DNA from: an uncultured Nitrosomonadaceae bacterium | GTDB lineage: Bacteria > Pseudomonadota > Gammaproteobacteria > Burkholderiales > Nitrosomonadaceae | Reading direction: 5' to 3' | Assembly: GCA_943787405.1 (NCBI GenBank) | Contig: CALSMH010000004.1 | Location: 1-64,000, forward strand | DNA length: 64,000 nt | In this document: piece by piece, positions 1 to 64,000 of the stretch | How positions within the stretch are numbered: the first letter of the stretch is position 1 | Layout of the letters: each line of letters begins with the position of its first letter | Made by a program: the position numbers and the translations under genes | The notes under the pieces: generated by a model | What the model was told of the DNA's origin: nothing | The model's input: only the letters and a program-made list of their open reading frames with translations | Database searches by the model: none

Positions 1-8
1 GAGAACGA

Positions 9-1082
9 TCAGTTGGCGTATGTTGAAAAGGATTTCCCCATTCGCCAAAATTTATAAAGATTATTTTTTGTTATAGAGAAACTTATAGATTCTCCTTTAT
101 TTATGGTGGTTATGGTTACTTGATTAATAACATTATTTCTTAGCATATTAAGTGCAGGTTCGAACCATTCTTTTTCCAATTCCTTAAGGCTCTCACGCCA
201 ACCATAGGCATCTCCATATTCAGATTTTCCATGCAAAGAATCCAAAAAAACAAAGTGTCTGCCAGGTTCATACTGCTGCTGCAATGAACCAAAGCTTACT
301 GGAAGTTCCGTATGATTTGCACCACAAGCCCTCGCCAAAGAACGAGGAAAAACATCATTACTCCACACATGAGCATAAGGCGAAGTTACAAGCTTAGGTA
401 TAACCCCACCTCCCCATAACCAGATACCATTTATTGCCAAATCTCCACGTTGTTCACGAGCCTGGTTTAGAGGATGTTCATACAATAACATTTGAATTTC
501 GTTAAGGATTCCTTTCCAAAACATCCCTTCAGTGCCATATGGAAAATATTCATTGATATTCTTTGCGGCAGTTTCACTTAGCAAATGAGTCTGAAGAATG
601 GGGGGGGTCTGCATATATAAATACCAACGGTCAGCAGATAACGGCAATAATGATATTAATTTTCGCCTGTTATCCATTTCAAACGAAGGAGAAAAATCAT
701 CCTCAGCAAAATGCTTGTTAATGACCTCAACAAATTGACAGGCCTCTTCTAATGAAATGCTAAAAGTACGACTATCAGCCAATAACACCTGCTCATGTTC
801 AACCCGTAAATGTACTGGGTCGGCCCGTAACCAATAACCATTACCTACTTCTATATCTCCTGCTTTATCTGCTAGTAATGTCAGCGGTGCTACCGGTATA
901 TCCTGTTGCTTTTCTACACCAAAGGCTTTACATAGCCAATCTTCTACCCCTCGCGATTCATCTTTAGTCTGTATGCTTTTTGTAAAAAGAATCTCGATAG
1001 CAGGTAATGATAAGTCCTGGTAGATCTCATGAAACGTAGAGTCTGGCCAAAACAAATTTGGAATAAAAAGATGTAAATTCAT
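9..1082 (-). CDS. RpfE-type regulatory protein (annotated in relatives as phosphoglycerate mutase-like)
   Basis: This 357-residue soluble protein has no signal peptide or membrane segment. The overall pattern matches a family found mainly in Beta- and Xanthomonas-group proteobacteria, named RpfE-like and sometimes annotated as phosphoglycerate mutase. Recognisable family stretches are the N-terminal MNLHLFIPNLFWP, the GYWLRADPVHLR segment near residue 82, and the NGIWLWGGG segment near residue 218. The biochemical function is not established; the mutase label comes from weak similarity. The stop codon lies just inside the window edge, so the gene looks complete. It is followed upstream by pmbA on the same strand after about 108 bases. 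The family call is from recall and no active-site motif can be named. Confidence 0.7.
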   Translation of the reverse strand: MNLHLFIPNLFWPDSTFHEIYQDLSLPAIEILFTKSIQTKDESRGVEDWLCKAFGVEKQQDIPVAPLTLLADKAGDIEVGNGYWLRADPVHLRVEHEQVLLADSRTFSISLEEACQFVEVINKHFAEDDFSPSFEMDNRRKLISLLPLSADRWYLYMQTPPILQTHLLSETAAKNINEYFPYGTEGMFWKGILNEIQMLLYEHPLNQAREQRGDLAINGIWLWGGGVIPKLVTSPYAHVWSNDVFPRSLARACGANHTELPVSFGSLQQQYEPGRHFVFLDSLHGKSEYGDAYGWRESLKELEKEWFEPALNMLRNNVINQVTITTINKGESISFSITKNNLYKFWRMGKSFSTYAN

Positions 1083-1190
1083 TTAGAGATACCACTAACA
1101 AAATTTTAATTTGAACAGATAAAAAGTACCTATAAAATACTTTTAATTTTCATAGCACTTAAATAAGCCTAATACTGTTCAGCACACTGC

Positions 1191-2534
1191 TTAACCCCCT
1201 GCAACAGTCATTTTTTTGACTAGTAATGAACCACTCTGTTTAGAACCATGCACAGCTACGTCGCTCCCAATTTCCGAGATGCCTCCTAACATATCTTTTA
1301 AGTTGCCCGCTATAGTAATCTCTTCGACCGGATAGCAAATTTCACCACCTTCTACCCAATAACCTGCTGCACCACGAGAATAGTCACCTGTAACCGGATT
1401 AACTCCTTGGCCAAGAAGCTCAGTCACCAATAATCCCTTGCCCATTTTTTTTAGTATGTCAGAAAATTCTAAGGGATTGCTGTTACTTATAGTTATGTTA
1501 TGGTTCCCACCAGCATTTCCAGAGGTACACAGCCCAAGCTTACGTGCTGAGTAACTACCAAGGAAATAACCTTGTACTATTCCATCGTCGATAATTTTAC
1601 GCTCTTGTGTCGAAACTCCTTCGTTATCAAATATACTACTAGCTAGTCCTTTTTTTATATGGGGTAACTCATGAATCTGTATATCTGGAGAGAATACTTT
1701 TTTACCAATACTATCCAATAAGAAAGATGACTTACGATAAAGACTAGCACCACTTAGAGCACTAATAAAATGACCTACTAATCCTGATGCGACAGGAGCT
1801 TCAAATAAAATGGGGACCTCACAAGTAGCTAATTTCTTTGCTCCCAGACGTGCTGCACTCCTCATTCCTGCTCTTTTACCAACATACTCAGCTGATTCTA
1901 AATCATTTGCATCTCTTGCTACACTATACCAATAGTCACGCTGCATAGCGTCATTCTGACCGGCAATCACTGCACAACTAATACTATGACGGGAAGTTGG
2001 GTACCCACCTATGAACCCAGAACTATTTGCATAAATAAATTGTGACTCACTTAGCGAAATACAAGCTCCCTCAGAATTACTGATACGTTTATCAACTCCA
2101 AATGCATTATCCTCACAGGTCTTGCCAAGCTGTATTGCCTCATCTATTGATAAACTCCACGGATGATATAGATCAAGATCCGGGAATTTCTGTGCTAATA
2201 AATTAGTATCTGCTAATCCAGCACAATCGTCTTCAGCTGTATGCTTAGCTATAGAGAGTGCAGCAGCTACAGCATCATTCACAGCCTGTTTAGAGAAGTC
2301 AGAGGTACTGGCATGTCCACGCTTCTGCCCTATATAAACTGTCACTGATAACCCTTTGTCACGGTTATATTCAATAGTCTCTACCTCACTCTTACGTACT
2401 GTAACATTCTGGCCAAATCCTTCCGAAATATCAGTTTCACAGCTACTTGCTCCACCTTTTTTTGCAGAGCACAAAATATCATCTGCTATCTGCTTTAAAG
2501 TATCGGCCTGGTAAGAAAAACTTGGAGAGGACAT
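1191..2534 (-). CDS. pmbA: PmbA/TldE metalloprotease-complex subunit
   Basis: This 447-residue protein has the length and pattern of PmbA (TldE), the non-catalytic partner of TldD. The TldD-TldE heterodimer is a cytoplasmic zinc protease that trims modified peptides such as microcin B17 precursors and degrades unfolded peptides. The N-terminal domain contains the KSEVETIEYNRDKGLSVTVY segment and the C-terminal barrel the IFDNEGVSTQERKIIDDG and GNAGGNHN segments. As expected for this subunit, no HExxxH zinc motif is visible. Its partner tldD lies about 5.4 kb away on the same strand. It is divergent from darP, an arrangement common in proteobacteria. The start at 2534 gives the usual family length. 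Confidence 0.93.
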   Translation of the reverse strand: MSSPSFSYQADTLKQIADDILCSAKKGGASSCETDISEGFGQNVTVRKSEVETIEYNRDKGLSVTVYIGQKRGHASTSDFSKQAVNDAVAAALSIAKHTAEDDCAGLADTNLLAQKFPDLDLYHPWSLSIDEAIQLGKTCEDNAFGVDKRISNSEGACISLSESQFIYANSSGFIGGYPTSRHSISCAVIAGQNDAMQRDYWYSVARDANDLESAEYVGKRAGMRSAARLGAKKLATCEVPILFEAPVASGLVGHFISALSGASLYRKSSFLLDSIGKKVFSPDIQIHELPHIKKGLASSIFDNEGVSTQERKIIDDGIVQGYFLGSYSARKLGLCTSGNAGGNHNITISNSNPLEFSDILKKMGKGLLVTELLGQGVNPVTGDYSRGAAGYWVEGGEICYPVEEITIAGNLKDMLGGISEIGSDVAVHGSKQSGSLLVKKMTVAGG

Positions 2535-2640
2535 AATAAATATCGCCTATGAATATAATTAAAAGGAAGGAAAATTCGTCAAAAAATAGATAATAATGCC
2601 TAGATAATAATGCCATTTGTATACCCTAAAATTTATTTCT

Positions 2641-2766
2641 GGTAAATCCAAATGAGATTTAAATCTAGAGAACGCTATGATAGCAGCTTCTGAATCTCAT
2701 AATGGTAAGTTCAAATGGGATTTAACTCTAAAAAACGATATGATAGCAGCTTATTAATCCCATAAT
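2641..2766. repeat. Imperfect tandem duplication of 63 bp in the pmbA-darP divergent region
   Basis: Two adjacent 63-base units, 2641-2703 and 2704-2766, differ at about 10 positions. Each unit carries the sequence TATGATAGCAGCTT, so a TATGAT hexamer resembling a sigma70 -10 element occurs once per unit, at about the same distance from the unit end. The second unit ends 15 bases before the darP ATG. The duplication therefore doubles a candidate darP promoter or operator. No convincing -35 box was found at a 16-18 base spacing, so the promoter reading is an inference. Confidence 0.85.
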
Positions 2767-2781
2767 TAACAGGTAGTAATC

Positions 2782-3330
2782 ATGCAAAGTACTCAACCTA
2801 ATGACCTGGAACACGATACTACAACCAGTAAAACCCGCGTTAAACAAGAAATGCACGCTTTACAGAAGATTGGTGAGCGATTAATCGAGCTCAATTCCAA
2901 TCAGCTAAAAGAATTCCTCTTACCAGATACATTATTTGAAGCAATAATTGAGGCTAAACAAATACGCAAAAATGGAGCACGCCGGCGTCAAATACAATAT
3001 ATTGGAAAGTTGATGCGTGAGGTGGATATAAGCCCGATTAAAGAAAAAATGTCTACCTGGGATGGGATATCTAAAGAACATACTGCATGGATACACCAAA
3101 TAGAGCGCTGGAGAAAAAACCTGCTTGAAGACAAAAATTCTTTTTCTAAATTTGCGGGACTACACCCGGATGCTAATTTGCAGCGCATCAGGATGCTCAT
3201 GAGAAATACTCATAAGGAAACGCTATCTAGTAAGCCACCTAAAAGTTTTCGTGCACTATTTCATGAATTACAACTAAGCATTCCAAAAAAACCAGAAAGA
3301 CATGGCTATAGAATAAATGTTAAAAACTAA
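2782..3330 (+). CDS. darP: Ribosome-associated protein DarP (YjgA, DUF615)
   Basis: This small, charged 182-residue protein matches the YjgA/DarP family, which helps late maturation of the 50S ribosomal subunit around the peptidyl-transferase centre. Family landmarks are the early SKTRVKQEMHALQKIGERL helix, the RRRQIQYIGKLMR segment near residue 67, and the C-terminal KSFRALFHELQ segment near residue 154. No membrane segment or signal peptide is seen. It is divergent from pmbA, a conserved neighbourhood for this gene. The upstream 126 bases are a tandem duplication that may contain its promoter. Length and start agree with the family. Confidence 0.92.
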   Translation: MQSTQPNDLEHDTTTSKTRVKQEMHALQKIGERLIELNSNQLKEFLLPDTLFEAIIEAKQIRKNGARRRQIQYIGKLMREVDISPIKEKMSTWDGISKEHTAWIHQIERWRKNLLEDKNSFSKFAGLHPDANLQRIRMLMRNTHKETLSSKPPKSFRALFHELQLSIPKKPERHGYRINVKN

Positions 3331-3402
3331 TTAGCATTTCAAAATAGATGCAGCCTTAATCTATCCGTCACAAACTTACCGCCCAATTTTTTTATTATAT
3401 AT

Positions 3403-4083
3403 ATGAACAATATTCCCACCGATATATTACCCAGTATCGTAATTAAAACTGGGGATCAGCCAACTCACTCTATTATATGGATGCACGGTCTTGGTTCAGA
3501 TGGAAACGACTTTGTTCCCATTGTAGAAAAACTTAATTTACCATCTGATTTACATACCCGCTTCGTATTTCCTCATGCCCCGTTGCAGCCGGTTAGTATT
3601 AATAACGGAGCAGTTATGCCTGCATGGTATGACATATCAGGTCAAATTTTGAATAGTGATGAAGATGTCCCTGGAATAAATATTTCACAGTCTGCGGTAG
3701 AAAAATTGATCAGCAGAGAAAAACAAAACGGTATCAAGCCAGAAAATATTGTACTGGCAGGATTCTCCCAAGGAGGAGCAATAGCACTTCATACTGGTCT
3801 ACGCTACTCTGATAAACTTGCTGGAATCCTGATCCTGTCAAGTTATCTGCCGTTGGCAGATATGCTTGTGACTGACGCCCATCAATCTAATTCATCCACC
3901 CAAATTTTTATGGCACATGGTCATAAAGACACTGTTATATCTCCAGATATGGCCTTATCATCAAAGCAGAAATTACTTGAATTAGGCTATAGTGTTAATT
4001 GGAATATGTATCAGATGGAACATTCAGTTTGTAAGGACGAAATTGCTGATATAAGTGAATGGCTAAAAAAGATACTAGTGTAA
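3403..4083 (+). CDS. Carboxylesterase / lysophospholipase-type alpha/beta hydrolase
   Basis: This 226-residue alpha/beta hydrolase belongs to the phospholipase/carboxylesterase family that includes Pseudomonas esterase II. The nucleophile elbow GFSQGG places the catalytic serine at residue 122. The aspartate is probably Asp176 in HGHKDTVIS, and the histidine His207 in MEHSVC. The oxyanion-hole region is WMHGLGSDGNDF near residue 26. There is no signal peptide, so it is probably cytoplasmic. It hydrolyses short-chain esters or lysophospholipids; the natural substrate cannot be read from the sequence. It stands alone, 72 bases after darP, and is convergent with exbD, with only about 40 bases and no clear hairpin between them. 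Confidence 0.88.
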   Translation: MNNIPTDILPSIVIKTGDQPTHSIIWMHGLGSDGNDFVPIVEKLNLPSDLHTRFVFPHAPLQPVSINNGAVMPAWYDISGQILNSDEDVPGINISQSAVEKLISREKQNGIKPENIVLAGFSQGGAIALHTGLRYSDKLAGILILSSYLPLADMLVTDAHQSNSSTQIFMAHGHKDTVISPDMALSSKQKLLELGYSVNWNMYQMEHSVCKDEIADISEWLKKILV

Positions 4084-4126
4084 CTAGCACTATATTTATA
4101 TAATTTTAATTATTTTCAGAGAAACT

Positions 4127-4543
4127 TCATTTAGATGGGTCCGTGACAAACCCAATTCGTATCAGCCCAGCTTTAGAAGCGATGGACATGACCTGTGCAA
4201 CATGATCATAAGGAACCTGGCCATCTGCACGTATATGTAACTCTGTAGTCGGGTCCTGTATTAATATCTCAGAAAAACGTGTCGCTAGTTGCACTAGTGC
4301 TATTGGCTCGCCATTCAAAAAAAGGCTTTTATCACCTTTAATTCCAAGCTCAACATGCTCTGGCTTTGTAATATTTGGACTACTAGAAGCTTTAGGCAGA
4401 TCAACCTTAACTGAATGTGTAAGTAATGGTGCAGTAATTATGAAAATTACCAATAAAACCAACATTACATCTACCAATGGTACGACATTAATCTCAGCCA
4501 TTGGCGCCTGGCTTCCGTTTCTATCCATGCTACCAAATGCCAT
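4127..4543 (-). CDS. exbD: ExbD/TolR-family biopolymer transport protein
   Basis: This 138-residue protein has one transmembrane helix (about residues 22-40, VPLVDVMLVLLVIFIITAP) followed by a periplasmic domain, the ExbD/TolR layout. The helix carries the conserved aspartate (Asp25 in PLVDVMLVLL) expected to take part in proton flow. With ExbB it forms the motor that uses the proton gradient to energize TonB. It is the last gene of the thioredoxin-like/tonB/exbB/exbD set: its start overlaps the exbB stop by one base. The companion tonB gene favours the ExbD rather than the TolR assignment. Confidence 0.92.
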   Translation of the reverse strand: MAFGSMDRNGSQAPMAEINVVPLVDVMLVLLVIFIITAPLLTHSVKVDLPKASSSPNITKPEHVELGIKGDKSLFLNGEPIALVQLATRFSEILIQDPTTELHIRADGQVPYDHVAQVMSIASKAGLIRIGFVTDPSK

Positions 4544-5283
4544 TACTTGTCCCCTTCAGCTGTAGATACAACACGTAACGGACGTATCTCACCTGCTGAG
4601 CTATTAGTTTTAGCTCCAACTGCGATTAATGCAAAAAGATCATGAGCGAATGAATCCAACCGTGCCAACCATATACGGTTACGACGTACAAATGCGTTAT
4701 ATGCCAAGACTGCCGGGATCGCTACGGCTAGCCCCAATGCCGTCATAATAAGCGCCTCTCCTACTGGCCCAGCCACTTTATCTAACGTACCCTGACCAGA
4801 AAGGCCAATCTGCACCAGTGCATGATAGATACCCCACACTGTGCCAAATAAACCTATATATGGTGCCGCAGAACCAGCTGAGGCAATAATTGTCAGCCCG
4901 TTCTCTACTCGAGTAGTCTCTTGGTCAATACCGTCTCGCAATACACGAGTTATAAATTCACTTGCCCCACCTGCTGCCTCAAGTTTTTGCAGACCATGTT
5001 TTTCTGAATCTTCTGCAGCATGCAGTGCTAACTGAGCAAGTTTCGCAAAAGCGTTATTAGATGAGTCACTACTTAAAGTGGTGCTAACCTCTTCTAGTGA
5101 ATCAGCATTCCAAAAACGTTTCAGGAAAATCTCTGTGCGCCTTCCTTCTAAAAAATTAGCAATACTTTTAGTAAGAATAAGATACCAACTTGCCACAGAG
5201 AGTGAAAGCAACAATACAAGTACGCTGATTCCAACGCCATCAATTTGGTTAAAAAAATTAGAATAACCTAGTCCATGTTCCAT
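4543..5283 (-). CDS. exbB: ExbB/TolQ/MotA-family proton channel protein
   Basis: The protein has about 246 residues from the preferred start at 5283. The frame opens upstream at 5328, but that start lies inside tonB, whereas the ATG at 5283 has an AAGGGT ribosome-binding sequence at good spacing and follows the tonB stop by 4 bases. Three membrane segments are visible: SVLVLLLSLSVASWYLI near the N terminus, the GSAAPYIGLFGTVWGI segment, and the ALIMTALGLAVAIPAVLAYN segment, the last two being the MotA/TolQ/ExbB signature region. It forms the inner-membrane channel of the TonB energizing complex with ExbD. Confidence 0.93.
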   Translation of the reverse strand: MEHGLGYSNFFNQIDGVGISVLVLLLSLSVASWYLILTKSIANFLEGRRTEIFLKRFWNADSLEEVSTTLSSDSSNNAFAKLAQLALHAAEDSEKHGLQKLEAAGGASEFITRVLRDGIDQETTRVENGLTIIASAGSAAPYIGLFGTVWGIYHALVQIGLSGQGTLDKVAGPVGEALIMTALGLAVAIPAVLAYNAFVRRNRIWLARLDSFAHDLFALIAVGAKTNSSAGEIRPLRVVSTAEGDK

Positions 5284-5287
5284 GATT

Positions 5288-6019
5288 TTAATACCCTTGT
5301 AATACAAAGTTAAAAGGTTGTAATGCAACAGCCCTTACAGGCTGTCCGTTACGTAAAGCTGGATTACAACGCCAAGTCTTAACTACAGCCAATGCTGCAT
5401 CATCAAGGCGTTTATAACTACTACTTTCAATTACACTTGCGGTGCTCACATGACCATTTTTATTTAATTCCACGCGTAACACTAGTTTACCTTCCTCACC
5501 AAGCCGCCTTGAAAGTGGCGGATAAGTTGGTGGAGATAATTCCGGACACGTCACTGAAAGCTCAGTTAACAAAGTAACGGGGGCAGTTGGTGCCGATACT
5601 CGTGCTGGCTCCGATACCGATGTTTCTGCCATTTCAACCGGTGGAGGTTGCGGTTTAATCACTTCTTCTTCAGATAAGAGAGGATCTTCCGGTATAAGCT
5701 GCTTTGGTTGAGGCTTCTCTACTAATTTAGGCTTCGGCTTCGGCTTCGGCTTCGGCTTCGGCTTTGGCTTTGGCCTAGGCTTCGGCTCAAGCTTAGGCTT
5801 TGGCTTTGGCTTAATCTTAGGCTTTGAAGGAAGTAGTGGCGAGTCGACTTTATGTACCTCTTCTACTTTCGGCATTGTTATAAAATTAACGAGAATCTTA
5901 GAAAGCTTCACAGGTGGAGGAATAAGCCGTTGATTCCATAGCACATAAAATAGCGCACCGTGAAATGCCAATACAAACAGCATACCTGGCAGAAAAGCGG
6001 GGTTGTACTTAACTACCAT
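5288..6019 (-). CDS. tonB: TonB energy-transducing protein
   Basis: This 243-residue protein has the three-part TonB layout. An N-terminal membrane anchor covers about residues 9-28 (PGMLFVLAFHGALFYVLW). A long Lys-Pro/Glu-Pro spacer occupies about residues 65-125 and crosses the periplasm. The C-terminal TonB domain covers about residues 160-243, with the family segment YPPLSRRLGEEGKLVLRVEL. It transmits inner-membrane proton energy to TonB-dependent outer-membrane receptors for siderophores, cobalamin or similar nutrients. The Lys-Pro spacer is encoded by a hexanucleotide tandem tract, so its length may vary. It lies 2 bases after the thioredoxin-like gene and directly before exbB. Confidence 0.95.
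   Translation of the reverse strand: MVVKYNPAFLPGMLFVLAFHGALFYVLWNQRLIPPPVKLSKILVNFITMPKVEEVHKVDSPLLPSKPKIKPKPKPKLEPKPRPKPKPKPKPKPKPKPKLVEKPQPKQLIPEDPLLSEEEVIKPQPPPVEMAETSVSEPARVSAPTAPVTLLTELSVTCPELSPPTYPPLSRRLGEEGKLVLRVELNKNGHVSTASVIESSSYKRLDDAALAVVKTWRCNPALRNGQPVRAVALQPFNFVLQGY
5730..5771. repeat. Hexanucleotide repeat GGCTTC inside tonB
   Basis: Five exact copies of GGCTTC (5730-5759) are followed by two GGCTTT variants (5760-5771). Further degenerate copies continue to about 5820. On the coding strand the tract reads as alternating Lys and Pro codons in the periplasmic spacer of TonB. Slippage here would add or remove Lys-Pro pairs without shifting the frame. Confidence 0.9.
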
Positions 6020-6021
6020 GC

Positions 6022-6516
6022 TTAATGCCGCTTTGCTTCTAACTCGTTATTGCGATCCAGCCAGCTTTCAACAAATTTCTGGTCAACTAAGCCTGTCTTA
6101 ACAGTACGCTTATGCGCAAGGTCATAAAAATGAGTTCGTGGCACCTCACCATACCAACGCTTATCTACTTCAAAACGTAAACGTTCTGGTACAGGGCTTG
6201 CAAAGACCCATTGCTCTGCCACATTAATTCCATAACTTTTTACTCTGGAAATAAGCTGAGGTACATCATCTAATGTATCCGTAGCCACCAAAACAACATC
6301 TAGTCTATCTGTATATTTAAGTTTTAGTTTGCTTAGCATTTTTAATTCAGTAGGACAGTATTGACAATCAAGATTCCAGAAAACAAGGATGAAGGGTTTA
6401 CCCTCACGAGCAGAAAGAATTTTTTCCATGCTGCCCGGGGTAAAAGAATGTATATTCTCAACTGAACTAGCAGTAGCCGAGAAAGTTAGCAATAATAAAA
6501 AAAATAGATGCCTCAT
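6022..6516 (-). CDS. Periplasmic thioredoxin-like (TlpA/ResA-type) protein
   Basis: This 164-residue protein has a typical signal peptide (MRHLFFLLLLTFSATASS) and a thioredoxin fold with a CxxC redox motif, CQYC, at residues 51-54 after FILVFWNLD. A cis-proline is probable in the GEVPRTHF segment near residue 123. It probably works as a periplasmic thiol-disulphide reductase, in the TlpA/DsbE class. It is the first gene of the tonB-exbB-exbD set, separated from tonB by 2 bases, so it may serve the same uptake system, though no substrate can be named. The start is supported by the good signal peptide. Confidence 0.82.
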   Translation of the reverse strand: MRHLFFLLLLTFSATASSVENIHSFTPGSMEKILSAREGKPFILVFWNLDCQYCPTELKMLSKLKLKYTDRLDVVLVATDTLDDVPQLISRVKSYGINVAEQWVFASPVPERLRFEVDKRWYGEVPRTHFYDLAHKRTVKTGLVDQKFVESWLDRNNELEAKRH

Positions 6517-6994
6517 TACAAATTTGTTCCCAGATCTAATATGTTATCAACGGTAACCACACATTAGATAACAATTTATAGTTAATAGTTAAATATAACA
6601 GCTAGTTATAGTGCCTAGAAAGTGACGAATTGTCGCATGTCATTTCACTCATTCACACTCCATACTTAGTCTAATCAATATTGATTTTTTAGATTAGCGC
6701 TTATTTCTAGAGATTGTAAATCTAACTAAGAATCAGTCTCATCCAACTATAGAAGTCTACCACTTTATTTGAGTCTCCACATAAAGAATACAAAATAGAT
6801 AAACTGACTATACTTGGCTAGCTAAACATATCAATAATAGGCCACGCTATTAATAATCTTATAGTGTGCCGCTTATTGGCAATTGCCAATTTTTTCAATA
6901 TTCAGCATTCAGTATAGTGATAAAATAAATACTATTAATATAGTACTGTTAGCTTATGACCTTCCGATTAATTCTTAGATAATGAATTCGATAC
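6517..6994. other. 478-base intergenic region between divergent genes
   Basis: This AT-rich non-coding stretch separates the thioredoxin-like/tonB set (minus) from the DUF3106 gene (plus). It should contain both promoters. It holds a perfect 16-base palindrome at 6875-6890 followed directly by six T, and an imperfect dyad around 6627-6655. No ORF with a plausible start, tRNA or repeat was seen. Confidence 0.6.
6875..6896 (+). terminator. Terminator-like palindrome plus T-run with no upstream gene on its strand
   Basis: The sequence ATTGGCAATTGCCAAT is a perfect palindrome and is followed by TTTTTT. Read on the plus strand it folds as a 6-bp stem with an AATT loop and a U tract, a short intrinsic terminator. 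No annotated plus-strand gene lies upstream in this gap, so it may end a small RNA, or simply be an operator next to an A/T run. Confidence 0.35.
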
Positions 6995-7363
6995 ATGGCT
7001 AGATTTCTAACAATAGCATTCTTTATATTTCTTTCACAATCAATTTACGCGCAGTCAGAATCCGGCCATTCTGAAGAAAGAATAATCCTAGAACAACTTG
7101 CTAAATATTGGGACAGAATGGATCCTGTCAAAAAACGAAAATGGATTGGGATCACTAAGCGCTACCCGAACATGACTCCATTAGAGCAGCAGCGCATACA
7201 AAAAGATATTCTAGATTTGGATTCACTTACTCCAAAGCAAAAAAAAGAAGCACGAAAGATATATCAACAAATAAAAAATATGCCCCTAGAGAAAAAACTT
7301 AAAATTAAGAAAAAATGGAAGAAATTCAAAGGGTCAAAATTCATAAGAAAGAATTCGAAGTAA
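6995..7363 (+). CDS. DUF3106 domain secreted protein
   Basis: This 122-residue, strongly basic protein has an N-terminal signal peptide (MARFLTIAFFIFLSQSIYA), so it is probably periplasmic. The rest is the DUF3106 helical repeat pattern: LAKYWDRMDPVKKRKWIGI near residue 34, YPNMTPLEQQRIQKDI near residue 57 and LDSLTPKQKKEARKIYQQI near residue 75. In other Betaproteobacteria such proteins often sit beside an RDD-family gene, as here, and are sometimes linked to extracytoplasmic sigma-factor loci. The function is unknown. The tail ends in Lys-rich sequence. Confidence 0.8.
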   Translation: MARFLTIAFFIFLSQSIYAQSESGHSEERIILEQLAKYWDRMDPVKKRKWIGITKRYPNMTPLEQQRIQKDILDLDSLTPKQKKEARKIYQQIKNMPLEKKLKIKKKWKKFKGSKFIRKNSK

Positions 7364-7470
7364 TTTTATTTAAATACGATTATCTGCTTGATACTTATGG
7401 CAACTCACTCTTATCCCTTATTATTAAAACCAATATATATCAAACTTTACTCCTTAAAAATTTATTCTAA

Positions 7471-7902
7471 ATGAGCTCCCCTAAATCAATAGAAACCTCT
7501 ACGCCTGGATTCTGGCGTCGCATACTCTGTATGGTTTACGAGTTTCTACTCTTAATTGCCGTCTTATTTATTGCAGGGGTTATATTTCACCTTATTTACC
7601 ATGAAACGGATGCCCCCTATTTTAGGCTGATTTTTCAGTTTTATTTATTAAGTGTTGCCGGAATTTATTTAATCTGGTTCTGGACTCATGGTGGGCAAAC
7701 TCTGGCAATGCAAACCTGGAAAATACGAGTAATCAGCGCTAACGGGGGGAAGATGAATATATGGCAAGCGATCGTACGCTATTTTTTTACAGTAACTAGT
7801 ATATCTTTCTTCGGGTGTGGAATAATTTGGGCATTCTTTGATCGAGAGGGTCAGTTTTTATATGACAGATTAGCTGGCACTAGAATTATAAATGTAGTCT
7901 AA
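7471..7902 (+). CDS. RDD family membrane protein
   Basis: This 143-residue protein has three or four hydrophobic segments (about residues 20-40, 55-70 and 103-125). It shows the RDD signature: the arginine of FWRRILCMVYE near residue 13 and the terminal FDREGQFLYDRLAGTRIIN segment with its conserved aspartates. RDD proteins are small inner-membrane proteins; some have been linked to ion transport or compatible-solute response, but a precise role cannot be assigned. It follows the DUF3106 gene by about 107 bases and is convergent with tldD. Confidence 0.88.
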   Translation: MSSPKSIETSTPGFWRRILCMVYEFLLLIAVLFIAGVIFHLIYHETDAPYFRLIFQFYLLSVAGIYLIWFWTHGGQTLAMQTWKIRVISANGGKMNIWQAIVRYFFTVTSISFFGCGIIWAFFDREGQFLYDRLAGTRIINVV

Positions 7903-7961
7903 ATCAACAGATAAAAACACAAGAATTAATTAACGATAAAAGACTGCTACTAAGACTCGAA

Positions 7962-9437
7962 TCACGCAGTCCCTCCTACTGTCAATCCATCTATTTTTAA
8001 CGTTGGTTGGCCTACCCCTACTGGTACGCTCTGACCTTCTTTACCACAAGTTCCAACACCGGGATCAAGGGACATATCGTTACCTATCATGGAAACTCGC
8101 TGAAGTACGTCAGGACCGTTTCCAATAAGAGTCGCCCCTTTTACTGGATATGAAATTTTTCCATTCTCTATCATATAGGCTTCTGCAGCAGAAAAAACGA
8201 ATTTTCCACTGGTAATATCTACCTGTCCTCCTCCAAAATTAACTGCATATAAGCCATGCTTTACCGATGAAATAATATCTTCAGGACTATTTTTACCATT
8301 GAGCATATAAGTATTAGTCATACGCGGCATAGGAATATGAGCAAATGACTCTCTTCTACCGTTACCAGTTACAGAGGCATTCATTAAACGTGCATTTAAA
8401 CTGTCTTGTAAATATCCTTTGAGTACTCCATTCTCAATTAATGTAGTACATTGAGTCGAGTTGCCTTCATCATCGATGTTTAATGATCCTCGTCGCCGAT
8501 CTATCGTGCCATCATCAACTACGGTTACACCATCTGCTGCAACACGCTCACCAATACGCCCAGAAAATGCAGAGCTACCCTTACGATTGAAGTCAGCTTC
8601 CAGACCATGGCCTATAGCTTCGTGCAATAGTATTCCAGGCCAGCCAGAACCTAGTACTACTGTCATAGTACCGGCTGGAGCAGGTTCTGCATTCAGATTT
8701 ACAAGTGCCTGGTGTACCGCTTTCTCAGCATAATCACGTAACATGTCATCAGTAAAATACTCGTAACTAAACCGGCCGCCACCACCTGCCACACCCTGTT
8801 CACGATGCCCTTTTTCCTCAACGATTACCTGTAATGAGACTCGTACTAAAGGCCTCACATCGGCAGCCATTACTCCATCACTACGTGCTACCAGTATCAC
8901 CTCGTATTCTCCAGAAAGAGAAGCCATTACTTGGATCACACGATTATCAACTGATCGGGCATAACCTTCCAGTTTTTCTAATAGTTCTACTTTGTCAGTA
9001 TCCTTTAGAGAAGAAATGGGGTCATTAGGCATATACAGTTCCCTTCCGATATTACGCTTTACAGCCTGCACGGAACGTGACGCTCCCTGACTTGCTATGG
9101 AACGTGTGGCCTGTGCTGCTGAAGTAAGCGCAGGCATGCTAATATCATCTGAATATGCAAAGGCAGTTTTGTCTCCGTTTATTGCTCTTACACCAACCCC
9201 CTGATCGATGTTAAAGGTTCCTGATTTAACAATGCCCTCCTCCAAAATCCATCCCTCTGTTCGGCTGTACTGGAAATAAAGATCAGCATAATCTATCTGA
9301 TGGGTAAGTATTTGGCCGAATATCTGTTGCAGTCTGTCTATATCAATTTCGTAGGGCGTTAGTAAACAACGATCAGCCATGCCAAAAAGATCAGCTGACC
9401 CAGATACAGATTCTTTAACTATGGTGTCTGAATTCAT
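7962..9437 (-). CDS. tldD: TldD zinc metalloprotease subunit
   Basis: This 491-residue protein is TldD, the catalytic subunit of the TldD-TldE heterodimeric protease. The zinc motif HEAIGH lies at residues 272-277 within [15 protein letters not shown], and a C-terminal segment supplies the third ligand (a cysteine is available in [13 protein letters not shown] near residue 461). It acts in the cytoplasm with PmbA on unfolded or modified peptides. It is the last gene of the yhdP, nitrilase, tldD series on the minus strand, a gene order conserved in many proteobacteria, with 46 bases from the nitrilase gene. Confidence 0.95.
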
Positions 9438-9483
9438 TTTTTCTCTTTAAATAAAGGAGCAGTATTAACGACGGGTGTTAAGT

Positions 9484-10341
9484 CTAGCAGAATTGTAGGG
9501 TGCGATGTTTTAGTGCAGGAAGGCTATTTCTTAAATTTTCCTGGTAGCTTTGGTTTATATTTGCAAGAACTACTCCTGGTCCTTTTGGCAAATGATCGAG
9601 TAATACTCCCCACGGATCAACAATCATACTGTCGCCATAAGTTTCATGCCCATTAATATGGCGACCAACTTGTGCAGGTGCAATCATATATGCCATATTT
9701 TCTATAGCGCGGGCACGAATCAGAATCTCCCAATGAGCCTTTCCAGTAAATGATGTAAAAGCTGATGGAGCAAGAATAATATCTACTTTCTCCATTGATC
9801 GATAAAGCTCTGGAAAACGCAGGTCGTAGCATATGGAAAGACCAATACGACCAAATGGAGACTCTAATGTAACTACTTTAGTTCCTGCCTCAATAGTTTC
9901 TTCTTCAACATAATGCTCTTTACCAGACCTAAGATTAAATAAGTGTATTTTGTCGTAACGAGCAACTTGTTTACCAGAATCATCATATACGAGACAACTA
10001 TTTCTTACCTTATCAGGTCGGGAAGATACTAATGGCACGGAACCACCAACAAGCCATATACCATAAGATCTGGCAGTTTTACTTAGGAAGTCCTGTATTG
10101 GTCCACTACCTTCCTCTTCACGCAGCACCATCTTATCAGTATCTTTCATACCCATAAAACAAAAGTACTCTGGAAGAACTACAAGTTTTGCTCCTTTCAT
10201 TACAGCTATATCAATCAGCCTTGCAGCTTCTTTCAAATTCACAGCAATTTTTGTGCCGACCCTCATTTGGATCGCTGCTATACAAATCTCTTCCGCAGGA
10301 TCGCAAAACTTTGATTTGGCAAATGTTAAATCTTTAGACAT
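9484..10341 (-). CDS. Carbon-nitrogen hydrolase (nitrilase superfamily amidase)
   Basis: This 285-residue nitrilase-superfamily enzyme has the full catalytic triad: Glu58 in VVLPEYF, Lys131 in RYDKIHLF and Cys171 in LSICYDLRFPEL. The pattern resembles the Nit1/Nit2-type amidases (deaminated glutathione amidase or omega-amidase), which remove damaged or transaminated side products in the cytoplasm. The exact substrate cannot be fixed from sequence. It sits between yhdP and tldD on the same strand with short spacers, as in many proteobacteria. Length is normal and no signal peptide is seen. Confidence 0.9.
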   Translation of the reverse strand: MSKDLTFAKSKFCDPAEEICIAAIQMRVGTKIAVNLKEAARLIDIAVMKGAKLVVLPEYFCFMGMKDTDKMVLREEEGSGPIQDFLSKTARSYGIWLVGGSVPLVSSRPDKVRNSCLVYDDSGKQVARYDKIHLFNLRSGKEHYVEEETIEAGTKVVTLESPFGRIGLSICYDLRFPELYRSMEKVDIILAPSAFTSFTGKAHWEILIRARAIENMAYMIAPAQVGRHINGHETYGDSMIVDPWGVLLDHLPKGPGVVLANINQSYQENLRNSLPALKHRTLQFC

Positions 10342-10387
10342 TATTCTCAGTAATGAAATTACAATTTACTTTATAAAACCAAAATCT

Positions 10388-13300
10388 TTAATGTACTTTA
10401 GTTAGAACAGGGTCCTCCCAGGCACCCGTTATATTATATTCATTCGGCTCAATTGATCCTTTTTGTGCCTTGTTAACAATTATGGTTGCTATATCAACTA
10501 CTGGAGCCGCTAATCCCAATGAAGGGGTAACTATAAAATGAAGTTTAACGGTTTCTGAGAGCAAGTCTACTTCCCCATCCATTTCCACATCCGCAGCAGA
10601 CCCTCTAATCCTTAGGTTATCAGTACTTATTATGCCCTCTAGGATACTAGCGTTCCCGGAAACTTTGTCAAAGCCAAACCCATCAGAAAAGACATCCCTA
10701 AAATCTAGAAAAACCCTCCGAGGCAGAGCCCTCAGATCAAAAATACCAAATAATTGCCCAATACCTAGATCAAATTCAGGGAACTGCCCATTTTTAGCCT
10801 TTATTTTTACTTTGCCAGATAATGTTTTATAACTAATTTCCTGGGGGCCTCCTAACCACGACAAATTACCCTCAAGACGCCCTCTTCCACGCTTAATCCG
10901 ATCCGGATAACCAAAGCGTGTTAAAGACTTATTAAGATTACTAGACTCTAGCTTAATGTTCATATCAATACGCGGAGAAATGGAATAATTTCTCCATAGT
11001 CCATCTGCAATAAATGAACTGTCTTTGTTGGTTACATTTAGCTCCTCAATACGCCATCCTTCATCCCTTTGATTTGCAATTAATTTCAGTTTGCCTAGAT
11101 TCTTACTGTCAAAAACAAAATTATCAATGCCTATATCAAGCGCTGGAAGGATCTTTTTAGATTGCTCTTTTTTAACTACCATCAGCCCAGTCGGATAAAC
11201 AGAAGGCATGGTTAATTTCTTAAATCGCCCGACTATCTTTCCCTTATTTTGTGAATATAAATTAACCTTACCAGAAATATCTTTACTTGAAATATCGGAG
11301 TCCCATTCCCCATTTTTAAAGCTAGCGTTTAATGTCAAATCATTAAACCGCCTGCCAAGAAAATCAAGAACACCAATATTCAAATCAATTTTAGATAGGC
11401 TCAAATCAATTCCATTCCCCTCATCAGTTTTACTGAAAGAATTGAATTGATCAAGCAAGCTAAGCCACTTATCCAACTGTAATTTTGGCAATCCGCCGGC
11501 TAACAGCATGCCTGATTTAGGTAATTTGGAAGATTCCGAACCCACACTTATTAAACCTTTCTTTATTTGATAATCACCTGAATCGTCATAGAAATATAAT
11601 ATTTTTGCCGCTATTTTTTCACCATACTTTATTTTCATTAAGTTCTGATTTAAATCAGCAACATTACTTACTAATTGTAATGGAACTATATCGGTTTCAA
11701 TTTTAGAAAAAGGCTCTGGAAAATCTAAAATAATTCCCTTTAACGATGACTCAATTAGAATACTAGCCTGCTTCTTGTCAACTTTATCTTCAATCTTAAC
11801 AGTGGCATTCCAATCAGTTCTTCCACGGATATATTTTGTCCAAAAACGTGTGGCATCAGTAGATTTATTTTGATTAAATCGAAGTAGGTTATCAATATCT
11901 ATTTCACCAATTGCTGCCAAACTTATACCGCCACCTTTTAAGGTAGTAGCATTGATTGCGGCCTCTCCACCAAAAATTTGTGCTCTTAATTCTTCTGTTT
12001 CAATAGAAGACTCAGTAAATTTTAAGAACCCATTAATCTTTTCTAGGTTAGGTATATAGAGCCCGGGATCAACTCTATTATCATCAAATAGATAACTACC
12101 AGCTACTCTGATAACTCCAGAGTATGGTAATGGAATGGACAGATCTAGCAGTAATTCACCATCCCCAGAAATATTGAAACTATTAATTTCATCAGGAGTA
12201 AAAATATCGACTACATGTTCAGCAGAAAATTTTAAAAATTTCTTAGTAGCTCCTGAAGCCGAACCACTAATTTGCAACTTAACATCGGGTGCCATCATGT
12301 CAGAAATCCGTACTTTAACTCTGCTTAAATTGGTGCCTGACAATGAAGCTTGTGAGGCATTAATCTCCATAGAGCTACCTTTGAATAACAGATCGGCAGA
12401 TATGTCTGTTATCTTCGGCCAATCTGGAATGTAATCTAATACTCCATTGGTAGCCTTCATACTTACTTGGAAAATTCCGTGCTTATTATTTCTGAAAGGA
12501 AATGAACCCAAGTTCCCTTTAAGTATTATTTTTACATCACTTAATTCTCCGGAAACTATTGATTTACTTAGCCACCCATGAGGAAATTTATCTAGAATTG
12601 GAAGATAATTACCTATAGAACTTGCATCTCCACGCGTCAAATAACCTAGCAAATCAATTTCACCAAGGCCATCATGCTCCACGTGATAAATTCCATGAAC
12701 ACCCCCAGAAAAATGATCATTCTCAAATGAAATATTATTAAGTTCAATTTTAATAGGGTCATTATTACTCAATGATTCCCAACTAACATTCCCGGTAAAA
12801 TTTTCAAATAACATGGGCTCTTGGAATAGATCAGGCAGATCAAAACCAAATTGTTGCGAGCTAATTTCTAACGTGCCACTCTTCTTACCTGCATTTATAC
12901 TGCCACTGACACCACTAAATGCCGGTAGTGACTTGAAACTATTCATACCTATATTATTAAACTTTCCAATCACGCTTAAATTCACAGGATCTGACCAAAT
13001 ACCGTCCCAATTTGCCTGCATACTATAAATCTCACCATGTGGTAATAGCTTGTTAAACTGGTTACGTACAGATTCATTAATTGGGAGGTATCTCAACAAC
13101 CTCCCCCAAGTTTTGAGATCTAATCTCTTCACACTTATTTTTCCGCTTCTGTTCTTCTCATCATGAGACCTTATATCTTGCACTAAAAAATCAGCCGGTT
13201 TTAATACACCTGCTCCACGAATTGATGCCTCTAACTGGCGGGCAAACAATTCAGCACCTTTGCCAGCTTTATTATTTATTTCTTTCCATCCCACCCTACC

Positions 13301-14248
13301 TCGTAAAGATAGAAAATCCAGCTCTGGTAGTTCATGTGTTAAACGTGTGTTAACATTTTTTAAACGTACGTCTGCTACCAGTGTTTTTATATTCCCGCTA
13401 TCGACATCGATCCATATTCTAATTGCCCCGGTTCCACGATCAACCCCAAATTTTCTTAACACTGGAAACCATGATTGCCATTCAGCAATATCCGCATAAT
13501 TTAATTTAATAAGTAATTTTCCGTTCCACTGTTCTATTCTATTCCACTGTTCTATTCTATTTAGTCTCTCACCAGTAAAATCTCCGCTAATATCAAGAGG
13601 TGAAGCAAGCTCAGCTGGAGGAGCCGCACGGAGACTAAAACGATGGTGATTATCATCATTCTTTTCTAAATGCAGACTAACCTCTTTTAATTCTAATAAT
13701 GGCGTTCCATTTTTCTCATCCTTCCAAAATATATGCGCATTTACAACATCAACTTGTCTCTGATTTAGTAACCAATCAAGAAAGCCACTTTGACTTGCTA
13801 CTTGATCTCTACCCATAGCAATACCTGCCACATGCAAGTCCCCATTGGAATCAAGATGTACAGTAAGATTTGGCTGATCGATCTTTATTTTACGAAAACG
13901 TAACTCGCCAGATAGCAATGCGCTCCACGCTGGGATACTCTCCAGTCTATTTAAGACCAGTGCAGCTCTACCTTTTTTATTATGTACCTGAACCTTACGT
14001 AGTATCAGGTGAGGATACATGCCATCCCAGTTTGCACTAATTGAATCTATAGTTACGTGCTGACCAGAAGCCTGAGTAATAGCAGAAGAAATCTCATTCC
14101 GATAATTATTAATATCAGGTAATAGCCAATATCGAAACATCAAATGCAATAATCCGATACCAACTACTAAGGCGAGCAGACACCACCCTAGAAATCGGAA
14201 CAAAAACCCGCTACGCTGTACAAAAGGTAAAATTGATGACAATTTCAA
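10388..14248 (-). CDS. yhdP: YhdP AsmA-like envelope protein (DUF3971)
   Basis: This very long 1286-residue protein has a single N-terminal membrane anchor (about residues 18-44) and a large periplasmic part rich in beta-strand repeats, matching YhdP. The family forms bridge-like structures; YhdP acts with TamB and YdbH in phospholipid transport to the outer membrane in E. coli. The C-terminal AsmA-type region includes GRLEGNLSWLGGP and the FGIFDLRALPRRVFLDFRDV segment typical of this family. It heads the yhdP-nitrilase-tldD series and is divergent from glnE. A perfect 18-base duplication has doubled the residues RIEQWN near residue 238. Confidence 0.92.
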   Translation of the reverse strand: MKLSSILPFVQRSGFLFRFLGWCLLALVVGIGLLHLMFRYWLLPDINNYRNEISSAITQASGQHVTIDSISANWDGMYPHLILRKVQVHNKKGRAALVLNRLESIPAWSALLSGELRFRKIKIDQPNLTVHLDSNGDLHVAGIAMGRDQVASQSGFLDWLLNQRQVDVVNAHIFWKDEKNGTPLLELKEVSLHLEKNDDNHHRFSLRAAPPAELASPLDISGDFTGERLNRIEQWNRIEQWNGKLLIKLNYADIAEWQSWFPVLRKFGVDRGTGAIRIWIDVDSGNIKTLVADVRLKNVNTRLTHELPELDFLSLRGRVGWKEINNKAGKGAELFARQLEASIRGAGVLKPADFLVQDIRSHDEKNRSGKISVKRLDLKTWGRLLRYLPINESVRNQFNKLLPHGEIYSMQANWDGIWSDPVNLSVIGKFNNIGMNSFKSLPAFSGVSGSINAGKKSGTLEISSQQFGFDLPDLFQEPMLFENFTGNVSWESLSNNDPIKIELNNISFENDHFSGGVHGIYHVEHDGLGEIDLLGYLTRGDASSIGNYLPILDKFPHGWLSKSIVSGELSDVKIILKGNLGSFPFRNNKHGIFQVSMKATNGVLDYIPDWPKITDISADLLFKGSSMEINASQASLSGTNLSRVKVRISDMMAPDVKLQISGSASGATKKFLKFSAEHVVDIFTPDEINSFNISGDGELLLDLSIPLPYSGVIRVAGSYLFDDNRVDPGLYIPNLEKINGFLKFTESSIETEELRAQIFGGEAAINATTLKGGGISLAAIGEIDIDNLLRFNQNKSTDATRFWTKYIRGRTDWNATVKIEDKVDKKQASILIESSLKGIILDFPEPFSKIETDIVPLQLVSNVADLNQNLMKIKYGEKIAAKILYFYDDSGDYQIKKGLISVGSESSKLPKSGMLLAGGLPKLQLDKWLSLLDQFNSFSKTDEGNGIDLSLSKIDLNIGVLDFLGRRFNDLTLNASFKNGEWDSDISSKDISGKVNLYSQNKGKIVGRFKKLTMPSVYPTGLMVVKKEQSKKILPALDIGIDNFVFDSKNLGKLKLIANQRDEGWRIEELNVTNKDSSFIADGLWRNYSISPRIDMNIKLESSNLNKSLTRFGYPDRIKRGRGRLEGNLSWLGGPQEISYKTLSGKVKIKAKNGQFPEFDLGIGQLFGIFDLRALPRRVFLDFRDVFSDGFGFDKVSGNASILEGIISTDNLRIRGSAADVEMDGEVDLLSETVKLHFIVTPSLGLAAPVVDIATIIVNKAQKGSIEPNEYNITGAWEDPVLTKVH
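13524..13559. repeat. Perfect 18-bp tandem duplication in yhdP
   Basis: The units 13524-13541 and 13542-13559 are identical 18-mers beginning TTCCACTG. In yhdP they encode RIEQWN twice in a row without changing the frame. Complete identity suggests a recent slippage event. Confidence 0.92.
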
Positions 14249-14437
14249 TAAATTGTTCCAGTTTTTCTACCAAGAAAGTACGCTTCATTCTGCTTTGACA
14301 GAAGACGCGAAAATATGCTCATAACCTAACTGACTAGTAAAATATGTTACCTATAGCCAATAAGATAATACATTTCTTTAAGAAGGCTTAAAATAAACTA
14401 ATTTAGAAAAATTTATTGTAACTCTGAATCCTTTACA

Positions 14438-17221
14438 ATGCATCCGACCAATAACCTTATTGAAGAGAAAATCCGATCTAGTCTGACTTTTAGTCGCTAT
14501 GCGCAACGCATACTAGCAAGCGAACCCAATTTATGGGATGAGCTTATGGACAATATACAGCAGCCTTTTCAAAGGGAGAGAATGCAAACATATTTGGATG
14601 CCTTTCCAAATGGCACTAACGATAAAAACTCCCTCTTTAGTGCTCTACGTAGTTTACGGAAACTTGTGATGCTGCATTTAGCAGCACGAGACCTTAGTGG
14701 GCTGGCAGATCTTTCTGAAGTTATGGAATGCATGACTAATTTAGCTGAAGTTACCATCTGTTTTTCACTAAAATGCCACCAGAGCTGGCTAGTTAAACCT
14801 GAAGGATATGGCATGCCTAAAGGGAGCATATCCGGAACAGATCAGGAAATGCTAATAATTGCGATGGGGAAACTAGGCGGAGGCGAACTTAACGTATCAT
14901 CAGACGTTGATCTTATATTTTGCTATCCAGAAGACGGAGAAACTAATGGAGAACATTCTATTTCCAATAATGATTTTTTTTCTCGCCTTGGACGCAAACT
15001 AATTTCAAGTCTCCATGACATTACTGCTGATGGGTATGTATTTCGCGTAGATATGCGTCTGCGCCCATATGGCGGAAAGGGTCCTTTAGTAATGAGTTTT
15101 GCCATGCTAGAAGAATATCTCATTACTCAAGGGCGTGAATGGGAACGCTACGCTTGGATCAAAAGCCGAATATTAGTAGGCTCGAGCACAATAAAATTAA
15201 CTCACTTAGAACAAATAATGCAACCATTCATATTCCGAAAATACCTAGATTTCAGTGCTTATGAATCTATGCGTGAAATGCATTTACAAATCCAACAAGA
15301 GGTCAGCCGCCGAGAAATACATGATGATATTAAGCTTGGACCAGGCGGTATCCGTGAAATTGAATTTATAGCTCAGGTTTTTCAATTGACACATGGTGGT
15401 CTTAATAAAAAGCTTCGTATCCGTCCAACACTTTCTGTTTTAAGGTATCTACGTGAAAAGAAAAAACTTGCGAAAAAGATGATTACAGAACTTACGGACG
15501 CCTATATTTTTTTACGTAATCTTGAACATCGCCTCCAATACTTGGACGATCAACAAACTCATAGACTACCAAACAACTCTGTAGATCAGCTATTAATTAC
15601 ATCTGCAATGTGTTTCTCAGATTACGATCATTTTCTACAAAAACTTAATATTCACCGAGCCAATGTAACCCAATATTTTGAACAAGTCTTCACTAAACCA
15701 AATAAACCAGGGCCCGATAATGCGCTTACATCGTTGTGGAATGAACAAACTGAGAATGAAGAAAAGACAGTAGCTACTATTAAACAATTAGGAAGCATTG
15801 GATTTTCCAATCCCGATAAAACTCTTATTCATTTACAAAAATTTCGTAACAGCACTCGCTACAAACAACTACCAGTCTCAAGCAGAAATAGAATCAATGA
15901 ATTGATCCCCATCCTGATTAAAACCTCTGTAAAATTTCCGCCTGCAGACACTACTCTAAAGCGTATTTTACGATTACTTGAAAGTATTAGTGGGCGAGCA
16001 TCTTACCTCTCACTGTTACTGGAGAACCCTCACACTCTGAAACGAATAGCCAAACTTGTTAGCGCTAGCCAATGGGCCTGTGAGTATTTAATACAGCACC
16101 CTATTCTTCTGGATGAACTACTTAATGAGACCGACCTACAAAATAAAATTGACTGGCCTATATCTAGAATAGAGCTATTAAAAATGCTAAAGGATACTAA
16201 CACCAATGATGAAGATCATACAGAATATCAAATGGATGTTCTGTATCATTTTCATTACTCAAAGGTATTTCAGTTGCTTGCTATGGATCTAGAGAAATTA
16301 TTACCTCTGGAAGCGTTAAGTGATCACCTAACTAGCCTTGCCGATTTAATACTTGATGTAATTCTACATTTATCCTGGTCAGGGTTAATAAATAGAAATC
16401 AGGAAAAACCCGCCTTTACAATTATTGGCTATGGCAAATTAGGGGGAAAGGAACTTGGTTATGCATCTGATCTTGATATCATTTTTCTTTATGACGATTC
16501 TCACCCCGACGCCTCAGATATTTATGCAAGATTAGGCAAACGAATTAATTCATGGCTTACCAGCTATACGTCAGCAGGGCTATTGTATAAAACGGATCTG
16601 CGTCTACGTCCCAATGGAGTGAGTGGCCTGCTAGTAAGCTCTATTGAAGCTTTTAGAGAATATCAAAAACAACAAGCTTGGGTATGGGAGCATCAAGCAT
16701 TAACGCGTGCACGTTTTGTAGCTGGAGACCCCCGAGTAGGAGAAGACTTTGAACAGATTCGTAAGGAAGTATTATGTCAAAAACGCAATTTGACAGAATT
16801 AAAAAATGAAGTCCTAATCATGCGAAAAAAAATGCTGGATAGCCACCCGAACACGACTCAATTATTCGATATCAAGCACGACCGGGGAGGAATTATTGAT
16901 GTTGAATTTATAGTACAGTATTTGGTTCTTGGCTATTCATACAAGCACTCTGCGCTTACAAATAATATTGGCAACATTGGATTACTTAAACTCTCAGGGG
17001 AACTTGGGCTTATTTCCAAATCAAGCGCTGAAGAAGTATTAGAGGCTTACAGAGAATTTCGGCGCGTACAACATCGACTAAGATTAAATACTGATTCAAC
17101 TCAATCAGATAATCCATCAATAAAGAATAGTCAACAAAAATTTGCCAGGATTGAGATAAATTATCTGGAAAAGGCTCGTTCATCAGTGCTTCAATTATGG
17201 GGGGAAATATTTGCTGAGTAG
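14438..17221 (+). CDS. glnE: Bifunctional glutamine synthetase adenylyltransferase/deadenylase
   Basis: This 927-residue GlnE adds AMP to or removes it from glutamine synthetase in response to nitrogen status, under PII control. Both nucleotidyltransferase domains are visible. The N-terminal deadenylylase domain has GKLGGGELNVSSDVDLIF near residue 145, and the C-terminal adenylylase domain has GKLGGKELGYASDLDIIF near residue 668, each with the paired aspartates that bind metal. The segments LGPGGIREIEFIAQ and HDRGGIIDVEFIVQYL follow the two domains. Length is close to the E. coli protein. It is monocistronic, divergent from yhdP, with ilvE downstream on the same strand. Confidence 0.96.
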   Translation: MHPTNNLIEEKIRSSLTFSRYAQRILASEPNLWDELMDNIQQPFQRERMQTYLDAFPNGTNDKNSLFSALRSLRKLVMLHLAARDLSGLADLSEVMECMTNLAEVTICFSLKCHQSWLVKPEGYGMPKGSISGTDQEMLIIAMGKLGGGELNVSSDVDLIFCYPEDGETNGEHSISNNDFFSRLGRKLISSLHDITADGYVFRVDMRLRPYGGKGPLVMSFAMLEEYLITQGREWERYAWIKSRILVGSSTIKLTHLEQIMQPFIFRKYLDFSAYESMREMHLQIQQEVSRREIHDDIKLGPGGIREIEFIAQVFQLTHGGLNKKLRIRPTLSVLRYLREKKKLAKKMITELTDAYIFLRNLEHRLQYLDDQQTHRLPNNSVDQLLITSAMCFSDYDHFLQKLNIHRANVTQYFEQVFTKPNKPGPDNALTSLWNEQTENEEKTVATIKQLGSIGFSNPDKTLIHLQKFRNSTRYKQLPVSSRNRINELIPILIKTSVKFPPADTTLKRILRLLESISGRASYLSLLLENPHTLKRIAKLVSASQWACEYLIQHPILLDELLNETDLQNKIDWPISRIELLKMLKDTNTNDEDHTEYQMDVLYHFHYSKVFQLLAMDLEKLLPLEALSDHLTSLADLILDVILHLSWSGLINRNQEKPAFTIIGYGKLGGKELGYASDLDIIFLYDDSHPDASDIYARLGKRINSWLTSYTSAGLLYKTDLRLRPNGVSGLLVSSIEAFREYQKQQAWVWEHQALTRARFVAGDPRVGEDFEQIRKEVLCQKRNLTELKNEVLIMRKKMLDSHPNTTQLFDIKHDRGGIIDVEFIVQYLVLGYSYKHSALTNNIGNIGLLKLSGELGLISKSSAEEVLEAYREFRRVQHRLRLNTDSTQSDNPSIKNSQQKFARIEINYLEKARSSVLQLWGEIFAE

Positions 17222-17367
17222 CCTTCTATTACAAATATAGCGCTTATTTTTCCACATTGACCTCTTTAAGAATATAAATTTGATCCTAAGGGTTTTTCAT
17301 ATTCTCATTTCTTTATAAAAGAAGTGAGTTAAAATGTATCTTTCAAATAATTCTCGGAGATTTCTTA

Positions 17368-18288
17368 ATGTCAATGGCTGATAGAGACGGCCTAATTTGG
17401 AGCGATGGCAAGATGGTTCCTTGGCGTGATGCCACAACACATGTGCTCACCCACACCCTACATTATGGTATGGGTGTATTTGAAGGTTTACGTGCTTATC
17501 AAACTAACCAGGGTACTGCCATCTTTCGGCTTTCGGAACATACTGACAGATTATTCAATTCAGCCCATATTTTTATGATGAAGATACCATACGATAAAGC
17601 CACTTTAATGGAGGCTCAACTTGAAGTGGTAAAACAAAATAAGCTGCAGTCATGCTACATTCGCCCTATTGTTTTCTATGGTTCTGAAGACATGGGGATT
17701 TCCGCAAAAAATCTCTCAGTACATGTGGCTATTGCAGCCTGGCCGTGGGGCACATACCTTGGTAAAGATAGTCTTGAAAAAGGTATCCGGGTCAAGACCT
17801 CTTCGTTCTCACGCCACCATGTCAATGTCAACATGTGTCGTGCTAAATCAGTTACTACCTATGCTAATTCTATGCTTGCTCATCAAGAAGTCATAACTGA
17901 CGGCTATGATGAAGCACTATTATTAGATGTGAGCGGCTATGTTGCAGAAGGATCAGGTGAAAATATCTTTATTATTAAAAATAATAAACTATATACTCCA
18001 GACATGACTTCTTGTTTAGAAGGAATTACTCGTGCCTCTATTATTGAATTTGCCGGAGAAATGGATATCCCAGTCATAGAAAAACGTATCACTAGGGATG
18101 AAGTTTATTGTGCGGATGAAGCTTTCTTTACTGGTACTGCTGCAGAGGTCACACCCATTCGTGAGCTTGATAACCGAATTATTGGTAGTGGCAGCCGCGG
18201 CCCAATTACTACAAAGCTACAAGCCATGTTTTTTGATTCTGTAAAAGGAAAGTCTAATAATCATAGAAATTGGCTAACATACGTTTGA
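17368..18288 (+). CDS. ilvE: Branched-chain amino acid aminotransferase
   Basis: This 306-residue class IV PLP aminotransferase catalyses the last step of valine, leucine and isoleucine synthesis. The PLP lysine is Lys160 in MCRAKSVTTYANS. Other family landmarks are LHYGMGVFEGLRAY near residue 31, the GYVAEGSGENIF phosphate-binding segment near residue 191, and the FFTGTAAEVTPI segment near residue 252. A GGAG ribosome-binding sequence precedes the start by about 8 bases. The next gene, for a zinc-finger protein, begins 9 bases after the stop, so the two are probably co-transcribed; this pairing is common in Betaproteobacteria. Confidence 0.96.
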   Translation: MSMADRDGLIWSDGKMVPWRDATTHVLTHTLHYGMGVFEGLRAYQTNQGTAIFRLSEHTDRLFNSAHIFMMKIPYDKATLMEAQLEVVKQNKLQSCYIRPIVFYGSEDMGISAKNLSVHVAIAAWPWGTYLGKDSLEKGIRVKTSSFSRHHVNVNMCRAKSVTTYANSMLAHQEVITDGYDEALLLDVSGYVAEGSGENIFIIKNNKLYTPDMTSCLEGITRASIIEFAGEMDIPVIEKRITRDEVYCADEAFFTGTAAEVTPIRELDNRIIGSGSRGPITTKLQAMFFDSVKGKSNNHRNWLTYV

Positions 18289-18297
18289 TTAAGCCTA

Positions 18298-18516
18298 ATG
18301 GATAAAAATATGCAAAATCATACTACTGATAATAAGCAGCGACGAGTAGAAATCACTATAGAGGACTTACCATTACACTGTCCGACACCGTCAATGCCGA
18401 TATGGAATTCGCATCCCAGAGTATTCCTGCCTATAAAGGATACTGGTGAAGCTTTATGTCCCTATTGCGGAACACTTTATACTCTCAAAGACAAAACATC
18501 AGCAGAACACCCATAG
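18298..18516 (+). CDS. CHCC zinc-finger domain protein
   Basis: This 72-residue protein carries a CHCC zinc site: Cys28, His39, Cys54 and Cys57 (LPLHCPTP, NSHPRVFLP and ALCPYCGTLY). This is the zf-CHCC family, related to the small Fe-S/zinc subunit NDUFS6 of respiratory complex I in eukaryotes. Its bacterial role is not settled. It directly follows ilvE in what looks like a two-gene operon. About 107 AT-rich bases separate it from algC. Confidence 0.88.
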   Translation: MDKNMQNHTTDNKQRRVEITIEDLPLHCPTPSMPIWNSHPRVFLPIKDTGEALCPYCGTLYTLKDKTSAEHP

Positions 18517-18623
18517 TCTTCTTATCTATATCTAAGTAAAAAATATATTAATTTCTAGTTCCTTAAAAGAAATAATAAGTAAATACAGGTAACGCTGTAT
18601 TAGATTTATTACATCACACTACT

Positions 18624-20000
18624 ATGAATAAACCTCCCCATGAAATCTTCAAGGCCTACGACATACGAGGCATTGTCGGAAAGACTTTAACTAATGACAT
18701 TATTAAAACTATTGGTCATTCCATTGGCTCTGAGGCACAAGCTCGTGGCCTCACATCAATAGCAATAGGGCGTGACGGCAGGCTCTCTGGTTCAGAACTT
18801 TCACATTCTCTTGCTGAAGGAATACAAGAAAGCGGGATTAACGTATTAGATGTAGGAATGGTTGCCACACCAATGCTTTATTTTGCTGCTCACGAACTAT
18901 GTAGTTATTCTGGTGTAATGGTTACAGGTAGTCATAACCCACCAGACTATAACGGCCTAAAAATTGTACTAGGTGGTGAAACATTAGCAGCTGAATCAAT
19001 ACAAAATTTACGTGTTCGTATTGAAAATAATAATTTTGTTAACGGGAAGGGTAAATACAGTCACAAGATATAACTGAAATGTATCTAAAATGTATTACCA
19101 ATGATATCAAATTGGCTCGTCCGATTAAAATTATCATCGACTGTGGAAATGGTGTGGCTGGAGCTTATGCGCCGACTCTCTTCCGGAGGCTTGGGTGTGA
19201 GGTTACTGAATTATTTTGCGAGGTAGATGGAACTTTTCCGAATCACCACCCTGACCCATCAGTTCCCGAGAATTTATATGATTTAATCCTTGCACTTAAT
19301 ACAACTAATGCAGAAATAGGACTTGCCTTTGATGGCGATGGGGATCGTTTAGGCGTTGTTACAAGAAGATGGAAACATTATTTATCCGGATAGACAACTA
19401 ATGCTATTCGCTGCCGATGTGCTATCAAGAAACCCTGGCGGACAAATTATTTTTGATGTGAAATGTACACGTAAATTAGCTCCATGGATAGAATCTCACG
19501 GTGGTACGCCAATAATGTGGAAAACTGGACACTCATTTATAAAAGGCAAACTAAAAGAAACAGGTGCTCTATTAGCAGGTGAAATGAGTGGCCATATTTT
19601 CTTCAAAGAAAGATGGCATGGATTTGATGATGGACTTTATGCAGGTGCACGCTTACTAGAATTACTTAGTCACAAAGAAGACTGCAGCGCAACTTTAAAC
19701 TCTATTCCAGATTCAGTTAATACGCCAGAACTTCAAATTAAGCTTGAAGAGGGTGAGAATTATGCACTAATTTCTCAATTACAGAAAACTGCACAATTTG
19801 ATAATCCAGAACAAGTCATAACAGTTGATGGGCTGCGGGTAGAATATAAAGATGGATTTGGCCTGGCACGCTCCTCCAATACTACGCCTGTAGTTGTACT
19901 ACGATTTGAGGCTGAAAACGAAATCTCATTAAAAAGGATCCAGGATGATTTTCGCAAGGTTATTCTCCAAGCTAAGCCAGATGCCAATTTACCATTCTAA
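18624..20000 (+). pseudogene. algC: Phosphomannomutase/phosphoglucomutase, interrupted by two compensating frameshifts
   Basis: The 1377-base region encodes an AlgC-type alpha-D-phosphohexomutase that interconverts hexose 1- and 6-phosphates for surface sugar synthesis. The first 150 codons (18624-19073) contain the active-site serine Ser103 in VTGSHNPPDYNGLK. Between about 19052 and 19070 the frame shifts, and a second segment (to 19393) encodes the metal loop AFDGDGDRLG. Near 19361-19366 the frame shifts back, and 19356-20000 encodes the rest, including KTGHSFIKGK and GEMSGHIFFKERW. The first and third segments are in the same frame and the total length suits a normal protein of about 458 residues. 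It is either a real double mutation or two sequencing errors. As written, it cannot be translated in one piece. Confidence 0.9.
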
Positions 20001-20157
20001 GGTTCTGATGAAGCATCTAGGCCGTAAGGATAATTCTAATTGAAGATAAAGAGATATACGCAAATATAAGAGATATCAAACATATTAGAATCTAATAATT
20101 TGCTATTTATATAATTGTAATAAGCATTTAACAATTGTTAATAAAGGATGTAATTAG

Positions 20158-20645
20158 ATGGTAAAAGTATTATTTGTCTGCATGGGAAATATCTGTCGTT
20201 CGCCTACAGCTGAAGCTGTGTTTAGGCATCAAGCTAAAGATCCATATCTAAGAATAAAATTCTCGTGGATTCCGCCGGCACACATGATTATCATATTGGC
20301 GAACCACCAGATGGGCGCGCACAAAAGATAGCAACAGAACATGGCTATGATATGCAAGGGTTACGTGCCCGCCAGTTCAATACTAGAGACTTTGATATTT
20401 TCCACTATATACTAGCCATGGATAAACATAATTTCTCTATCCTTAACGACCTATGTCCACCGCAGTATAACTATAAGCTAGGCATGCTAATGCAATATAG
20501 TAAAAATTATACTGAAAATGAAGAAGTGCCTGATCCATATTTTGGCGGAGACCAAGGGTTTGAAAAAGTACTAAGAATGATTGAAGATGCTGGAGAGGGA
20601 TTGCTTTACAACATCAATAAAGAAAATAATAATATCTCAAACTAA
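20158..20645 (+). pseudogene. Low-molecular-weight protein-tyrosine phosphatase, frameshifted
   Basis: The start at 20158 gives MVKVLFVCMGNICRSPTAEA with the CX5R phosphatase loop, Cys8 to Arg14. The frame breaks in an AAAA run at 20256-20259. One added A would join it to the segment VDSAGTHDYHIGEPPDGRAQ, which continues to 20645 and contains the general-acid segment VPDPYFGG. The repaired gene would encode about 162 residues, the normal family length. The family removes phosphate from tyrosine, often on bacterial tyrosine kinases of polysaccharide export. It lies between algC and rne, convergent with rne. It is either truly broken or affected by a homopolymer read error. Confidence 0.9.
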
Positions 20646-20719
20646 AATCTATTAATCACGTCAAAATATAAGGCAGGAATAAATCCCTACTTTATATTTA
20701 TTTAACTCAGTTCTTTACT

Positions 20720-20875
20720 TTATTTTTGTGTCTCAACCTGTACTAGCGGCTCACTAACCTTTGCAGGTGATTTAGCAGGCCTTACCCTCTTCTTCTTTGA
20801 AGTTGTAGCATCAGCCAAGGTTGTTATTTTTTCTTGTTTCGTCTCGACCATAACTAGTTTACTTTTAGCTATGTC
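20720..20875 (-). pseudogene. rne: Out-of-frame C-terminal tail of RNase E
   Basis: Directly beyond the rne stop, the minus strand stays open in another frame from about 20875 to a TAA at 20720-20722. It encodes about 51 residues beginning DIAKSKLVMVETK and ending SEPLVQVETQK. Such Lys/Pro-rich, VQVET-type endings occur in betaproteobacterial RNase E. Removing one base from the GGG/CCC run at 20875-20877 joins it in frame to rne, giving about 874 residues. It is therefore probably the displaced end of rne rather than a separate gene. Confidence 0.75.
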
Positions 20876-23345
20876 CCTTTGATTTCCCATCACTTAACGT
20901 TGCAGTCTGGCTGACTTTTTTAGGCTTAGATTCAGAGGGCACTCTTGACTTTTCTATTTTTGATTCTGGAGCAGATTTGGCAGAGGAACTTTTCGGTGCT
21001 TTAACAGTTTCTTCTAAAACCAATGGCTTCTCTGAATCTGACGAAGCATGAGATACCTTTGATTCTTTCTCCGAAATAGAATTATCTTTATTAATAGCCG
21101 CCTTAATTGGAGGAGTACGCCTAACTCCTTCAGATTTTTTGGCTCCTTCCTGATGTACTGAGGAATCTATAGATATTTCATCAGAGGTTTGCTTTGGTAA
21201 GGCATCTATGCCACTCTTTTTTTCTTCCTCTCCAGATACGCCTATATCTTTCTTTATTTTCGCATCCCGTTCAAGGGCACGTTCATTCCTCTCACGCTGC
21301 TGCTTTCCACCGCGGCGGCGGCGTGGACGCCCACCATCTCCTCCCTGTACCTTATTCTCAATTGGTAATTTTTCTCCCTCAGCTAACTTAGGCTCGACTC
21401 TATCATCACGTGATGAACGTGGCTGCCTTCTATTAGAGGATCTCTCTATTTTTTGATCAGTTTGTGAAGATGCCGCCCCACGTCCCTGTTTTATTTTAGC
21501 TCGAGTATCATTTGTGGATGCAGCATTAGAACTATTGTTTTGCTGCCCGCTTCCAGCTCTCCTGGAGTTACGTTCTCGTCCTTCACGACTTCGATGCCCA
21601 CGATCTTGGCGTTTTGGCCTTTGCCTGGTCTGCTTTCGTATTTCTACCGTCGTTTTTTCTTTATCCCCAGACTTGAACCAACCTAAAATTTTTCCTAAAA
21701 GAGAGTCTGATGGTGTTTTTTTACTACGGGGTGCTGGCTGCGTTGGAGTAATACCCCTTACTGCAGCTTGCTGTCTAACTGGCTTCGCTTCTTGCACCAC
21801 TGATGATGGTAATTTTACTTCTTCTACCGGCTTATCTGCCATCTGATAACTAGTAAGTGCTCCATTTGATTTAATCTGATCATGACGCAGGCGATCTATA
21901 TTGTAATTAGGCGTTTCCAAATGAACGTTTGGAATCAAAATTACATTTATTTTTAATCGTGCCTCAATAGCATATATTTCTGCACGTTTTTCATTTAACA
22001 AATATGTAGCCACATCTACCGGAACCTGAGCATGAAGTGCAGTTGTGCCATCTTTCATGGCCTCTTCCTGAATGATCCTGAGAATATGGAGTGCGGAAGA
22101 ATCAGTACCACGGATATGACCGGTTCCATGGCAACGCGGACAAGAAATGTAGTTACTCTCACCTAGTGAAGGACGCAGACGCTGACGTGATAATTCTAAT
22201 AACCCAAACCGAGAGATCTTCCCTACCTGTACTCTTGCGCGGTCATAACGTAGTGCATTTAATAAACAGCTTTCCACTTCACGCTGATTACGTGTAACTT
22301 CCATATCAATAAAATCAATAACTACAAGACCACCTAGATCACGTAGCCGCAATTGTCGAGCCACTTCTTCTGCCGCTTCTACATTGGTATTTAAAGCCGT
22401 TTGCTCAATATCTGCTCCACGCGTGGCTCGAGCCGAGTTGACATCAACTGATACTAATGCCTCAGTATGATCAATAACTATTGCACCACCTGAAGGTAAC
22501 GTTACTTGTCGCGAGTAAGCTGTCTCAATTTGGTGCTCAACCTGGAAACGAGAAAATAATGGCACGTCATCACTATAAAGCTTGATACGGCTTACATTAT
22601 CAGGCATTACATGGCTCATAAACTGATAAGCTTGGTCATGTATGCTTTCGCTATCAATCAGAACCTCACCAATTTCTTCGTGAAAATAATCACGTATAGC
22701 GCGTGTAACCAAGCTACTCTCTTTGTATATCAGGAATGCGCCGCTCTGACCTTTAGATGCATCTTCTATAGCACGCCAAAGCTTCAATAGGTAATTTAGA
22801 TCCCACTGCAATTCTTCTTCGCTACGGCCTATCCCAGCAGTCCGTGCAATAATACTCATGCCTGTAGGGATATCTAACTGAGCCATTATTTCACGTAATT
22901 CAGCTCGTTCCTCACCCTCAATACGACGAGATACGCCGCCCCCACGTGGGTTATTGGGCATTAATACTAAGTGACGTCCGGCTAATGAAATATAAGTAGT
23001 AAGTGCCGCCCCCTTAGCACCCCGTTCATCCTTATCTACTTGAACTATAAGCTCTTGACCATTATTTAACGCATCTTGAATACGTGGGCGCGTAGAACCA
23101 GGACTTTCTTTTAAATAAGATTTAGATATTTCCTTGAATGGCAGGAAGCCGTGACGTTCTCCGCCATAGTCAACAAATACAGCTTCAAGGCTAGGCTCAA
23201 TTCGTGTAATAACTGCTTTATATATATTGCTTTTATTCTGTTCTTTCCCAGCTGACTCAATATCTAAATCAATTAATTTTTGACCATCAACAATGGCAAC
23301 ACGAAGCTCTTCCGGCTGTGTTGCATTGAATAACATGCGTTTCAT
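20865..23345 (-). CDS. rne: Ribonuclease E
   Basis: This 826-residue protein as read is RNase E, the main endonuclease of mRNA decay and of rRNA/tRNA processing and the scaffold of the degradosome. The S1 RNA-binding domain covers about residues 38-120 (VITRIEPSLEAVFVDYGGER). The catalytic DNase I-like region contains the metal-binding aspartates in ALVSVDVNSARATRG and GGLVVIDFIDM. The zinc-link motif CPRCHGTGHI is near residue 403. From about residue 500 the protein is disordered and rich in Arg, Lys, Ser and Gln, as expected for the scaffold part. A frameshift near the 3' end seems to cut off about 50 residues. It is divergent from rluC across a structured leader, as in E. coli. Confidence 0.95.
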   Translation of the reverse strand: MKRMLFNATQPEELRVAIVDGQKLIDLDIESAGKEQNKSNIYKAVITRIEPSLEAVFVDYGGERHGFLPFKEISKSYLKESPGSTRPRIQDALNNGQELIVQVDKDERGAKGAALTTYISLAGRHLVLMPNNPRGGGVSRRIEGEERAELREIMAQLDIPTGMSIIARTAGIGRSEEELQWDLNYLLKLWRAIEDASKGQSGAFLIYKESSLVTRAIRDYFHEEIGEVLIDSESIHDQAYQFMSHVMPDNVSRIKLYSDDVPLFSRFQVEHQIETAYSRQVTLPSGGAIVIDHTEALVSVDVNSARATRGADIEQTALNTNVEAAEEVARQLRLRDLGGLVVIDFIDMEVTRNQREVESCLLNALRYDRARVQVGKISRFGLLELSRQRLRPSLGESNYISCPRCHGTGHIRGTDSSALHILRIIQEEAMKDGTTALHAQVPVDVATYLLNEKRAEIYAIEARLKINVILIPNVHLETPNYNIDRLRHDQIKSNGALTSYQMADKPVEEVKLPSSVVQEAKPVRQQAAVRGITPTQPAPRSKKTPSDSLLGKILGWFKSGDKEKTTVEIRKQTRQRPKRQDRGHRSREGRERNSRRAGSGQQNNSSNAASTNDTRAKIKQGRGAASSQTDQKIERSSNRRQPRSSRDDRVEPKLAEGEKLPIENKVQGGDGGRPRRRRGGKQQRERNERALERDAKIKKDIGVSGEEEKKSGIDALPKQTSDEISIDSSVHQEGAKKSEGVRRTPPIKAAINKDNSISEKESKVSHASSDSEKPLVLEETVKAPKSSSAKSAPESKIEKSRVPSESKPKKVSQTATLSDGKSKGHS

Positions 23346-23386
23346 TATTATATTTCTCCCGCGCGCTGATCACGGGCGAGCAAGCC

Positions 23387-23415
23387 ATATGAGTTAGATC
23401 AGATCTGACTCATAT
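23387..23415 (-). promoter_or_regulatory. Long inverted repeat in the rne leader, candidate autoregulatory hairpin
   Basis: Arms 23387-23400 and 23402-23415 are 14 bases each and complementary except for one position that can form a G-U pair in one strand. The element lies about 42-70 bases before the rne start codon on the minus strand. It could fold as a leader RNA hairpin that RNase E senses, or act as a protein-binding palindrome. Confidence 0.5.
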
Positions 23416-23711
23416 AATTAGAATCTCACACTCAGACGACTGTGTCATATTGTCGGACTGCAGTTATAAATTTCTATTCTCCGGCTTGTTACTAAAATTA
23501 CTGCTTTTCAATTAAGCAGAATTCGAAATTAAGTTTCCGTCAGATTTCAATTAAGGGCTACCCAATATGTGGGTGCTAATATAATAAACTCTGAAATCTG
23601 CGTTTGTTTTGAGCGCGCTATTAATTCACTATCACTGCTTTAATTGGTGAGCAACATTAACCAGTTTCGGAGTCGGCTCTTGGCCTTGTTCTGTTAAAAT
23701 CCCATCAACAG

Positions 23712-23717
23712 TATAAT
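23712..23717 (+). promoter_or_regulatory. Candidate -10 element of the rluC promoter
   Basis: A perfect TATAAT lies 26 bases before the rluC start codon, which would place transcription start near 23724 and give a short leader that includes the AGAGGA ribosome-binding sequence. A clear -35 box at 16-18 bases is missing; TTGTTC at 23686 has a 20-base spacer. Confidence 0.45.
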
Positions 23718-23742
23718 CTTATATACCGGACAGAGGACTAAA

Positions 23743-24789
23743 TTGGGCTCCGAACTTACAAGTATAGGTAAAATTAAGGATTTAGGCAAAGAATTTCCTC
23801 TGGGCAATGTAATCAAAGAAATTATTGCCGAGGATAGTAATGGTCAGCGTATAGATAATTTCTTAATTAAACGCCTTAAAGGAGTTCCTAGAAGTCATAT
23901 CTACAGGTGCCTGCGCAGCGGACAAGTACGGGTTAACGGAAAACGCGTCAAAGCTAGCTATCATCTTCAGGAAGGAGATATGGTACGTATTCCGCCAATA
24001 ATAAAGAAGAATGACCCGCCAACAAATAAGATATCGGAGTCAAGATTCATTTCATTTGATATTTTATTTCAAGATGAGTCTCTTCTGGTAATTAATAAAC
24101 CTGCTGGAGTGGCGGTACATGGTGGAAGCAATATAAGTTTTGGCGTCATAGAGCAACTCCGTGCCCAGAATCCAAACTGGAAATTTCTAGAGTTAGTACA
24201 TCGTCTAGACAGGGATACATCTGGAACACTTCTTCTTGCCAAGAAGCGCTCAGCTCTTACTGAGCTTCACAGACAAATTCGTGAAAGAGAAATGGGCAAA
24301 CGTTATCTGGTTTTGGTAAAAGGTAAGTGGCAAAACCAAAGACAAAATGTAAAACTACCATTACATAAATATCTTACAGCCTCGGGAGAAAGGCGTGTAG
24401 CAGTAGCTATAGATAAGAAAGATAATTCAGAAGACATGACAGCTCATACAATTTTTACTTTAAAAAAGACTTGGGAAGACTTTAGTTTATTGGAAGCAGA
24501 ATTAATAACTGGTCGCACTCATCAAATTCGTGTGCATCTTTCATATCTGGGCTTTCCAATTGTTGGTGATGATAAGTATGGTGATTACCAACTTAATAAA
24601 GAACTAAATAGATCTAGTGGAAAGGGACCCAAGCTGAAGCGCATGTTTCTACATGCAAGCATATCCGTAGTAACACACCCTGCTACCGGTGAAAATCTAC
24701 GTATAGAAGCTCCGCTAGCAAGTGACCTAAAGAAATTTCTAAATGAGCTGGATGCAAAGAACCTGACACTTCAACCAGGGTCATTTTAA
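23743..24789 (+). CDS. rluC: 23S rRNA pseudouridine synthase RluC
   Basis: This 348-residue RluA-family pseudouridine synthase has an N-terminal S4 RNA-binding domain (about residues 35-85, QRIDNFLIKRLKGVPRSHIY) and a catalytic domain. The HRLDRDTSG motif places the catalytic aspartate at residue 156. RluC modifies positions 955, 2504 and 2580 of 23S rRNA in E. coli. The start is a TTG preceded by AGAGGA about 8 bases upstream. It is divergent from rne, an arrangement also seen in E. coli, and is followed by a HAD phosphatase gene after 28 bases, probably in the same transcript. Confidence 0.92.
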   Translation: MGSELTSIGKIKDLGKEFPLGNVIKEIIAEDSNGQRIDNFLIKRLKGVPRSHIYRCLRSGQVRVNGKRVKASYHLQEGDMVRIPPIIKKNDPPTNKISESRFISFDILFQDESLLVINKPAGVAVHGGSNISFGVIEQLRAQNPNWKFLELVHRLDRDTSGTLLLAKKRSALTELHRQIREREMGKRYLVLVKGKWQNQRQNVKLPLHKYLTASGERRVAVAIDKKDNSEDMTAHTIFTLKKTWEDFSLLEAELITGRTHQIRVHLSYLGFPIVGDDKYGDYQLNKELNRSSGKGPKLKRMFLHASISVVTHPATGENLRIEAPLASDLKKFLNELDAKNLTLQPGSF

Positions 24790-24817
24790 GACCTAATATT
24801 TTTACTTAATTTATCTA

Positions 24818-25474
24818 ATGATAAAAAGATTTGATTTAATTGTATTTGATTGGGATGGAACAGTGGTGGATTCCGCAAATTCTATAGCTTGCTCATTGCA
24901 GGGTGCCGCACGTGATTTAGGTGTGCCCGAACCATCAAATGAAGAAGCGCGCTATGTTATTGGCCTGGGATTAAATGAGGCCATAAGGCACCTATTTCCA
25001 AACCTTACTTCACAAGAATTTGATTTAATATCAGATCGTTACCGGCATCACTATCTTACACAGGACAAAAAAATATCGCTTTATAAAGGAGTACTTGAAA
25101 TTATTAAAGCCTTGTATGCAGAAAATTTTCTACTAGCAGTTGCAACAGGTAAAAGCCGCGCCGGACTTAATCGTTCTTTCAATTCAAGTGGGCTAGGAGG
25201 TTTTTTCCATGCTAGTCGTTGTGCTGACGAAACCTTTTCAAAGCCTCACCCAGCGATGCTGCTGGAATTAATGTCACAACTTAATGTAAAAGCTACCCGG
25301 ACTCTGATGATAGGCGACACAACTCACGATCTACAAATGGCAACAAACGCCTGCGTCTCTGGAGTTGGTGTAACATATGGCGCACATCCAAAGAAAAGAC
25401 TTGAAACTTTAGAGCCACTTGCCTGTGTAGAGAGCGTTGCGCAATTACACCTTTGGTTGAATGCAAATATCTAA
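24818..25474 (+). CDS. HAD-superfamily phosphatase (phosphoglycolate phosphatase-like)
   Basis: This 218-residue HAD hydrolase has motif I DWDGTVVDS with nucleophile Asp11 and Asp13, motif II in LLAVATGKSR, a lysine in FSKPHPAML (motif III) and the acidic motif IV in LMIGDTTHDLQMA. The alpha-helical cap follows motif I as in the Gph/PGP subclass. It probably dephosphorylates a small phosphorylated metabolite; phosphoglycolate is only one candidate. It lies between rluC and sppA on the same strand, a neighbourhood seen in other Betaproteobacteria, and should be cytoplasmic. Length is normal. Confidence 0.88.
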   Translation: MIKRFDLIVFDWDGTVVDSANSIACSLQGAARDLGVPEPSNEEARYVIGLGLNEAIRHLFPNLTSQEFDLISDRYRHHYLTQDKKISLYKGVLEIIKALYAENFLLAVATGKSRAGLNRSFNSSGLGGFFHASRCADETFSKPHPAMLLELMSQLNVKATRTLMIGDTTHDLQMATNACVSGVGVTYGAHPKKRLETLEPLACVESVAQLHLWLNANI

Positions 25475-25535
25475 TTAAAGAAAAATCTACAGTAATACAA
25501 AACAAAACGATATTATTTGAGGAGTTTCAAAAATT

Positions 25536-26488
25536 ATGATTGATCCAGAAAGATCGTAAGGAAGGTTGGGAGCAGAAAATGCTGGAAAAATTAGCATTCT
25601 CTTCTGTTACTGAACAACGAAGAACACGTCGTTGGGGAATAGTTTTCAAATCCCTGACTTTCTTGTATTTATTTATTCTTTTATTTATTGGACTAGGTTG
25701 GTTTAGTGATAATGGCGTTTCTATGTCGGATAAACATACTGCGCTTGTTGAACTTCGTGGAGAAATTTCTGCTAATAGCGTTAGTAGTGCGGCCAATGTA
25801 AACGAAGGGCTAAAGAATGCGTTCAAAGACAAAAATACGCAGGGAGTAATTTTACGCATCAACAGCCCAGGCGGAAGTCCTGTACAAGCAGGGTATATTA
25901 ATGATGAAATCCAGCGACTACGTGTCAAATATCCAAATATACCGCTTTATGCTGTAATTGAGGATATCTGCGCCTCAGGTGGCTACTATGTTGCTGTAGC
26001 TGCAGATAAAATTTATGTGGACAAAGCTAGCTCTCGTCGGATCTATAGGCGTGCTAATGAATGGGTTTGGTTTCACTGGAACAATGGAAAAACTTGGTAT
26101 CGAACGAAGATTACTCACAGCCGGTAAAAACAAAGGCTTTCTTGATCCCTTCTCACCACCCAATCCACTTCAACAACATTATGCCCAAAAAATGTTAAAC
26201 GATATCCATCACCAATTTATCCAAGTGGTACAAAAAGGTAGAGGTAAGCGCTTGAAAGATAAACCTGAAATCTTTAGTGGCATTGTATGGACTGGTCAAA
26301 AAAGTATAGACCTTGGGCTCACGGATGCACTGGGAAGCGCAGATTATGTTGCACGAGAAATTATTAAGGCTGAATCTATCGTAGATTTCACTACAAAAGA
26401 AAGTTTTATTGAGCGCTTTGCCAAACGGTTAGGGTCTGCATCTACAAATACTTTAATCAATGCTGGAAATGGATGGAAACTACAGTAG
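25536..26488 (+). pseudogene. sppA: Signal peptide peptidase SppA, frameshifted
   Basis: The gene encodes a membrane-anchored S49 peptidase that degrades leftover signal peptides. The first segment contains a membrane helix (SLTFLYLFILLFIGLGWF) and the catalytic-serine segment ICASGGYYVAVAADKIY. Near 26032 an extra T breaks the frame; without it the text would read DKASLVGSIGVLMNGFGF and continue to 26488. The likely catalytic lysine, in GKNKGFLDPF, lies after the break, so the first-frame product (195 residues) should be inactive. A second indel may lie at the start: GAGGAG at 25519-25524 suits the ATG at 25536, but that frame stops after seven codons, while the open frame starts at a TTG at 25540. 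The repaired protein would have about 315 residues. Confidence 0.88.
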
Positions 26489-26523
26489 CTAATCAAATAA
26501 AATGCTGTAAAAAAGCCACAAAT

Positions 26524-27120
26524 TTATATTACTTCGACACCCTCATGCACTAACATATCTACTAGTGTGATCAATGGTAACCCTATGATCGCACTAGTAT
26601 CATCACTCTCCATTCGCTCTATGAGTGCAATACCAAGTCCTTCATATTTTGCACTTCCTGCACAGTGATATGGCTGTTCTTTGGCCAAATAATTCAAGAT
26701 CTGTTCGTCACTTAATTCACGAAACTTAACCAAAGAAGAGACTAGTTTTGATTGCATTCTGCCGCTACGACTATTAAATAGGCTCAATGCTGTGTGGAAA
26801 ATCACTTCTTTTCCACGCATAGCAGTTAATTGCTTAATTGCATTCTCATAATTGAGTGGCTTTCCAAGCTGGATACCATCCAAAGTAGCCACCTGATCTG
26901 ATCCTATGATAAGCGCATTTGGATAAATACTAGCAACCGCACGTGCTTTTTTCTCAGCCAAACGACTAGCAGTAGCTTCTGGTATTTCTTTAATTAAGGC
27001 TGATTCATCTATATCAGGACTAGAAACCTCAAAAGGAAGCTGCAAGCGTAAAAGTAACTCGTAACGATATGAGGAGCTAGATCCCAAAATAAGTTTTTGA
27101 TTGAGATGTTGTATTTTCAA
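26524..27120 (-). CDS. maf: Maf-family nucleotide pyrophosphatase
   Basis: This 198-residue Maf/YceF-type protein hydrolyses non-canonical or modified nucleoside triphosphates (such as 7-methyl-GTP for YceF) to monophosphates, keeping them out of nucleic acids. The N-terminal family motif [14 protein letters not shown] (residues 10-23) and the segments [25 protein letters not shown] and [15 protein letters not shown] are all present. It is divergent from yceD with 24 bases between starts and convergent with sppA. YceF is encoded next to yceD-rpmF in E. coli too, which supports the YceF subgroup. Length and start are normal. Confidence 0.92.
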
Positions 27121-27189
27121 TGGAAGCTATAATGTTATTTTTAGATGATTTTTGACACTCAGGAACAAAAAATATATCATGCGCGCCAT

Positions 27190-27690
27190 ATGTCTACGCG
27201 AATTGTTATAGATACCCGTGATTTTGTAAACTTTACCAGGTCGCTCCATGGTAAAATTAAACTTAACGAATGTATTCGCTTAAAAGACTATCTTGCCGAC
27301 AGTCAAGGCAACCTAGAATACATAATAAATGGTATTCTAGATAGAAATGATAAACCTATGTTACAGGTTAGCATAAAAGGAGAATTAAACCTTAATTGCC
27401 AACGATGTCTTGGTAAATTGTTACATGAGTTAAATTTGAAATCAACTTTGTTTCTAGTAGAGAACGAAAAAGAGCTTTCGTATCTGGATGAAGACGAATC
27501 AGTCGAAGGAATCTTAGCCACTCCTGATATGGACATCATAGAACTTATTGAAGATGAAATTATTTTAAATTTACCATTTTCTCCGCGTCATAAAGAAAAT
27601 GATTGTTCGACAAAAAAACTGACTGATAATTATACGGCAGAAAAAAAGCGTCCGTTTGCTGCCTTATTAGAGCTAAAGAAATTACACTAA
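27190..27690 (+). CDS. yceD: YceD family protein (DUF177), 23S rRNA accumulation protein
   Basis: The protein has 166 residues from the preferred start at 27190 ([12 protein letters not shown]), which matches the family's usual N terminus. The frame opens at 27145, but a TATAAT at 27128-27133 would then leave almost no leader. DUF177 proteins are needed for normal 23S rRNA levels. The segment [18 protein letters not shown] with its CxxC pair and the C-terminal [13 protein letters not shown] are family hallmarks. It lies 22 bases before rpmF, the conserved yceD-rpmF pair that opens the fatty-acid synthesis cluster. Confidence 0.9.
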
Positions 27691-27712
27691 AGTATTTAAG
27701 GAGATCAATATT

Positions 27713-27892
27713 ATGGCTGTCCAGAAAAGTAAAAAATCGCCATCGAAACGTGGCATGAATCGATCCCATGATTTCCTGACTAGTCCTCAATTGGCGATTG
27801 AACCTAGTACAGGTGAGGTACATATGAGACATCATATAAGCCCGAATGGTTACTATCGTGGGAAGAAAGTCGTTAAAACCAAAGATGACTAG
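27713..27892 (+). CDS. rpmF: 50S ribosomal protein L32
   Basis: This 59-residue protein begins [20 protein letters not shown], the highly conserved start of L32. It continues with [20 protein letters not shown] and ends in a basic tail containing [12 protein letters not shown]. An AAGGAG ribosome-binding sequence lies about 8 bases before the ATG. It is placed between yceD and plsX, as in most proteobacteria. This is a subunit of the large ribosomal particle. No zinc-binding cysteine quartet is present, so it is the zinc-free form. Confidence 0.97.
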
Positions 27893-27958
27893 CCTCTGAA
27901 GTCATGGGTCTATACATAATGCAATTTCCAGATTAGCTCATATTTATAAGTATTTAAA

Positions 27959-29017
27959 TTGGATATTACCGTAGCCATAGACTGCATGGGTGGTGATCAT
28001 GGTCCCAAAGTAACTGTCCCTTCAGCTGTTGATTTTCTCCATCGAAATCAAACAACAAATATTGTTCTAGTAGGAATACTAGATTCGATAGAAGCAGAAT
28101 TGCGTGCTCTGCGCTTCACATCAAATCCCAGATTAAAATTACATGGTGCAAGCGAGGTGGTTGATATGGATGAATCACCATCTCTTGCTTTACGTGGTAA
28201 AAAAGATTCTTCCATGCGGGTTGCAATAAATCTAGTTAAAAATGGAACAGCCCAGGCCTGCGTTAGTGCTGGAAATACTGGAGCTTTGATTGCAACTTCC
28301 CGATTTGTTTTAAAAACACTCCCCGGTATTGATCGACCAGCTCTGGCTGTAGTACTTCCAACTATGAGCGGACACACATATGTTCTGGATCTTGGCGCTA
28401 ATGTAGACTGCAGCTCAGAACACCTCCTTCAATTTGGTGTAATGGGTGCGGCACTAGTATCTTCAGTGGAGAATAAAGACCAGCCAAGTGTAGGCCTATT
28501 AAATATCGGAGAGGAAGCGATTAAGGGTAACGAAGTGACAAAGCAAGCTGCTGAGTTACTACGAGCTAGTGGGCTTAATTTTTATGGAAATATAGAGGGA
28601 GATGACATTTATAAGGGTACAACAGACGTAGTAGTCTGTGATGGCTTTGTTGGTAATGTTGCGCTAAAAACTTCAGAAGGCGTGGCGCAAATGTTTGCTA
28701 AGTACTTACGACAAGAATTCAAAAGAAATTTCCTTACAAGATTTGCAGGGCTTGTAGCCATACCTGTTATCAAGGCCCTTAAAGCTAGAGTAGATCACCG
28801 CAGATACAATGGTGCAAGCCTACTCGGTCTATACGGGATCGTAGTCAAGAGTCATGGCTCTGCTGACAGGTATGCATTTGAATTCGCTATTAAGCGGGCA
28901 GTTGAAGAGATTCATGGTGGAATACAGCATCAAATAAGCGAGCGAATGCTGGAATCTCCACATCATTCAACCTCTAGCCCCAACTCACAACCCCCATCAA
29001 AAGAAGATGTAGCATGA
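27959..29017 (+). CDS. plsX: Phosphate acyltransferase PlsX
   Basis: This 352-residue PlsX makes acyl-phosphate from acyl-ACP, the first step of the PlsX-PlsY phospholipid pathway. The start is a TTG giving [16 protein letters not shown], the conserved family N terminus. Other landmarks are [15 protein letters not shown] near residue 75, [15 protein letters not shown] near residue 98 and [19 protein letters not shown] near residue 222. It is a peripheral membrane enzyme. It follows rpmF and overlaps the fabH start by four bases (ATGA), showing tight operon coupling. The C-terminal tail is Ser/Pro-rich and poorly conserved. Confidence 0.96.
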
Positions 29018-29973
29018 CGCATTCAAAAATTATAGGAACGGGTAGTTATTTACCTGAAAAAATTGTTACAAACCAAGATCTTGAGTCTATTGTTGACACA
29101 AATGACTCTTGGATACGTACTAGAACAGGTATTGAACAACGACATATTGCAGCAGATAATGAAATGGCCAGTGACCTGGCTGTTAACGCTTGTCTCAAAG
29201 CGATAGAATCAGCTGATATTAGTATCGATAAAATTGATCTTATTATTGTCGCCACGACTACCCCTGACATGACTTTTCCAAGTACAGCATGTATTTTGCA
29301 AAATAAACTTGGCATCAAAGACTGCCCCGCATTTGACGTACAAGCTGTATGCAGTGGTTTTGTCTATGCTCTTGCCACTGCAGACATGTTTATCCGTGCC
29401 GGGAAATATAAAACCGCACTAGTAGTTGGCACTGAAATATACTCACGCTTACTTGACTGGAGTGACCGTAGTACCTGTGTATTGTTTGGAGATGGCGCAG
29501 GTGCTGTATTAATTACTAAATCGGAGCAACCAGGCATCCTTTCAAGTCATCTACATGCTAATGGTAGCCACTATAATACTCTTTCACTCCCTGGAAATAT
29601 CTCACATGGAAAAATTCAAGGAAATCCATTTGTTACTATGGAGGGGAACACAGTATTCAAATTTGCAGTGAAAGTTATGGAAGAGATTGTCTATGAGGCT
29701 CTATCCGAAAATAACTTACAAACATCTGATATAGATTGGCTTATTCCTCATCAAGCAAATATTCGCATCATTCGGTCTACAGCAAAGAAGCTTGGAATCT
29801 CTATGAAAAAAGTAGTAACTACTATAGCTCAACACGGCAATACCTCTGCTGCTTCTATTCCACTTGCTTTAGATTTGGCAGTACGTGACAAGAGGATTAA
29901 ATCTAATCAATACGTGCTATTAGAAGGTGTTGGAGGTGGATTTACCTGGGGTGCGGTACTAATCCGCTGGTAA
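29014..29973 (+). CDS. fabH: 3-oxoacyl-ACP synthase III
   Basis: This 319-residue KAS III condenses acetyl-CoA with malonyl-ACP to start fatty-acid synthesis. The catalytic triad is visible: Cys113 in [12 protein letters not shown], the histidine of [11 protein letters not shown] near residue 246 and the asparagine of [12 protein letters not shown] near residue 276. The N terminus [13 protein letters not shown] is typical. It overlaps plsX by four bases and is followed after 3 bases by fabD, so translation is coupled along the cluster. Length matches the E. coli enzyme. Confidence 0.97.
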
Positions 29974-29976
29974 GAC

Positions 29977-30915
29977 ATGAAACTTTCCTTTGTATTCCCT
30001 GGACAAGGCTCGCAATCAATCGGAATGATGAAAGGATATTCCGATCTCCCAATAGTAAAGGATACCTTTACTGAGGCATCGGATATCCTTCATGAGGATT
30101 TCTGGGCAATGGTTAATAATGGCCCGCCTGATAGCCTTAACCTAACTACTAATACTCAACCTCTGATGCTAATGTCAGGAATTGCTGTTTACCGCGCATG
30201 GAAAAATTTAGGCGGACCAAGCCCTGCATTCATAGCTGGGCATAGCCTAGGAGAGTACACTGCATTAGTCGTTTCCGGAGCCATGACTTATAAGGATGCA
30301 CTGTCAGTAGTACGGTTCCGTGGAGAAGTAATGCAGCAAGCTGTTCCAAAAGGAATAGGAAAGATGGCAGCTATTTTAGGTTTAGAAGATGACGTTATAC
30401 GAACAATATGTAATGAGGTTACAAAAGATTCCGAAGAAGAATCTTTAGAACCTGCAAATTTTAATTCCCCTGGACAAGTTGTAATAGCTGGGCATAAGAA
30501 TGCAGTATTACAAGGCATCAAACTAGCAAAAGAGAAAGGGGCTAAAATGGCTGTACTATTGCCAATGAGCGTACCTTCACACTGCTCGTTAATGGCTCCA
30601 GCAGCAACAAAAATGAAACAGAAGCTAGAAATGATAGCATTGCAAGCACCTAGTATTCCTGTGATACATAATGCCGATGTAAAGCAGCACAAGAATAGCG
30701 TGGATATCAAAGCTATTTTGATAAAGCAATTATGCATACCTGTGCGGTGGACAGACACTATTAACACCCTAACTACTGAAGATGTTACACATGTAGCGGA
30801 ATGTGGCCCAGGTAAAATATTAACCGGGCTCAATAGGCGTATAAATAAAAATTTACAAAATATAGCATTAACTGATACGAATGCTCTCCGACAGACAATA
30901 AGTATCTTGGTATAG
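29977..30915 (+). CDS. fabD: Malonyl-CoA:ACP transacylase
   Basis: This 312-residue acyltransferase loads malonyl groups on acyl carrier protein. The N terminus has FVFPGQGSQSIGM, the nucleophile is Ser90 in AGHSLGEYTALV, and the histidine is in VPSHCSLMAPAA near residue 201. The C-terminal segment VAECGPGKILTGLNRRI completes the family pattern. It sits between fabH and fabG. The gap before fabG is about 68 bases, long enough for an internal promoter, although none was clear. Confidence 0.97.
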   Translation: MKLSFVFPGQGSQSIGMMKGYSDLPIVKDTFTEASDILHEDFWAMVNNGPPDSLNLTTNTQPLMLMSGIAVYRAWKNLGGPSPAFIAGHSLGEYTALVVSGAMTYKDALSVVRFRGEVMQQAVPKGIGKMAAILGLEDDVIRTICNEVTKDSEEESLEPANFNSPGQVVIAGHKNAVLQGIKLAKEKGAKMAVLLPMSVPSHCSLMAPAATKMKQKLEMIALQAPSIPVIHNADVKQHKNSVDIKAILIKQLCIPVRWTDTINTLTTEDVTHVAECGPGKILTGLNRRINKNLQNIALTDTNALRQTISILV

Positions 30916-30983
30916 TTTCAGGTAGGTATTTACAGAATATTTCAGGATTAATACTTACCAGTAATTAAATAATGAGAGGGACC

Positions 30984-31724
30984 ATGTTACAAAATCAAAT
31001 AGCTTTGATAACTGGCGCTAGCCGAGGTATTGGAAAAGCAATAGCAATACAATTAGGTATGGATGGCGCCACAGTTATAGGTACTGCAACTACTGATGAA
31101 GGTGCCAAAAGTATTAGTAGTTATTTGAATGAGGCTGGAATAAAAGGAAAAGGTATTGTCTTAAATGTTAACGATTCCGATCAAATTAAAAATCTTTTCA
31201 CAGAGATACGTAAAGAATTTGGTGAGATAACGATACTTGTGAATAATGCCGGTATAACTCGTGATGACCTATTAGTCCGTATGAAAGATGAAAAATGGGA
31301 TGAAGTTATCGGAACAAACCTGAAGGCAATATTCCGTCTTAGCCGTGAAGTACTACGCTCCATGATGATGGCACGCTCAGGGCGTATCATTAATATAGCA
31401 TCAATAGTAGGCTCTACAGGCAATGCTGGTCAGTCCAACTACGCAGCAGCCAAAGCCGGAATGCTGGGCCTTAGTAAATCATTAGCACGAGAAGTAGGTA
31501 GCCGTAATATAACTATAAATTGTGTTGCCCCTGGTTTTGTTGATACCGATATGACTCGGGCACTTTCTGAAAAACAACAACAAGACCTGCTCCAACACAT
31601 TCCACTTAAAAGACTTGGAAAACCAGAAGACATAGCGTCAGCAGTGGCTTTCCTTGCTTCTCCATCTGCCGGATACATTACAGGTGCAACATTACATGTA
31701 AATGGTGGGATGTATATGGAGTAG
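30984..31724 (+). CDS. fabG: 3-oxoacyl-ACP reductase
   Basis: The protein has 246 residues from the preferred start at 30984 (MLQNQIALITGASRGIG). The frame opens four codons earlier, at 30972, but a GAGAGG ribosome-binding sequence at 30974-30979 fits the second ATG and gives the usual FabG length. This short-chain dehydrogenase uses NADPH to reduce 3-oxoacyl-ACP. It has the TGASRGIG cofactor loop, the NNAG motif, the catalytic serine in INIASIVGS, the YAAAK pair, and the C-terminal GYITGATLHVNGGMYM. Confidence 0.97.
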   Translation: MLQNQIALITGASRGIGKAIAIQLGMDGATVIGTATTDEGAKSISSYLNEAGIKGKGIVLNVNDSDQIKNLFTEIRKEFGEITILVNNAGITRDDLLVRMKDEKWDEVIGTNLKAIFRLSREVLRSMMMARSGRIINIASIVGSTGNAGQSNYAAAKAGMLGLSKSLAREVGSRNITINCVAPGFVDTDMTRALSEKQQQDLLQHIPLKRLGKPEDIASAVAFLASPSAGYITGATLHVNGGMYME

Positions 31725-31792
31725 CTATAGGTATAAAAAATACAAATAATTAAGATTAACGCCAGTCATTAATAAACCAACTTATATTAGAG

Positions 31793-31823
31793 TTGATTTG
31801 CTGATTAATAATTATGTTAAAAT
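31793..31823 (+). promoter_or_regulatory. Possible acpP promoter
   Basis: In the 139-base gap before acpP, a TTGATT (31793-31798) and a TAAAAT (31818-31823) are spaced by 19 bases. This is longer than ideal, so the match is weak. Separate promoters for acpP are well known because the carrier protein is needed in large amounts. Confidence 0.3.
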
Positions 31824-31863
31824 AGCGAAGTTTTATTTATCCGCGAAAAGGAAGGGATTTTAG

Positions 31864-32100
31864 ATGGAAAAAGTTGAACAGCGTATTAAAAAAATTGTTG
31901 CGGAACAACTTGGAGTAAATGAAGCTGAGATCAAAAATGAATCCTCCTTTGTAGATGACTTAGGTGCAGATTCACTGGATACGGTTGAATTAGTTATGGC
32001 TCTCGAAGAAGAGTTTGAGTGTGAGATTCCAGATGAACAAGCTGAAAAAATACATACTGTCCAACAGGCTATGGATTATATGGATTCCGTAACTAATTAA
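31864..32100 (+). CDS. acpP: Acyl carrier protein
   Basis: This 78-residue acidic protein is the carrier of growing acyl chains. The phosphopantetheine site is Ser37 in [19 protein letters not shown], a near-perfect match to the universal ACP motif. The N terminus [17 protein letters not shown] is also typical. A strong AAGGAAGGG ribosome-binding sequence precedes the ATG. It is followed by fabF after 35 bases. Confidence 0.98.
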
Positions 32101-32135
32101 CTTCTTGTATTAACTTATCCCAATTCGGAGTCAAT

Positions 32136-33383
32136 TTGCCCAAACGTAGGGTAGTCATAACTGGAATGGGCATTGTTTCGCCCGTTGGCAACACCATATC
32201 AGATGCCTGGGATAACCTCCTGAACGGCAAATCTGGCATTACTCGCATCACTCGTTTTGATGCATCTGCTTTAGCTTCTCAGATTGCAGGAGAAGTTAAA
32301 GACTTTGATATCACTCAATATATGATTGTAAAAGAGGCGCGTCGTATGGATATATTTATCCATTACGGTATGGCCGCAGCAATGCAGGCAGTAAATGATG
32401 CCGGTATTGAGGATGTAACAAACTCTGAAATTGATCCTGACCGTATTGGTGTAAATATTGGTTCAGGAATTGGTGGTTTACCGATGATTGAGAAAACGGA
32501 TGCCGTCTATCATAAGAAAGGCCCACGAAAAATATCGCCATTTTTCATTCCTAGCACGATCATCAATATGATTGCAGGTAATCTTTCCATTAAGTATAAC
32601 TTTAGAGGACCAAACCTAGCTATAGTAACTGCCTGTACAACTGCAACACATTGCATAGGGAACTCTGCTCGTATGATTGAATATGGTGATGCAGATTTAA
32701 TGGTTGCGGGTGGCGCAGAATCATGTGTAACCCCGCTCGCTGTTGGTGGTTTTGCCTCTGCAAAAGCGCTATCTACAAGAAATGATGATCCAGGCACTGC
32801 AAGTCGACCCTGGGATACTGAAAGAGATGGCTTTGTATTAGGTGAAGGGGCAGGAATTTTGGTCCTAGAAGAAATGGAACATGCAAAACGTCGTAAGGCT
32901 AAAATTTATGCTGAAGTAGTTGGTTTTGGCATGAGCGCCGATGCGAATCATATGACAGCACCCTGTGAAGACGGTGAAGGTGCTGCTCGCTGCATGACAG
33001 CCGCACTCAAAAATTCATGCTTAGATGCATCAGAGGTTAATTACATTAATGCCCATGGGACTTCCACACAACTGGGTGATATTGCTGAAACAACCGCCGT
33101 CAAACGTTGCTTTGGTGAGCAAGCAAAGAAGCTCGTAATGAATTCCACAAAGTCTATGACTGGACATCTATTAGGAGCAGCAGGCGGTGTTGAAGCAATA
33201 TTTACTGCACTAGCGATACACCATCAAATTTCACCACCCACCATTAATATTTTTAACCAAGACCCTCAGTGCGATTTAGATTATGTACCTAATACTGCGC
33301 GTAAAATGAAAATTGAGGTAGCGCTATCTAATTCGTTTGGATTTGGCGGTACCAATGGAACACTAATTCTTAAAAAATTATAG
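32136..33383 (+). CDS. fabF: 3-oxoacyl-ACP synthase II
   Basis: This 415-residue KAS II elongates acyl-ACP chains and helps control membrane fluidity. The start is a TTG giving [19 protein letters not shown], the family N terminus. The active-site cysteine is Cys167 in [12 protein letters not shown], with the two histidines in [13 protein letters not shown] and [13 protein letters not shown]. The CTTATH context differs slightly from the more usual CATGAH, but the catalytic residues are intact. The gene follows acpP in the standard fab order and is followed by mltG after five bases. Confidence 0.96.
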
Positions 33384-33388
33384 TTTTT

Positions 33389-34399
33389 TTGTTACTTAGT
33401 ATGTGTACGCTGAAGCGCTTTGTTCTTCTTATCTCTACCGGAGCTTTTCTGTTTGCGGGATGGCTCTATCTCTACATCAATTCACCTGTACCACTTCCTA
33501 CGACACCATACGAATTCTCAATCAAGTCTGGTAGTAGTCTGACAGATGTTAGCAAACAACTAGCTACAGACGGCGTCTTACCTGACACATGGTCCTTTGT
33601 TTTATTTTCTCGTGTAATGGGTGATAGCTCCTCCCTTAAAGCTGGAGACTATAAGCTTTCCGAGGACACCTCACCTATTCGATTACTAGAAATCATTACA
33701 GAGGGAGACGTAAACGTTAACCAGATTGAGATCAGATTTATTGAGGGATGGACGTTCTATCAGTTTAGAAAGAAACTAAACGAGCATACTGGAATTAAGC
33801 ACGATACCACTGAACTAAGTGATCAAAAAATTCTACAGTTAATTGGTGCGAATGAGACTGTTGCAGAAGGCTTGTTTTTTCCTGATACATATTATGTTGT
33901 TGAAGGCAGCAGTGACATAGCAATATTGAGGAAATCTTATCATATAATGAAAAAAAACCTAGCATCGTTATGGGCCAAAGCAAATAGAGATCTTCCTTTT
34001 GACAACCCTTATCAAGCTCTCATTCTAGCCTCTATAATTGAGAAAGAAACTGGGAAAGATACTGACCGAGCAACAATTGCAGGTGTTTTTATCAATCGGC
34101 TACGGGCAGATATGCTGCTACAAACCGACCCCACTGTAATTTATGGTATAGGTAAAAAATTTGATGGAAATCTGCGCAAAAAAGACCTAAAAGAAGACCA
34201 TGCATACAATACATACACACGTTCCGGACTCCCGCCGACACCTATTGCTATGCCAGGGCTCGCCTCAATAAAAGCAGCATTAAATCCCGCAGAAACTGAC
34301 GCCCTATACTTTGTTGCTAAAGGAAATGGAGAGTCATATTTTTCCAATAACCTAGCAGAACATAACCGTGCAGTAACTAAATACCAGAAAACCAAATAA
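33389..34399 (+). CDS. mltG: Endolytic murein transglycosylase MltG (YceG)
   Basis: This 336-residue protein has an N-terminal membrane helix (about residues 11-30) followed by a LysM-like region and the YceG catalytic domain. The family motif LASIIEKETGKDTDRATIAG carries the catalytic glutamate, and LLQTDPTVIYGIG and HAYNTYTRSGLPPTPI are also diagnostic. MltG cuts nascent glycan strands at the inner membrane and sets peptidoglycan chain length. The frame opens at a TTG; the ATG at 33401 is an equally likely start. In many proteobacteria tmk and holB follow mltG, but here the next gene is xth on the other strand. Confidence 0.93.
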   Translation: MLLSMCTLKRFVLLISTGAFLFAGWLYLYINSPVPLPTTPYEFSIKSGSSLTDVSKQLATDGVLPDTWSFVLFSRVMGDSSSLKAGDYKLSEDTSPIRLLEIITEGDVNVNQIEIRFIEGWTFYQFRKKLNEHTGIKHDTTELSDQKILQLIGANETVAEGLFFPDTYYVVEGSSDIAILRKSYHIMKKNLASLWAKANRDLPFDNPYQALILASIIEKETGKDTDRATIAGVFINRLRADMLLQTDPTVIYGIGKKFDGNLRKKDLKEDHAYNTYTRSGLPPTPIAMPGLASIKAALNPAETDALYFVAKGNGESYFSNNLAEHNRAVTKYQKTK

Positions 34400-34649
34400 A
34401 TTTTCATGGGCTTCTCTCTGAAGCTTAACAGTTTGCCCAATTTTCTATAGAGAGAATTAAAATGATGGTCAGCTAGATAATTTTAGTAGTAAAAAATTTG
34501 CCAGAGATTCCTTAACAGAGTCTAGCAACTTAAAGGAAAATTGGTTTTGCTATGAGGAAGATATAAGAACTTCTAAAGCTGAATTACAGGACCTAGCCAG
34601 CCCTAACTAATAAATACAACAAAGATCAAAAATCAACTACACGATAGTA

Positions 34650-35417
34650 CTATGCTGTGAAATTCACCATTACCGGAGTATGATCTGAAGGCCTCTCATT
34701 TTTACGCGGCTCTTTATCTATGACACAGCCAATACAATTATTAGAAAGCTCATTACTCAATAAAATATGATCTATTCGCATACCCAAGTTTCGCCGAAAA
34801 CCAAGCATTCTGTAGTCCCACCAGGTATAAGATTTATCAGGATGATCAAATAAACGAAAACTATCAACCAACCCAAGTTTAAGTAATGTCATGAATGCTT
34901 CCCGTTCAGGGTCGCTAAATAATACCTTACCCTCCCACAACTCTGGATCATGAACATCACGTTCTTCCGGAGCAATATTAAAATCCCCTAATAAAACTAA
35001 CTTTGGATATTGAATTAATTCTGCCTGTAGCCATTTATTTAAAGCAGCTAACCATTCCATCTTATATTGAAATTTCTCTGACTCAACACTCTGACCATTT
35101 GGAACATAAATACAAACTACCCTCACCCCTCCATAAGTTGCAGCCAATACCCGTTTTTGAGGATCTACAAAATCAGGTATTGCTACGACTGGGTTACTCC
35201 CAGTTTTTTTACCAAGTATAGCTACCCCATTATATGTTTTCTGACCGGAATAAACGGGCTGATAACCTGCATCTATAATCTCAGCCACTGGGAAGTTTTC
35301 ATCTTGTACCTTCGTTTCCTGGAGACATAATACATCTGGCTGGTTAATAGCTAACCAATTAAGAACCTGTGGCAAACGAACTTTTAAGGAATTAACATTC
35401 CAAGTAGCAACTCTCAT
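34650..35417 (-). CDS. xth: Exodeoxyribonuclease III
   Basis: This 255-residue member of the endonuclease/exonuclease/phosphatase family repairs abasic sites and trims 3' ends. Visible motifs are the N-terminal VATWNVNSLKVRL with the metal-binding asparagine, LCLQETKV with the glutamate near residue 34, VLLGDFNIAPEERD with the Asp/Asn pair near residue 145, and the terminal RPSDHTPVMV with the catalytic Asp-His pair. It is cytoplasmic. It is convergent with mltG across about 250 bases and lies downstream of xerD on the same strand. Confidence 0.95.
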   Translation of the reverse strand: MRVATWNVNSLKVRLPQVLNWLAINQPDVLCLQETKVQDENFPVAEIIDAGYQPVYSGQKTYNGVAILGKKTGSNPVVAIPDFVDPQKRVLAATYGGVRVVCIYVPNGQSVESEKFQYKMEWLAALNKWLQAELIQYPKLVLLGDFNIAPEERDVHDPELWEGKVLFSDPEREAFMTLLKLGLVDSFRLFDHPDKSYTWWDYRMLGFRRNLGMRIDHILLSNELSNNCIGCVIDKEPRKNERPSDHTPVMVNFTA

Positions 35418-35535
35418 AATAGACCGTATAAGAAATAAATTATTATGTAACGAATTCTACACCAACGTAAACAGCTCTACTCTCCAGCCTTCAAAAGCAC
35501 CCATGTCTGCTTAAAAGGCATCTGTACTATGATAA

Positions 35536-36441
35536 TCAACCTCGAGGATGATGCTTAACATGTAGCTGCTTAAGTCTTGCGCTAGCAACATGTGTGTAAA
35601 TCTGAGTGGTAGAAATATCTGAATGCCCTAGCAATAACTGTACAACACGAAGATCAGCGCCATGATTAAGCAGATGGGTAGCGAAGGCATGGCGAAGTGT
35701 ATGCGGTGACAGAGGTTTACTAATTCCAGCCTGACTTGCATGGCGCCTGATGAGGTGCCAAAATGCCTGCCGTGTCATGGCAGAACCGCGGGCTGTAACA
35801 AATAGAGCTTCAGAAACTTTCTCCCCCAGCAGTTTAAGCCGAGCTTCTGCCATATAGGCGTCTATCCAATTTAACGCTTCTTCTCCAAGTGGAGCCAAGC
35901 GCTCTTTCCCTCCTTTGCCCATTACTCTTACCACTCCGGTACTCAGGCTTACCTGTGCAACTTTTAAATTAACAAGCTCGGATACTCGCAATCCACTAGC
36001 GTACAAAACCTCAAGCATTGTGCGATCACGCAAACCTATTGGCTGTTTTACATCAGGTGTTCTTAGCAGCACTTCTACATCTTTTTCAGTAAGATTATGA
36101 GGAAGATTACGTGGAAGTTTAGGAGCGCTAATATTTAGGCTTGGATCTGCCTGAATTTTACCTTGGCGTAACAGAAATCTGTAAAAACGTTTCAAACTAG
36201 ATAACTCACGACTAGTGGTGTTTGCTTTAACTTTAATCGAAACCTTGTAAGCAAGAAACTCTAATAAATCTGAATGTCTTGCTTCTATCAAATTTAAACT
36301 ACTTGATTTCTCCAGCCACACACCAAATTGCCTAAGATCATTGCAATAGCTTGCTAGTGTATTACGCGACAAGCCATCTTCTAACCACAAAGAATCAGAG
36401 AATTCATCCAGTAATTCTGCATTGATTTCAAACACATTCAT
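35536..36441 (-). CDS. xerD: Tyrosine recombinase XerD
   Basis: This 301-residue tyrosine recombinase has the length and style of XerD, which with XerC resolves chromosome dimers at dif under FtsK control. The N-terminal SAM-like domain contains GLSRNTLASYCNDLRQF. The catalytic residues are in LRVSELVNL (Arg), GKGGKERLAPL (Lys), HTLRHAFATHLL (His-x-x-Arg) and GHSDISTTQIYTHV (His and nucleophile Tyr). No integrative-element genes surround it, so it is a housekeeping recombinase. Its start overlaps the ogt stop by 14 bases, so the two are co-transcribed. Confidence 0.92.
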   Translation of the reverse strand: MNVFEINAELLDEFSDSLWLEDGLSRNTLASYCNDLRQFGVWLEKSSSLNLIEARHSDLLEFLAYKVSIKVKANTTSRELSSLKRFYRFLLRQGKIQADPSLNISAPKLPRNLPHNLTEKDVEVLLRTPDVKQPIGLRDRTMLEVLYASGLRVSELVNLKVAQVSLSTGVVRVMGKGGKERLAPLGEEALNWIDAYMAEARLKLLGEKVSEALFVTARGSAMTRQAFWHLIRRHASQAGISKPLSPHTLRHAFATHLLNHGADLRVVQLLLGHSDISTTQIYTHVASARLKQLHVKHHPRG

Positions 36442-36931
36442 GTCGCAATAACCATCGTTTAATGTCTAATGGAAAACCATTCCTGGCATTCATAAACCCA
36501 CCAATTCCACCATCTTTAGAAATAACGCGATGGCACGGTATGACTATTGGGAGTCGGTTAGCCCCACATGCCTGCCCTACAGCACGTGGGGCAGAGCACA
36601 GCCTCGTAGCTATATCTGCATAACTGTTTGTACTTCCGCTGGGTATTATCTTAATAGCCTCCCATACTCGACGCTGGTGATTAGTCCCATTAATATGTAA
36701 TGATAAATCAAATACAAAATTTGGATCTGCTAAATACGCTTGCAACTGTTTACAAACTTCCCTAGCAAGTTCATTTTGAAATGCTAAAGTAGGTGTGTCA
36801 GGAGGCAAATACTCAATATCAGTCAACCATAACCCATTGGTTCGAATTCCTAGAACTGCAAAAGGGGTTGCAATTTTTGCCTGATAGTAGTCTTCCAGAT
36901 TAGACTCTAAAATGTTATTTGATCTGCCCAT
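36428..36931 (-). CDS. ogt: Methylated-DNA-protein-cysteine methyltransferase
   Basis: This 167-residue suicide repair protein removes methyl groups from O6-methylguanine. The acceptor cysteine is Cys133 in VIPCHRVISKDGGIGGF. The helix-turn-helix region with the arginine finger is in APRAVGQACGANRLP near residue 114. The N-terminal ribonuclease-like fold is present. It overlaps xerD by 14 bases and is divergent from pepA with about 120 bases between starts. Confidence 0.95.
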   Translation of the reverse strand: MGRSNNILESNLEDYYQAKIATPFAVLGIRTNGLWLTDIEYLPPDTPTLAFQNELAREVCKQLQAYLADPNFVFDLSLHINGTNHQRRVWEAIKIIPSGSTNSYADIATRLCSAPRAVGQACGANRLPIVIPCHRVISKDGGIGGFMNARNGFPLDIKRWLLRHECV

Positions 36932-37050
36932 AATTACAATATAGCTTTATTATTCATCTACTTTGACTTTATACAGATAGCTCAGCGATAATTAACAAGT
37001 CTTAATCTTGCAAAAACCCGTTGCAAGGACATGAACTTTAGGAGTGAAAC

Positions 37051-38562
37051 GTGAAATTTAGCATAGATAATGGAAGTCCGGCAAAGCAATCCTGTTCTTG
37101 TGTAGTAGTTGGTGTGTTTCAAACTAGAACACTAAGTGAAGCTGCTAAGACCTTGGACAAGAATTCAAATGGGTATATCAGCAACATATTAAATAATGGA
37201 GACATGGAAGGAAAATTGGGCTCTACTCTACTACTGCATAACGTTCCTAACATCACATGCAATAGAGTATTACTAGTTGGACTTGGGGAAAAAAATAAAT
37301 TTTGTGACCGAGAGTATCAAAGTGCAGTTCGTTCTACTTTCAACAGGCTATATGAAACAGGAGCATCAAATGCAACACTTTTTTTAATAGAGGTGCCTGT
37401 AAAAAACCGTAAAATTTCCTGGAAAATATCCCATACAGTGATTGTGGCGATGGAAAGCGTTTATAAATCTGATCAACTTAAAAGCAAGCGTACTAATAAA
37501 AAGCAACAGCTGCAAAAAGTGACGCTGAGTACAACAGGAAAATTGGACTCTGTCACAGGTAAGAAAGCGCTGCAATGGGGACTTGCTACAGCGCATGGTA
37601 TGAATCTAGCGAAAGATTTAGGCAACCTTCCGCCAAATATTTGTACTCCTACCTATCTGGCAAAACTAGCCCTAAAGATGGCCAAAGACTTTAAGCTTAA
37701 AGCCGCTATTTTAGAGCAAAAAGATATGAAGAAACTTGGCATGGGCTCGCTGCTATCGGTAGCACAAGGTAGCAATGAACCTGCCAAACTTATTACACTA
37801 GAATACTGGGGGTTAAGTAAAAAAGAAAAGCCTATCGTGCTAGTTGGCAAAGGAGTCACTTTCGATACTGGTGGCATTTCTTTAAAGCCTCCAGCAAATA
37901 TGGACGAAATGAAATACGATATGTGTGGAGCTGCTAGCGTATTTGGCACTATTACTGCAATTGCTGAGATGAAACTTCCCATAAACGTGGTCGGCATTAT
38001 TCCTACCACCGAGAATATGCCTGGTGGCAAAGCTACTAAACCTGGAGACATTGTTACTAGCATGTCGGGGCAAACCATTGAAATACTTAATACTGATGCA
38101 GAGGGAAGATTAATATTATGCGATGCATTGACTTATGCTGAACGCTACAAACCTGAGGTAGTCATAGATATAGCAACTCTTACTGGAGCCTGCGTAGTTG
38201 CATTAGGTCGCGTAGCATCCGGATTACTCAGCAACGATGATAAGCTGGCAACTGAACTATTGAGCGCCTCTGAGAAAGCCGCTGATCCTGCATGGCATCT
38301 ACCGCTATGGAGCGAATATGACGAGCAACTACAAAGTAATTTTGCTGACATGGCAAATATCGGGGGACGCGATGCAGGAACTATTACAGCTTCCTGCTTT
38401 CTATCACGCTTCACAAAAGAATATCGCTGGGCACACTTAGACATTGCTGGTACTGCCTGGACATCTGGAAAAAAGAAAGGCGCAACTGGCCGACCAGTGC
38501 CGCTTCTTACACAATTCGTTACTACACGTGCAACTAAAAAAGGTTCCGAAAAAAAATCATGA
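37051..38562 (+). CDS. pepA: Leucyl aminopeptidase
   Basis: This 503-residue M17 aminopeptidase removes N-terminal residues from peptides and in E. coli also binds DNA as a Xer accessory factor. The two-metal active site is in LVGKGVTFDTGGISLKPP (Lys and Asp) and the signature ILNTDAEGRLILCDALTYAE near residue 343. The segment DMCGAASVFGTITAIAEM is also diagnostic. The start is a GTG with a GGAGTG sequence just upstream. It overlaps holC by four bases (ATGA), the conserved pepA-holC-valS series. Confidence 0.96.
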   Translation: MKFSIDNGSPAKQSCSCVVVGVFQTRTLSEAAKTLDKNSNGYISNILNNGDMEGKLGSTLLLHNVPNITCNRVLLVGLGEKNKFCDREYQSAVRSTFNRLYETGASNATLFLIEVPVKNRKISWKISHTVIVAMESVYKSDQLKSKRTNKKQQLQKVTLSTTGKLDSVTGKKALQWGLATAHGMNLAKDLGNLPPNICTPTYLAKLALKMAKDFKLKAAILEQKDMKKLGMGSLLSVAQGSNEPAKLITLEYWGLSKKEKPIVLVGKGVTFDTGGISLKPPANMDEMKYDMCGAASVFGTITAIAEMKLPINVVGIIPTTENMPGGKATKPGDIVTSMSGQTIEILNTDAEGRLILCDALTYAERYKPEVVIDIATLTGACVVALGRVASGLLSNDDKLATELLSASEKAADPAWHLPLWSEYDEQLQSNFADMANIGGRDAGTITASCFLSRFTKEYRWAHLDIAGTAWTSGKKKGATGRPVPLLTQFVTTRATKKGSEKKS

Positions 38563-38981
38563 CTTTAATCGATTTCTATTCTGGTTCCAATGATAAGCTA
38601 CTAACTGTCTGTCGTCTTAGTGCGAAAGCTATTCAACAAAATTTAAAAATAACAATTTACACTCCTGATACTAAAATTGCAGACCAGCTCGATAGTTTGC
38701 TTTGGAATTTTTCTTCTACTGCATTTATTCCCCACTGCCGCGTAGAAGATAAACGTGCATTTGAAACTCCAGTGACAATTAGCCAAAATGAAGAGCCACT
38801 CCCACATGATAATATTTTAATTAACCTACATGACAGACACCCCCCTTTCTTCAGCCGCTTTCTTCGGTTAATTGAAATTTCTGGAACTACAGATGAAGAT
38901 ACCGAAGCGGCACGAATACGATACCGTTTCTACAAAGACAGAGGATATGAAATCCGCCACCATAAGCTTAAAAGCGCCTAA
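38559..38981 (+). CDS. holC: DNA polymerase III chi subunit
   Basis: This 140-residue protein is HolC (chi), which links the clamp loader to single-stranded DNA-binding protein. Family landmarks are the N-terminal IDFYSGSNDKLLTVCRLSAKA, the TPDTKIADQLDSLLWNF segment near residue 44 and the RFRFYKDRGYEI-like ending (RYRFYKDRGYEIRHHKL). It overlaps the pepA stop by four bases and is followed after 32 bases by valS. Confidence 0.93.
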   Translation: MTLIDFYSGSNDKLLTVCRLSAKAIQQNLKITIYTPDTKIADQLDSLLWNFSSTAFIPHCRVEDKRAFETPVTISQNEEPLPHDNILINLHDRHPPFFSRFLRLIEISGTTDEDTEAARIRYRFYKDRGYEIRHHKLKSA

Positions 38982-39013
38982 ATGAATCAAGCTAAATATT
39001 TAAGCGCCACTCA

Positions 39014-42000
39014 ATGCCAGTTACCTTCTCTATGAAAAGAAAAAATAGATCTTCGTCAAAGTCTGTTAAAAATAAAAAATCAAATAAATTGGGTGCGCAG
39101 TCACGTGCGAATCAAGACAAACCCAAGATTACTGATAGTATCCCTACGCTTACTGAGAAAGTATTTCTGTCTCCCAAGACCTTATCAAGTCAGTCTAGAC
39201 TCTCACTACCAAGGAAAACATCAGTTCCCATTCTTAAGGAGACAGAAACGATTTCAGAATCTGATACACAAAATTCACTTACTAATACACTGAGCCAAAA
39301 TTTACAAAATCAACCTTCCGCCAAGAAAAATTATGCCAAACTGGCTGAACAACTACAAACACCAACCGATAAAATGCCTGCACCTTCTAATATAATAGAA
39401 AATCTTCCAGAATCGCCAAATTTAGCTCCTCCTTTAATGGCCCTACCTAAAACCTTTGAGCCCCAACCAATAGAAAAACGCTGGTATCAAGCTTGGCAGT
39501 CGGCTGGCTATTTTGAGCCTAGCATTACTCAAGGAACTGATAAAACAATCAATTCTTATTGCATAATGCTGCCGCCACCAAATATTACTGGCACTCTGCA
39601 TATGGGGCATGCATTCCAGCACACTATTATGGATGCGCTTACTCGTTATCACCGAATGCTTGGAGATAACACACTGTGGCAGCCCGGAACGGATCACGCA
39701 GGAATAGCCACCCAAATTGTGGTTGAACGACAATTGGAAAGCCAAAATATAGACCGGCATGATCTCGGGCGTCAGGAGTTTATCAATCGGGTATGGCAGT
39801 GGAAAGAACAATCCGGCTCTACCATTACTCGACAAATGAAGCATTTAGGCACTTCATGCGACTGGTCACGAGAAAGATTTACGATGGATGAAGGATTGTC
39901 ACGAGCCGTAACAGAAGTATTTGTGCGACTTTACAAGGAAGGCTTAATCTATCGTGGCTGTCGACTTGTAAACTGGGATCCTGTGTTACAAACCGCAGTA
40001 TCAGATCTGGAAGTAATATCAAATGAAGAAGATGGTTTCCTCTGGCATATTTGCTATCCGTTCGAAAACGGATTAAATAAAAATGATGGGCTAGTTGTTG
40101 CCACCACTCGTCCAGAAACAATGTTGGGTGACATGGCTGTAGCTGTACATCCTGATGATGTACGATACCAGCATCTTATTGGAAGCCGCGTATGCTTGCC
40201 ACTATGCCAGCGTAGTATTCCCATCATTGCCGACACTTATGTAGACCCAAGCTTTGGAACTGGTTGTGTAAAAATTACCCCGGCTCATGATTTCAATGAT
40301 TATCAAATAGGCCAACGCCACGGGCTTACTACACAAAGTATTCTCACACTAGATGCAAAAATCAATGATCTTGCTCCTTCTGAATACCAGGGCCTTGACC
40401 GTTTTGATGCCCGAGAAAAAATTATTACAGATCTAGAAACACAGGGACTACTAGTTGAAACTAAACCACATAAACTTATGGTTCCACGTAGCGATCGTAC
40501 AGACTCTATTATAGAGCCAATGCTTACTGATCAATGGTATGTAGCAATGAAAGAGATGGCTAAAAATGGCCTCGATGTCGTCGCAAATGGAGAAGTGAAA
40601 TTTGTCCCAGAAAATTGGACCCATGTTTACAATCAGTGGCTGGAGAATATCCAGGACTGGTGCATCTCCCGCCAATTGTGGTGGGGGCATAGAATTCCGG
40701 CTTGGCATGATGAGGATGGCAATGTTTATGTGGCCCACAACCTGGAGGAAGCTCAACAACAAGCAGGGAAGCGTACACTTACACAAGATGAAGATGTGTT
40801 AGACACTTGGTTCTCATCAGCATTGTGGCCATTCTCCACCCTAGGATGGCCAGAGAAAACGCCAGAACTAAGAACATTTCTCCCAACCTCAGTACTTGTT
40901 ACCGGGTTCGATATAATTTTTTTCTGGGTAGCACGTATGATAATGATGTCCCTACATTTCACAGGAAGAATACCATTTCAAGAGGTATATGTAACCGGCC
41001 TAATTCGAGATTCAGAAGGTCAAAAAATGAGCAAGTCGAAGGGTAATGTACTTGATCCGCTAGATCTTATAGACGGGATTACCTTGCCAGCTTTAATTGC
41101 TAAGCGTACTACCGGGCTAATGAACCCCAAGCAGGCAGATTCTATCGAAAAAATCACACGAAAAAATTACCCTGAGGGTATAACCGCATATGGTACTGAT
41201 GCACTACGTTTCACTTTTGCGAGTCTTGCTTCGCATGGAAGAGATATAAAATTTGATTTGCAACGTTGTGGGGGGTACCGAAATTTCTGCAACAAATTCT
41301 GGAATGCGACCAGATATGTGATAATGAATTGCGAAGGAAAAGATGTGGGCTTAGATAAGAGTTTACCTTTAGAATTTTCTGCTGCAGATGAATGGATTGT
41401 TGGGCGCCTACAACAAGCAGAAAGTGTAGTAGAGAAATCGTTTCATGATTACCGGTTTGATTTAGCAGCACGTGAGATATATGAATTTGTTTGGGACGAG
41501 TATTGTGACTGGTACCTTGAACTTGCGAAGGTTCAATTAAATGGAAACAATGAATCTGTACAACGCGCCACCCGTCACACCTTAGTAAATGTACTAGAAA
41601 CAACACTAAGACTAGCTCATCCTATTATCCCTTTTATTACAGAAGAATTATGGCAAAAAGTCTCGCCGTTATCAGGTAAGCATGGTGAAAGCATTATGCT
41701 TCAACCATATCCTAAAGCTGATCTAGCACACATCAATAAAAGCTCTATGGAGAAAATGCATACACTTAAAGAGATAGTTGGTGCATGTCGTACCCTACGT
41801 GGCGAAATGAATTTATCTCCAGCGATGAAGGTTCCGCTACTAGCCACGGGAAATGAGGGGGCCCTAACTGAATTTTTGCCCTATTTAACCGCATTGATTA
41901 AGTTATCTAGCGTAGAAGTCATCCAAGGCGAGTTACCAGATGCAGATGCGCCGGTTGCAGTTGTAGGCGAATTCAAACTTATGCTGAAAATAGAAATAGA

Positions 42001-42199
42001 TATAGCTAAAGAGCGCGAGCGCCTAACAAAAGAAATAACACGTATTGAATTGGAAATTACAAAATCGGAAACCAAGCTTTCCAACCCTAATTTCGTCAAG
42101 CGTGCACCAATAAAAGTAGTCACTCAAGAAAAAGATCGTTTATCTGATTTTAGATCAAAACTTGAAAAAATAACTAAATTATTTCAGAAATTAGATTAA
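39014..42199 (+). CDS. valS: Valyl-tRNA synthetase with a long extra N-terminal region
   Basis: This 1061-residue class I synthetase charges tRNA-Val. The catalytic domain has the HIGH-type motif in [14 protein letters not shown] near residue 192 and the KMSKS motif in [14 protein letters not shown]. The editing domain lies between them ([17 protein letters not shown]), and the C terminus is a coiled coil. The usual ValRS start corresponds to the ATG at 39437 ([10 protein letters not shown]). Before it, the frame stays open for about 141 more codons, rich in Ser, Thr, Lys, Gln and Pro, with the segment [10 protein letters not shown] near residue 41. No ribosome-binding site is clear at either start. 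The extension may be a small neighbouring gene fused to valS; translation from 39437 alone remains possible. Confidence 0.95.
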
Positions 42200-42260
42200 A
42201 CATAGCCTATGCTAGGCTAAATTGGGTTATTTTCCGGAAGGATAAATATCAGAATAGCTT

Positions 42261-43691
42261 ATGGATTTTCTACCTATTTTTATTAACATCAGAGACCGCA
42301 GCTGTCTTGTCGTAGGTGGTGGTAAAATTGCTGCTCGAAAAATTGATTTGCTATTAAATGCTGGAGCATGTGTCACCGTAGTTGCACCAGAGCTTGATAT
42401 AGAGTTATTTGAGAAAGCAGATCGGGGGGTTTTCATCTATCGTGCTGAAACTTTCACCCCAGCCCATATTGATAATGTAGCCCTCGTAATCGCAGCAACC
42501 AATAATCTCTTAGTTAATCAAGCAATTTCTGAAGCTGCTAAAAAACTATGCATTCCGGTCAATGTAGTTGATAACCCTGATTTGTGTTCTTTTATTGTAC
42601 CCTCCATCATTGACCGCTCCCCCGTTTTAGTTGCAATTTCAAGTAGCGGAAAATCTCCTGTACTCGCAAGACTACTAAGAGCCCACTTAGAGACTATAAT
42701 CCCGGAAGCATATGGACGTCTTGCAACCTATGCCGCCAATTTTCGTTCGCGTGTAAAGAAGCATTTCTCCCACCCAGAAAGACGTCGTTTATTCTGGGAG
42801 AAAGAATTACAAGGCCCGTTTGCAGAAATGGTGTTTGCCGGAAAAGATAAGGCTGCACAAGATTATCTGGAGCGTTCACTACGAAATGAAATTGATGAAG
42901 CCCCGCTTGGGGAGGTCTATTTAGTAGGTGCCGGCCCAGGCAATCCTGATCTTCTAACCTTTAGAGCCATGCGTCTGATGCAACAAGCAGACGTCGTAGT
43001 CTATGACCGTTTGGTATCACCTGAAATACTTAATATGGTCCGCCGAGATGCTCAGCGTATCTATGCAGGAAAAGAGCAAAGAAATCACTCTATGTCACAG
43101 GAATCAATTAATGAATTACTTGTGCGGCTAGCAAAAGAAAATAAACGTGTCCTTAGGTTAAAAGGAGGCGATCCTTTTATTTTTGGCCGAGGTGGTGAGG
43201 AGATTGAAACGCTGGCTAGCTCCGGCATTCCATTTCAGGTGGTCCCTGGAATAACAGCTGCATCTGGAGTAGCGGCCTATGCAGGAATCCCACTTACCCA
43301 TCGAAACTATGCCCAGTCTTGTATTTTTGTCGCTGGTCATCTAAAGAATGGCAGTGTAGACCTTGATTGGCCAACCTTAGTAAAGCCAAATCAAACTATT
43401 GTAATTTACATGGGGCTACTCGGATTATCTGTTTTATGCCAGAAGCTTTCATCGCATGGTCTATCAGAAAAAACACCAGCCGCTATAGTCCAACAAGGCA
43501 CCACACACAATCAACGTGTATTAATTGGCTCGTTAGGAACATTGCCAGACCTAGCTCAATCCTCCAACCTTACTCCACCTACACTCATTATCATTGGGGA
43601 AGTAGTTAACCTTCATCAGAGCCTTACATGGTTCAAACCACAGCATGATCTTTATGCTAGTGACCATTCAAATTCCAAAGATAACCAGTAA
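42261..43691 (+). CDS. cysG: Siroheme synthase (fused precorrin-2 dehydrogenase/ferrochelatase and uroporphyrinogen methyltransferase)
   Basis: This 476-residue fusion protein makes siroheme from uroporphyrinogen III. The N-terminal domain (about residues 1-210) binds NAD through LVVGGGKIAARKIDLLL and carries the FIVPSIIDRSPVLVAISSSG segment typical of precorrin-2 dehydrogenase/chelatase. The C-terminal SUMT domain (about 218-460) has VYLVGAGPGNPDLLTFRA, VYDRLVSPEIL and RLKGGDPFIFGRGGEE for S-adenosylmethionine binding. Siroheme serves sulfite and nitrite reductases, but neither is encoded nearby. It follows valS by about 60 bases and is convergent with the peroxiredoxin gene. Confidence 0.96.
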   Translation: MDFLPIFINIRDRSCLVVGGGKIAARKIDLLLNAGACVTVVAPELDIELFEKADRGVFIYRAETFTPAHIDNVALVIAATNNLLVNQAISEAAKKLCIPVNVVDNPDLCSFIVPSIIDRSPVLVAISSSGKSPVLARLLRAHLETIIPEAYGRLATYAANFRSRVKKHFSHPERRRLFWEKELQGPFAEMVFAGKDKAAQDYLERSLRNEIDEAPLGEVYLVGAGPGNPDLLTFRAMRLMQQADVVVYDRLVSPEILNMVRRDAQRIYAGKEQRNHSMSQESINELLVRLAKENKRVLRLKGGDPFIFGRGGEEIETLASSGIPFQVVPGITAASGVAAYAGIPLTHRNYAQSCIFVAGHLKNGSVDLDWPTLVKPNQTIVIYMGLLGLSVLCQKLSSHGLSEKTPAAIVQQGTTHNQRVLIGSLGTLPDLAQSSNLTPPTLIIIGEVVNLHQSLTWFKPQHDLYASDHSNSKDNQ

Positions 43692-43756
43692 GAAAGTTAA
43701 TACTAATTATCTTTGAAAAATCGCAAATGCTAAATAAATATACAGCTGATATTTAA

Positions 43757-44395
43757 TTATTTATTGGGCTGTGGTGTTACACGTAAATATGGACGCGGGG
43801 CTTTATATCCTTTAGGATATTTCTGCTTAATAACTTCTTCATCTTGAACTGTTAATGGAATAATTACATCATCACCATCGCACCAGTTACCAGGGGTTGC
43901 TACTGAGTAATTGTCAGCTAATTGTAGCGCATCAATAACACGCAACACTTCGTTAAAATTACGTCCGGTGCTCATTGGATACGTGATAATGAGGCGCACT
44001 TTCTTTTTTGGATCAATAATGAAAAGTGAACGCACAGTCATAGTATCTGACTGATTAGGATGAATCATATCAAACAAGGTTGCTATGCTTCTATCCACAT
44101 CTGCAATAATAGGAAAACTGACTGTAGTACCCTGAGTTTCTTCAATATCATTGATCCACTCTACATGCTTATCTGCGGGATCAACTGATAACGCAAGCGC
44201 TTTAACATTTCTTTTATCAAATTCAGATTTTAGCTTAGCAGTTAACCCAAGTTCCGTTGTACAAACAGGCGTAAAGTCAGCTGGATGGGAGAATAAAACC
44301 GTCCAAGAGTCTACTGCCCACTCATAAAATTTAATTCTGCCAATCGATGAATCTTGTTCAAAATCTGGCGCTACATCGCCTAGGCGTAAAGTCAT
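43757..44395 (-). CDS. 1-Cys peroxiredoxin (Prx6 family)
   Basis: This 212-residue peroxiredoxin reduces hydrogen peroxide and organic hydroperoxides. The peroxidatic cysteine is Cys45 in SHPADFTPVCTTELG. The long C-terminal domain (VTPQ end, GDDVIIPLTVQDEEV) and the absence of a resolving CP-type partner motif mark the 1-Cys Prx6 class. The catalytic arginine is probably in TVRSLFIIDPKKKVR. It is a cytoplasmic stress-defence enzyme. A GGAGG-like sequence precedes the start. It is divergent from the urease locus across 532 bases and is probably transcribed alone. Confidence 0.94.
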   Translation of the reverse strand: MTLRLGDVAPDFEQDSSIGRIKFYEWAVDSWTVLFSHPADFTPVCTTELGLTAKLKSEFDKRNVKALALSVDPADKHVEWINDIEETQGTTVSFPIIADVDRSIATLFDMIHPNQSDTMTVRSLFIIDPKKKVRLIITYPMSTGRNFNEVLRVIDALQLADNYSVATPGNWCDGDDVIIPLTVQDEEVIKQKYPKGYKAPRPYLRVTPQPNK

Positions 44396-44927
44396 GGCAA
44401 CCTCCGTTTGATAGATGAATACTAGCTAAATTTAATCCAACTAATTGGATGATTCAACAGCTATTATCTCTTATCTAAGCTTCGATGCAATATTTTTATA
44501 ATTGTGGGGCCAGACAGTGTTCTTATAAAATACATAATTCGTTAATTCAAATACCCTTGCTCAGGAATTTATACCTCAAATTATTTTACAGGCCACATTT
44601 TAACCATTACATTTGTAATAGTTAAATGAATACATTTAATTTCTTAGCTCATATTTTCTACCAAATCTATTTACAGTATAATGTCTAGCAAGCATATGAC
44701 TTCCATTGACAGAAATACTATGCTTTGCTAGGCTAATCCAATAGGTTACTAAGCTGCAAAGCACAAGAATTTATGGTGCATCAGCAGAATTAAATGTTCC
44801 GTAAGTTATCAATGAAGTGAGCTACGAGTGTGGGATGAATATTTGCAATATAGATATCAAATTACCTCCCCGAAAATGAATTAGTGATAACACATAATCT
44901 CGTTTATCTATACAGGAGAAGAAAGTT
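44396..44927. other. 532-base AT-rich divergent region between peroxiredoxin and urease genes
   Basis: No coding frame with a plausible start was found here. It must contain the peroxiredoxin promoter (minus) and the urease promoter (plus). A 10-bp dyad with one mismatch, TAACCATTAC-attt-GTAATAGTTA, lies at 44601-44624. No clear sigma54 (TGGC-N8-TTGC) or NtrC-type site was seen, so nitrogen control of urease is not supported by this sequence. The last 20 bases hold the AGGAGA ribosome-binding site of ureB. Confidence 0.55.
44601..44624. promoter_or_regulatory. Dyad-symmetric site upstream of ureB, possible operator
   Basis: Two 10-base half sites with a 4-base AT spacer differ from perfect symmetry at one pair. 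The site is about 300 bases before ureB and 206 bases before the peroxiredoxin start. The shape suits a homodimeric regulator, but no known consensus was recognised. Confidence 0.35.
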
Positions 44928-45296
44928 ATGGTGCCAGGTGAAGTCATAGTAGGGGAAGGCAATATTGTATGTAATGCTGCCCGTAAAACAATTAAAGTTA
45001 AAGCGACAAACACTGGGGACAGGCCAGTTCAAATTGGCTCCCATTTTCATTTTTTTGAGGTAAATAGTGCGATTAGTTTTAGTCGAGGAGATGCATTTGG
45101 TATGCGCTTAAATATTCCGGCAAGTACTGCTGTTCGTTTTGAGCCAGGTGAAGAGAAAGAAGTAGAGCTAGTTGAAATTGGGGGATCCCGTGCTGCATTT
45201 GGTCACAATGATCTTGTAAACGGAAGCACGACACAAGAAGCTAACAAAAAAGAATCGATGCAACTTCTGAAAAGTAAAAACTTTAAGGATAAATAA
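44928..45296 (+). CDS. ureB: Urease beta subunit
   Basis: This 122-residue UreB is the beta chain of the nickel enzyme urease (urea to ammonia and carbamate). The start [17 protein letters not shown] and the core segments [20 protein letters not shown] and [24 protein letters not shown] are highly conserved. About 15 extra Lys-rich residues follow the usual C terminus. An AGGAGA ribosome-binding sequence is placed 9 bases before the ATG. It opens the locus and lies 2 bases before ureC; unusually, ureA does not precede it. Confidence 0.96.
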
Positions 45297-45298
45297 TT

Positions 45299-47020
45299 AT
45301 GAGCCTGACAATAAGTAAAAAGAACTATGCTAATTTATTTGGGCCCACGACAGGTGACAAAGTAAGATTAGGTGATACAGAACTTTTTATTGAAATAGAA
45401 AAAGATCACAATACCTATGGGGATGAGTCAAAATTTGGCGGAGGAAAAAGTATTCGCGATGGCATGGGCCAATCTTCAACTGCAACAAGGGATCAGGGTG
45501 TTCTCGATTTAGTAATTACCGGTGCGATCATAATTGACCACTGGGGGATTGAGAAGGCTGACATTGGTATAAAAGATGGAAATATTGTTGGCATCGGTAA
45601 GGCCGGCAATCCAGATATGATGGATGACGTTTCTCCTAATATGATAATCGGAGCCTCTACCGAGGTGCATGGAGCATATGGGTTCATAGCTACTGCAGGT
45701 GGATTTGACGCGCATATTCATTTTATTAGTTCTACGCTAATTGAAACTGCTTTATACAGTGGTATAACTACAATGATGGGTGGGGGAACTGGTCCAGCAG
45801 ATGGAACTAACGCAACGACCGTAACACCAGGAAAATGGAACATCCAGAAGATGCTAGAGTCATCTGAAGCGTTCCCTATGAATCTTGGTTATTTTGGAAA
45901 AGGAAATTGTTCAACTGAAGCGCCTTTAGTAGAACAAGTTGAAGCAGGCGCCTGTGGTCTTAAGATCCATGAAGACTGGGGCTCAACACCTGCCGTTATT
46001 AATGCATGCTTGAACGTTGCAGACAACCTTGATGTGCAAGTCGCCATTCATACCGATACCTTAAACGAAGCAGGATTCGTAGAAGATACCGTAAATGCAA
46101 TTAATGGGCGTGTAATACATACCTTCCATACAGAAGGAGCTGGTGGAGGCCATGCGCCAGATATTATTAAAGTTGCAATGTATCCGAATGTTCTACCCTC
46201 CTCTACAAATCCAACTCGCCCTTATACTGTTAATACATTCGATGAGCATATGGATATGCTGATGGTATGTCATCATTTAAGTAGAAATATACCAGAAGAT
46301 GTATCTTTTGCCGATTCACGTATACGACCAGAAACGATGGGTGCAGAGGATATTTTGCATGATCGGGGTATCTTCAGCATGATGTCTTCAGATTCACAGG
46401 CAATGGGTCGTGTAGGTGAAGTAATTTGCCGTACATGGCAGACCGCCGATAAAATGAAAAAACAGTTTGGTCCACTGGAAGAAGATAAAGAAAATGGCAA
46501 TGATAATTTTCGTGTTAAACGATATGTTGCGAAATACACGATTAACCCAGCCTTATCACACGGTATCGGACAATATGTCGGATCAATTGAGCCTGGTAAA
46601 ATGGCTGATATCGTTATATGGAGCCCGGCAATGTTTGGCGTTAAGCCAGAACTTATTATTAAGGGTGGGATGATAATAGCAAGTAAAATGGGTGATGCAA
46701 ATGCCTCTATTCCTACCCCTCAACCAGTAGTCTACCGAAAAATGTTTGGTGCTTATGGTAAAGCGTTACTCAAGACTTGTGCCACTTTTGTTTCTCAAGC
46801 ATCAATAGATAAAGGAATTGTGGAAGAATATGGTCTACAAAAGATTATTCTACCCGTTTCTGGTTGCAGAACTATTGGAAAAAAAGATCTAATTCACAAT
46901 GATAAGACACCTGAACTTACAGTAAATCCTGAGAATCATGAGGTAAGAGTTGATGGTGAAGTAATATCAAGTGAACCAGCTGAAGAAATATCATTAGCAC
47001 AACGCTATTTCTTATTTTAA
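45299..47020 (+). CDS. ureC: Urease alpha (catalytic) subunit
   Basis: This 573-residue UreC carries the complete di-nickel site. By alignment to Klebsiella numbering (offset about +5), the ligands are His139 and His141 in DAHIHF, the carbamylated Lys222 in GLKIHEDWG, His251 in AIHTDTLNE, His277 in [12 protein letters not shown] and Asp365 in [13 protein letters not shown]. The active-site flap has Cys324 and His325 in MLMVCHHL. One stretch after the first histidine pair, [12 protein letters not shown] (144-155), departs from the common xPQQ-type sequence. The enzyme should be active if nickel is inserted. It lies between ureB and ureA. Confidence 0.97.
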
Positions 47021-47059
47021 TCAATCCAGAAATTTTATACTCTACATATTGGTGAAGCT

Positions 47060-47362
47060 ATGCATTTAACACCTCGCGAAATAGAAAAATTAATGCTGCA
47101 CAGTGCAGGAGAGCTTGCAAAAAAAAGGAAAGCAAGAGGCGTAAAACTGAATCATCCTGAATCTGTTGCCTTAATTTGCAGTGAGCTAATGGAAGCTGCA
47201 CGTGACGGCAAAACCGTCGCACAATTAATGCAACTAGGTGCGACTTTCCTTACAAAAGAAGATGTAATGGAAGGTGTATCAGAGATGATTCACGACGTAC
47301 AAATAGAGGCAACCTTCCCGGATGGAACAAAACTAGTAACGGTACATGATCCTATCCGGTAA
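47060..47362 (+). CDS. ureA: Urease gamma subunit
   Basis: This 100-residue UreA is the gamma chain of urease. It starts [20 protein letters not shown] and contains [22 protein letters not shown] and the ending [20 protein letters not shown], all highly conserved. In most bacteria ureA is first, before ureB and ureC; here it is third, 39 bases after ureC. A weak GGTGAAG sequence may act as its ribosome-binding site. A 355-base non-coding gap with two hairpins follows. Confidence 0.96.
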
Positions 47363-47442
47363 TATTTACAAGTAAAGATGGATTACTACTGTTTAGGGCT
47401 CTGATTTGACTAAATAGTGGAAAGAGATGGTAACCACTAATT

Positions 47443-47473
47443 AAGCACACATTAGATCTTCTAATGTGTGCTT
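47443..47473 (+). terminator. Perfect 14-bp hairpin downstream of ureA
   Basis: The arms AAGCACACATTAGA and TCTAATGTGTGCTT are perfectly complementary around a 3-base loop. It lies 80 bases after the ureA stop. The following bases (CTGTATTTGC) do not form a clean U tract, so it may be an attenuator or an mRNA-stabilising element rather than a full terminator. Confidence 0.45.
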
Positions 47474-47495
47474 CTGTATTTGCTAGGAGACTATA

Positions 47496-47517
47496 GTACT
47501 ATTTTGGGAAATAGTAC
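47496..47517 (+). promoter_or_regulatory. Perfect 9-bp hairpin in the ureA-ureE gap
   Basis: The arms GTACTATTT and AAATAGTAC pair perfectly around a TGGG loop, 22 bases after the larger hairpin. The role is not known; position suggests control of, or processing between, the structural and accessory urease transcripts. Confidence 0.4.
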
Positions 47518-47717
47518 CAGCATATATAGGAAGAACCAAAAAATCTGATGGCTATGAGCAATCTCATTTATTCCTTATTTTGAAACAAAACTGCTCACCA
47601 TGTACAACTATAAGAATCACTATGGCTGCACTGGCTCAAATAAGAACGGGCAGATTCTATCCTTAGAATAAAAATTCTTACTTACAAATGTAATTATTAA
47701 TTTGGAATAAACTGATT

Positions 47718-48269
47718 ATGATTATCAAAGAAATACTTGGCAATAAATCAAATATGGATCTAGCGAATCTAGAAATAGACTTTTTAGAGCTAGAGTGGTT
47801 TGAAACCTCAAAGCGAATTCAAAGTAAAACTACTAATAATGGTGAGCAGATATCAATAAAGTTCTTAAAAGAAGGGCAGCATTTATCGCAAGATGACGTT
47901 CTATTTAAAGATGATAAAAAGGCCATCATAATAAATATTATAGAATGTGAAGCGATTGTAGTAGCGCCCTCATCATTACTAGAAATGGGTACAGTATGTT
48001 ATGAAATTGGTAATAAACATGCTCCTATGTTTATTCAGGACAATAAAGTATTAATTCCATTTGAAGAACCATTGTTTAAATGGCTAAGTGCTAGCGGGTA
48101 TCATCCTTCAAAAGAAAGCAGGCAATTAAAAAGTATCCTTAGATCTACAGATGCCTCGCATGGTCATGGTCATAGTCACTCGCATGAGCACAATCATAAA
48201 GAAAATAATGAACAACCACTGTTCACTAAAATCATAAATTTTGCATCGAAATATTCAAATGAAAAATAG
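47718..48269 (+). CDS. ureE: Urease accessory protein UreE (nickel metallochaperone)
   Basis: This 183-residue UreE delivers nickel to the urease activation complex. It has the N-terminal peptide-binding domain, the metal-binding domain with the conserved histidine in YEIGNKHAPMFI near residue 100, and a histidine-rich C-terminal segment (HGHGHSHSHEHNH, about residues 147-159) for nickel storage. It lies 355 bases after ureA and overlaps ureF, so the accessory genes form a tight subset. The protein is cytoplasmic. Confidence 0.93.
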   Translation: MIIKEILGNKSNMDLANLEIDFLELEWFETSKRIQSKTTNNGEQISIKFLKEGQHLSQDDVLFKDDKKAIIINIIECEAIVVAPSSLLEMGTVCYEIGNKHAPMFIQDNKVLIPFEEPLFKWLSASGYHPSKESRQLKSILRSTDASHGHGHSHSHEHNHKENNEQPLFTKIINFASKYSNEK

Positions 48270-48948
48270 TTTTATTGGAAGCTTGCTGCATTTGTCTGAT
48301 CCAACCTTACCGATTGGGGGGTTTTCTCATTCTCATGGCCTAGAAACTTACGTTCAACTAAATATCGTACATGATGTAGGATCAGCTGAGTTATTCATTG
48401 TTGAAAATTTAAAATCAAATATCAAATATAATGACGCATCTTTTGTACAGTTAGCGTACAAAGCGGCCGCCACCAGCAATCTAAATGAAATAATTTCATT
48501 AGATCAAGAATGCACTGCACTTAAAAGTGCAAAAGAAATCAGGCAAGCAAGCCAGAAATTAGGATTAAGGCTAATTAAAATATTTAAGAGGTATAATGAG
48601 CACGAATTAGTATCAAAATACGAAATTGAAATTAAAAAAAATACAGCTTCCGGGCACTATTGCATAGCCTTTGGAATTTACGCTTTCCTGCTTGGAATAC
48701 CATTAGAAGAAACCTTATACGCCTATTATTACAACACAGCCATAGGTCTGGTTACCAACAGCGTTAAACTTGTTCCCTTAGGGCAATTAGATGGTCAAGA
48801 TATTATGTTCCGTCTACAACCCATAATGGAAAGACTTGCATCGGAAACTTTATTAATAGATCGGTCTTTAGTTGGCATGTTAGATACGGGATTAGACATA
48901 CGGTGTATGCAGCATGAAAACCTGTATTCTCGCTTATACATGTCTTAA
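48259..48948 (+). CDS. ureF: Urease accessory protein UreF
   Basis: The protein has 229 residues from the ATG at 48259 (MKNSFIGSLLHLSDPTLPIGGFSHS). The frame opens six codons earlier at a TTG inside ureE; the later start gives the usual UreF N terminus and still overlaps ureE by 11 bases. UreF joins UreD and UreG in the complex that guides nickel and carbon dioxide into apo-urease. Family segments are PIGGFSHSHGLETY and TNSVKLVPLGQLDGQ near residue 178. No ribosome-binding site is strong, which suggests coupling to ureE translation. Confidence 0.93.
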   Translation: MKNSFIGSLLHLSDPTLPIGGFSHSHGLETYVQLNIVHDVGSAELFIVENLKSNIKYNDASFVQLAYKAAATSNLNEIISLDQECTALKSAKEIRQASQKLGLRLIKIFKRYNEHELVSKYEIEIKKNTASGHYCIAFGIYAFLLGIPLEETLYAYYYNTAIGLVTNSVKLVPLGQLDGQDIMFRLQPIMERLASETLLIDRSLVGMLDTGLDIRCMQHENLYSRLYMS

Positions 48949-48979
48949 ATTTAATTATAGAATTTGAGGAGGACAGGAA

Positions 48980-49630
48980 ATGACAGAAGAAAATATTAGA
49001 ACTTATGTAAAGATTGGTATTGCAGGGCCTGTTGGCTCAGGTAAAACAGCTCTTATAGAGCGATTAACACGCAAACTTAAAGATGACTACAGTATTGGTG
49101 TTATCACTAATGATATATATACAAAAGAAGATGCAGAATTTCTAACAAAGAATAGTATTCTGCCGCAAGAAAGAATAATAGGCGTTGAAACGGGTGGCTG
49201 CCCTCATACGGCTATCCGAGAAGATGCAAGCATGAATCTTGAAGCAGTTGATGAAATAGCGAACCGTTTCACCGATGTTGAAATAGTGCTTATTGAGAGT
49301 GGCGGGGATAATCTTTCTGCTACATTTAGTCCTGATTTAGCAGATGTAACAATTTTTGTTATAGATGTATCAGGAGGGGAGAAAATTCCAAGAAAGGGTG
49401 GCCCTGGTATCACTCGATCGGACTTACTTATAATCAATAAGATTGATTTAGCACCATATGTTGGTGCCAACCTAGAAATCATGGAATCTGACGCTAGAAG
49501 AATGCGTAATGGAAGTCCCTTTGTGTTTACTAACTTAGTAACTAATGAGGGACTAGAAAGCGTAATCTGCTGGATTAAGAAGTATGTTCTGATGGAAGAT
49601 AAAGTAGCAGAACCGGATCTTTTAAAATAA
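48980..49630 (+). CDS. ureG: Urease accessory GTPase UreG
   Basis: This 216-residue SIMIBI-class GTPase powers nickel insertion into urease. The P-loop is GPVGSGKT (residues 16-23). The metal-binding Cys-Pro-His motif is in [18 protein letters not shown], and the segments [15 protein letters not shown] and [15 protein letters not shown] (the guanine-specificity NKID) are present. A very strong GAGGAGG ribosome-binding sequence precedes the ATG. It is the last urease gene seen here: ureD, normally needed for activation, is not in the window. Confidence 0.96.
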
Positions 49631-50047
49631 AAATTTTATACCCCGGCATAAATCAGAGTTTCTATTAGGAGGGTTGGAGTTAACTGATTTTTAATATATT
49701 AAGCTTAGGTGTTATATATTTATATCTCTTTAGATTCCAATATATAACCTTTCCACGTTAATTGAATAGAGTTCAGTTCCTCTTTTTCACCTTCTTCTAT
49801 TGGACTCCTGAGCGCTTCCCTATCACCCTTTCCCAGCCTTCCCTCTCTATATTATAATAGCAACTATCTCCTGCGCCCTCTCTGTTCTTCTAATCGCCTT
49901 CCATAGATTAAAAACTAATACTCTATATTATCAACTATAGATTTAATAAATCAATAAAGCATTTTGATTAAAGATTCTCTTTATTTTAGACAAAAAAAAG
50001 CCGAAACCAATTTGGTTCCGGCTTCCCAAGAAAGGTAGAAATTCTTA
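49631..50047. other. Region between ureG and the porin, with C-rich tract
   Basis: No gene is seen in these 417 bases. From about 49777 to 49903 the plus strand is rich in C and T and poor in G, with roughly four C per G by eye count. Such C-rich, G-poor RNA is typical of Rho loading sites, so urease transcription may end here by Rho. An intrinsic terminator of the porin gene, on the minus strand, lies at 49991-50025. Confidence 0.5.
49991..50025 (-). terminator. Intrinsic terminator of the porin gene
   Basis: On the minus strand, a GC-containing stem (AAGCCGGAACCAA paired with TTGGTTTCGGCTT, one mismatch) is followed directly by a run of eight T. It lies 22 bases after the porin stop codon, the expected place for a strong factor-independent terminator. 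Confidence 0.9.
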
Positions 50048-51352
50048 TTATATTTGTAGTTGGAAAGCTACCGTGAACTTATCAACCTTGTCACCCATTG
50101 CTCCATTGGCGTAGTTTAGGCCCTTGGTGTAAAGATCACCATGTTGATAGAAGGCTGATATCCGAGCGTTATGCCCATCAATCACGTAGTTAACACCACC
50201 TTCAATTTCTTCACGTTTTGTACTGTTATTTGGTTGAACACTAGTGAACCGACCATAAGGCTGGAAGCGTCCAATCCCTACTTTATGCGGGATCAGATAT
50301 AAGGCATATGCTGTCCATGACTGGCCTCTGAAGACACACATACAGTTGCCATCAGTATTTGCTGCACCATTATATTCAGCCCAGAATCTTTTGTATTCTG
50401 CATTCACAGTGATCACACCCATATTGTTATCAAGTGGTTTTTCAAACAAAAGATCTGCTACAAGACCAGTAAAATCAGACTTATTGCCCTGTGAACCAGC
50501 ACCATCTTTTTGATGATTTACACCAACCGCAATCGCTAGAATATCACCTGCACCACCGTAGTAAGTACCACTTGTGTAGTAACCAGGATTCTTTTCAGGA
50601 TTTAAGAAGTTGTAGGTAAGACGACCAGTCCAACTTGCAGCATTTGATGTGTTAGGACCTGCAGTCTGTGTTGATCTTGTACCATTAAATACACCAGCTG
50701 AGTATTGTAACGTTCCTGTTCCCATACCCATTGGTTGCGGTACATCTAAATCACCAAAGAACACTACACCATCATCACGACCGTACATACCACCACCAGT
50801 ATTGTTGCCTGAGGAAGAGTTACCGAAGTTACCACTATAATCTTGTGGGAAGAAAGGTGTCTTGAAACCTTCAAATGTTGCATGGTAGTAAGGACCATTC
50901 AACTCACCACGCTCTGTATTAGCAAGAGTACGACCAGCCCAAAGGTTTACATAACGGTTGAATTCAAATTTAGCAATTACGTCTAGGATACCAACACTTG
51001 AATTATTACCAAATCCACCGTCTCCTGTACCGGCTCCGCCATTTCTTGTGCTTGAGCACCGGAAACATTCTGTATTGAATGTGAATTTAACATTCTTATG
51101 AATCTGCCCGTTTATGTATATACGAGCGTTGTCGATACCAAATCCACTACCGTAGTCTTGCGTATCAGCAGACTGGTTCTGTACAGCGCTATAACCGCCA
51201 CGAATCCCCATTCCGATACTGATCCATTTAGTATCATCAATAGTTATTTTCCCGCCAGCAACTGCGCTTGGCAGCGTGGTTGCCATGCCAGCAACTAGTG
51301 CTACAGCAACCCCCGCATGTAATATATTTTTCCTAATTTGTACAAACTTCAT
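50048..51352 (-). CDS. Outer-membrane beta-barrel porin
   Basis: This 434-residue protein has a signal peptide (cleavage probably after SAVA near residue 32). The mature part is rich in alternating polar/hydrophobic strands, glycine and aromatic residues, as in a beta-barrel porin. The pattern (NARIYINGQIHKNVKFTFNT, FLNPEKNPGYYTSG, NYVIDGHNARISAFYQ) resembles porins I associate with nitrifiers and the phosphate-selective porin superfamily. The last residue is Ile rather than the common Phe. Two cysteine pairs, Cys96/Cys99 and Cys337/Cys339, are unusual for a barrel. A GGGAGG ribosome-binding site, a long leader and a strong terminator suggest high expression as a single gene. Confidence 0.82.
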   Translation of the reverse strand: MKFVQIRKNILHAGVAVALVAGMATTLPSAVAGGKITIDDTKWISIGMGIRGGYSAVQNQSADTQDYGSGFGIDNARIYINGQIHKNVKFTFNTECFRCSSTRNGGAGTGDGGFGNNSSVGILDVIAKFEFNRYVNLWAGRTLANTERGELNGPYYHATFEGFKTPFFPQDYSGNFGNSSSGNNTGGGMYGRDDGVVFFGDLDVPQPMGMGTGTLQYSAGVFNGTRSTQTAGPNTSNAASWTGRLTYNFLNPEKNPGYYTSGTYYGGAGDILAIAVGVNHQKDGAGSQGNKSDFTGLVADLLFEKPLDNNMGVITVNAEYKRFWAEYNGAANTDGNCMCVFRGQSWTAYALYLIPHKVGIGRFQPYGRFTSVQPNNSTKREEIEGGVNYVIDGHNARISAFYQHGDLYTKGLNYANGAMGDKVDKFTVAFQLQI

Positions 51353-51736
51353 GGTGAAGCCTCCCTATGAGTAATAAAAACAATATGAACTCGCTACCCT
51401 TCTTTTGCTACACAACCCCCTCAATACTTCTAGGGTTAATAGAATCATGCCTAAGATATTCACATATAGCAAGGGATATCTAGATATTTTTCAACGATCC
51501 TTCTAAATAGTGTTGCTTTTCTACAACATTTTATTATAAGGATCCTTATATGGCTTATTAAAATCTTCTGAATCCCTTTGTTAATGGGGTTCCAGTAAAA
51601 CCCCTTTCTTTAATTTATCCCAACGAAAAAACTAGCTGCTTTTAACAAAATATTTCAATAATAACTAAATTTTTGACGGGCTCTCCATTAGCTGTACCCA
51701 TAAAGCCTTCATCAATTTAGAGTAAGGGTTGATTAT
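51353..51736. other. Porin leader and promoter region after glnS
   Basis: This 384-base non-coding region lies between the glnS stop and the porin start, both on the minus strand. It holds a perfect 16-base palindrome at 51535-51550 and a hairpin GGGGTT...AACCCC at about 51587-51606 without a clear T-run. No coding frame is seen. The porin promoter should lie here, but no convincing -35/-10 pair was identified. Confidence 0.5.
51535..51550. promoter_or_regulatory. Perfect palindrome upstream of the porin gene
   Basis: TATAAGGATCCTTATA is a perfect 16-base palindrome about 183 bases upstream of the porin start codon. It could be an operator for a dimeric regulator. No known consensus was matched. 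Confidence 0.35.
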
Positions 51737-53482
51737 TTATGCCTTGTACTTACCACGCGAATCTCTTAGCGTTACAGTACGGTTAAATACTGGCCTATCT
51801 ATCTTCATATCTAGCTGATCAGCTACAAAATAACCACTTCGTTCAAACTGAAAGCATTCTTCCGGCTGAGCCTCATTTAATGAAGGCTCTATGTATGCAG
51901 AAATTGTCTCCTTAGAATTTTCGGCTAGAAGTCTCTTATATTCTTGGCTACTTACGTCTGGACGGGAATCAGAAAACAAATTATCAAACAGCCTGATCTC
52001 ACTCTTTAGTGCATATTTAGATGAAAGCCAATGAATATTTCCTTTTACTTTTCTTACTTTGGATCCAATTGTACCGCTCTTAGTTTCAGGATCGTAGGTG
52101 CAATGGACTTCTTCAATCTCATTACTAGCATTTTTAATTATTTTCACGCATTTTATAATATAAGCATAGCGTAGACGCACTTCTACTCCAGGTGCTAGGC
52201 GAAAATAACCTTTTGATGGAACCTCCATAAAATCATCTCGTTCAATATAGAGAGTTTTAGTTAAAGCTAGGACACGACCCCCTTTCTCAGGCTTCTGTGG
52301 GTGGTTAGGAACTAGGCACTCTTCCTCATAATTATCTGGAAAATTAACTATAACTAGCCTCAATGGCTTCAGAACAGCAATCCGACGTTGCGCCCGTACA
52401 TTAAGATCCTCTCGTAAACAATTTTCAAGTATATCCATCCCAATCCACGAGTCTGCCTTACTAACACCAATACGTTCAGCAAATAAACGAATCGAGGCAG
52501 GCGTATAGCCGCGCCGGCGTAGTCCAGCCAGGGTGGGCATTCTGGGATCATCCCAACCTTCTACAAACCCACCTTCAACCAATTCCATTAAAATACGTTT
52601 ACTCATCACGGTATGTGTAAGATTAAGTCTGGCAAATTCGATCTGTTGTGGATGACAAGGCACCCTGCCTTTTAATTGCGTTAGTATCCAATCATAAAGA
52701 GGGCGGTGATCTTCAAATTCTAACGTGCAAACTGAATGAGTAATATTCTCTAGGGCATCAGAAATACAATGTGTGTAATCGTACATTGGATAAATACACC
52801 ATGTATCACCAGTCCGATGATGGTGAGCCCTACGGATGCGATAAATAACTGGATCACGCAAATTCATGTTCGGAGACGCCATATCAATTTTGGCACGTAA
52901 TACATGCGCCCCATCAGAAAACTCTCCCTGTTTCATTCGATGAAACAAATCTAGATTTACATCAACAGAACGTTCGCGGTGCGGACTGTTAGTTCCGGCT
53001 TTAGTCAAAGTACCACGTAAATTACGGATCTCCTCGCCTGTAAGACTATCTACATAGGCTTTCCCCTGACTAATAAGATACTCTGAACATTTGTAAAGTT
53101 TTTCAAAATAATCGGAAGAATAGTGCAGGTTTTCTCCCCAATCAAAGCCAAGCCATCTGACAGAATCAAGTATTGAGTCTACGTATTCTTTTTCTTCTTT
53201 TTCTGGATTCGTGTCATCAAAACGCAGATGACATATCCCCTGATATTCGAGAGCAAGGCCAAAATTAAGGCATATACTCTTGGCATGACCAATATGCAGA
53301 TAGCCATTTGGTTCTGGTGGAAAACGGGTCTCTACGCGCCCGCCCCATTTCTTAGTACGAATATCTTCATCAATAATATTGCGAATGAAGTTAGAAACAG
53401 GCTCAGCAGATAAAGCAGCCGTTGATATATCTTTATTAGTATTTTTCAAATCAGTCTCTCGAAATATGATGTGCCGCACCAA
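51737..53482 (-). CDS. glnS: Glutaminyl-tRNA synthetase
   Basis: This 581-residue class Ib synthetase charges tRNA-Gln. The HIGH motif is in PEPNGYLHIGHAKSICLNFG near residue 55 and the KMSKS-type motif in THTVMSKRILMELV near residue 290. The sequence RFDDTNPEKEEKEYVDSI and the C-terminal anticodon-binding beta-barrels are typical of GlnS rather than GltX. Its presence means the organism charges Gln directly. The start is uncertain: the frame opens with a GTG or ATG at 53482 or just after, and a TTG at 53449 has a GAGAGA sequence before it. It is divergent from birA. Confidence 0.94.
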   Translation of the reverse strand: MVRHIIFRETDLKNTNKDISTAALSAEPVSNFIRNIIDEDIRTKKWGGRVETRFPPEPNGYLHIGHAKSICLNFGLALEYQGICHLRFDDTNPEKEEKEYVDSILDSVRWLGFDWGENLHYSSDYFEKLYKCSEYLISQGKAYVDSLTGEEIRNLRGTLTKAGTNSPHRERSVDVNLDLFHRMKQGEFSDGAHVLRAKIDMASPNMNLRDPVIYRIRRAHHHRTGDTWCIYPMYDYTHCISDALENITHSVCTLEFEDHRPLYDWILTQLKGRVPCHPQQIEFARLNLTHTVMSKRILMELVEGGFVEGWDDPRMPTLAGLRRRGYTPASIRLFAERIGVSKADSWIGMDILENCLREDLNVRAQRRIAVLKPLRLVIVNFPDNYEEECLVPNHPQKPEKGGRVLALTKTLYIERDDFMEVPSKGYFRLAPGVEVRLRYAYIIKCVKIIKNASNEIEEVHCTYDPETKSGTIGSKVRKVKGNIHWLSSKYALKSEIRLFDNLFSDSRPDVSSQEYKRLLAENSKETISAYIEPSLNEAQPEECFQFERSGYFVADQLDMKIDRPVFNRTVTLRDSRGKYKA

Positions 53483-53612
53483 ACCTATCGGAATATATTA
53501 TAGTGTAGATAAAGTAATATGGTTTATCAGAGCCTTCTCTTTTACACAGAATATATTAAACATGGGCAGTCTGCCGCATAGATAATATGGCTTGCTCTAC
53601 ACTGTTACTACT

Positions 53613-54611
53613 ATGAAACCAATAACCTTCTCTATTTTACGCTTATTAAGTGACGGAGAATTTCACTCTGGAGTGACACTTGCCCGACACCTTGATGTGT
53701 CTCGTGCCAGCATATCTAACGCATTACGTGGACTAGAAGAAACTGGAGTTATAGTTCACAGAGTTTATGGACGTGGCTACCGTCTACCTGATCCGGTGCA
53801 ATGGCTGGATAAGGATAAGATCCTTAAATATCTTGTCGCTGAGAAAGAAAACATTCACCTTGAAATATTAGACACTACTGAATCAACCAATACGGCACTA
53901 CTCCAAAAGAACACAATTGAAAAATACTCGGATAAAAATAAAGCTGATGCTATCCGCATAGTTGCTACGGAACTCCAAACTAACGGACGAGGTCGACGAG
54001 GACAGGTTTGGCATTCAGGCCTTGGTGATAGTCTTACTTTTTCTCTGCAATGGACTTTCCAAAAAGGAGCAGGACTTCTATCCGGCTTAAGTTTAGCTAT
54101 TGGAATAGCCATAATCCGTTCATTAAAATCATTAGGGATAGAAAATGTAGCACTTAAATGGCCAAACGATGTGATGTCTCACTACCAGAAAATTGCAGGA
54201 ATTCTGATTGAATTACGAGGAGATTCACTGGGACCTACTTTAGCTGTAATCGGAGTTGGCATTAATCTAAAGCTATCAGATAGGATAAAGTCAAATATAG
54301 ACCAAAAAACAACAGATCTATTCTCTATCAGTGGAAAAATCTTAGATCGCAATAAATTAATGGCGGGATTACTAACTGAGCTTTTAATAGTGCTTAAAGA
54401 ATTTTCGCGGCATGGATTCAAACCATTTAAGAATGAGTGGACGAAATACCACGAACTTGAAAATAGACTAGTTACACTATATTTGCCCGATGGCTCGATA
54501 CAGGAAGGTATGGTACAAGGTGTCTCAGACAATGGAGCGTTAGCACTTAAAACTTTAGCAGGTGTTATTTATTTCAACGGGGGTAATATTAAATTACGTA
54601 AGGTGACATAG
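53613..54611 (+). CDS. birA: Biotin-protein ligase / biotin operon repressor
   Basis: This 332-residue protein from the ATG at 53613 (MKPITFSILRLLSDGEFHSG) carries an N-terminal winged helix with ARHLDVSRASISNALRGLEE and a biotin ligase domain. Ligase motifs are ATELQTNGRGRRGQVWHS (biotinyl-AMP loop) near residue 122 and LKWPNDVMSHYQKIAGILIE near residue 188. It attaches biotin to carboxylases and probably represses biotin genes. The frame opens earlier at 53592, but the later ATG fits the family. The coaX start follows the stop by one base, a common birA-coaX coupling. Confidence 0.93.
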   Translation: MKPITFSILRLLSDGEFHSGVTLARHLDVSRASISNALRGLEETGVIVHRVYGRGYRLPDPVQWLDKDKILKYLVAEKENIHLEILDTTESTNTALLQKNTIEKYSDKNKADAIRIVATELQTNGRGRRGQVWHSGLGDSLTFSLQWTFQKGAGLLSGLSLAIGIAIIRSLKSLGIENVALKWPNDVMSHYQKIAGILIELRGDSLGPTLAVIGVGINLKLSDRIKSNIDQKTTDLFSISGKILDRNKLMAGLLTELLIVLKEFSRHGFKPFKNEWTKYHELENRLVTLYLPDGSIQEGMVQGVSDNGALALKTLAGVIYFNGGNIKLRKVT

Positions 54612-54612
54612 C

Positions 54613-55359
54613 ATGACTTATTTATTGACAATAGATTCGGGTAATACTCATGTTAAATGGGGGTTACATGATGGCAGTAACTGGCTAGAACAAGGAACTT
54701 TTGCTCAAGATAAAAGCATATTGTTACAGCAAGCATGGAAAAACTTACCAACGCCACATGACATCATAATCTCTAATGTCTCTAGCATAGAGACAAAGAA
54801 GAAATTATCTAAATTTCTTTCCTGTTGGAAAGCAAAACCTAGATGGATAACCCCTCTCAAATATCAATGTGGTGTTCGAAATTACTACGCTGATCCATCA
54901 CTCTTAGGCAGTGACCGATGGGCTGCATTGATTGCAGCATGGAACTGGCAACAGAAAGGTTGTTTAATCGTAGATGCAGGTACTGCTATGACAGTAGATG
55001 CCCTATCTGATACCGGAGAGTTTCTTGGTGGCATCATTGTCCCTGGCTTTGAGTTAATGAAAAAAGCATTAACAACTAATATCATCACATTACAAAATCA
55101 GGAAGGAGAGTTCTCTGATTTTCCAAACAATACTGCAAATGCCATACATAGTGGTACAGTTCATGCTTTGGTCGGAACAGTGAATCGTATGTCTGAGTTA
55201 TTTTCTGTTACTTTGGGTCATATGCCTAAATGCATTATCAGCGGGGGCGCATCTCAACAGCTGATGTCTGAACTTAATATGGACGCCAGTGTGGTAGATA
55301 ATTTAGTATTAGAAGGCCTAGTATTAATTGCAGAAGAAAACTCAGAAATTATAGAATGA
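54613..55359 (+). CDS. coaX: Type III pantothenate kinase
   Basis: This 248-residue CoaX performs the first step of coenzyme A synthesis. The ASKHA ATP-binding signature is in LLTIDSGNTHVKWGLHDG (residues 4-21). The pantothenate-site segment LLGSDRWAALIAAWN with its catalytic aspartate is near residue 97, and GCLIVDAGTAMTVDAL near residue 118. It requires a monovalent cation and is not feedback-inhibited by CoA, unlike CoaA. It directly follows birA, as in many Betaproteobacteria. Length is normal. Confidence 0.95.
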   Translation: MTYLLTIDSGNTHVKWGLHDGSNWLEQGTFAQDKSILLQQAWKNLPTPHDIIISNVSSIETKKKLSKFLSCWKAKPRWITPLKYQCGVRNYYADPSLLGSDRWAALIAAWNWQQKGCLIVDAGTAMTVDALSDTGEFLGGIIVPGFELMKKALTTNIITLQNQEGEFSDFPNNTANAIHSGTVHALVGTVNRMSELFSVTLGHMPKCIISGGASQQLMSELNMDASVVDNLVLEGLVLIAEENSEIIE

Positions 55360-55465
55360 ATTTAAATACTATCCTATCTTGAGTCCCTAGTATCTAGCAT
55401 TAAAATTAGAACAATTAAATCATTAAAATTTATTCCTCACCATTTCAACACCACATTGGAATCTA

Positions 55466-56095
55466 ATGTCTGTTTTTGAAAATACAACTTTTTATACAAC
55501 CATCAATCGCCTGCATGACCTACCACCACCAAACGGGATTGAGATTGCCTTTGCTGGGCGTTCAAATGCCGGCAAATCCAGTGCCATCAATACACTTATA
55601 AGGCGTGATCGCCTAGCCTACGTCAGTAAAACACCGGGCCGTACCCAGCACATCAATTTTTTTAAACTTGGGGATAAGGGATTCTTAGTTGACCTTCCCG
55701 GCTATGGCTACGCTAAAGTCCCATTTCAAATACGTCAGCATTGGGATCAGCTACTAGGTACCTATTTAGAAACCAGGCAACCACTCCATGGAATGGTATT
55801 GATTATGGATATACGCCATCCGTTAACAAAACTTGACCGGCGCATGCTAGATTGGTTTACACCAACTGGGAAGCCTGTTCATATATTGCTTACAAAGGCA
55901 GACAAAGTTACCCGTCAGCAGGCCGGAAAAACCCTTCAAAATGTAATAAACATTTTGGATGAAATCTATCCACAATGTAGTGCCCAGCTATTCTCTAGTT
56001 CATCTAAAATAGGTATCAATGAAGCTTATGCGGTACTTGGTCACTGGCTTGGATTAGACCCTCTTCCACTTCAGAAAAAAATCAAGCAGCGCTAA
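55466..56095 (+). CDS. engB: Ribosome biogenesis GTPase EngB (YihA/YsxC)
   Basis: This 209-residue TRAFAC GTPase is needed for late assembly of the large ribosomal subunit. G-motifs are visible: G1 in [15 protein letters not shown] (about 30-44), G2 in [14 protein letters not shown]3 in [13 protein letters not shown] and G4 in [12 protein letters not shown]. The start [20 protein letters not shown] agrees with relatives. It follows coaX by about 106 bases. A GC-rich hairpin begins 15 bases after the stop. Confidence 0.96.
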
Positions 56096-57528
<1,433 letters not shown>

Positions 57529-57589
57529 AAGAGAAGGCTCAGCACTCCTCTCCTCCGAACCAACAATCAGGCCATTCCTTCACCAGAAA

Positions 57590-60037
57590 TTAGTTCCATT
57601 TAATAAAATCCAAAAACTTGAAAGTGCTTTCCGAGCCATTTTTTTCTGGGTCACTTCTCTCTGAATCACTTTTTTCTGAGCTATCATTGCCCTCCGGAAG
57701 AGCGCGCTCCTGAAGAAAAGATTCCATTTCTCCAAAATTACTACCTGCCTCTGGAGGTACATTCTCCTGAAAGAAATATTCTAAAATTTCACCATCTTCA
57801 TCTCTAAACCCTGTTTCAGGATTAATTCTAGCTGCCACTATACCTTTGGGGGTAATTTCCTCTAAAACTATACCATCAAACTTTGTATTAGTTCGTTTAG
57901 GTACACCCTTCAAAGCTTTTCCCATATAGTTTATCCAAATAGGAAGGGCAGCACTTGATCCCGTTTCTTTTTTTCCAAGAGATTTAGGAATATCATGACC
58001 AATCCACGAGACCGCTACCAGGTTAGTCTGAAAACCACAAAACCAGGCATCAATAAAATTATTAGTAGTCCCAGTTTTTCCGGCAAGATCAGTACGTCCC
58101 AACCTCTTTGCTCTAACCGCAGTGCCTCTCTGCACAACACCTTTAAGCATACTTGTCATAAGATATGCATTACGAGGGTCTATTATCTGTTTTGCATCCA
58201 CACCAGCTAACGCTGGTTTTGTCTGCTCTAGTATTTTTCCCTTTTCATCTTCAATTCTTTGAATTAAGTGTGGAGCAACACGGAAACCACCATTTGCGAA
58301 TGCTGCATAGCCTGTAACCATTTGCATTGGAGAAGCTGAGCCCGCACCAAGTGCCATAGGAAGGTATGGTGGGTGAAGCTTAGGACTAAATCCGAATCTG
58401 GTAATGTAGTCTTGAGCATATTGAGCTCCAATAGCTTGCAGAATACGAATAGAAACCAAGTTTTTTGATTTAGCAAGTGCCTCTCTCATCCGCAAAGGGC
58501 CCGCAAATTTGCCTGCATAATTTCTAGGTTCCCATTCCTTACTTCCCGTTTCCTCGGCAGTAAAAGAGATGGGCGCATCGTTTATAACAGTGGCTGGAGT
58601 AAAGCCCTTCTCTAGTGATGCAGAGTAAATGAACGGTTTAAAACTTGACCCCGGCTGACGAAAAGCCTGTGTAATATGATTAAATTGATTACGGTTAAAG
58701 TCAAATCCACCTACCAACGCGCGAATCTCACCATCTTCTGGGTCCATTGAAACCAAAGCGGCCTCAGCCTGAGGAAGCTGCACAATATGCCACTCTTCTT
58801 TTTCATTCTTTATTACTCTGACCAGTGATCCTGGTCGTATATTCTTTTTACCAACACCCCCCTTGTTAAGAAACTCTTCAACGAAGCTCAAACCATCACC
58901 TACAATTTCTATTGTTTCTCCACCCTTGCGGTATGCACGAACCATTTTTGAATTAACAGCTAACACTACCGCAGCATGAATACCATCGCTAACCGAAACT
59001 CCTATAAGAGCTTCATCCAGCATTTCATTCTGATCAGAATCTTTAGGCAACTTAATAAATCCCTCAGGACCACGATATCCATGACGCTTATCATGATTCA
59101 TCACGCCCTGACGTACAGCCTCGTAAGCTGCTTCCTGGTCAAGCTGTCTCACCGTTGTATAGACCCTAAGACCCTTGGTATAAGTTTCTTTTTTATAACG
59201 CTCATAAACTTCCTGACGCACCATTTCAGCAACATAATCAGCACGTAAAGGAAACTCTCTTGATCGGTGTTTTTTGTAAATTACTTGCAATTCCTGCTTT
59301 TTTGCTTCCTTAAACTGCAAATCAGAAATAAATTCTAGCTCTGCCATGCGCCTCAATACATATAGTTGACGTGTTTTGGCCCGTGCTGGATTTACCACTG
59401 GATTATAACGGGAAGGAGCTTTAGGCAGCCCAGCCAGCATAGCGGACTCAGCAACACTAATGTCACTAAGCTTTTTCCCAAAATAAACTCGGGCCGCAGA
59501 AGCAAAACCATAGGAACGCTGGCCTAAGTAAATTTGATTCATATACAGCTCAAGAATTTTATCTTTACTCAAACTCTGTTCAATCTTAAATGCGAGTAAT
59601 GCCTCGCTAAATTTCCTTGTGAGCGTTTTTTTTCTAGTTAAAAAGAAATTTCTAGCTACTTGCATTGTTATAGTGCTCGCACCTTGCCGTACTACACCAG
59701 ATGAAAGATTAGAATACGCAGCACGCAGCACGCCCATATAATCCACCCCACCATGCTGATAGAAACGCTCATCCTCAGCGGCAACAATTGCATGTTTGAG
59801 ATCTTCTGGTACCGCATTAATTTTTACTAAATCTCTGTGCTCTTCTCCGAATTCACCTATTAATAAACCTTCTGCGCTATAAATCCTTAAAGGAATTTTT
59901 GGCCTGTAATCAATTAGAACATCAAGTGATGGGAGTTTTGGTATCGTAACAAGCGCGGCAAAAATAAGTAAAAGAACCCCCAGCAAACCTAGTGCACAGG
60001 ATCCTCCTACTATGTAAGCAAACCAACGCGCTAGCAT
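57590..60037 (-). CDS. mrcA: Penicillin-binding protein 1A
   Basis: This 815-residue bifunctional class A PBP polymerises and cross-links peptidoglycan. It has an N-terminal membrane helix (about residues 8-31). The GT51 transglycosylase domain has AAEDERFYQHGGVDYMGVLR near residue 91 and GASTITMQVARNFFL. The transpeptidase domain has SxxK in GSSFKPFIYSAS, SxN in SKNLVSIR and KTG in AGKTGTTNNFIDAWF. The C-terminal tail is rich in Ser, Glu and Asp with short repeats. It is divergent from aroK across 446 bases. Confidence 0.96.
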   Translation of the reverse strand: MLARWFAYIVGGSCALGLLGVLLLIFAALVTIPKLPSLDVLIDYRPKIPLRIYSAEGLLIGEFGEEHRDLVKINAVPEDLKHAIVAAEDERFYQHGGVDYMGVLRAAYSNLSSGVVRQGASTITMQVARNFFLTRKKTLTRKFSEALLAFKIEQSLSKDKILELYMNQIYLGQRSYGFASAARVYFGKKLSDISVAESAMLAGLPKAPSRYNPVVNPARAKTRQLYVLRRMAELEFISDLQFKEAKKQELQVIYKKHRSREFPLRADYVAEMVRQEVYERYKKETYTKGLRVYTTVRQLDQEAAYEAVRQGVMNHDKRHGYRGPEGFIKLPKDSDQNEMLDEALIGVSVSDGIHAAVVLAVNSKMVRAYRKGGETIEIVGDGLSFVEEFLNKGGVGKKNIRPGSLVRVIKNEKEEWHIVQLPQAEAALVSMDPEDGEIRALVGGFDFNRNQFNHITQAFRQPGSSFKPFIYSASLEKGFTPATVINDAPISFTAEETGSKEWEPRNYAGKFAGPLRMREALAKSKNLVSIRILQAIGAQYAQDYITRFGFSPKLHPPYLPMALGAGSASPMQMVTGYAAFANGGFRVAPHLIQRIEDEKGKILEQTKPALAGVDAKQIIDPRNAYLMTSMLKGVVQRGTAVRAKRLGRTDLAGKTGTTNNFIDAWFCGFQTNLVAVSWIGHDIPKSLGKKETGSSAALPIWINYMGKALKGVPKRTNTKFDGIVLEEITPKGIVAARINPETGFRDEDGEILEYFFQENVPPEAGSNFGEMESFLQERALPEGNDSSEKSDSERSDPEKNGSESTFKFLDFIKWN

Positions 60038-60483
60038 AGAAAATAAATTCTAAAGAGTAGACCTAGAATCATAATTTATAATATTAAGTTAATTTAAATT
60101 CAAAATTAATGCCACATTCCTGAATGCTCAAAAAAATTAGTTCCTTATAAAACAGATACTGCACATCAGTACGCAGCGGTCTTTAGAATGCTTTAATAAT
60201 TATTTAGAATTAAAAAACTATATACCGCTTCTTCCCATAAACACCCTAAGCCTAGGCGCTGCCTAAATAAACGCATCTTAATTATAAGAGGAAGACACGA
60301 ATCTAATAATATTATGCACGCTCTTCTAGTTTCTCTGGTTTCTAAGTTCGTATTATCAATTTATTTTATATAATATTGACGATAGTTAACCTATGTTCAA
60401 TAAAGAAATCAATATAAATCTAGATTTTTTCCGCTACAATTGACCATATTAAATCATCTGACCCTAGTAGAACCGTACAGAGT
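60038..60483. other. 446-base region between mrcA and aroK
   Basis: In many Beta- and Gammaproteobacteria the pilMNOPQ operon sits at this junction. Here only 446 AT-rich bases separate the divergent genes, and no remnant of pil coding sequence was recognised in any frame. The region should contain both promoters; no clear elements were found. Confidence 0.55.
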
Positions 60484-61059
60484 ATGAATCATACAAAAGA
60501 GAAAATAGATAACACTATTATTTTAATAGGCATGATGGGTGCAGGGAAGACTACGATTGGAAAATCTCTTGCCAATTATTTAAATAAGACCTTTATTGAT
60601 TCAGATCAGGAAATTCAAAAACGTACCGGCGTCTCAATACCTGTAATTTTTGAGATTGAAGGCGAAATAGGCTTCCGCAAACGTGAAACAGATATGCTAA
60701 AAGAATTAATAAAAATCGATAATATCGTTCTTGCAACAGGAGGGGGCATAATTCTAAATGAAGAAAATTGTAAATCTTTAAAGAAGAAAGGAACAATTAT
60801 TTATTTACGGGCAACAGTTAATGACTTGTTGCACCGGACTCGACACGATAAGAATCGTCCTTTACTTCAAACCACAGACCCTCAAACTAAATTTATTGAT
60901 CTTTTTAATCAACGTGATCCTATTTACTGTGAAGTAGCGCATATTGTTGTTGAAAGTGGAAATCTAAGTGTCCATCAAATGGTAAAATATCTTACCCAAG
61001 AACTTGATAAGTTTACTTTAAGAAAGATTAACTTAAATAAAAATACTCTTACAGATTAA
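60484..61059 (+). CDS. aroK: Shikimate kinase
   Basis: This 191-residue kinase phosphorylates shikimate in aromatic amino-acid synthesis. The P-loop is GMMGAGKT (residues 16-23). The shikimate site has FIDSDQEIQKRTG near residue 38, GEIGFRKRET near residue 61 and LATGGGIILNEEN near residue 83; the lid has RTRHDKNRPLLQ near residue 118. It is followed by aroB after about 62 bases, the conserved aroK-aroB pair. Length is slightly above that of E. coli AroK because of a Lys/Asn-rich tail. Confidence 0.95.
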   Translation: MNHTKEKIDNTIILIGMMGAGKTTIGKSLANYLNKTFIDSDQEIQKRTGVSIPVIFEIEGEIGFRKRETDMLKELIKIDNIVLATGGGIILNEENCKSLKKKGTIIYLRATVNDLLHRTRHDKNRPLLQTTDPQTKFIDLFNQRDPIYCEVAHIVVESGNLSVHQMVKYLTQELDKFTLRKINLNKNTLTD

Positions 61060-61121
61060 TTAGAACGATATATTATTGTAAAAAACTTATTTAGATTGCC
61101 TTGATATAAATCAATATAAAA

Positions 61122-62222
61122 ATGCAAATTATTCCTGCGGATATTTCTACAAAATCAGACCAACATAGTTATCCAATTTATGTTGGCAGTAATATATTAA
61201 AAAAACACAACCTCATATTTCCATATATAGCACAAAACAAAGTTGCTATAGTTACTAACACCACGGTGGCGCCTCTATACCTTAGTGGGCTTACAGATGC
61301 GCTTGAAAAGAATGGAATCAACTCAATTCCAATTATCCTTTCTGATGGGGAGGAATATAAAAACTGGCAAACATTAAACCAGATCTATGATTCTCTTCTA
61401 ATAAATCAATGTGAACGAAATACTACAATTATTGCTTTAGGAGGGGGCGTCATTGGTGACATTGCTGGATTTGCTGCAGCCACTTATATGCGGGGAGTGC
61501 CACTTATACAAATCCCAACTACATTATTAGCACAAGTCGATTCTTCAATGGGGGGCAAAACAGGTATTAATCATGATCTTGGGAAAAATTTGATTGGCGC
61601 ATTCTATCAACCTCGTATGGTATTGGCAGACAGCACAACTCTTAACACCTTACCAAGGCGAGAATTTATAAGTGGAATCGCTGAAATAATTAAGTATGGA
61701 TTAATCCGAGATCGTGTATTCTTCGAATGGCTCGAGAAAAATATAACTAGGCTTTTGGCAAAAGAACATAAAATACTGGACGAGGCAATAGAACGTAGTT
61801 GCAAGAATAAAGTTGAAGTTGTAGCAGATGATGAACGTGAACATGGTGTAAGAGCAATTCTCAACCTAGGCCACACTTTTGGCCATGCAATTGAAAATGC
61901 AATGGGATACGGCACATGGTTACATGGCGAAGCTGTAGCAGCAGGCACTGTACTAGCTGCCAAATTATCAGAACGCATGAATTTAATTGGGTCTGCTGAG
62001 GTTGAGCGCATTAAAGAAATATTCTTATTAGCAGGGCTTCCTATTGTTGTTCCTGGCCTCGATACCGAAAAATATTTAAACCTAATGGCACGGGATAAGA
62101 AAGTGGAAAAAGGGAATATTCATTTCGTGCTGCTTAAGGGTATTGGTGAGGCTACAGTATGCTCTGACGTACCCATAGAAATATTAACTAAAACGCTTAA
62201 TGAGTATTCTATCAATGAGTGA
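61122..62222 (+). CDS. aroB: 3-dehydroquinate synthase
   Basis: This 366-residue AroB converts DAHP to 3-dehydroquinate using NAD and a divalent metal. Family segments are [20 protein letters not shown] near residue 104, [20 protein letters not shown] near residue 130 and the metal-site sequence [16 protein letters not shown] near residue 248, with [10 protein letters not shown] after it. It follows aroK and overlaps the start of dgt by a few bases, so translation of the three genes is probably coupled. Confidence 0.97.
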
Positions 62223-63336
62223 TTTAGCAACCTATGCCGTATCGTCTGAAAATTCTCGTGGACGCAGTATAAAAGAAAAACCTCCACTAGGACGAAGTGA
62301 ATTTCAGCGTGACCGAGATCGTATAATTCATTCTTCTGCTTTTAGAAGGCTCGAATATAAAACACAGGTATTTGTTAACCACGAAGGTGATTTATTTCGT
62401 ACACGTCTAACTCATTCATTAGAGGTAGCTCAAATTGGCCGCTCTGTTGCACGTAGTTTGCGGCTCAACGAAGACCTAGTAGAAGCCATTGCTCTGGCAC
62501 ATGATCTTGGCCACACTCCATTTGGTCATGCTGGTCAGGACGCACTAAATGAATGTATGAAAGATCATAATGGCTTTGAGCACAATCTGCAGTCGTTACG
62601 TGTGGTAGATATATTGGAGGAACGATATGGTGCATTTGACGGATTAAACCTTTGTTTCGAAACCCGTGAAGGCATACTAAAACATTGCGCTAAAAAAAAT
62701 GCCAAAAAATTAGGTGATGTAGGCACACGCTTTCTAATAAACCAAAGGCCCTCTCTGGAAGCACAACTCACCAACCTTGCTGATGAAATAGCATATAATA
62801 ATCATGATGTTGATGATGGATTGCGTTCCGGCCTAATTACGCAAAAGGAATTAGAAGAAGTTAGTATTTTCTCCCGCCACCTGGCTATGTCAAAGAAACT
62901 TTACTCAGGGATATCAGGACGAAGGCTCATACATGAGACAATTCGCTCTATGATCAATACTCTTGTATCGGATCTGATCAAACAAAGTACCGCTAATATT
63001 AAAGATATTCAGCCAGATAATTTACAATCTGTTTCGGTAGCACCATACCTGATTAGTTTTAGTGAAAAAACTAAAAAAGAACAACAAGAGCTTAAAACGT
63101 TCTTACGAAACAATCTTTATCAACATTTTAAAGTAGCCCGTATGAGCAACAAAGCACAACATACAGTGAAAATGCTATTTAATATATTTAGTGAAGACCC
63201 ACGATTACTCCCGCTAAAATACCAAGAAAAATCTCATAAAAATAAACATCAGGCAATCACAGACTATATTGCAGGCATGACTGATCGATATGCAATTAGA
63301 GAATATAGAAGACTTTTCTCAATTGAGGCAAACTAA
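62215..63336 (+). CDS. dgt: Deoxyguanosinetriphosphate triphosphohydrolase-like protein
   Basis: The protein has 373 residues from the ATG at 62215 ([17 protein letters not shown]); an earlier in-frame ATG at 62200 lies inside aroB. It is an HD-domain dNTPase of the Dgt family, which controls dNTP pools. The HD residues are in [19 protein letters not shown] and [18 protein letters not shown], with another aspartate in [15 protein letters not shown] near residue 190. The length suits the type 2 subfamily that usually sits next to aroB in Betaproteobacteria. It overlaps aroB by about 8 bases. Confidence 0.93.
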
Positions 63337-63575
63337 ATTAGTTATTTAGCTTGCCTTATATTGACTGTTATAACAATTTATTCTGTTCAAAAGTATGCGA
63401 AAAAGGGAATTACTGATAACATCCCTCACTTTGAAATAGAGGTGGAAAAATTTTAAACGAATATAACAGAATCACTTCTACCTCTCATTTTTGCATCAAT
63501 TGAACTATCTGAGATAGCAGGTGCTTCTTCTGGAAGTTAATACTTAATAAAAATAATACTCTTGTAAGTATCCAA

Positions 63576-64000
63576 ATGACAAAATTAAAAAATGATACGC
63601 TGCTGAGAGCACTACTTAAACAGCCTACTGAATACACTCCAGTGTGGATGATGCGCCAAGCCGGACGCTATCTTCCCGAATACAACAAGACACGAGCTCG
63701 TGCCGGTGATTTTCTTTCTTTGTGCAAGAACCCGGACTTTGCCACAGAAGTAACCATGCAGCCTCTAGAGCGTTACTCACTGGATGCAGCAATCTTGTTC
63801 TCTGACATTCTCACTATTCCTGATGCAATGGGACTCGGCCTGTATTTTGCAGAAGGCGAAGGACCTAAATTTGAACGTCCTTTACGTGAGGAAAGAGAAA
63901 TTCGTTCACTCACAGCACCAGACCCTGCTGTACATTTAAAATACGTGATGGATGCGGTTTCACAAATTCGTAAAACCCTGGACAATCAAGTTCCATTAAT
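63576..64000 (+). CDS. hemE: Uroporphyrinogen decarboxylase (5' part, runs off the window)
   Basis: About 141 codons are visible from the ATG at 63576 to the window end. The N terminus gives [20 protein letters not shown] followed by [11 protein letters not shown], the HemE signature with the substrate-binding arginine. The segment [16 protein letters not shown] carries the catalytic aspartate. The enzyme decarboxylates uroporphyrinogen III to coproporphyrinogen III in haem synthesis. It lies about 240 bases after dgt; together with hemB and cysG it shows tetrapyrrole synthesis is well represented here. Only the start of the gene is visible, so its intactness cannot be judged. Confidence 0.96.

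Follow-up and report, generated by a model that had tools for sequence, protein, structure and literature searches.

The window analysed here is a 64,000-nucleotide stretch of DNA from an uncultured Nitrosomonadaceae bacterium, in which an open reading frame of 1061 aa (39014-42199) runs straight through the canonical start of valyl-tRNA synthetase (ValRS) at 39437. This arrangement raises the questions of where the additional N-terminal residues come from, whether the junction is genuine, and which protein or proteins are made from the locus.

Organization of the valS locus

The features of the locus are given in Table 1. The ValRS core matched the PRK05729 model with 1284.9 bits (cut-off 704) from residue 146 onwards, covering model positions 2-858 of 860. 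This is a full-length match to the valine-tRNA ligase family. The preliminary description of this DNA had placed the usual bacterial ValRS start near 39437. The same description had reported a Ser/Thr/Lys/Gln-rich stretch without a stop, fused in frame to ValRS. The open frame through 39437 and the composition (rich in Ser, Lys, Leu, Pro, Asn, Thr and Gln) were both confirmed, and none of 5000 base-shuffled copies of 39035-39436 was open (39035 as the left edge, here and in some other comparisons, leaves out the start Met at 39032). The length had been put at about 141 residues. However, the Met at 39014 is missing in the related loci L002 and L003, whereas the Met at 39032 (MKRKN...) is common to both, which sets the extension at 135 residues. 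By eye, no Shine-Dalgarno-like sequence was seen before either start in the window locus. The first 33 residues after the Met include 12 basic and 1 acidic residue. The tail starts at 39032, directly behind the holC stop at 38981, and the leucyl aminopeptidase-like ORF ahead of holC is, from its sequence, presumably pepA.

Table 1. Features of the holC-valS locus in the window
Feature	Position	Strand	Basis
Leucyl aminopeptidase-like ORF	37051..38562	+	open reading frame
holC, chi subunit of DNA polymerase III	38559..38981	+	PF04364, E 1.2e-37
X-derived N-terminal ValRS extension, 135 codons	39032..39436	+	open frame, shared Met, X-model score, dN/dS
IPTLTEKV motif	39140..39163	+	IPTLTExV invariant in 9 aligned fused proteins
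VPILKETE, remnant of X C-terminal helix	39224..39247	+	alignment with relatives
Linker, former valS leader, now coding	39317..39436	+	silent change lower than in ValRS in 31/31 pairs
TATAAT, valS promoter -10 box inside fused frame, read xxT-ATA-ATx	39391..39396	+	
ValRS core, canonical start ATG 39437	39437..42199	+	PRK05729, PF00133, PF08264, PF10458

Origin of the extension

In most of 18 unfused loci from two other genera of the family, a separate gene, here termed X, lies between holC and valS, and Nitrosospira and Nitrosomonas relatives also carry an unfused X there. A small gene with an IPxLTE-type motif at this junction had been anticipated, and it was found in many Betaproteobacteria. 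The unfused X proteins (113-136 codons in the eight aligned) have an N-terminal helix, a disordered stretch, the IPxLTE-type motif and C-terminal helices; a structure model of one of them places helices at residues 10-29, 87-102 and 108-123, with pLDDT under 50 at residues 33-64. Two unfused-X models gave the window tail 19.8 and 24.1 bits, compared to 12.7 and 10.2 for the best of 2000 shuffles. The second model was built from nine unfused X proteins, eight of them from the family of the window and one from another, and its score bears out the earlier suggestion that the extension derives from such a gene. Likewise, a profile of 13 relatives (11 unfused X and two fused proteins of the sister genus) found the window tail as its sole match in the whole genome (E 7.9e-7). 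As judged from sequence, the extension is an eroded copy of X. In the alignment most of the X helix is eroded in the window tail; the model of the full-length fused protein was unusable (mean pLDDT 38).

The best preserved part of the tail is the motif: IPTLTE is its longest invariant stretch in nine aligned fused proteins. Across X the motif reads [IVL]P-x-L-T-[ED]-x-V in 69 of 73 sequences (46 unfused less one, 17 fused and 11 gammaproteobacterial pieces), and at the two positions that precede it 51% and 43% of residues are acidic, compared to 17% of residues overall; in L072 the motif is replaced by IPTLID. The window sequence VPILKETE, first taken for a similar second motif, aligns with the helix 'DAALKETG' of relatives and is no copy of IPxLTE.

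Apart from one lineage, the X proteins scanned had no match over cut-off in Pfam (11 unfused and one fused) or, for five proteins, in NCBIfam; a PDB sequence scan of X also gave none, and a Foldseek search with the X model returned no match (best E 4.6). The excepted lineage is DUF2486 (PF10667). Its match in genome G140 (C23:566992-567219) sits in an X-type gene right behind holC that encodes an IPVLTDV motif and a C-terminal helical sequence; the gene is unfused, and valS is on another contig. The Burkholderia DUF2486, a protein of unknown function, is X. The PF10667 model was found in 1 of 120 genomes of the order and had no match to the window extension at E up to 1, and a literature search on DUF2486 gave nothing related, as judged by title.

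X travels with holC

We read 80 valS upstream regions of the order and found holC upstream in 52. X lies behind holC in 45 of these 52 loci (32 by the strict motif, four by eye and nine fused) and was not found in seven. Among the 28 genomes without holC upstream of valS, holC was sought in 27 and found in 26, with X directly behind it in 16. Of these 16 genomes, four have valS within 4 kb and 12 have it on a different contig or no closer than 80 kb; since these are draft genomes, a different contig is no proof of distance. The persistence of X behind holC in 12 genomes with valS elsewhere identifies holC as its partner: X travels with holC, not with valS. In gammaproteobacterial loci with holC, the motif was found in 8 of 19 by rule and in L244, L256 and L259 by eye. 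These data expose a widespread holC-linked family that lies, in the X proteins scanned, outside the cover of Pfam and NCBIfam, the DUF2486 lineage excepted.

The fusion in related genomes

Within the genus of the window, the tail is in frame in five of the six other genomes with a readable valS (G001, G002, G004, G005 and G007, of which G004 is cut by its contig end); G003, the seventh other genome, yielded no true valS match. The sixth, G006, lacks X and encodes an ordinary ValRS (L015), which indicates that the tail is dispensable and probably accessory. The sister genus has the extension in all seven genomes with a readable valS, and two further genomes gave no valS match; no fusion was seen in the 18 loci read from the family's two other genera. 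The closest named record to the window is MAG RIS_SAG_02 (L157). The preliminary description had left the choice between fusion by evolution and fusion by an indel. That this frame is likewise open in 12 more genomes, five of the genus and seven of the sister genus, excludes a sequencing indel, and the evolutionary origin stands. For the same reason it is vanishingly unlikely that a sequencing or assembly error joined two genes, given that the junction is the same in all 12 and that we found no point in favour of an error. The window fusion is thus real, old and evolutionary, and its occurrence in two genera of the Nitrosomonadaceae may reflect one event or two. One sister-genus locus (L010) has about 42 extra in-frame residues between a worn C-terminal helix and the promoter box.

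Recurrence of the X-ValRS fusion

The X-ValRS fusion is recurrent. Ten of the 80 loci of the order are fused, from families f6, f12, f26, f37, f46 and f48, with further fused members of f26, f37 and f46 in L144-L146. Two named uncultured betaproteobacteria (L200 and L221) and three gammaproteobacteria of three families (L244, L249 and L256) are also fused, so that, besides the Nitrosomonadaceae, in-frame fusions were read in six families of the order and in three outside it. In a quickly built tree of 117 ValRS N-termini, in which L015 was entered as 'separate' on a loose motif although it has no X, the fused state needs at least nine changes, of which well-supported branches alone force two. 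GC-rich genomes easily yield long open frames; the X motif itself is nonetheless in the valS frame. In the literature, we found no title on a holC-valS pairing of this kind or on an N-terminally extended or fused ValRS, and nothing on the valyl-tRNA synthetase of Nitrosomonadaceae.

A promoter box inside the fused frame

In unfused loci of the order, valS is preceded by a conserved promoter box. Of 66 unfused loci, 50 have a perfect TATAAT within the interval 20-62 nt upstream of the valS ATG (observed spacings, 27-51 nt), compared to a mean of 0.87 and a maximum of four loci in shuffles; the rule for locating the valS start codon left 22 of the 88 unfused and 7 of the 26 fused loci out of this count. 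The consensus across the order is TCcG.TATAAT.gccGgTTTtcc. A TATAAT is similarly placed in 15 of 29 gammaproteobacteria, and is found in none of 23 alphaproteobacteria within 330 nt upstream of valS. No -35 box was detected at 15-19 nt in the 50 unfused loci (2.48 matches, compared to 2.61 in shuffles). The window has a perfect TATAAT, the sigma-70 -10 box, at 39391, a site that a sigma-70 scan of the + strand did not call. The GC-rich stretch that follows the box, GCCGGTTT, is lost in the genus of the window.

The fused loci that keep the box always read it as xxT-ATA-ATx (21 of 28, from the order and the named records). By contrast, the box-ATG distances of 21 of the 50 unfused loci set the TAA of the box in the valS frame, where it would block a fusion. 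The seven loci without a perfect box are L007 (TAAAAT), L143 (same residues), three of f37 and two of f26; the three gammaproteobacterial fusions have none, TATCAT or TACAAT nearby, giving 21 of 31 overall. In the f37 loci (L125, L126 and L145) the box is lost and the Met is kept. In f26 (L106 and L144) the box and the Met before the ValRS core are both gone, and in L106 the nearest Met is some 30 codons further upstream; in this family ValRS seems to be made solely with a tail or at least a portion of one.

Within the genus of the window and the sister genus, the box is kept in 11 of 13 fusions, although ValRS dS values of up to 2 occur inside each genus. Six fused loci are GC-rich (L071-L073, L082, L140 and L200), and none of the 61 other Ile codons of their upstream frame is ATA, whereas the box keeps ATA. 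In the sister genus (L006, L008-L010 and L012), ATA makes up 4-6% of the Ile codons in ValRS and 18-40% in the remainder of the upstream frame, and because ATA is common there the codon argument is weak for this genus. Each of the 31 pairs shows less silent change in the linker than in ValRS (e.g., 0.60 vs. 2.23 and 0.20 vs. 1.68); these pairs share ancestry and compare a linker of 26-40 codons (40 alignment columns). In the X part, silent change is lower than in ValRS in 15 of 31 pairs. Reduced silent change would be expected if the linker overlapped a promoter.

Predicted products of the locus

Because the fused frame crosses the valS promoter box, an additional normal ValRS starting at 39437 is likely. 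On the sequence comparisons described above, we consider it probable that this old in-frame X-valS fusion gives two products, a long X-ValRS and a normal ValRS from the retained promoter. The stop of X was lost, and translation would continue across the leader of valS with its promoter box and on into ValRS. The long X-ValRS would come from mRNA arriving from the pepA-holC side, and transcripts initiated at the retained TATAAT would give the normal ValRS (ATG 39437). Catalysis would be that of an ordinary ValRS, with the tail as an accessory. More tentatively, the tail in this genus may act as a disordered basic tether, with IPTLTEKV docking on a partner, perhaps HolC. If this reading holds, an essential housekeeping gene would have been swallowed repeatedly, promoter included, by the frame of its upstream neighbour, with the box kept inside the code.

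Each product could also be the only one. If the long protein alone were made, TATAAT would be an inert relic or would be kept for its residues. The lack of a -35 box, the loss of the GC-rich stretch behind the box in the genus, and the fact that the f26, f37 and gammaproteobacterial fusions live without a perfect box are in line with this. We nevertheless consider it unlikely, since the box persists in 11 of 13 fusions of the two genera, the six GC-rich fused loci keep ATA in the box alone among the upstream Ile codons, and silent change is reduced in the linker. It is somewhat less likely still that normal ValRS alone is made from 39437, the upstream frame being merely open and X untranslated. 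The conserved promoter box and canonical Met, the erosion of X in the genus and its absence in G006 are in line with it. However, the X part is under amino-acid constraint (dN/dS 0.20-0.51 among relatives, in the 30 pairs out of 31 with differences in that part), the frame is kept through the linker in 12 aligned relatives, and f26 has no internal Met. We therefore favor the reading with two products.

Known systems and the possible role of X

Some aminoacyl-tRNA synthetases carry appended domains, in which an extra domain is joined to a complete synthetase, and here too the extra part joins a complete synthetase. Unlike in those enzymes, the appended part of X-ValRS is a neighboring operon gene, and the frame holds the synthetase's own promoter box.

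PopZ (PF10691), the alphaproteobacterial polar hub, has a helix, a disordered linker and C-terminal helices (PMC5686542), and so does the X model. In 23 of 30 alphaproteobacterial loci (L032-L061), popZ is the gene immediately upstream of valS; popZ is thus linked to valS, whereas X is linked to holC. An hhalign comparison of X and PopZ gave a probability of 19%; full-length scores were above those of shuffles and reversals, whereas the C-terminal part scored no better than when reversed. Homology of X to PopZ is weakened by both the linkage to holC and the equal score of the reversed C-terminal part.

A further comparison is with HolD (psi), the chi partner of Gammaproteobacteria, X being likewise encoded next to chi. 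Psi (PF03603) was found in 2 of 120 genomes of the order, and PF03603 had no Pfam match on 12 X proteins. With this insensitive model, among 29 gammaproteobacterial genomes psi was over cut-off in none of the 11 that have X, in one of the eight that lack it (G401) and in one of the ten in which X was unread (G464, where no holC was found beside valS); weaker hits occurred in one genome with X (with an internal stop) and in two without. The SSB of the window genome ends in DMDDDIPF, and the X motif resembles this tail over a short stretch; the SSB tail acts with a free C-terminus. According to a review (PMC3290774), chi binds the SSB C-terminus, psi is very divergent and is listed for Gammaproteobacteria only (others having perhaps diverged beyond detection), and the anchoring of chi where psi is not found is left open. 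Taken with the SSB-tail-like motif and the rare detection of psi in the order, this makes X a candidate chi partner where psi is undetected, and a concrete candidate for the anchoring question raised in that review. In this proposal, which we regard as quite unlikely to hold in full, (D)DIPxLT[ED] would mimic the SSB tail (DDDIPF), and the recurrent fusions would tie a tRNA synthetase physically to the replication machinery, with the internal promoter supplying free ValRS.

Much longer X-type frames were also observed. In L273, L280, L281, L282, L285, L287 and L291, very long frames of this type (378-506 codons) lie behind holC. IPVL motifs are repeated in several of them, and some contain Pro-Ala-rich repeats. 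The gammaproteobacterial frame of L244 has 1555 codons, in which an X of the IPLLEAIV type is joined to ValRS by way of a long stretch resembling a coiled coil.
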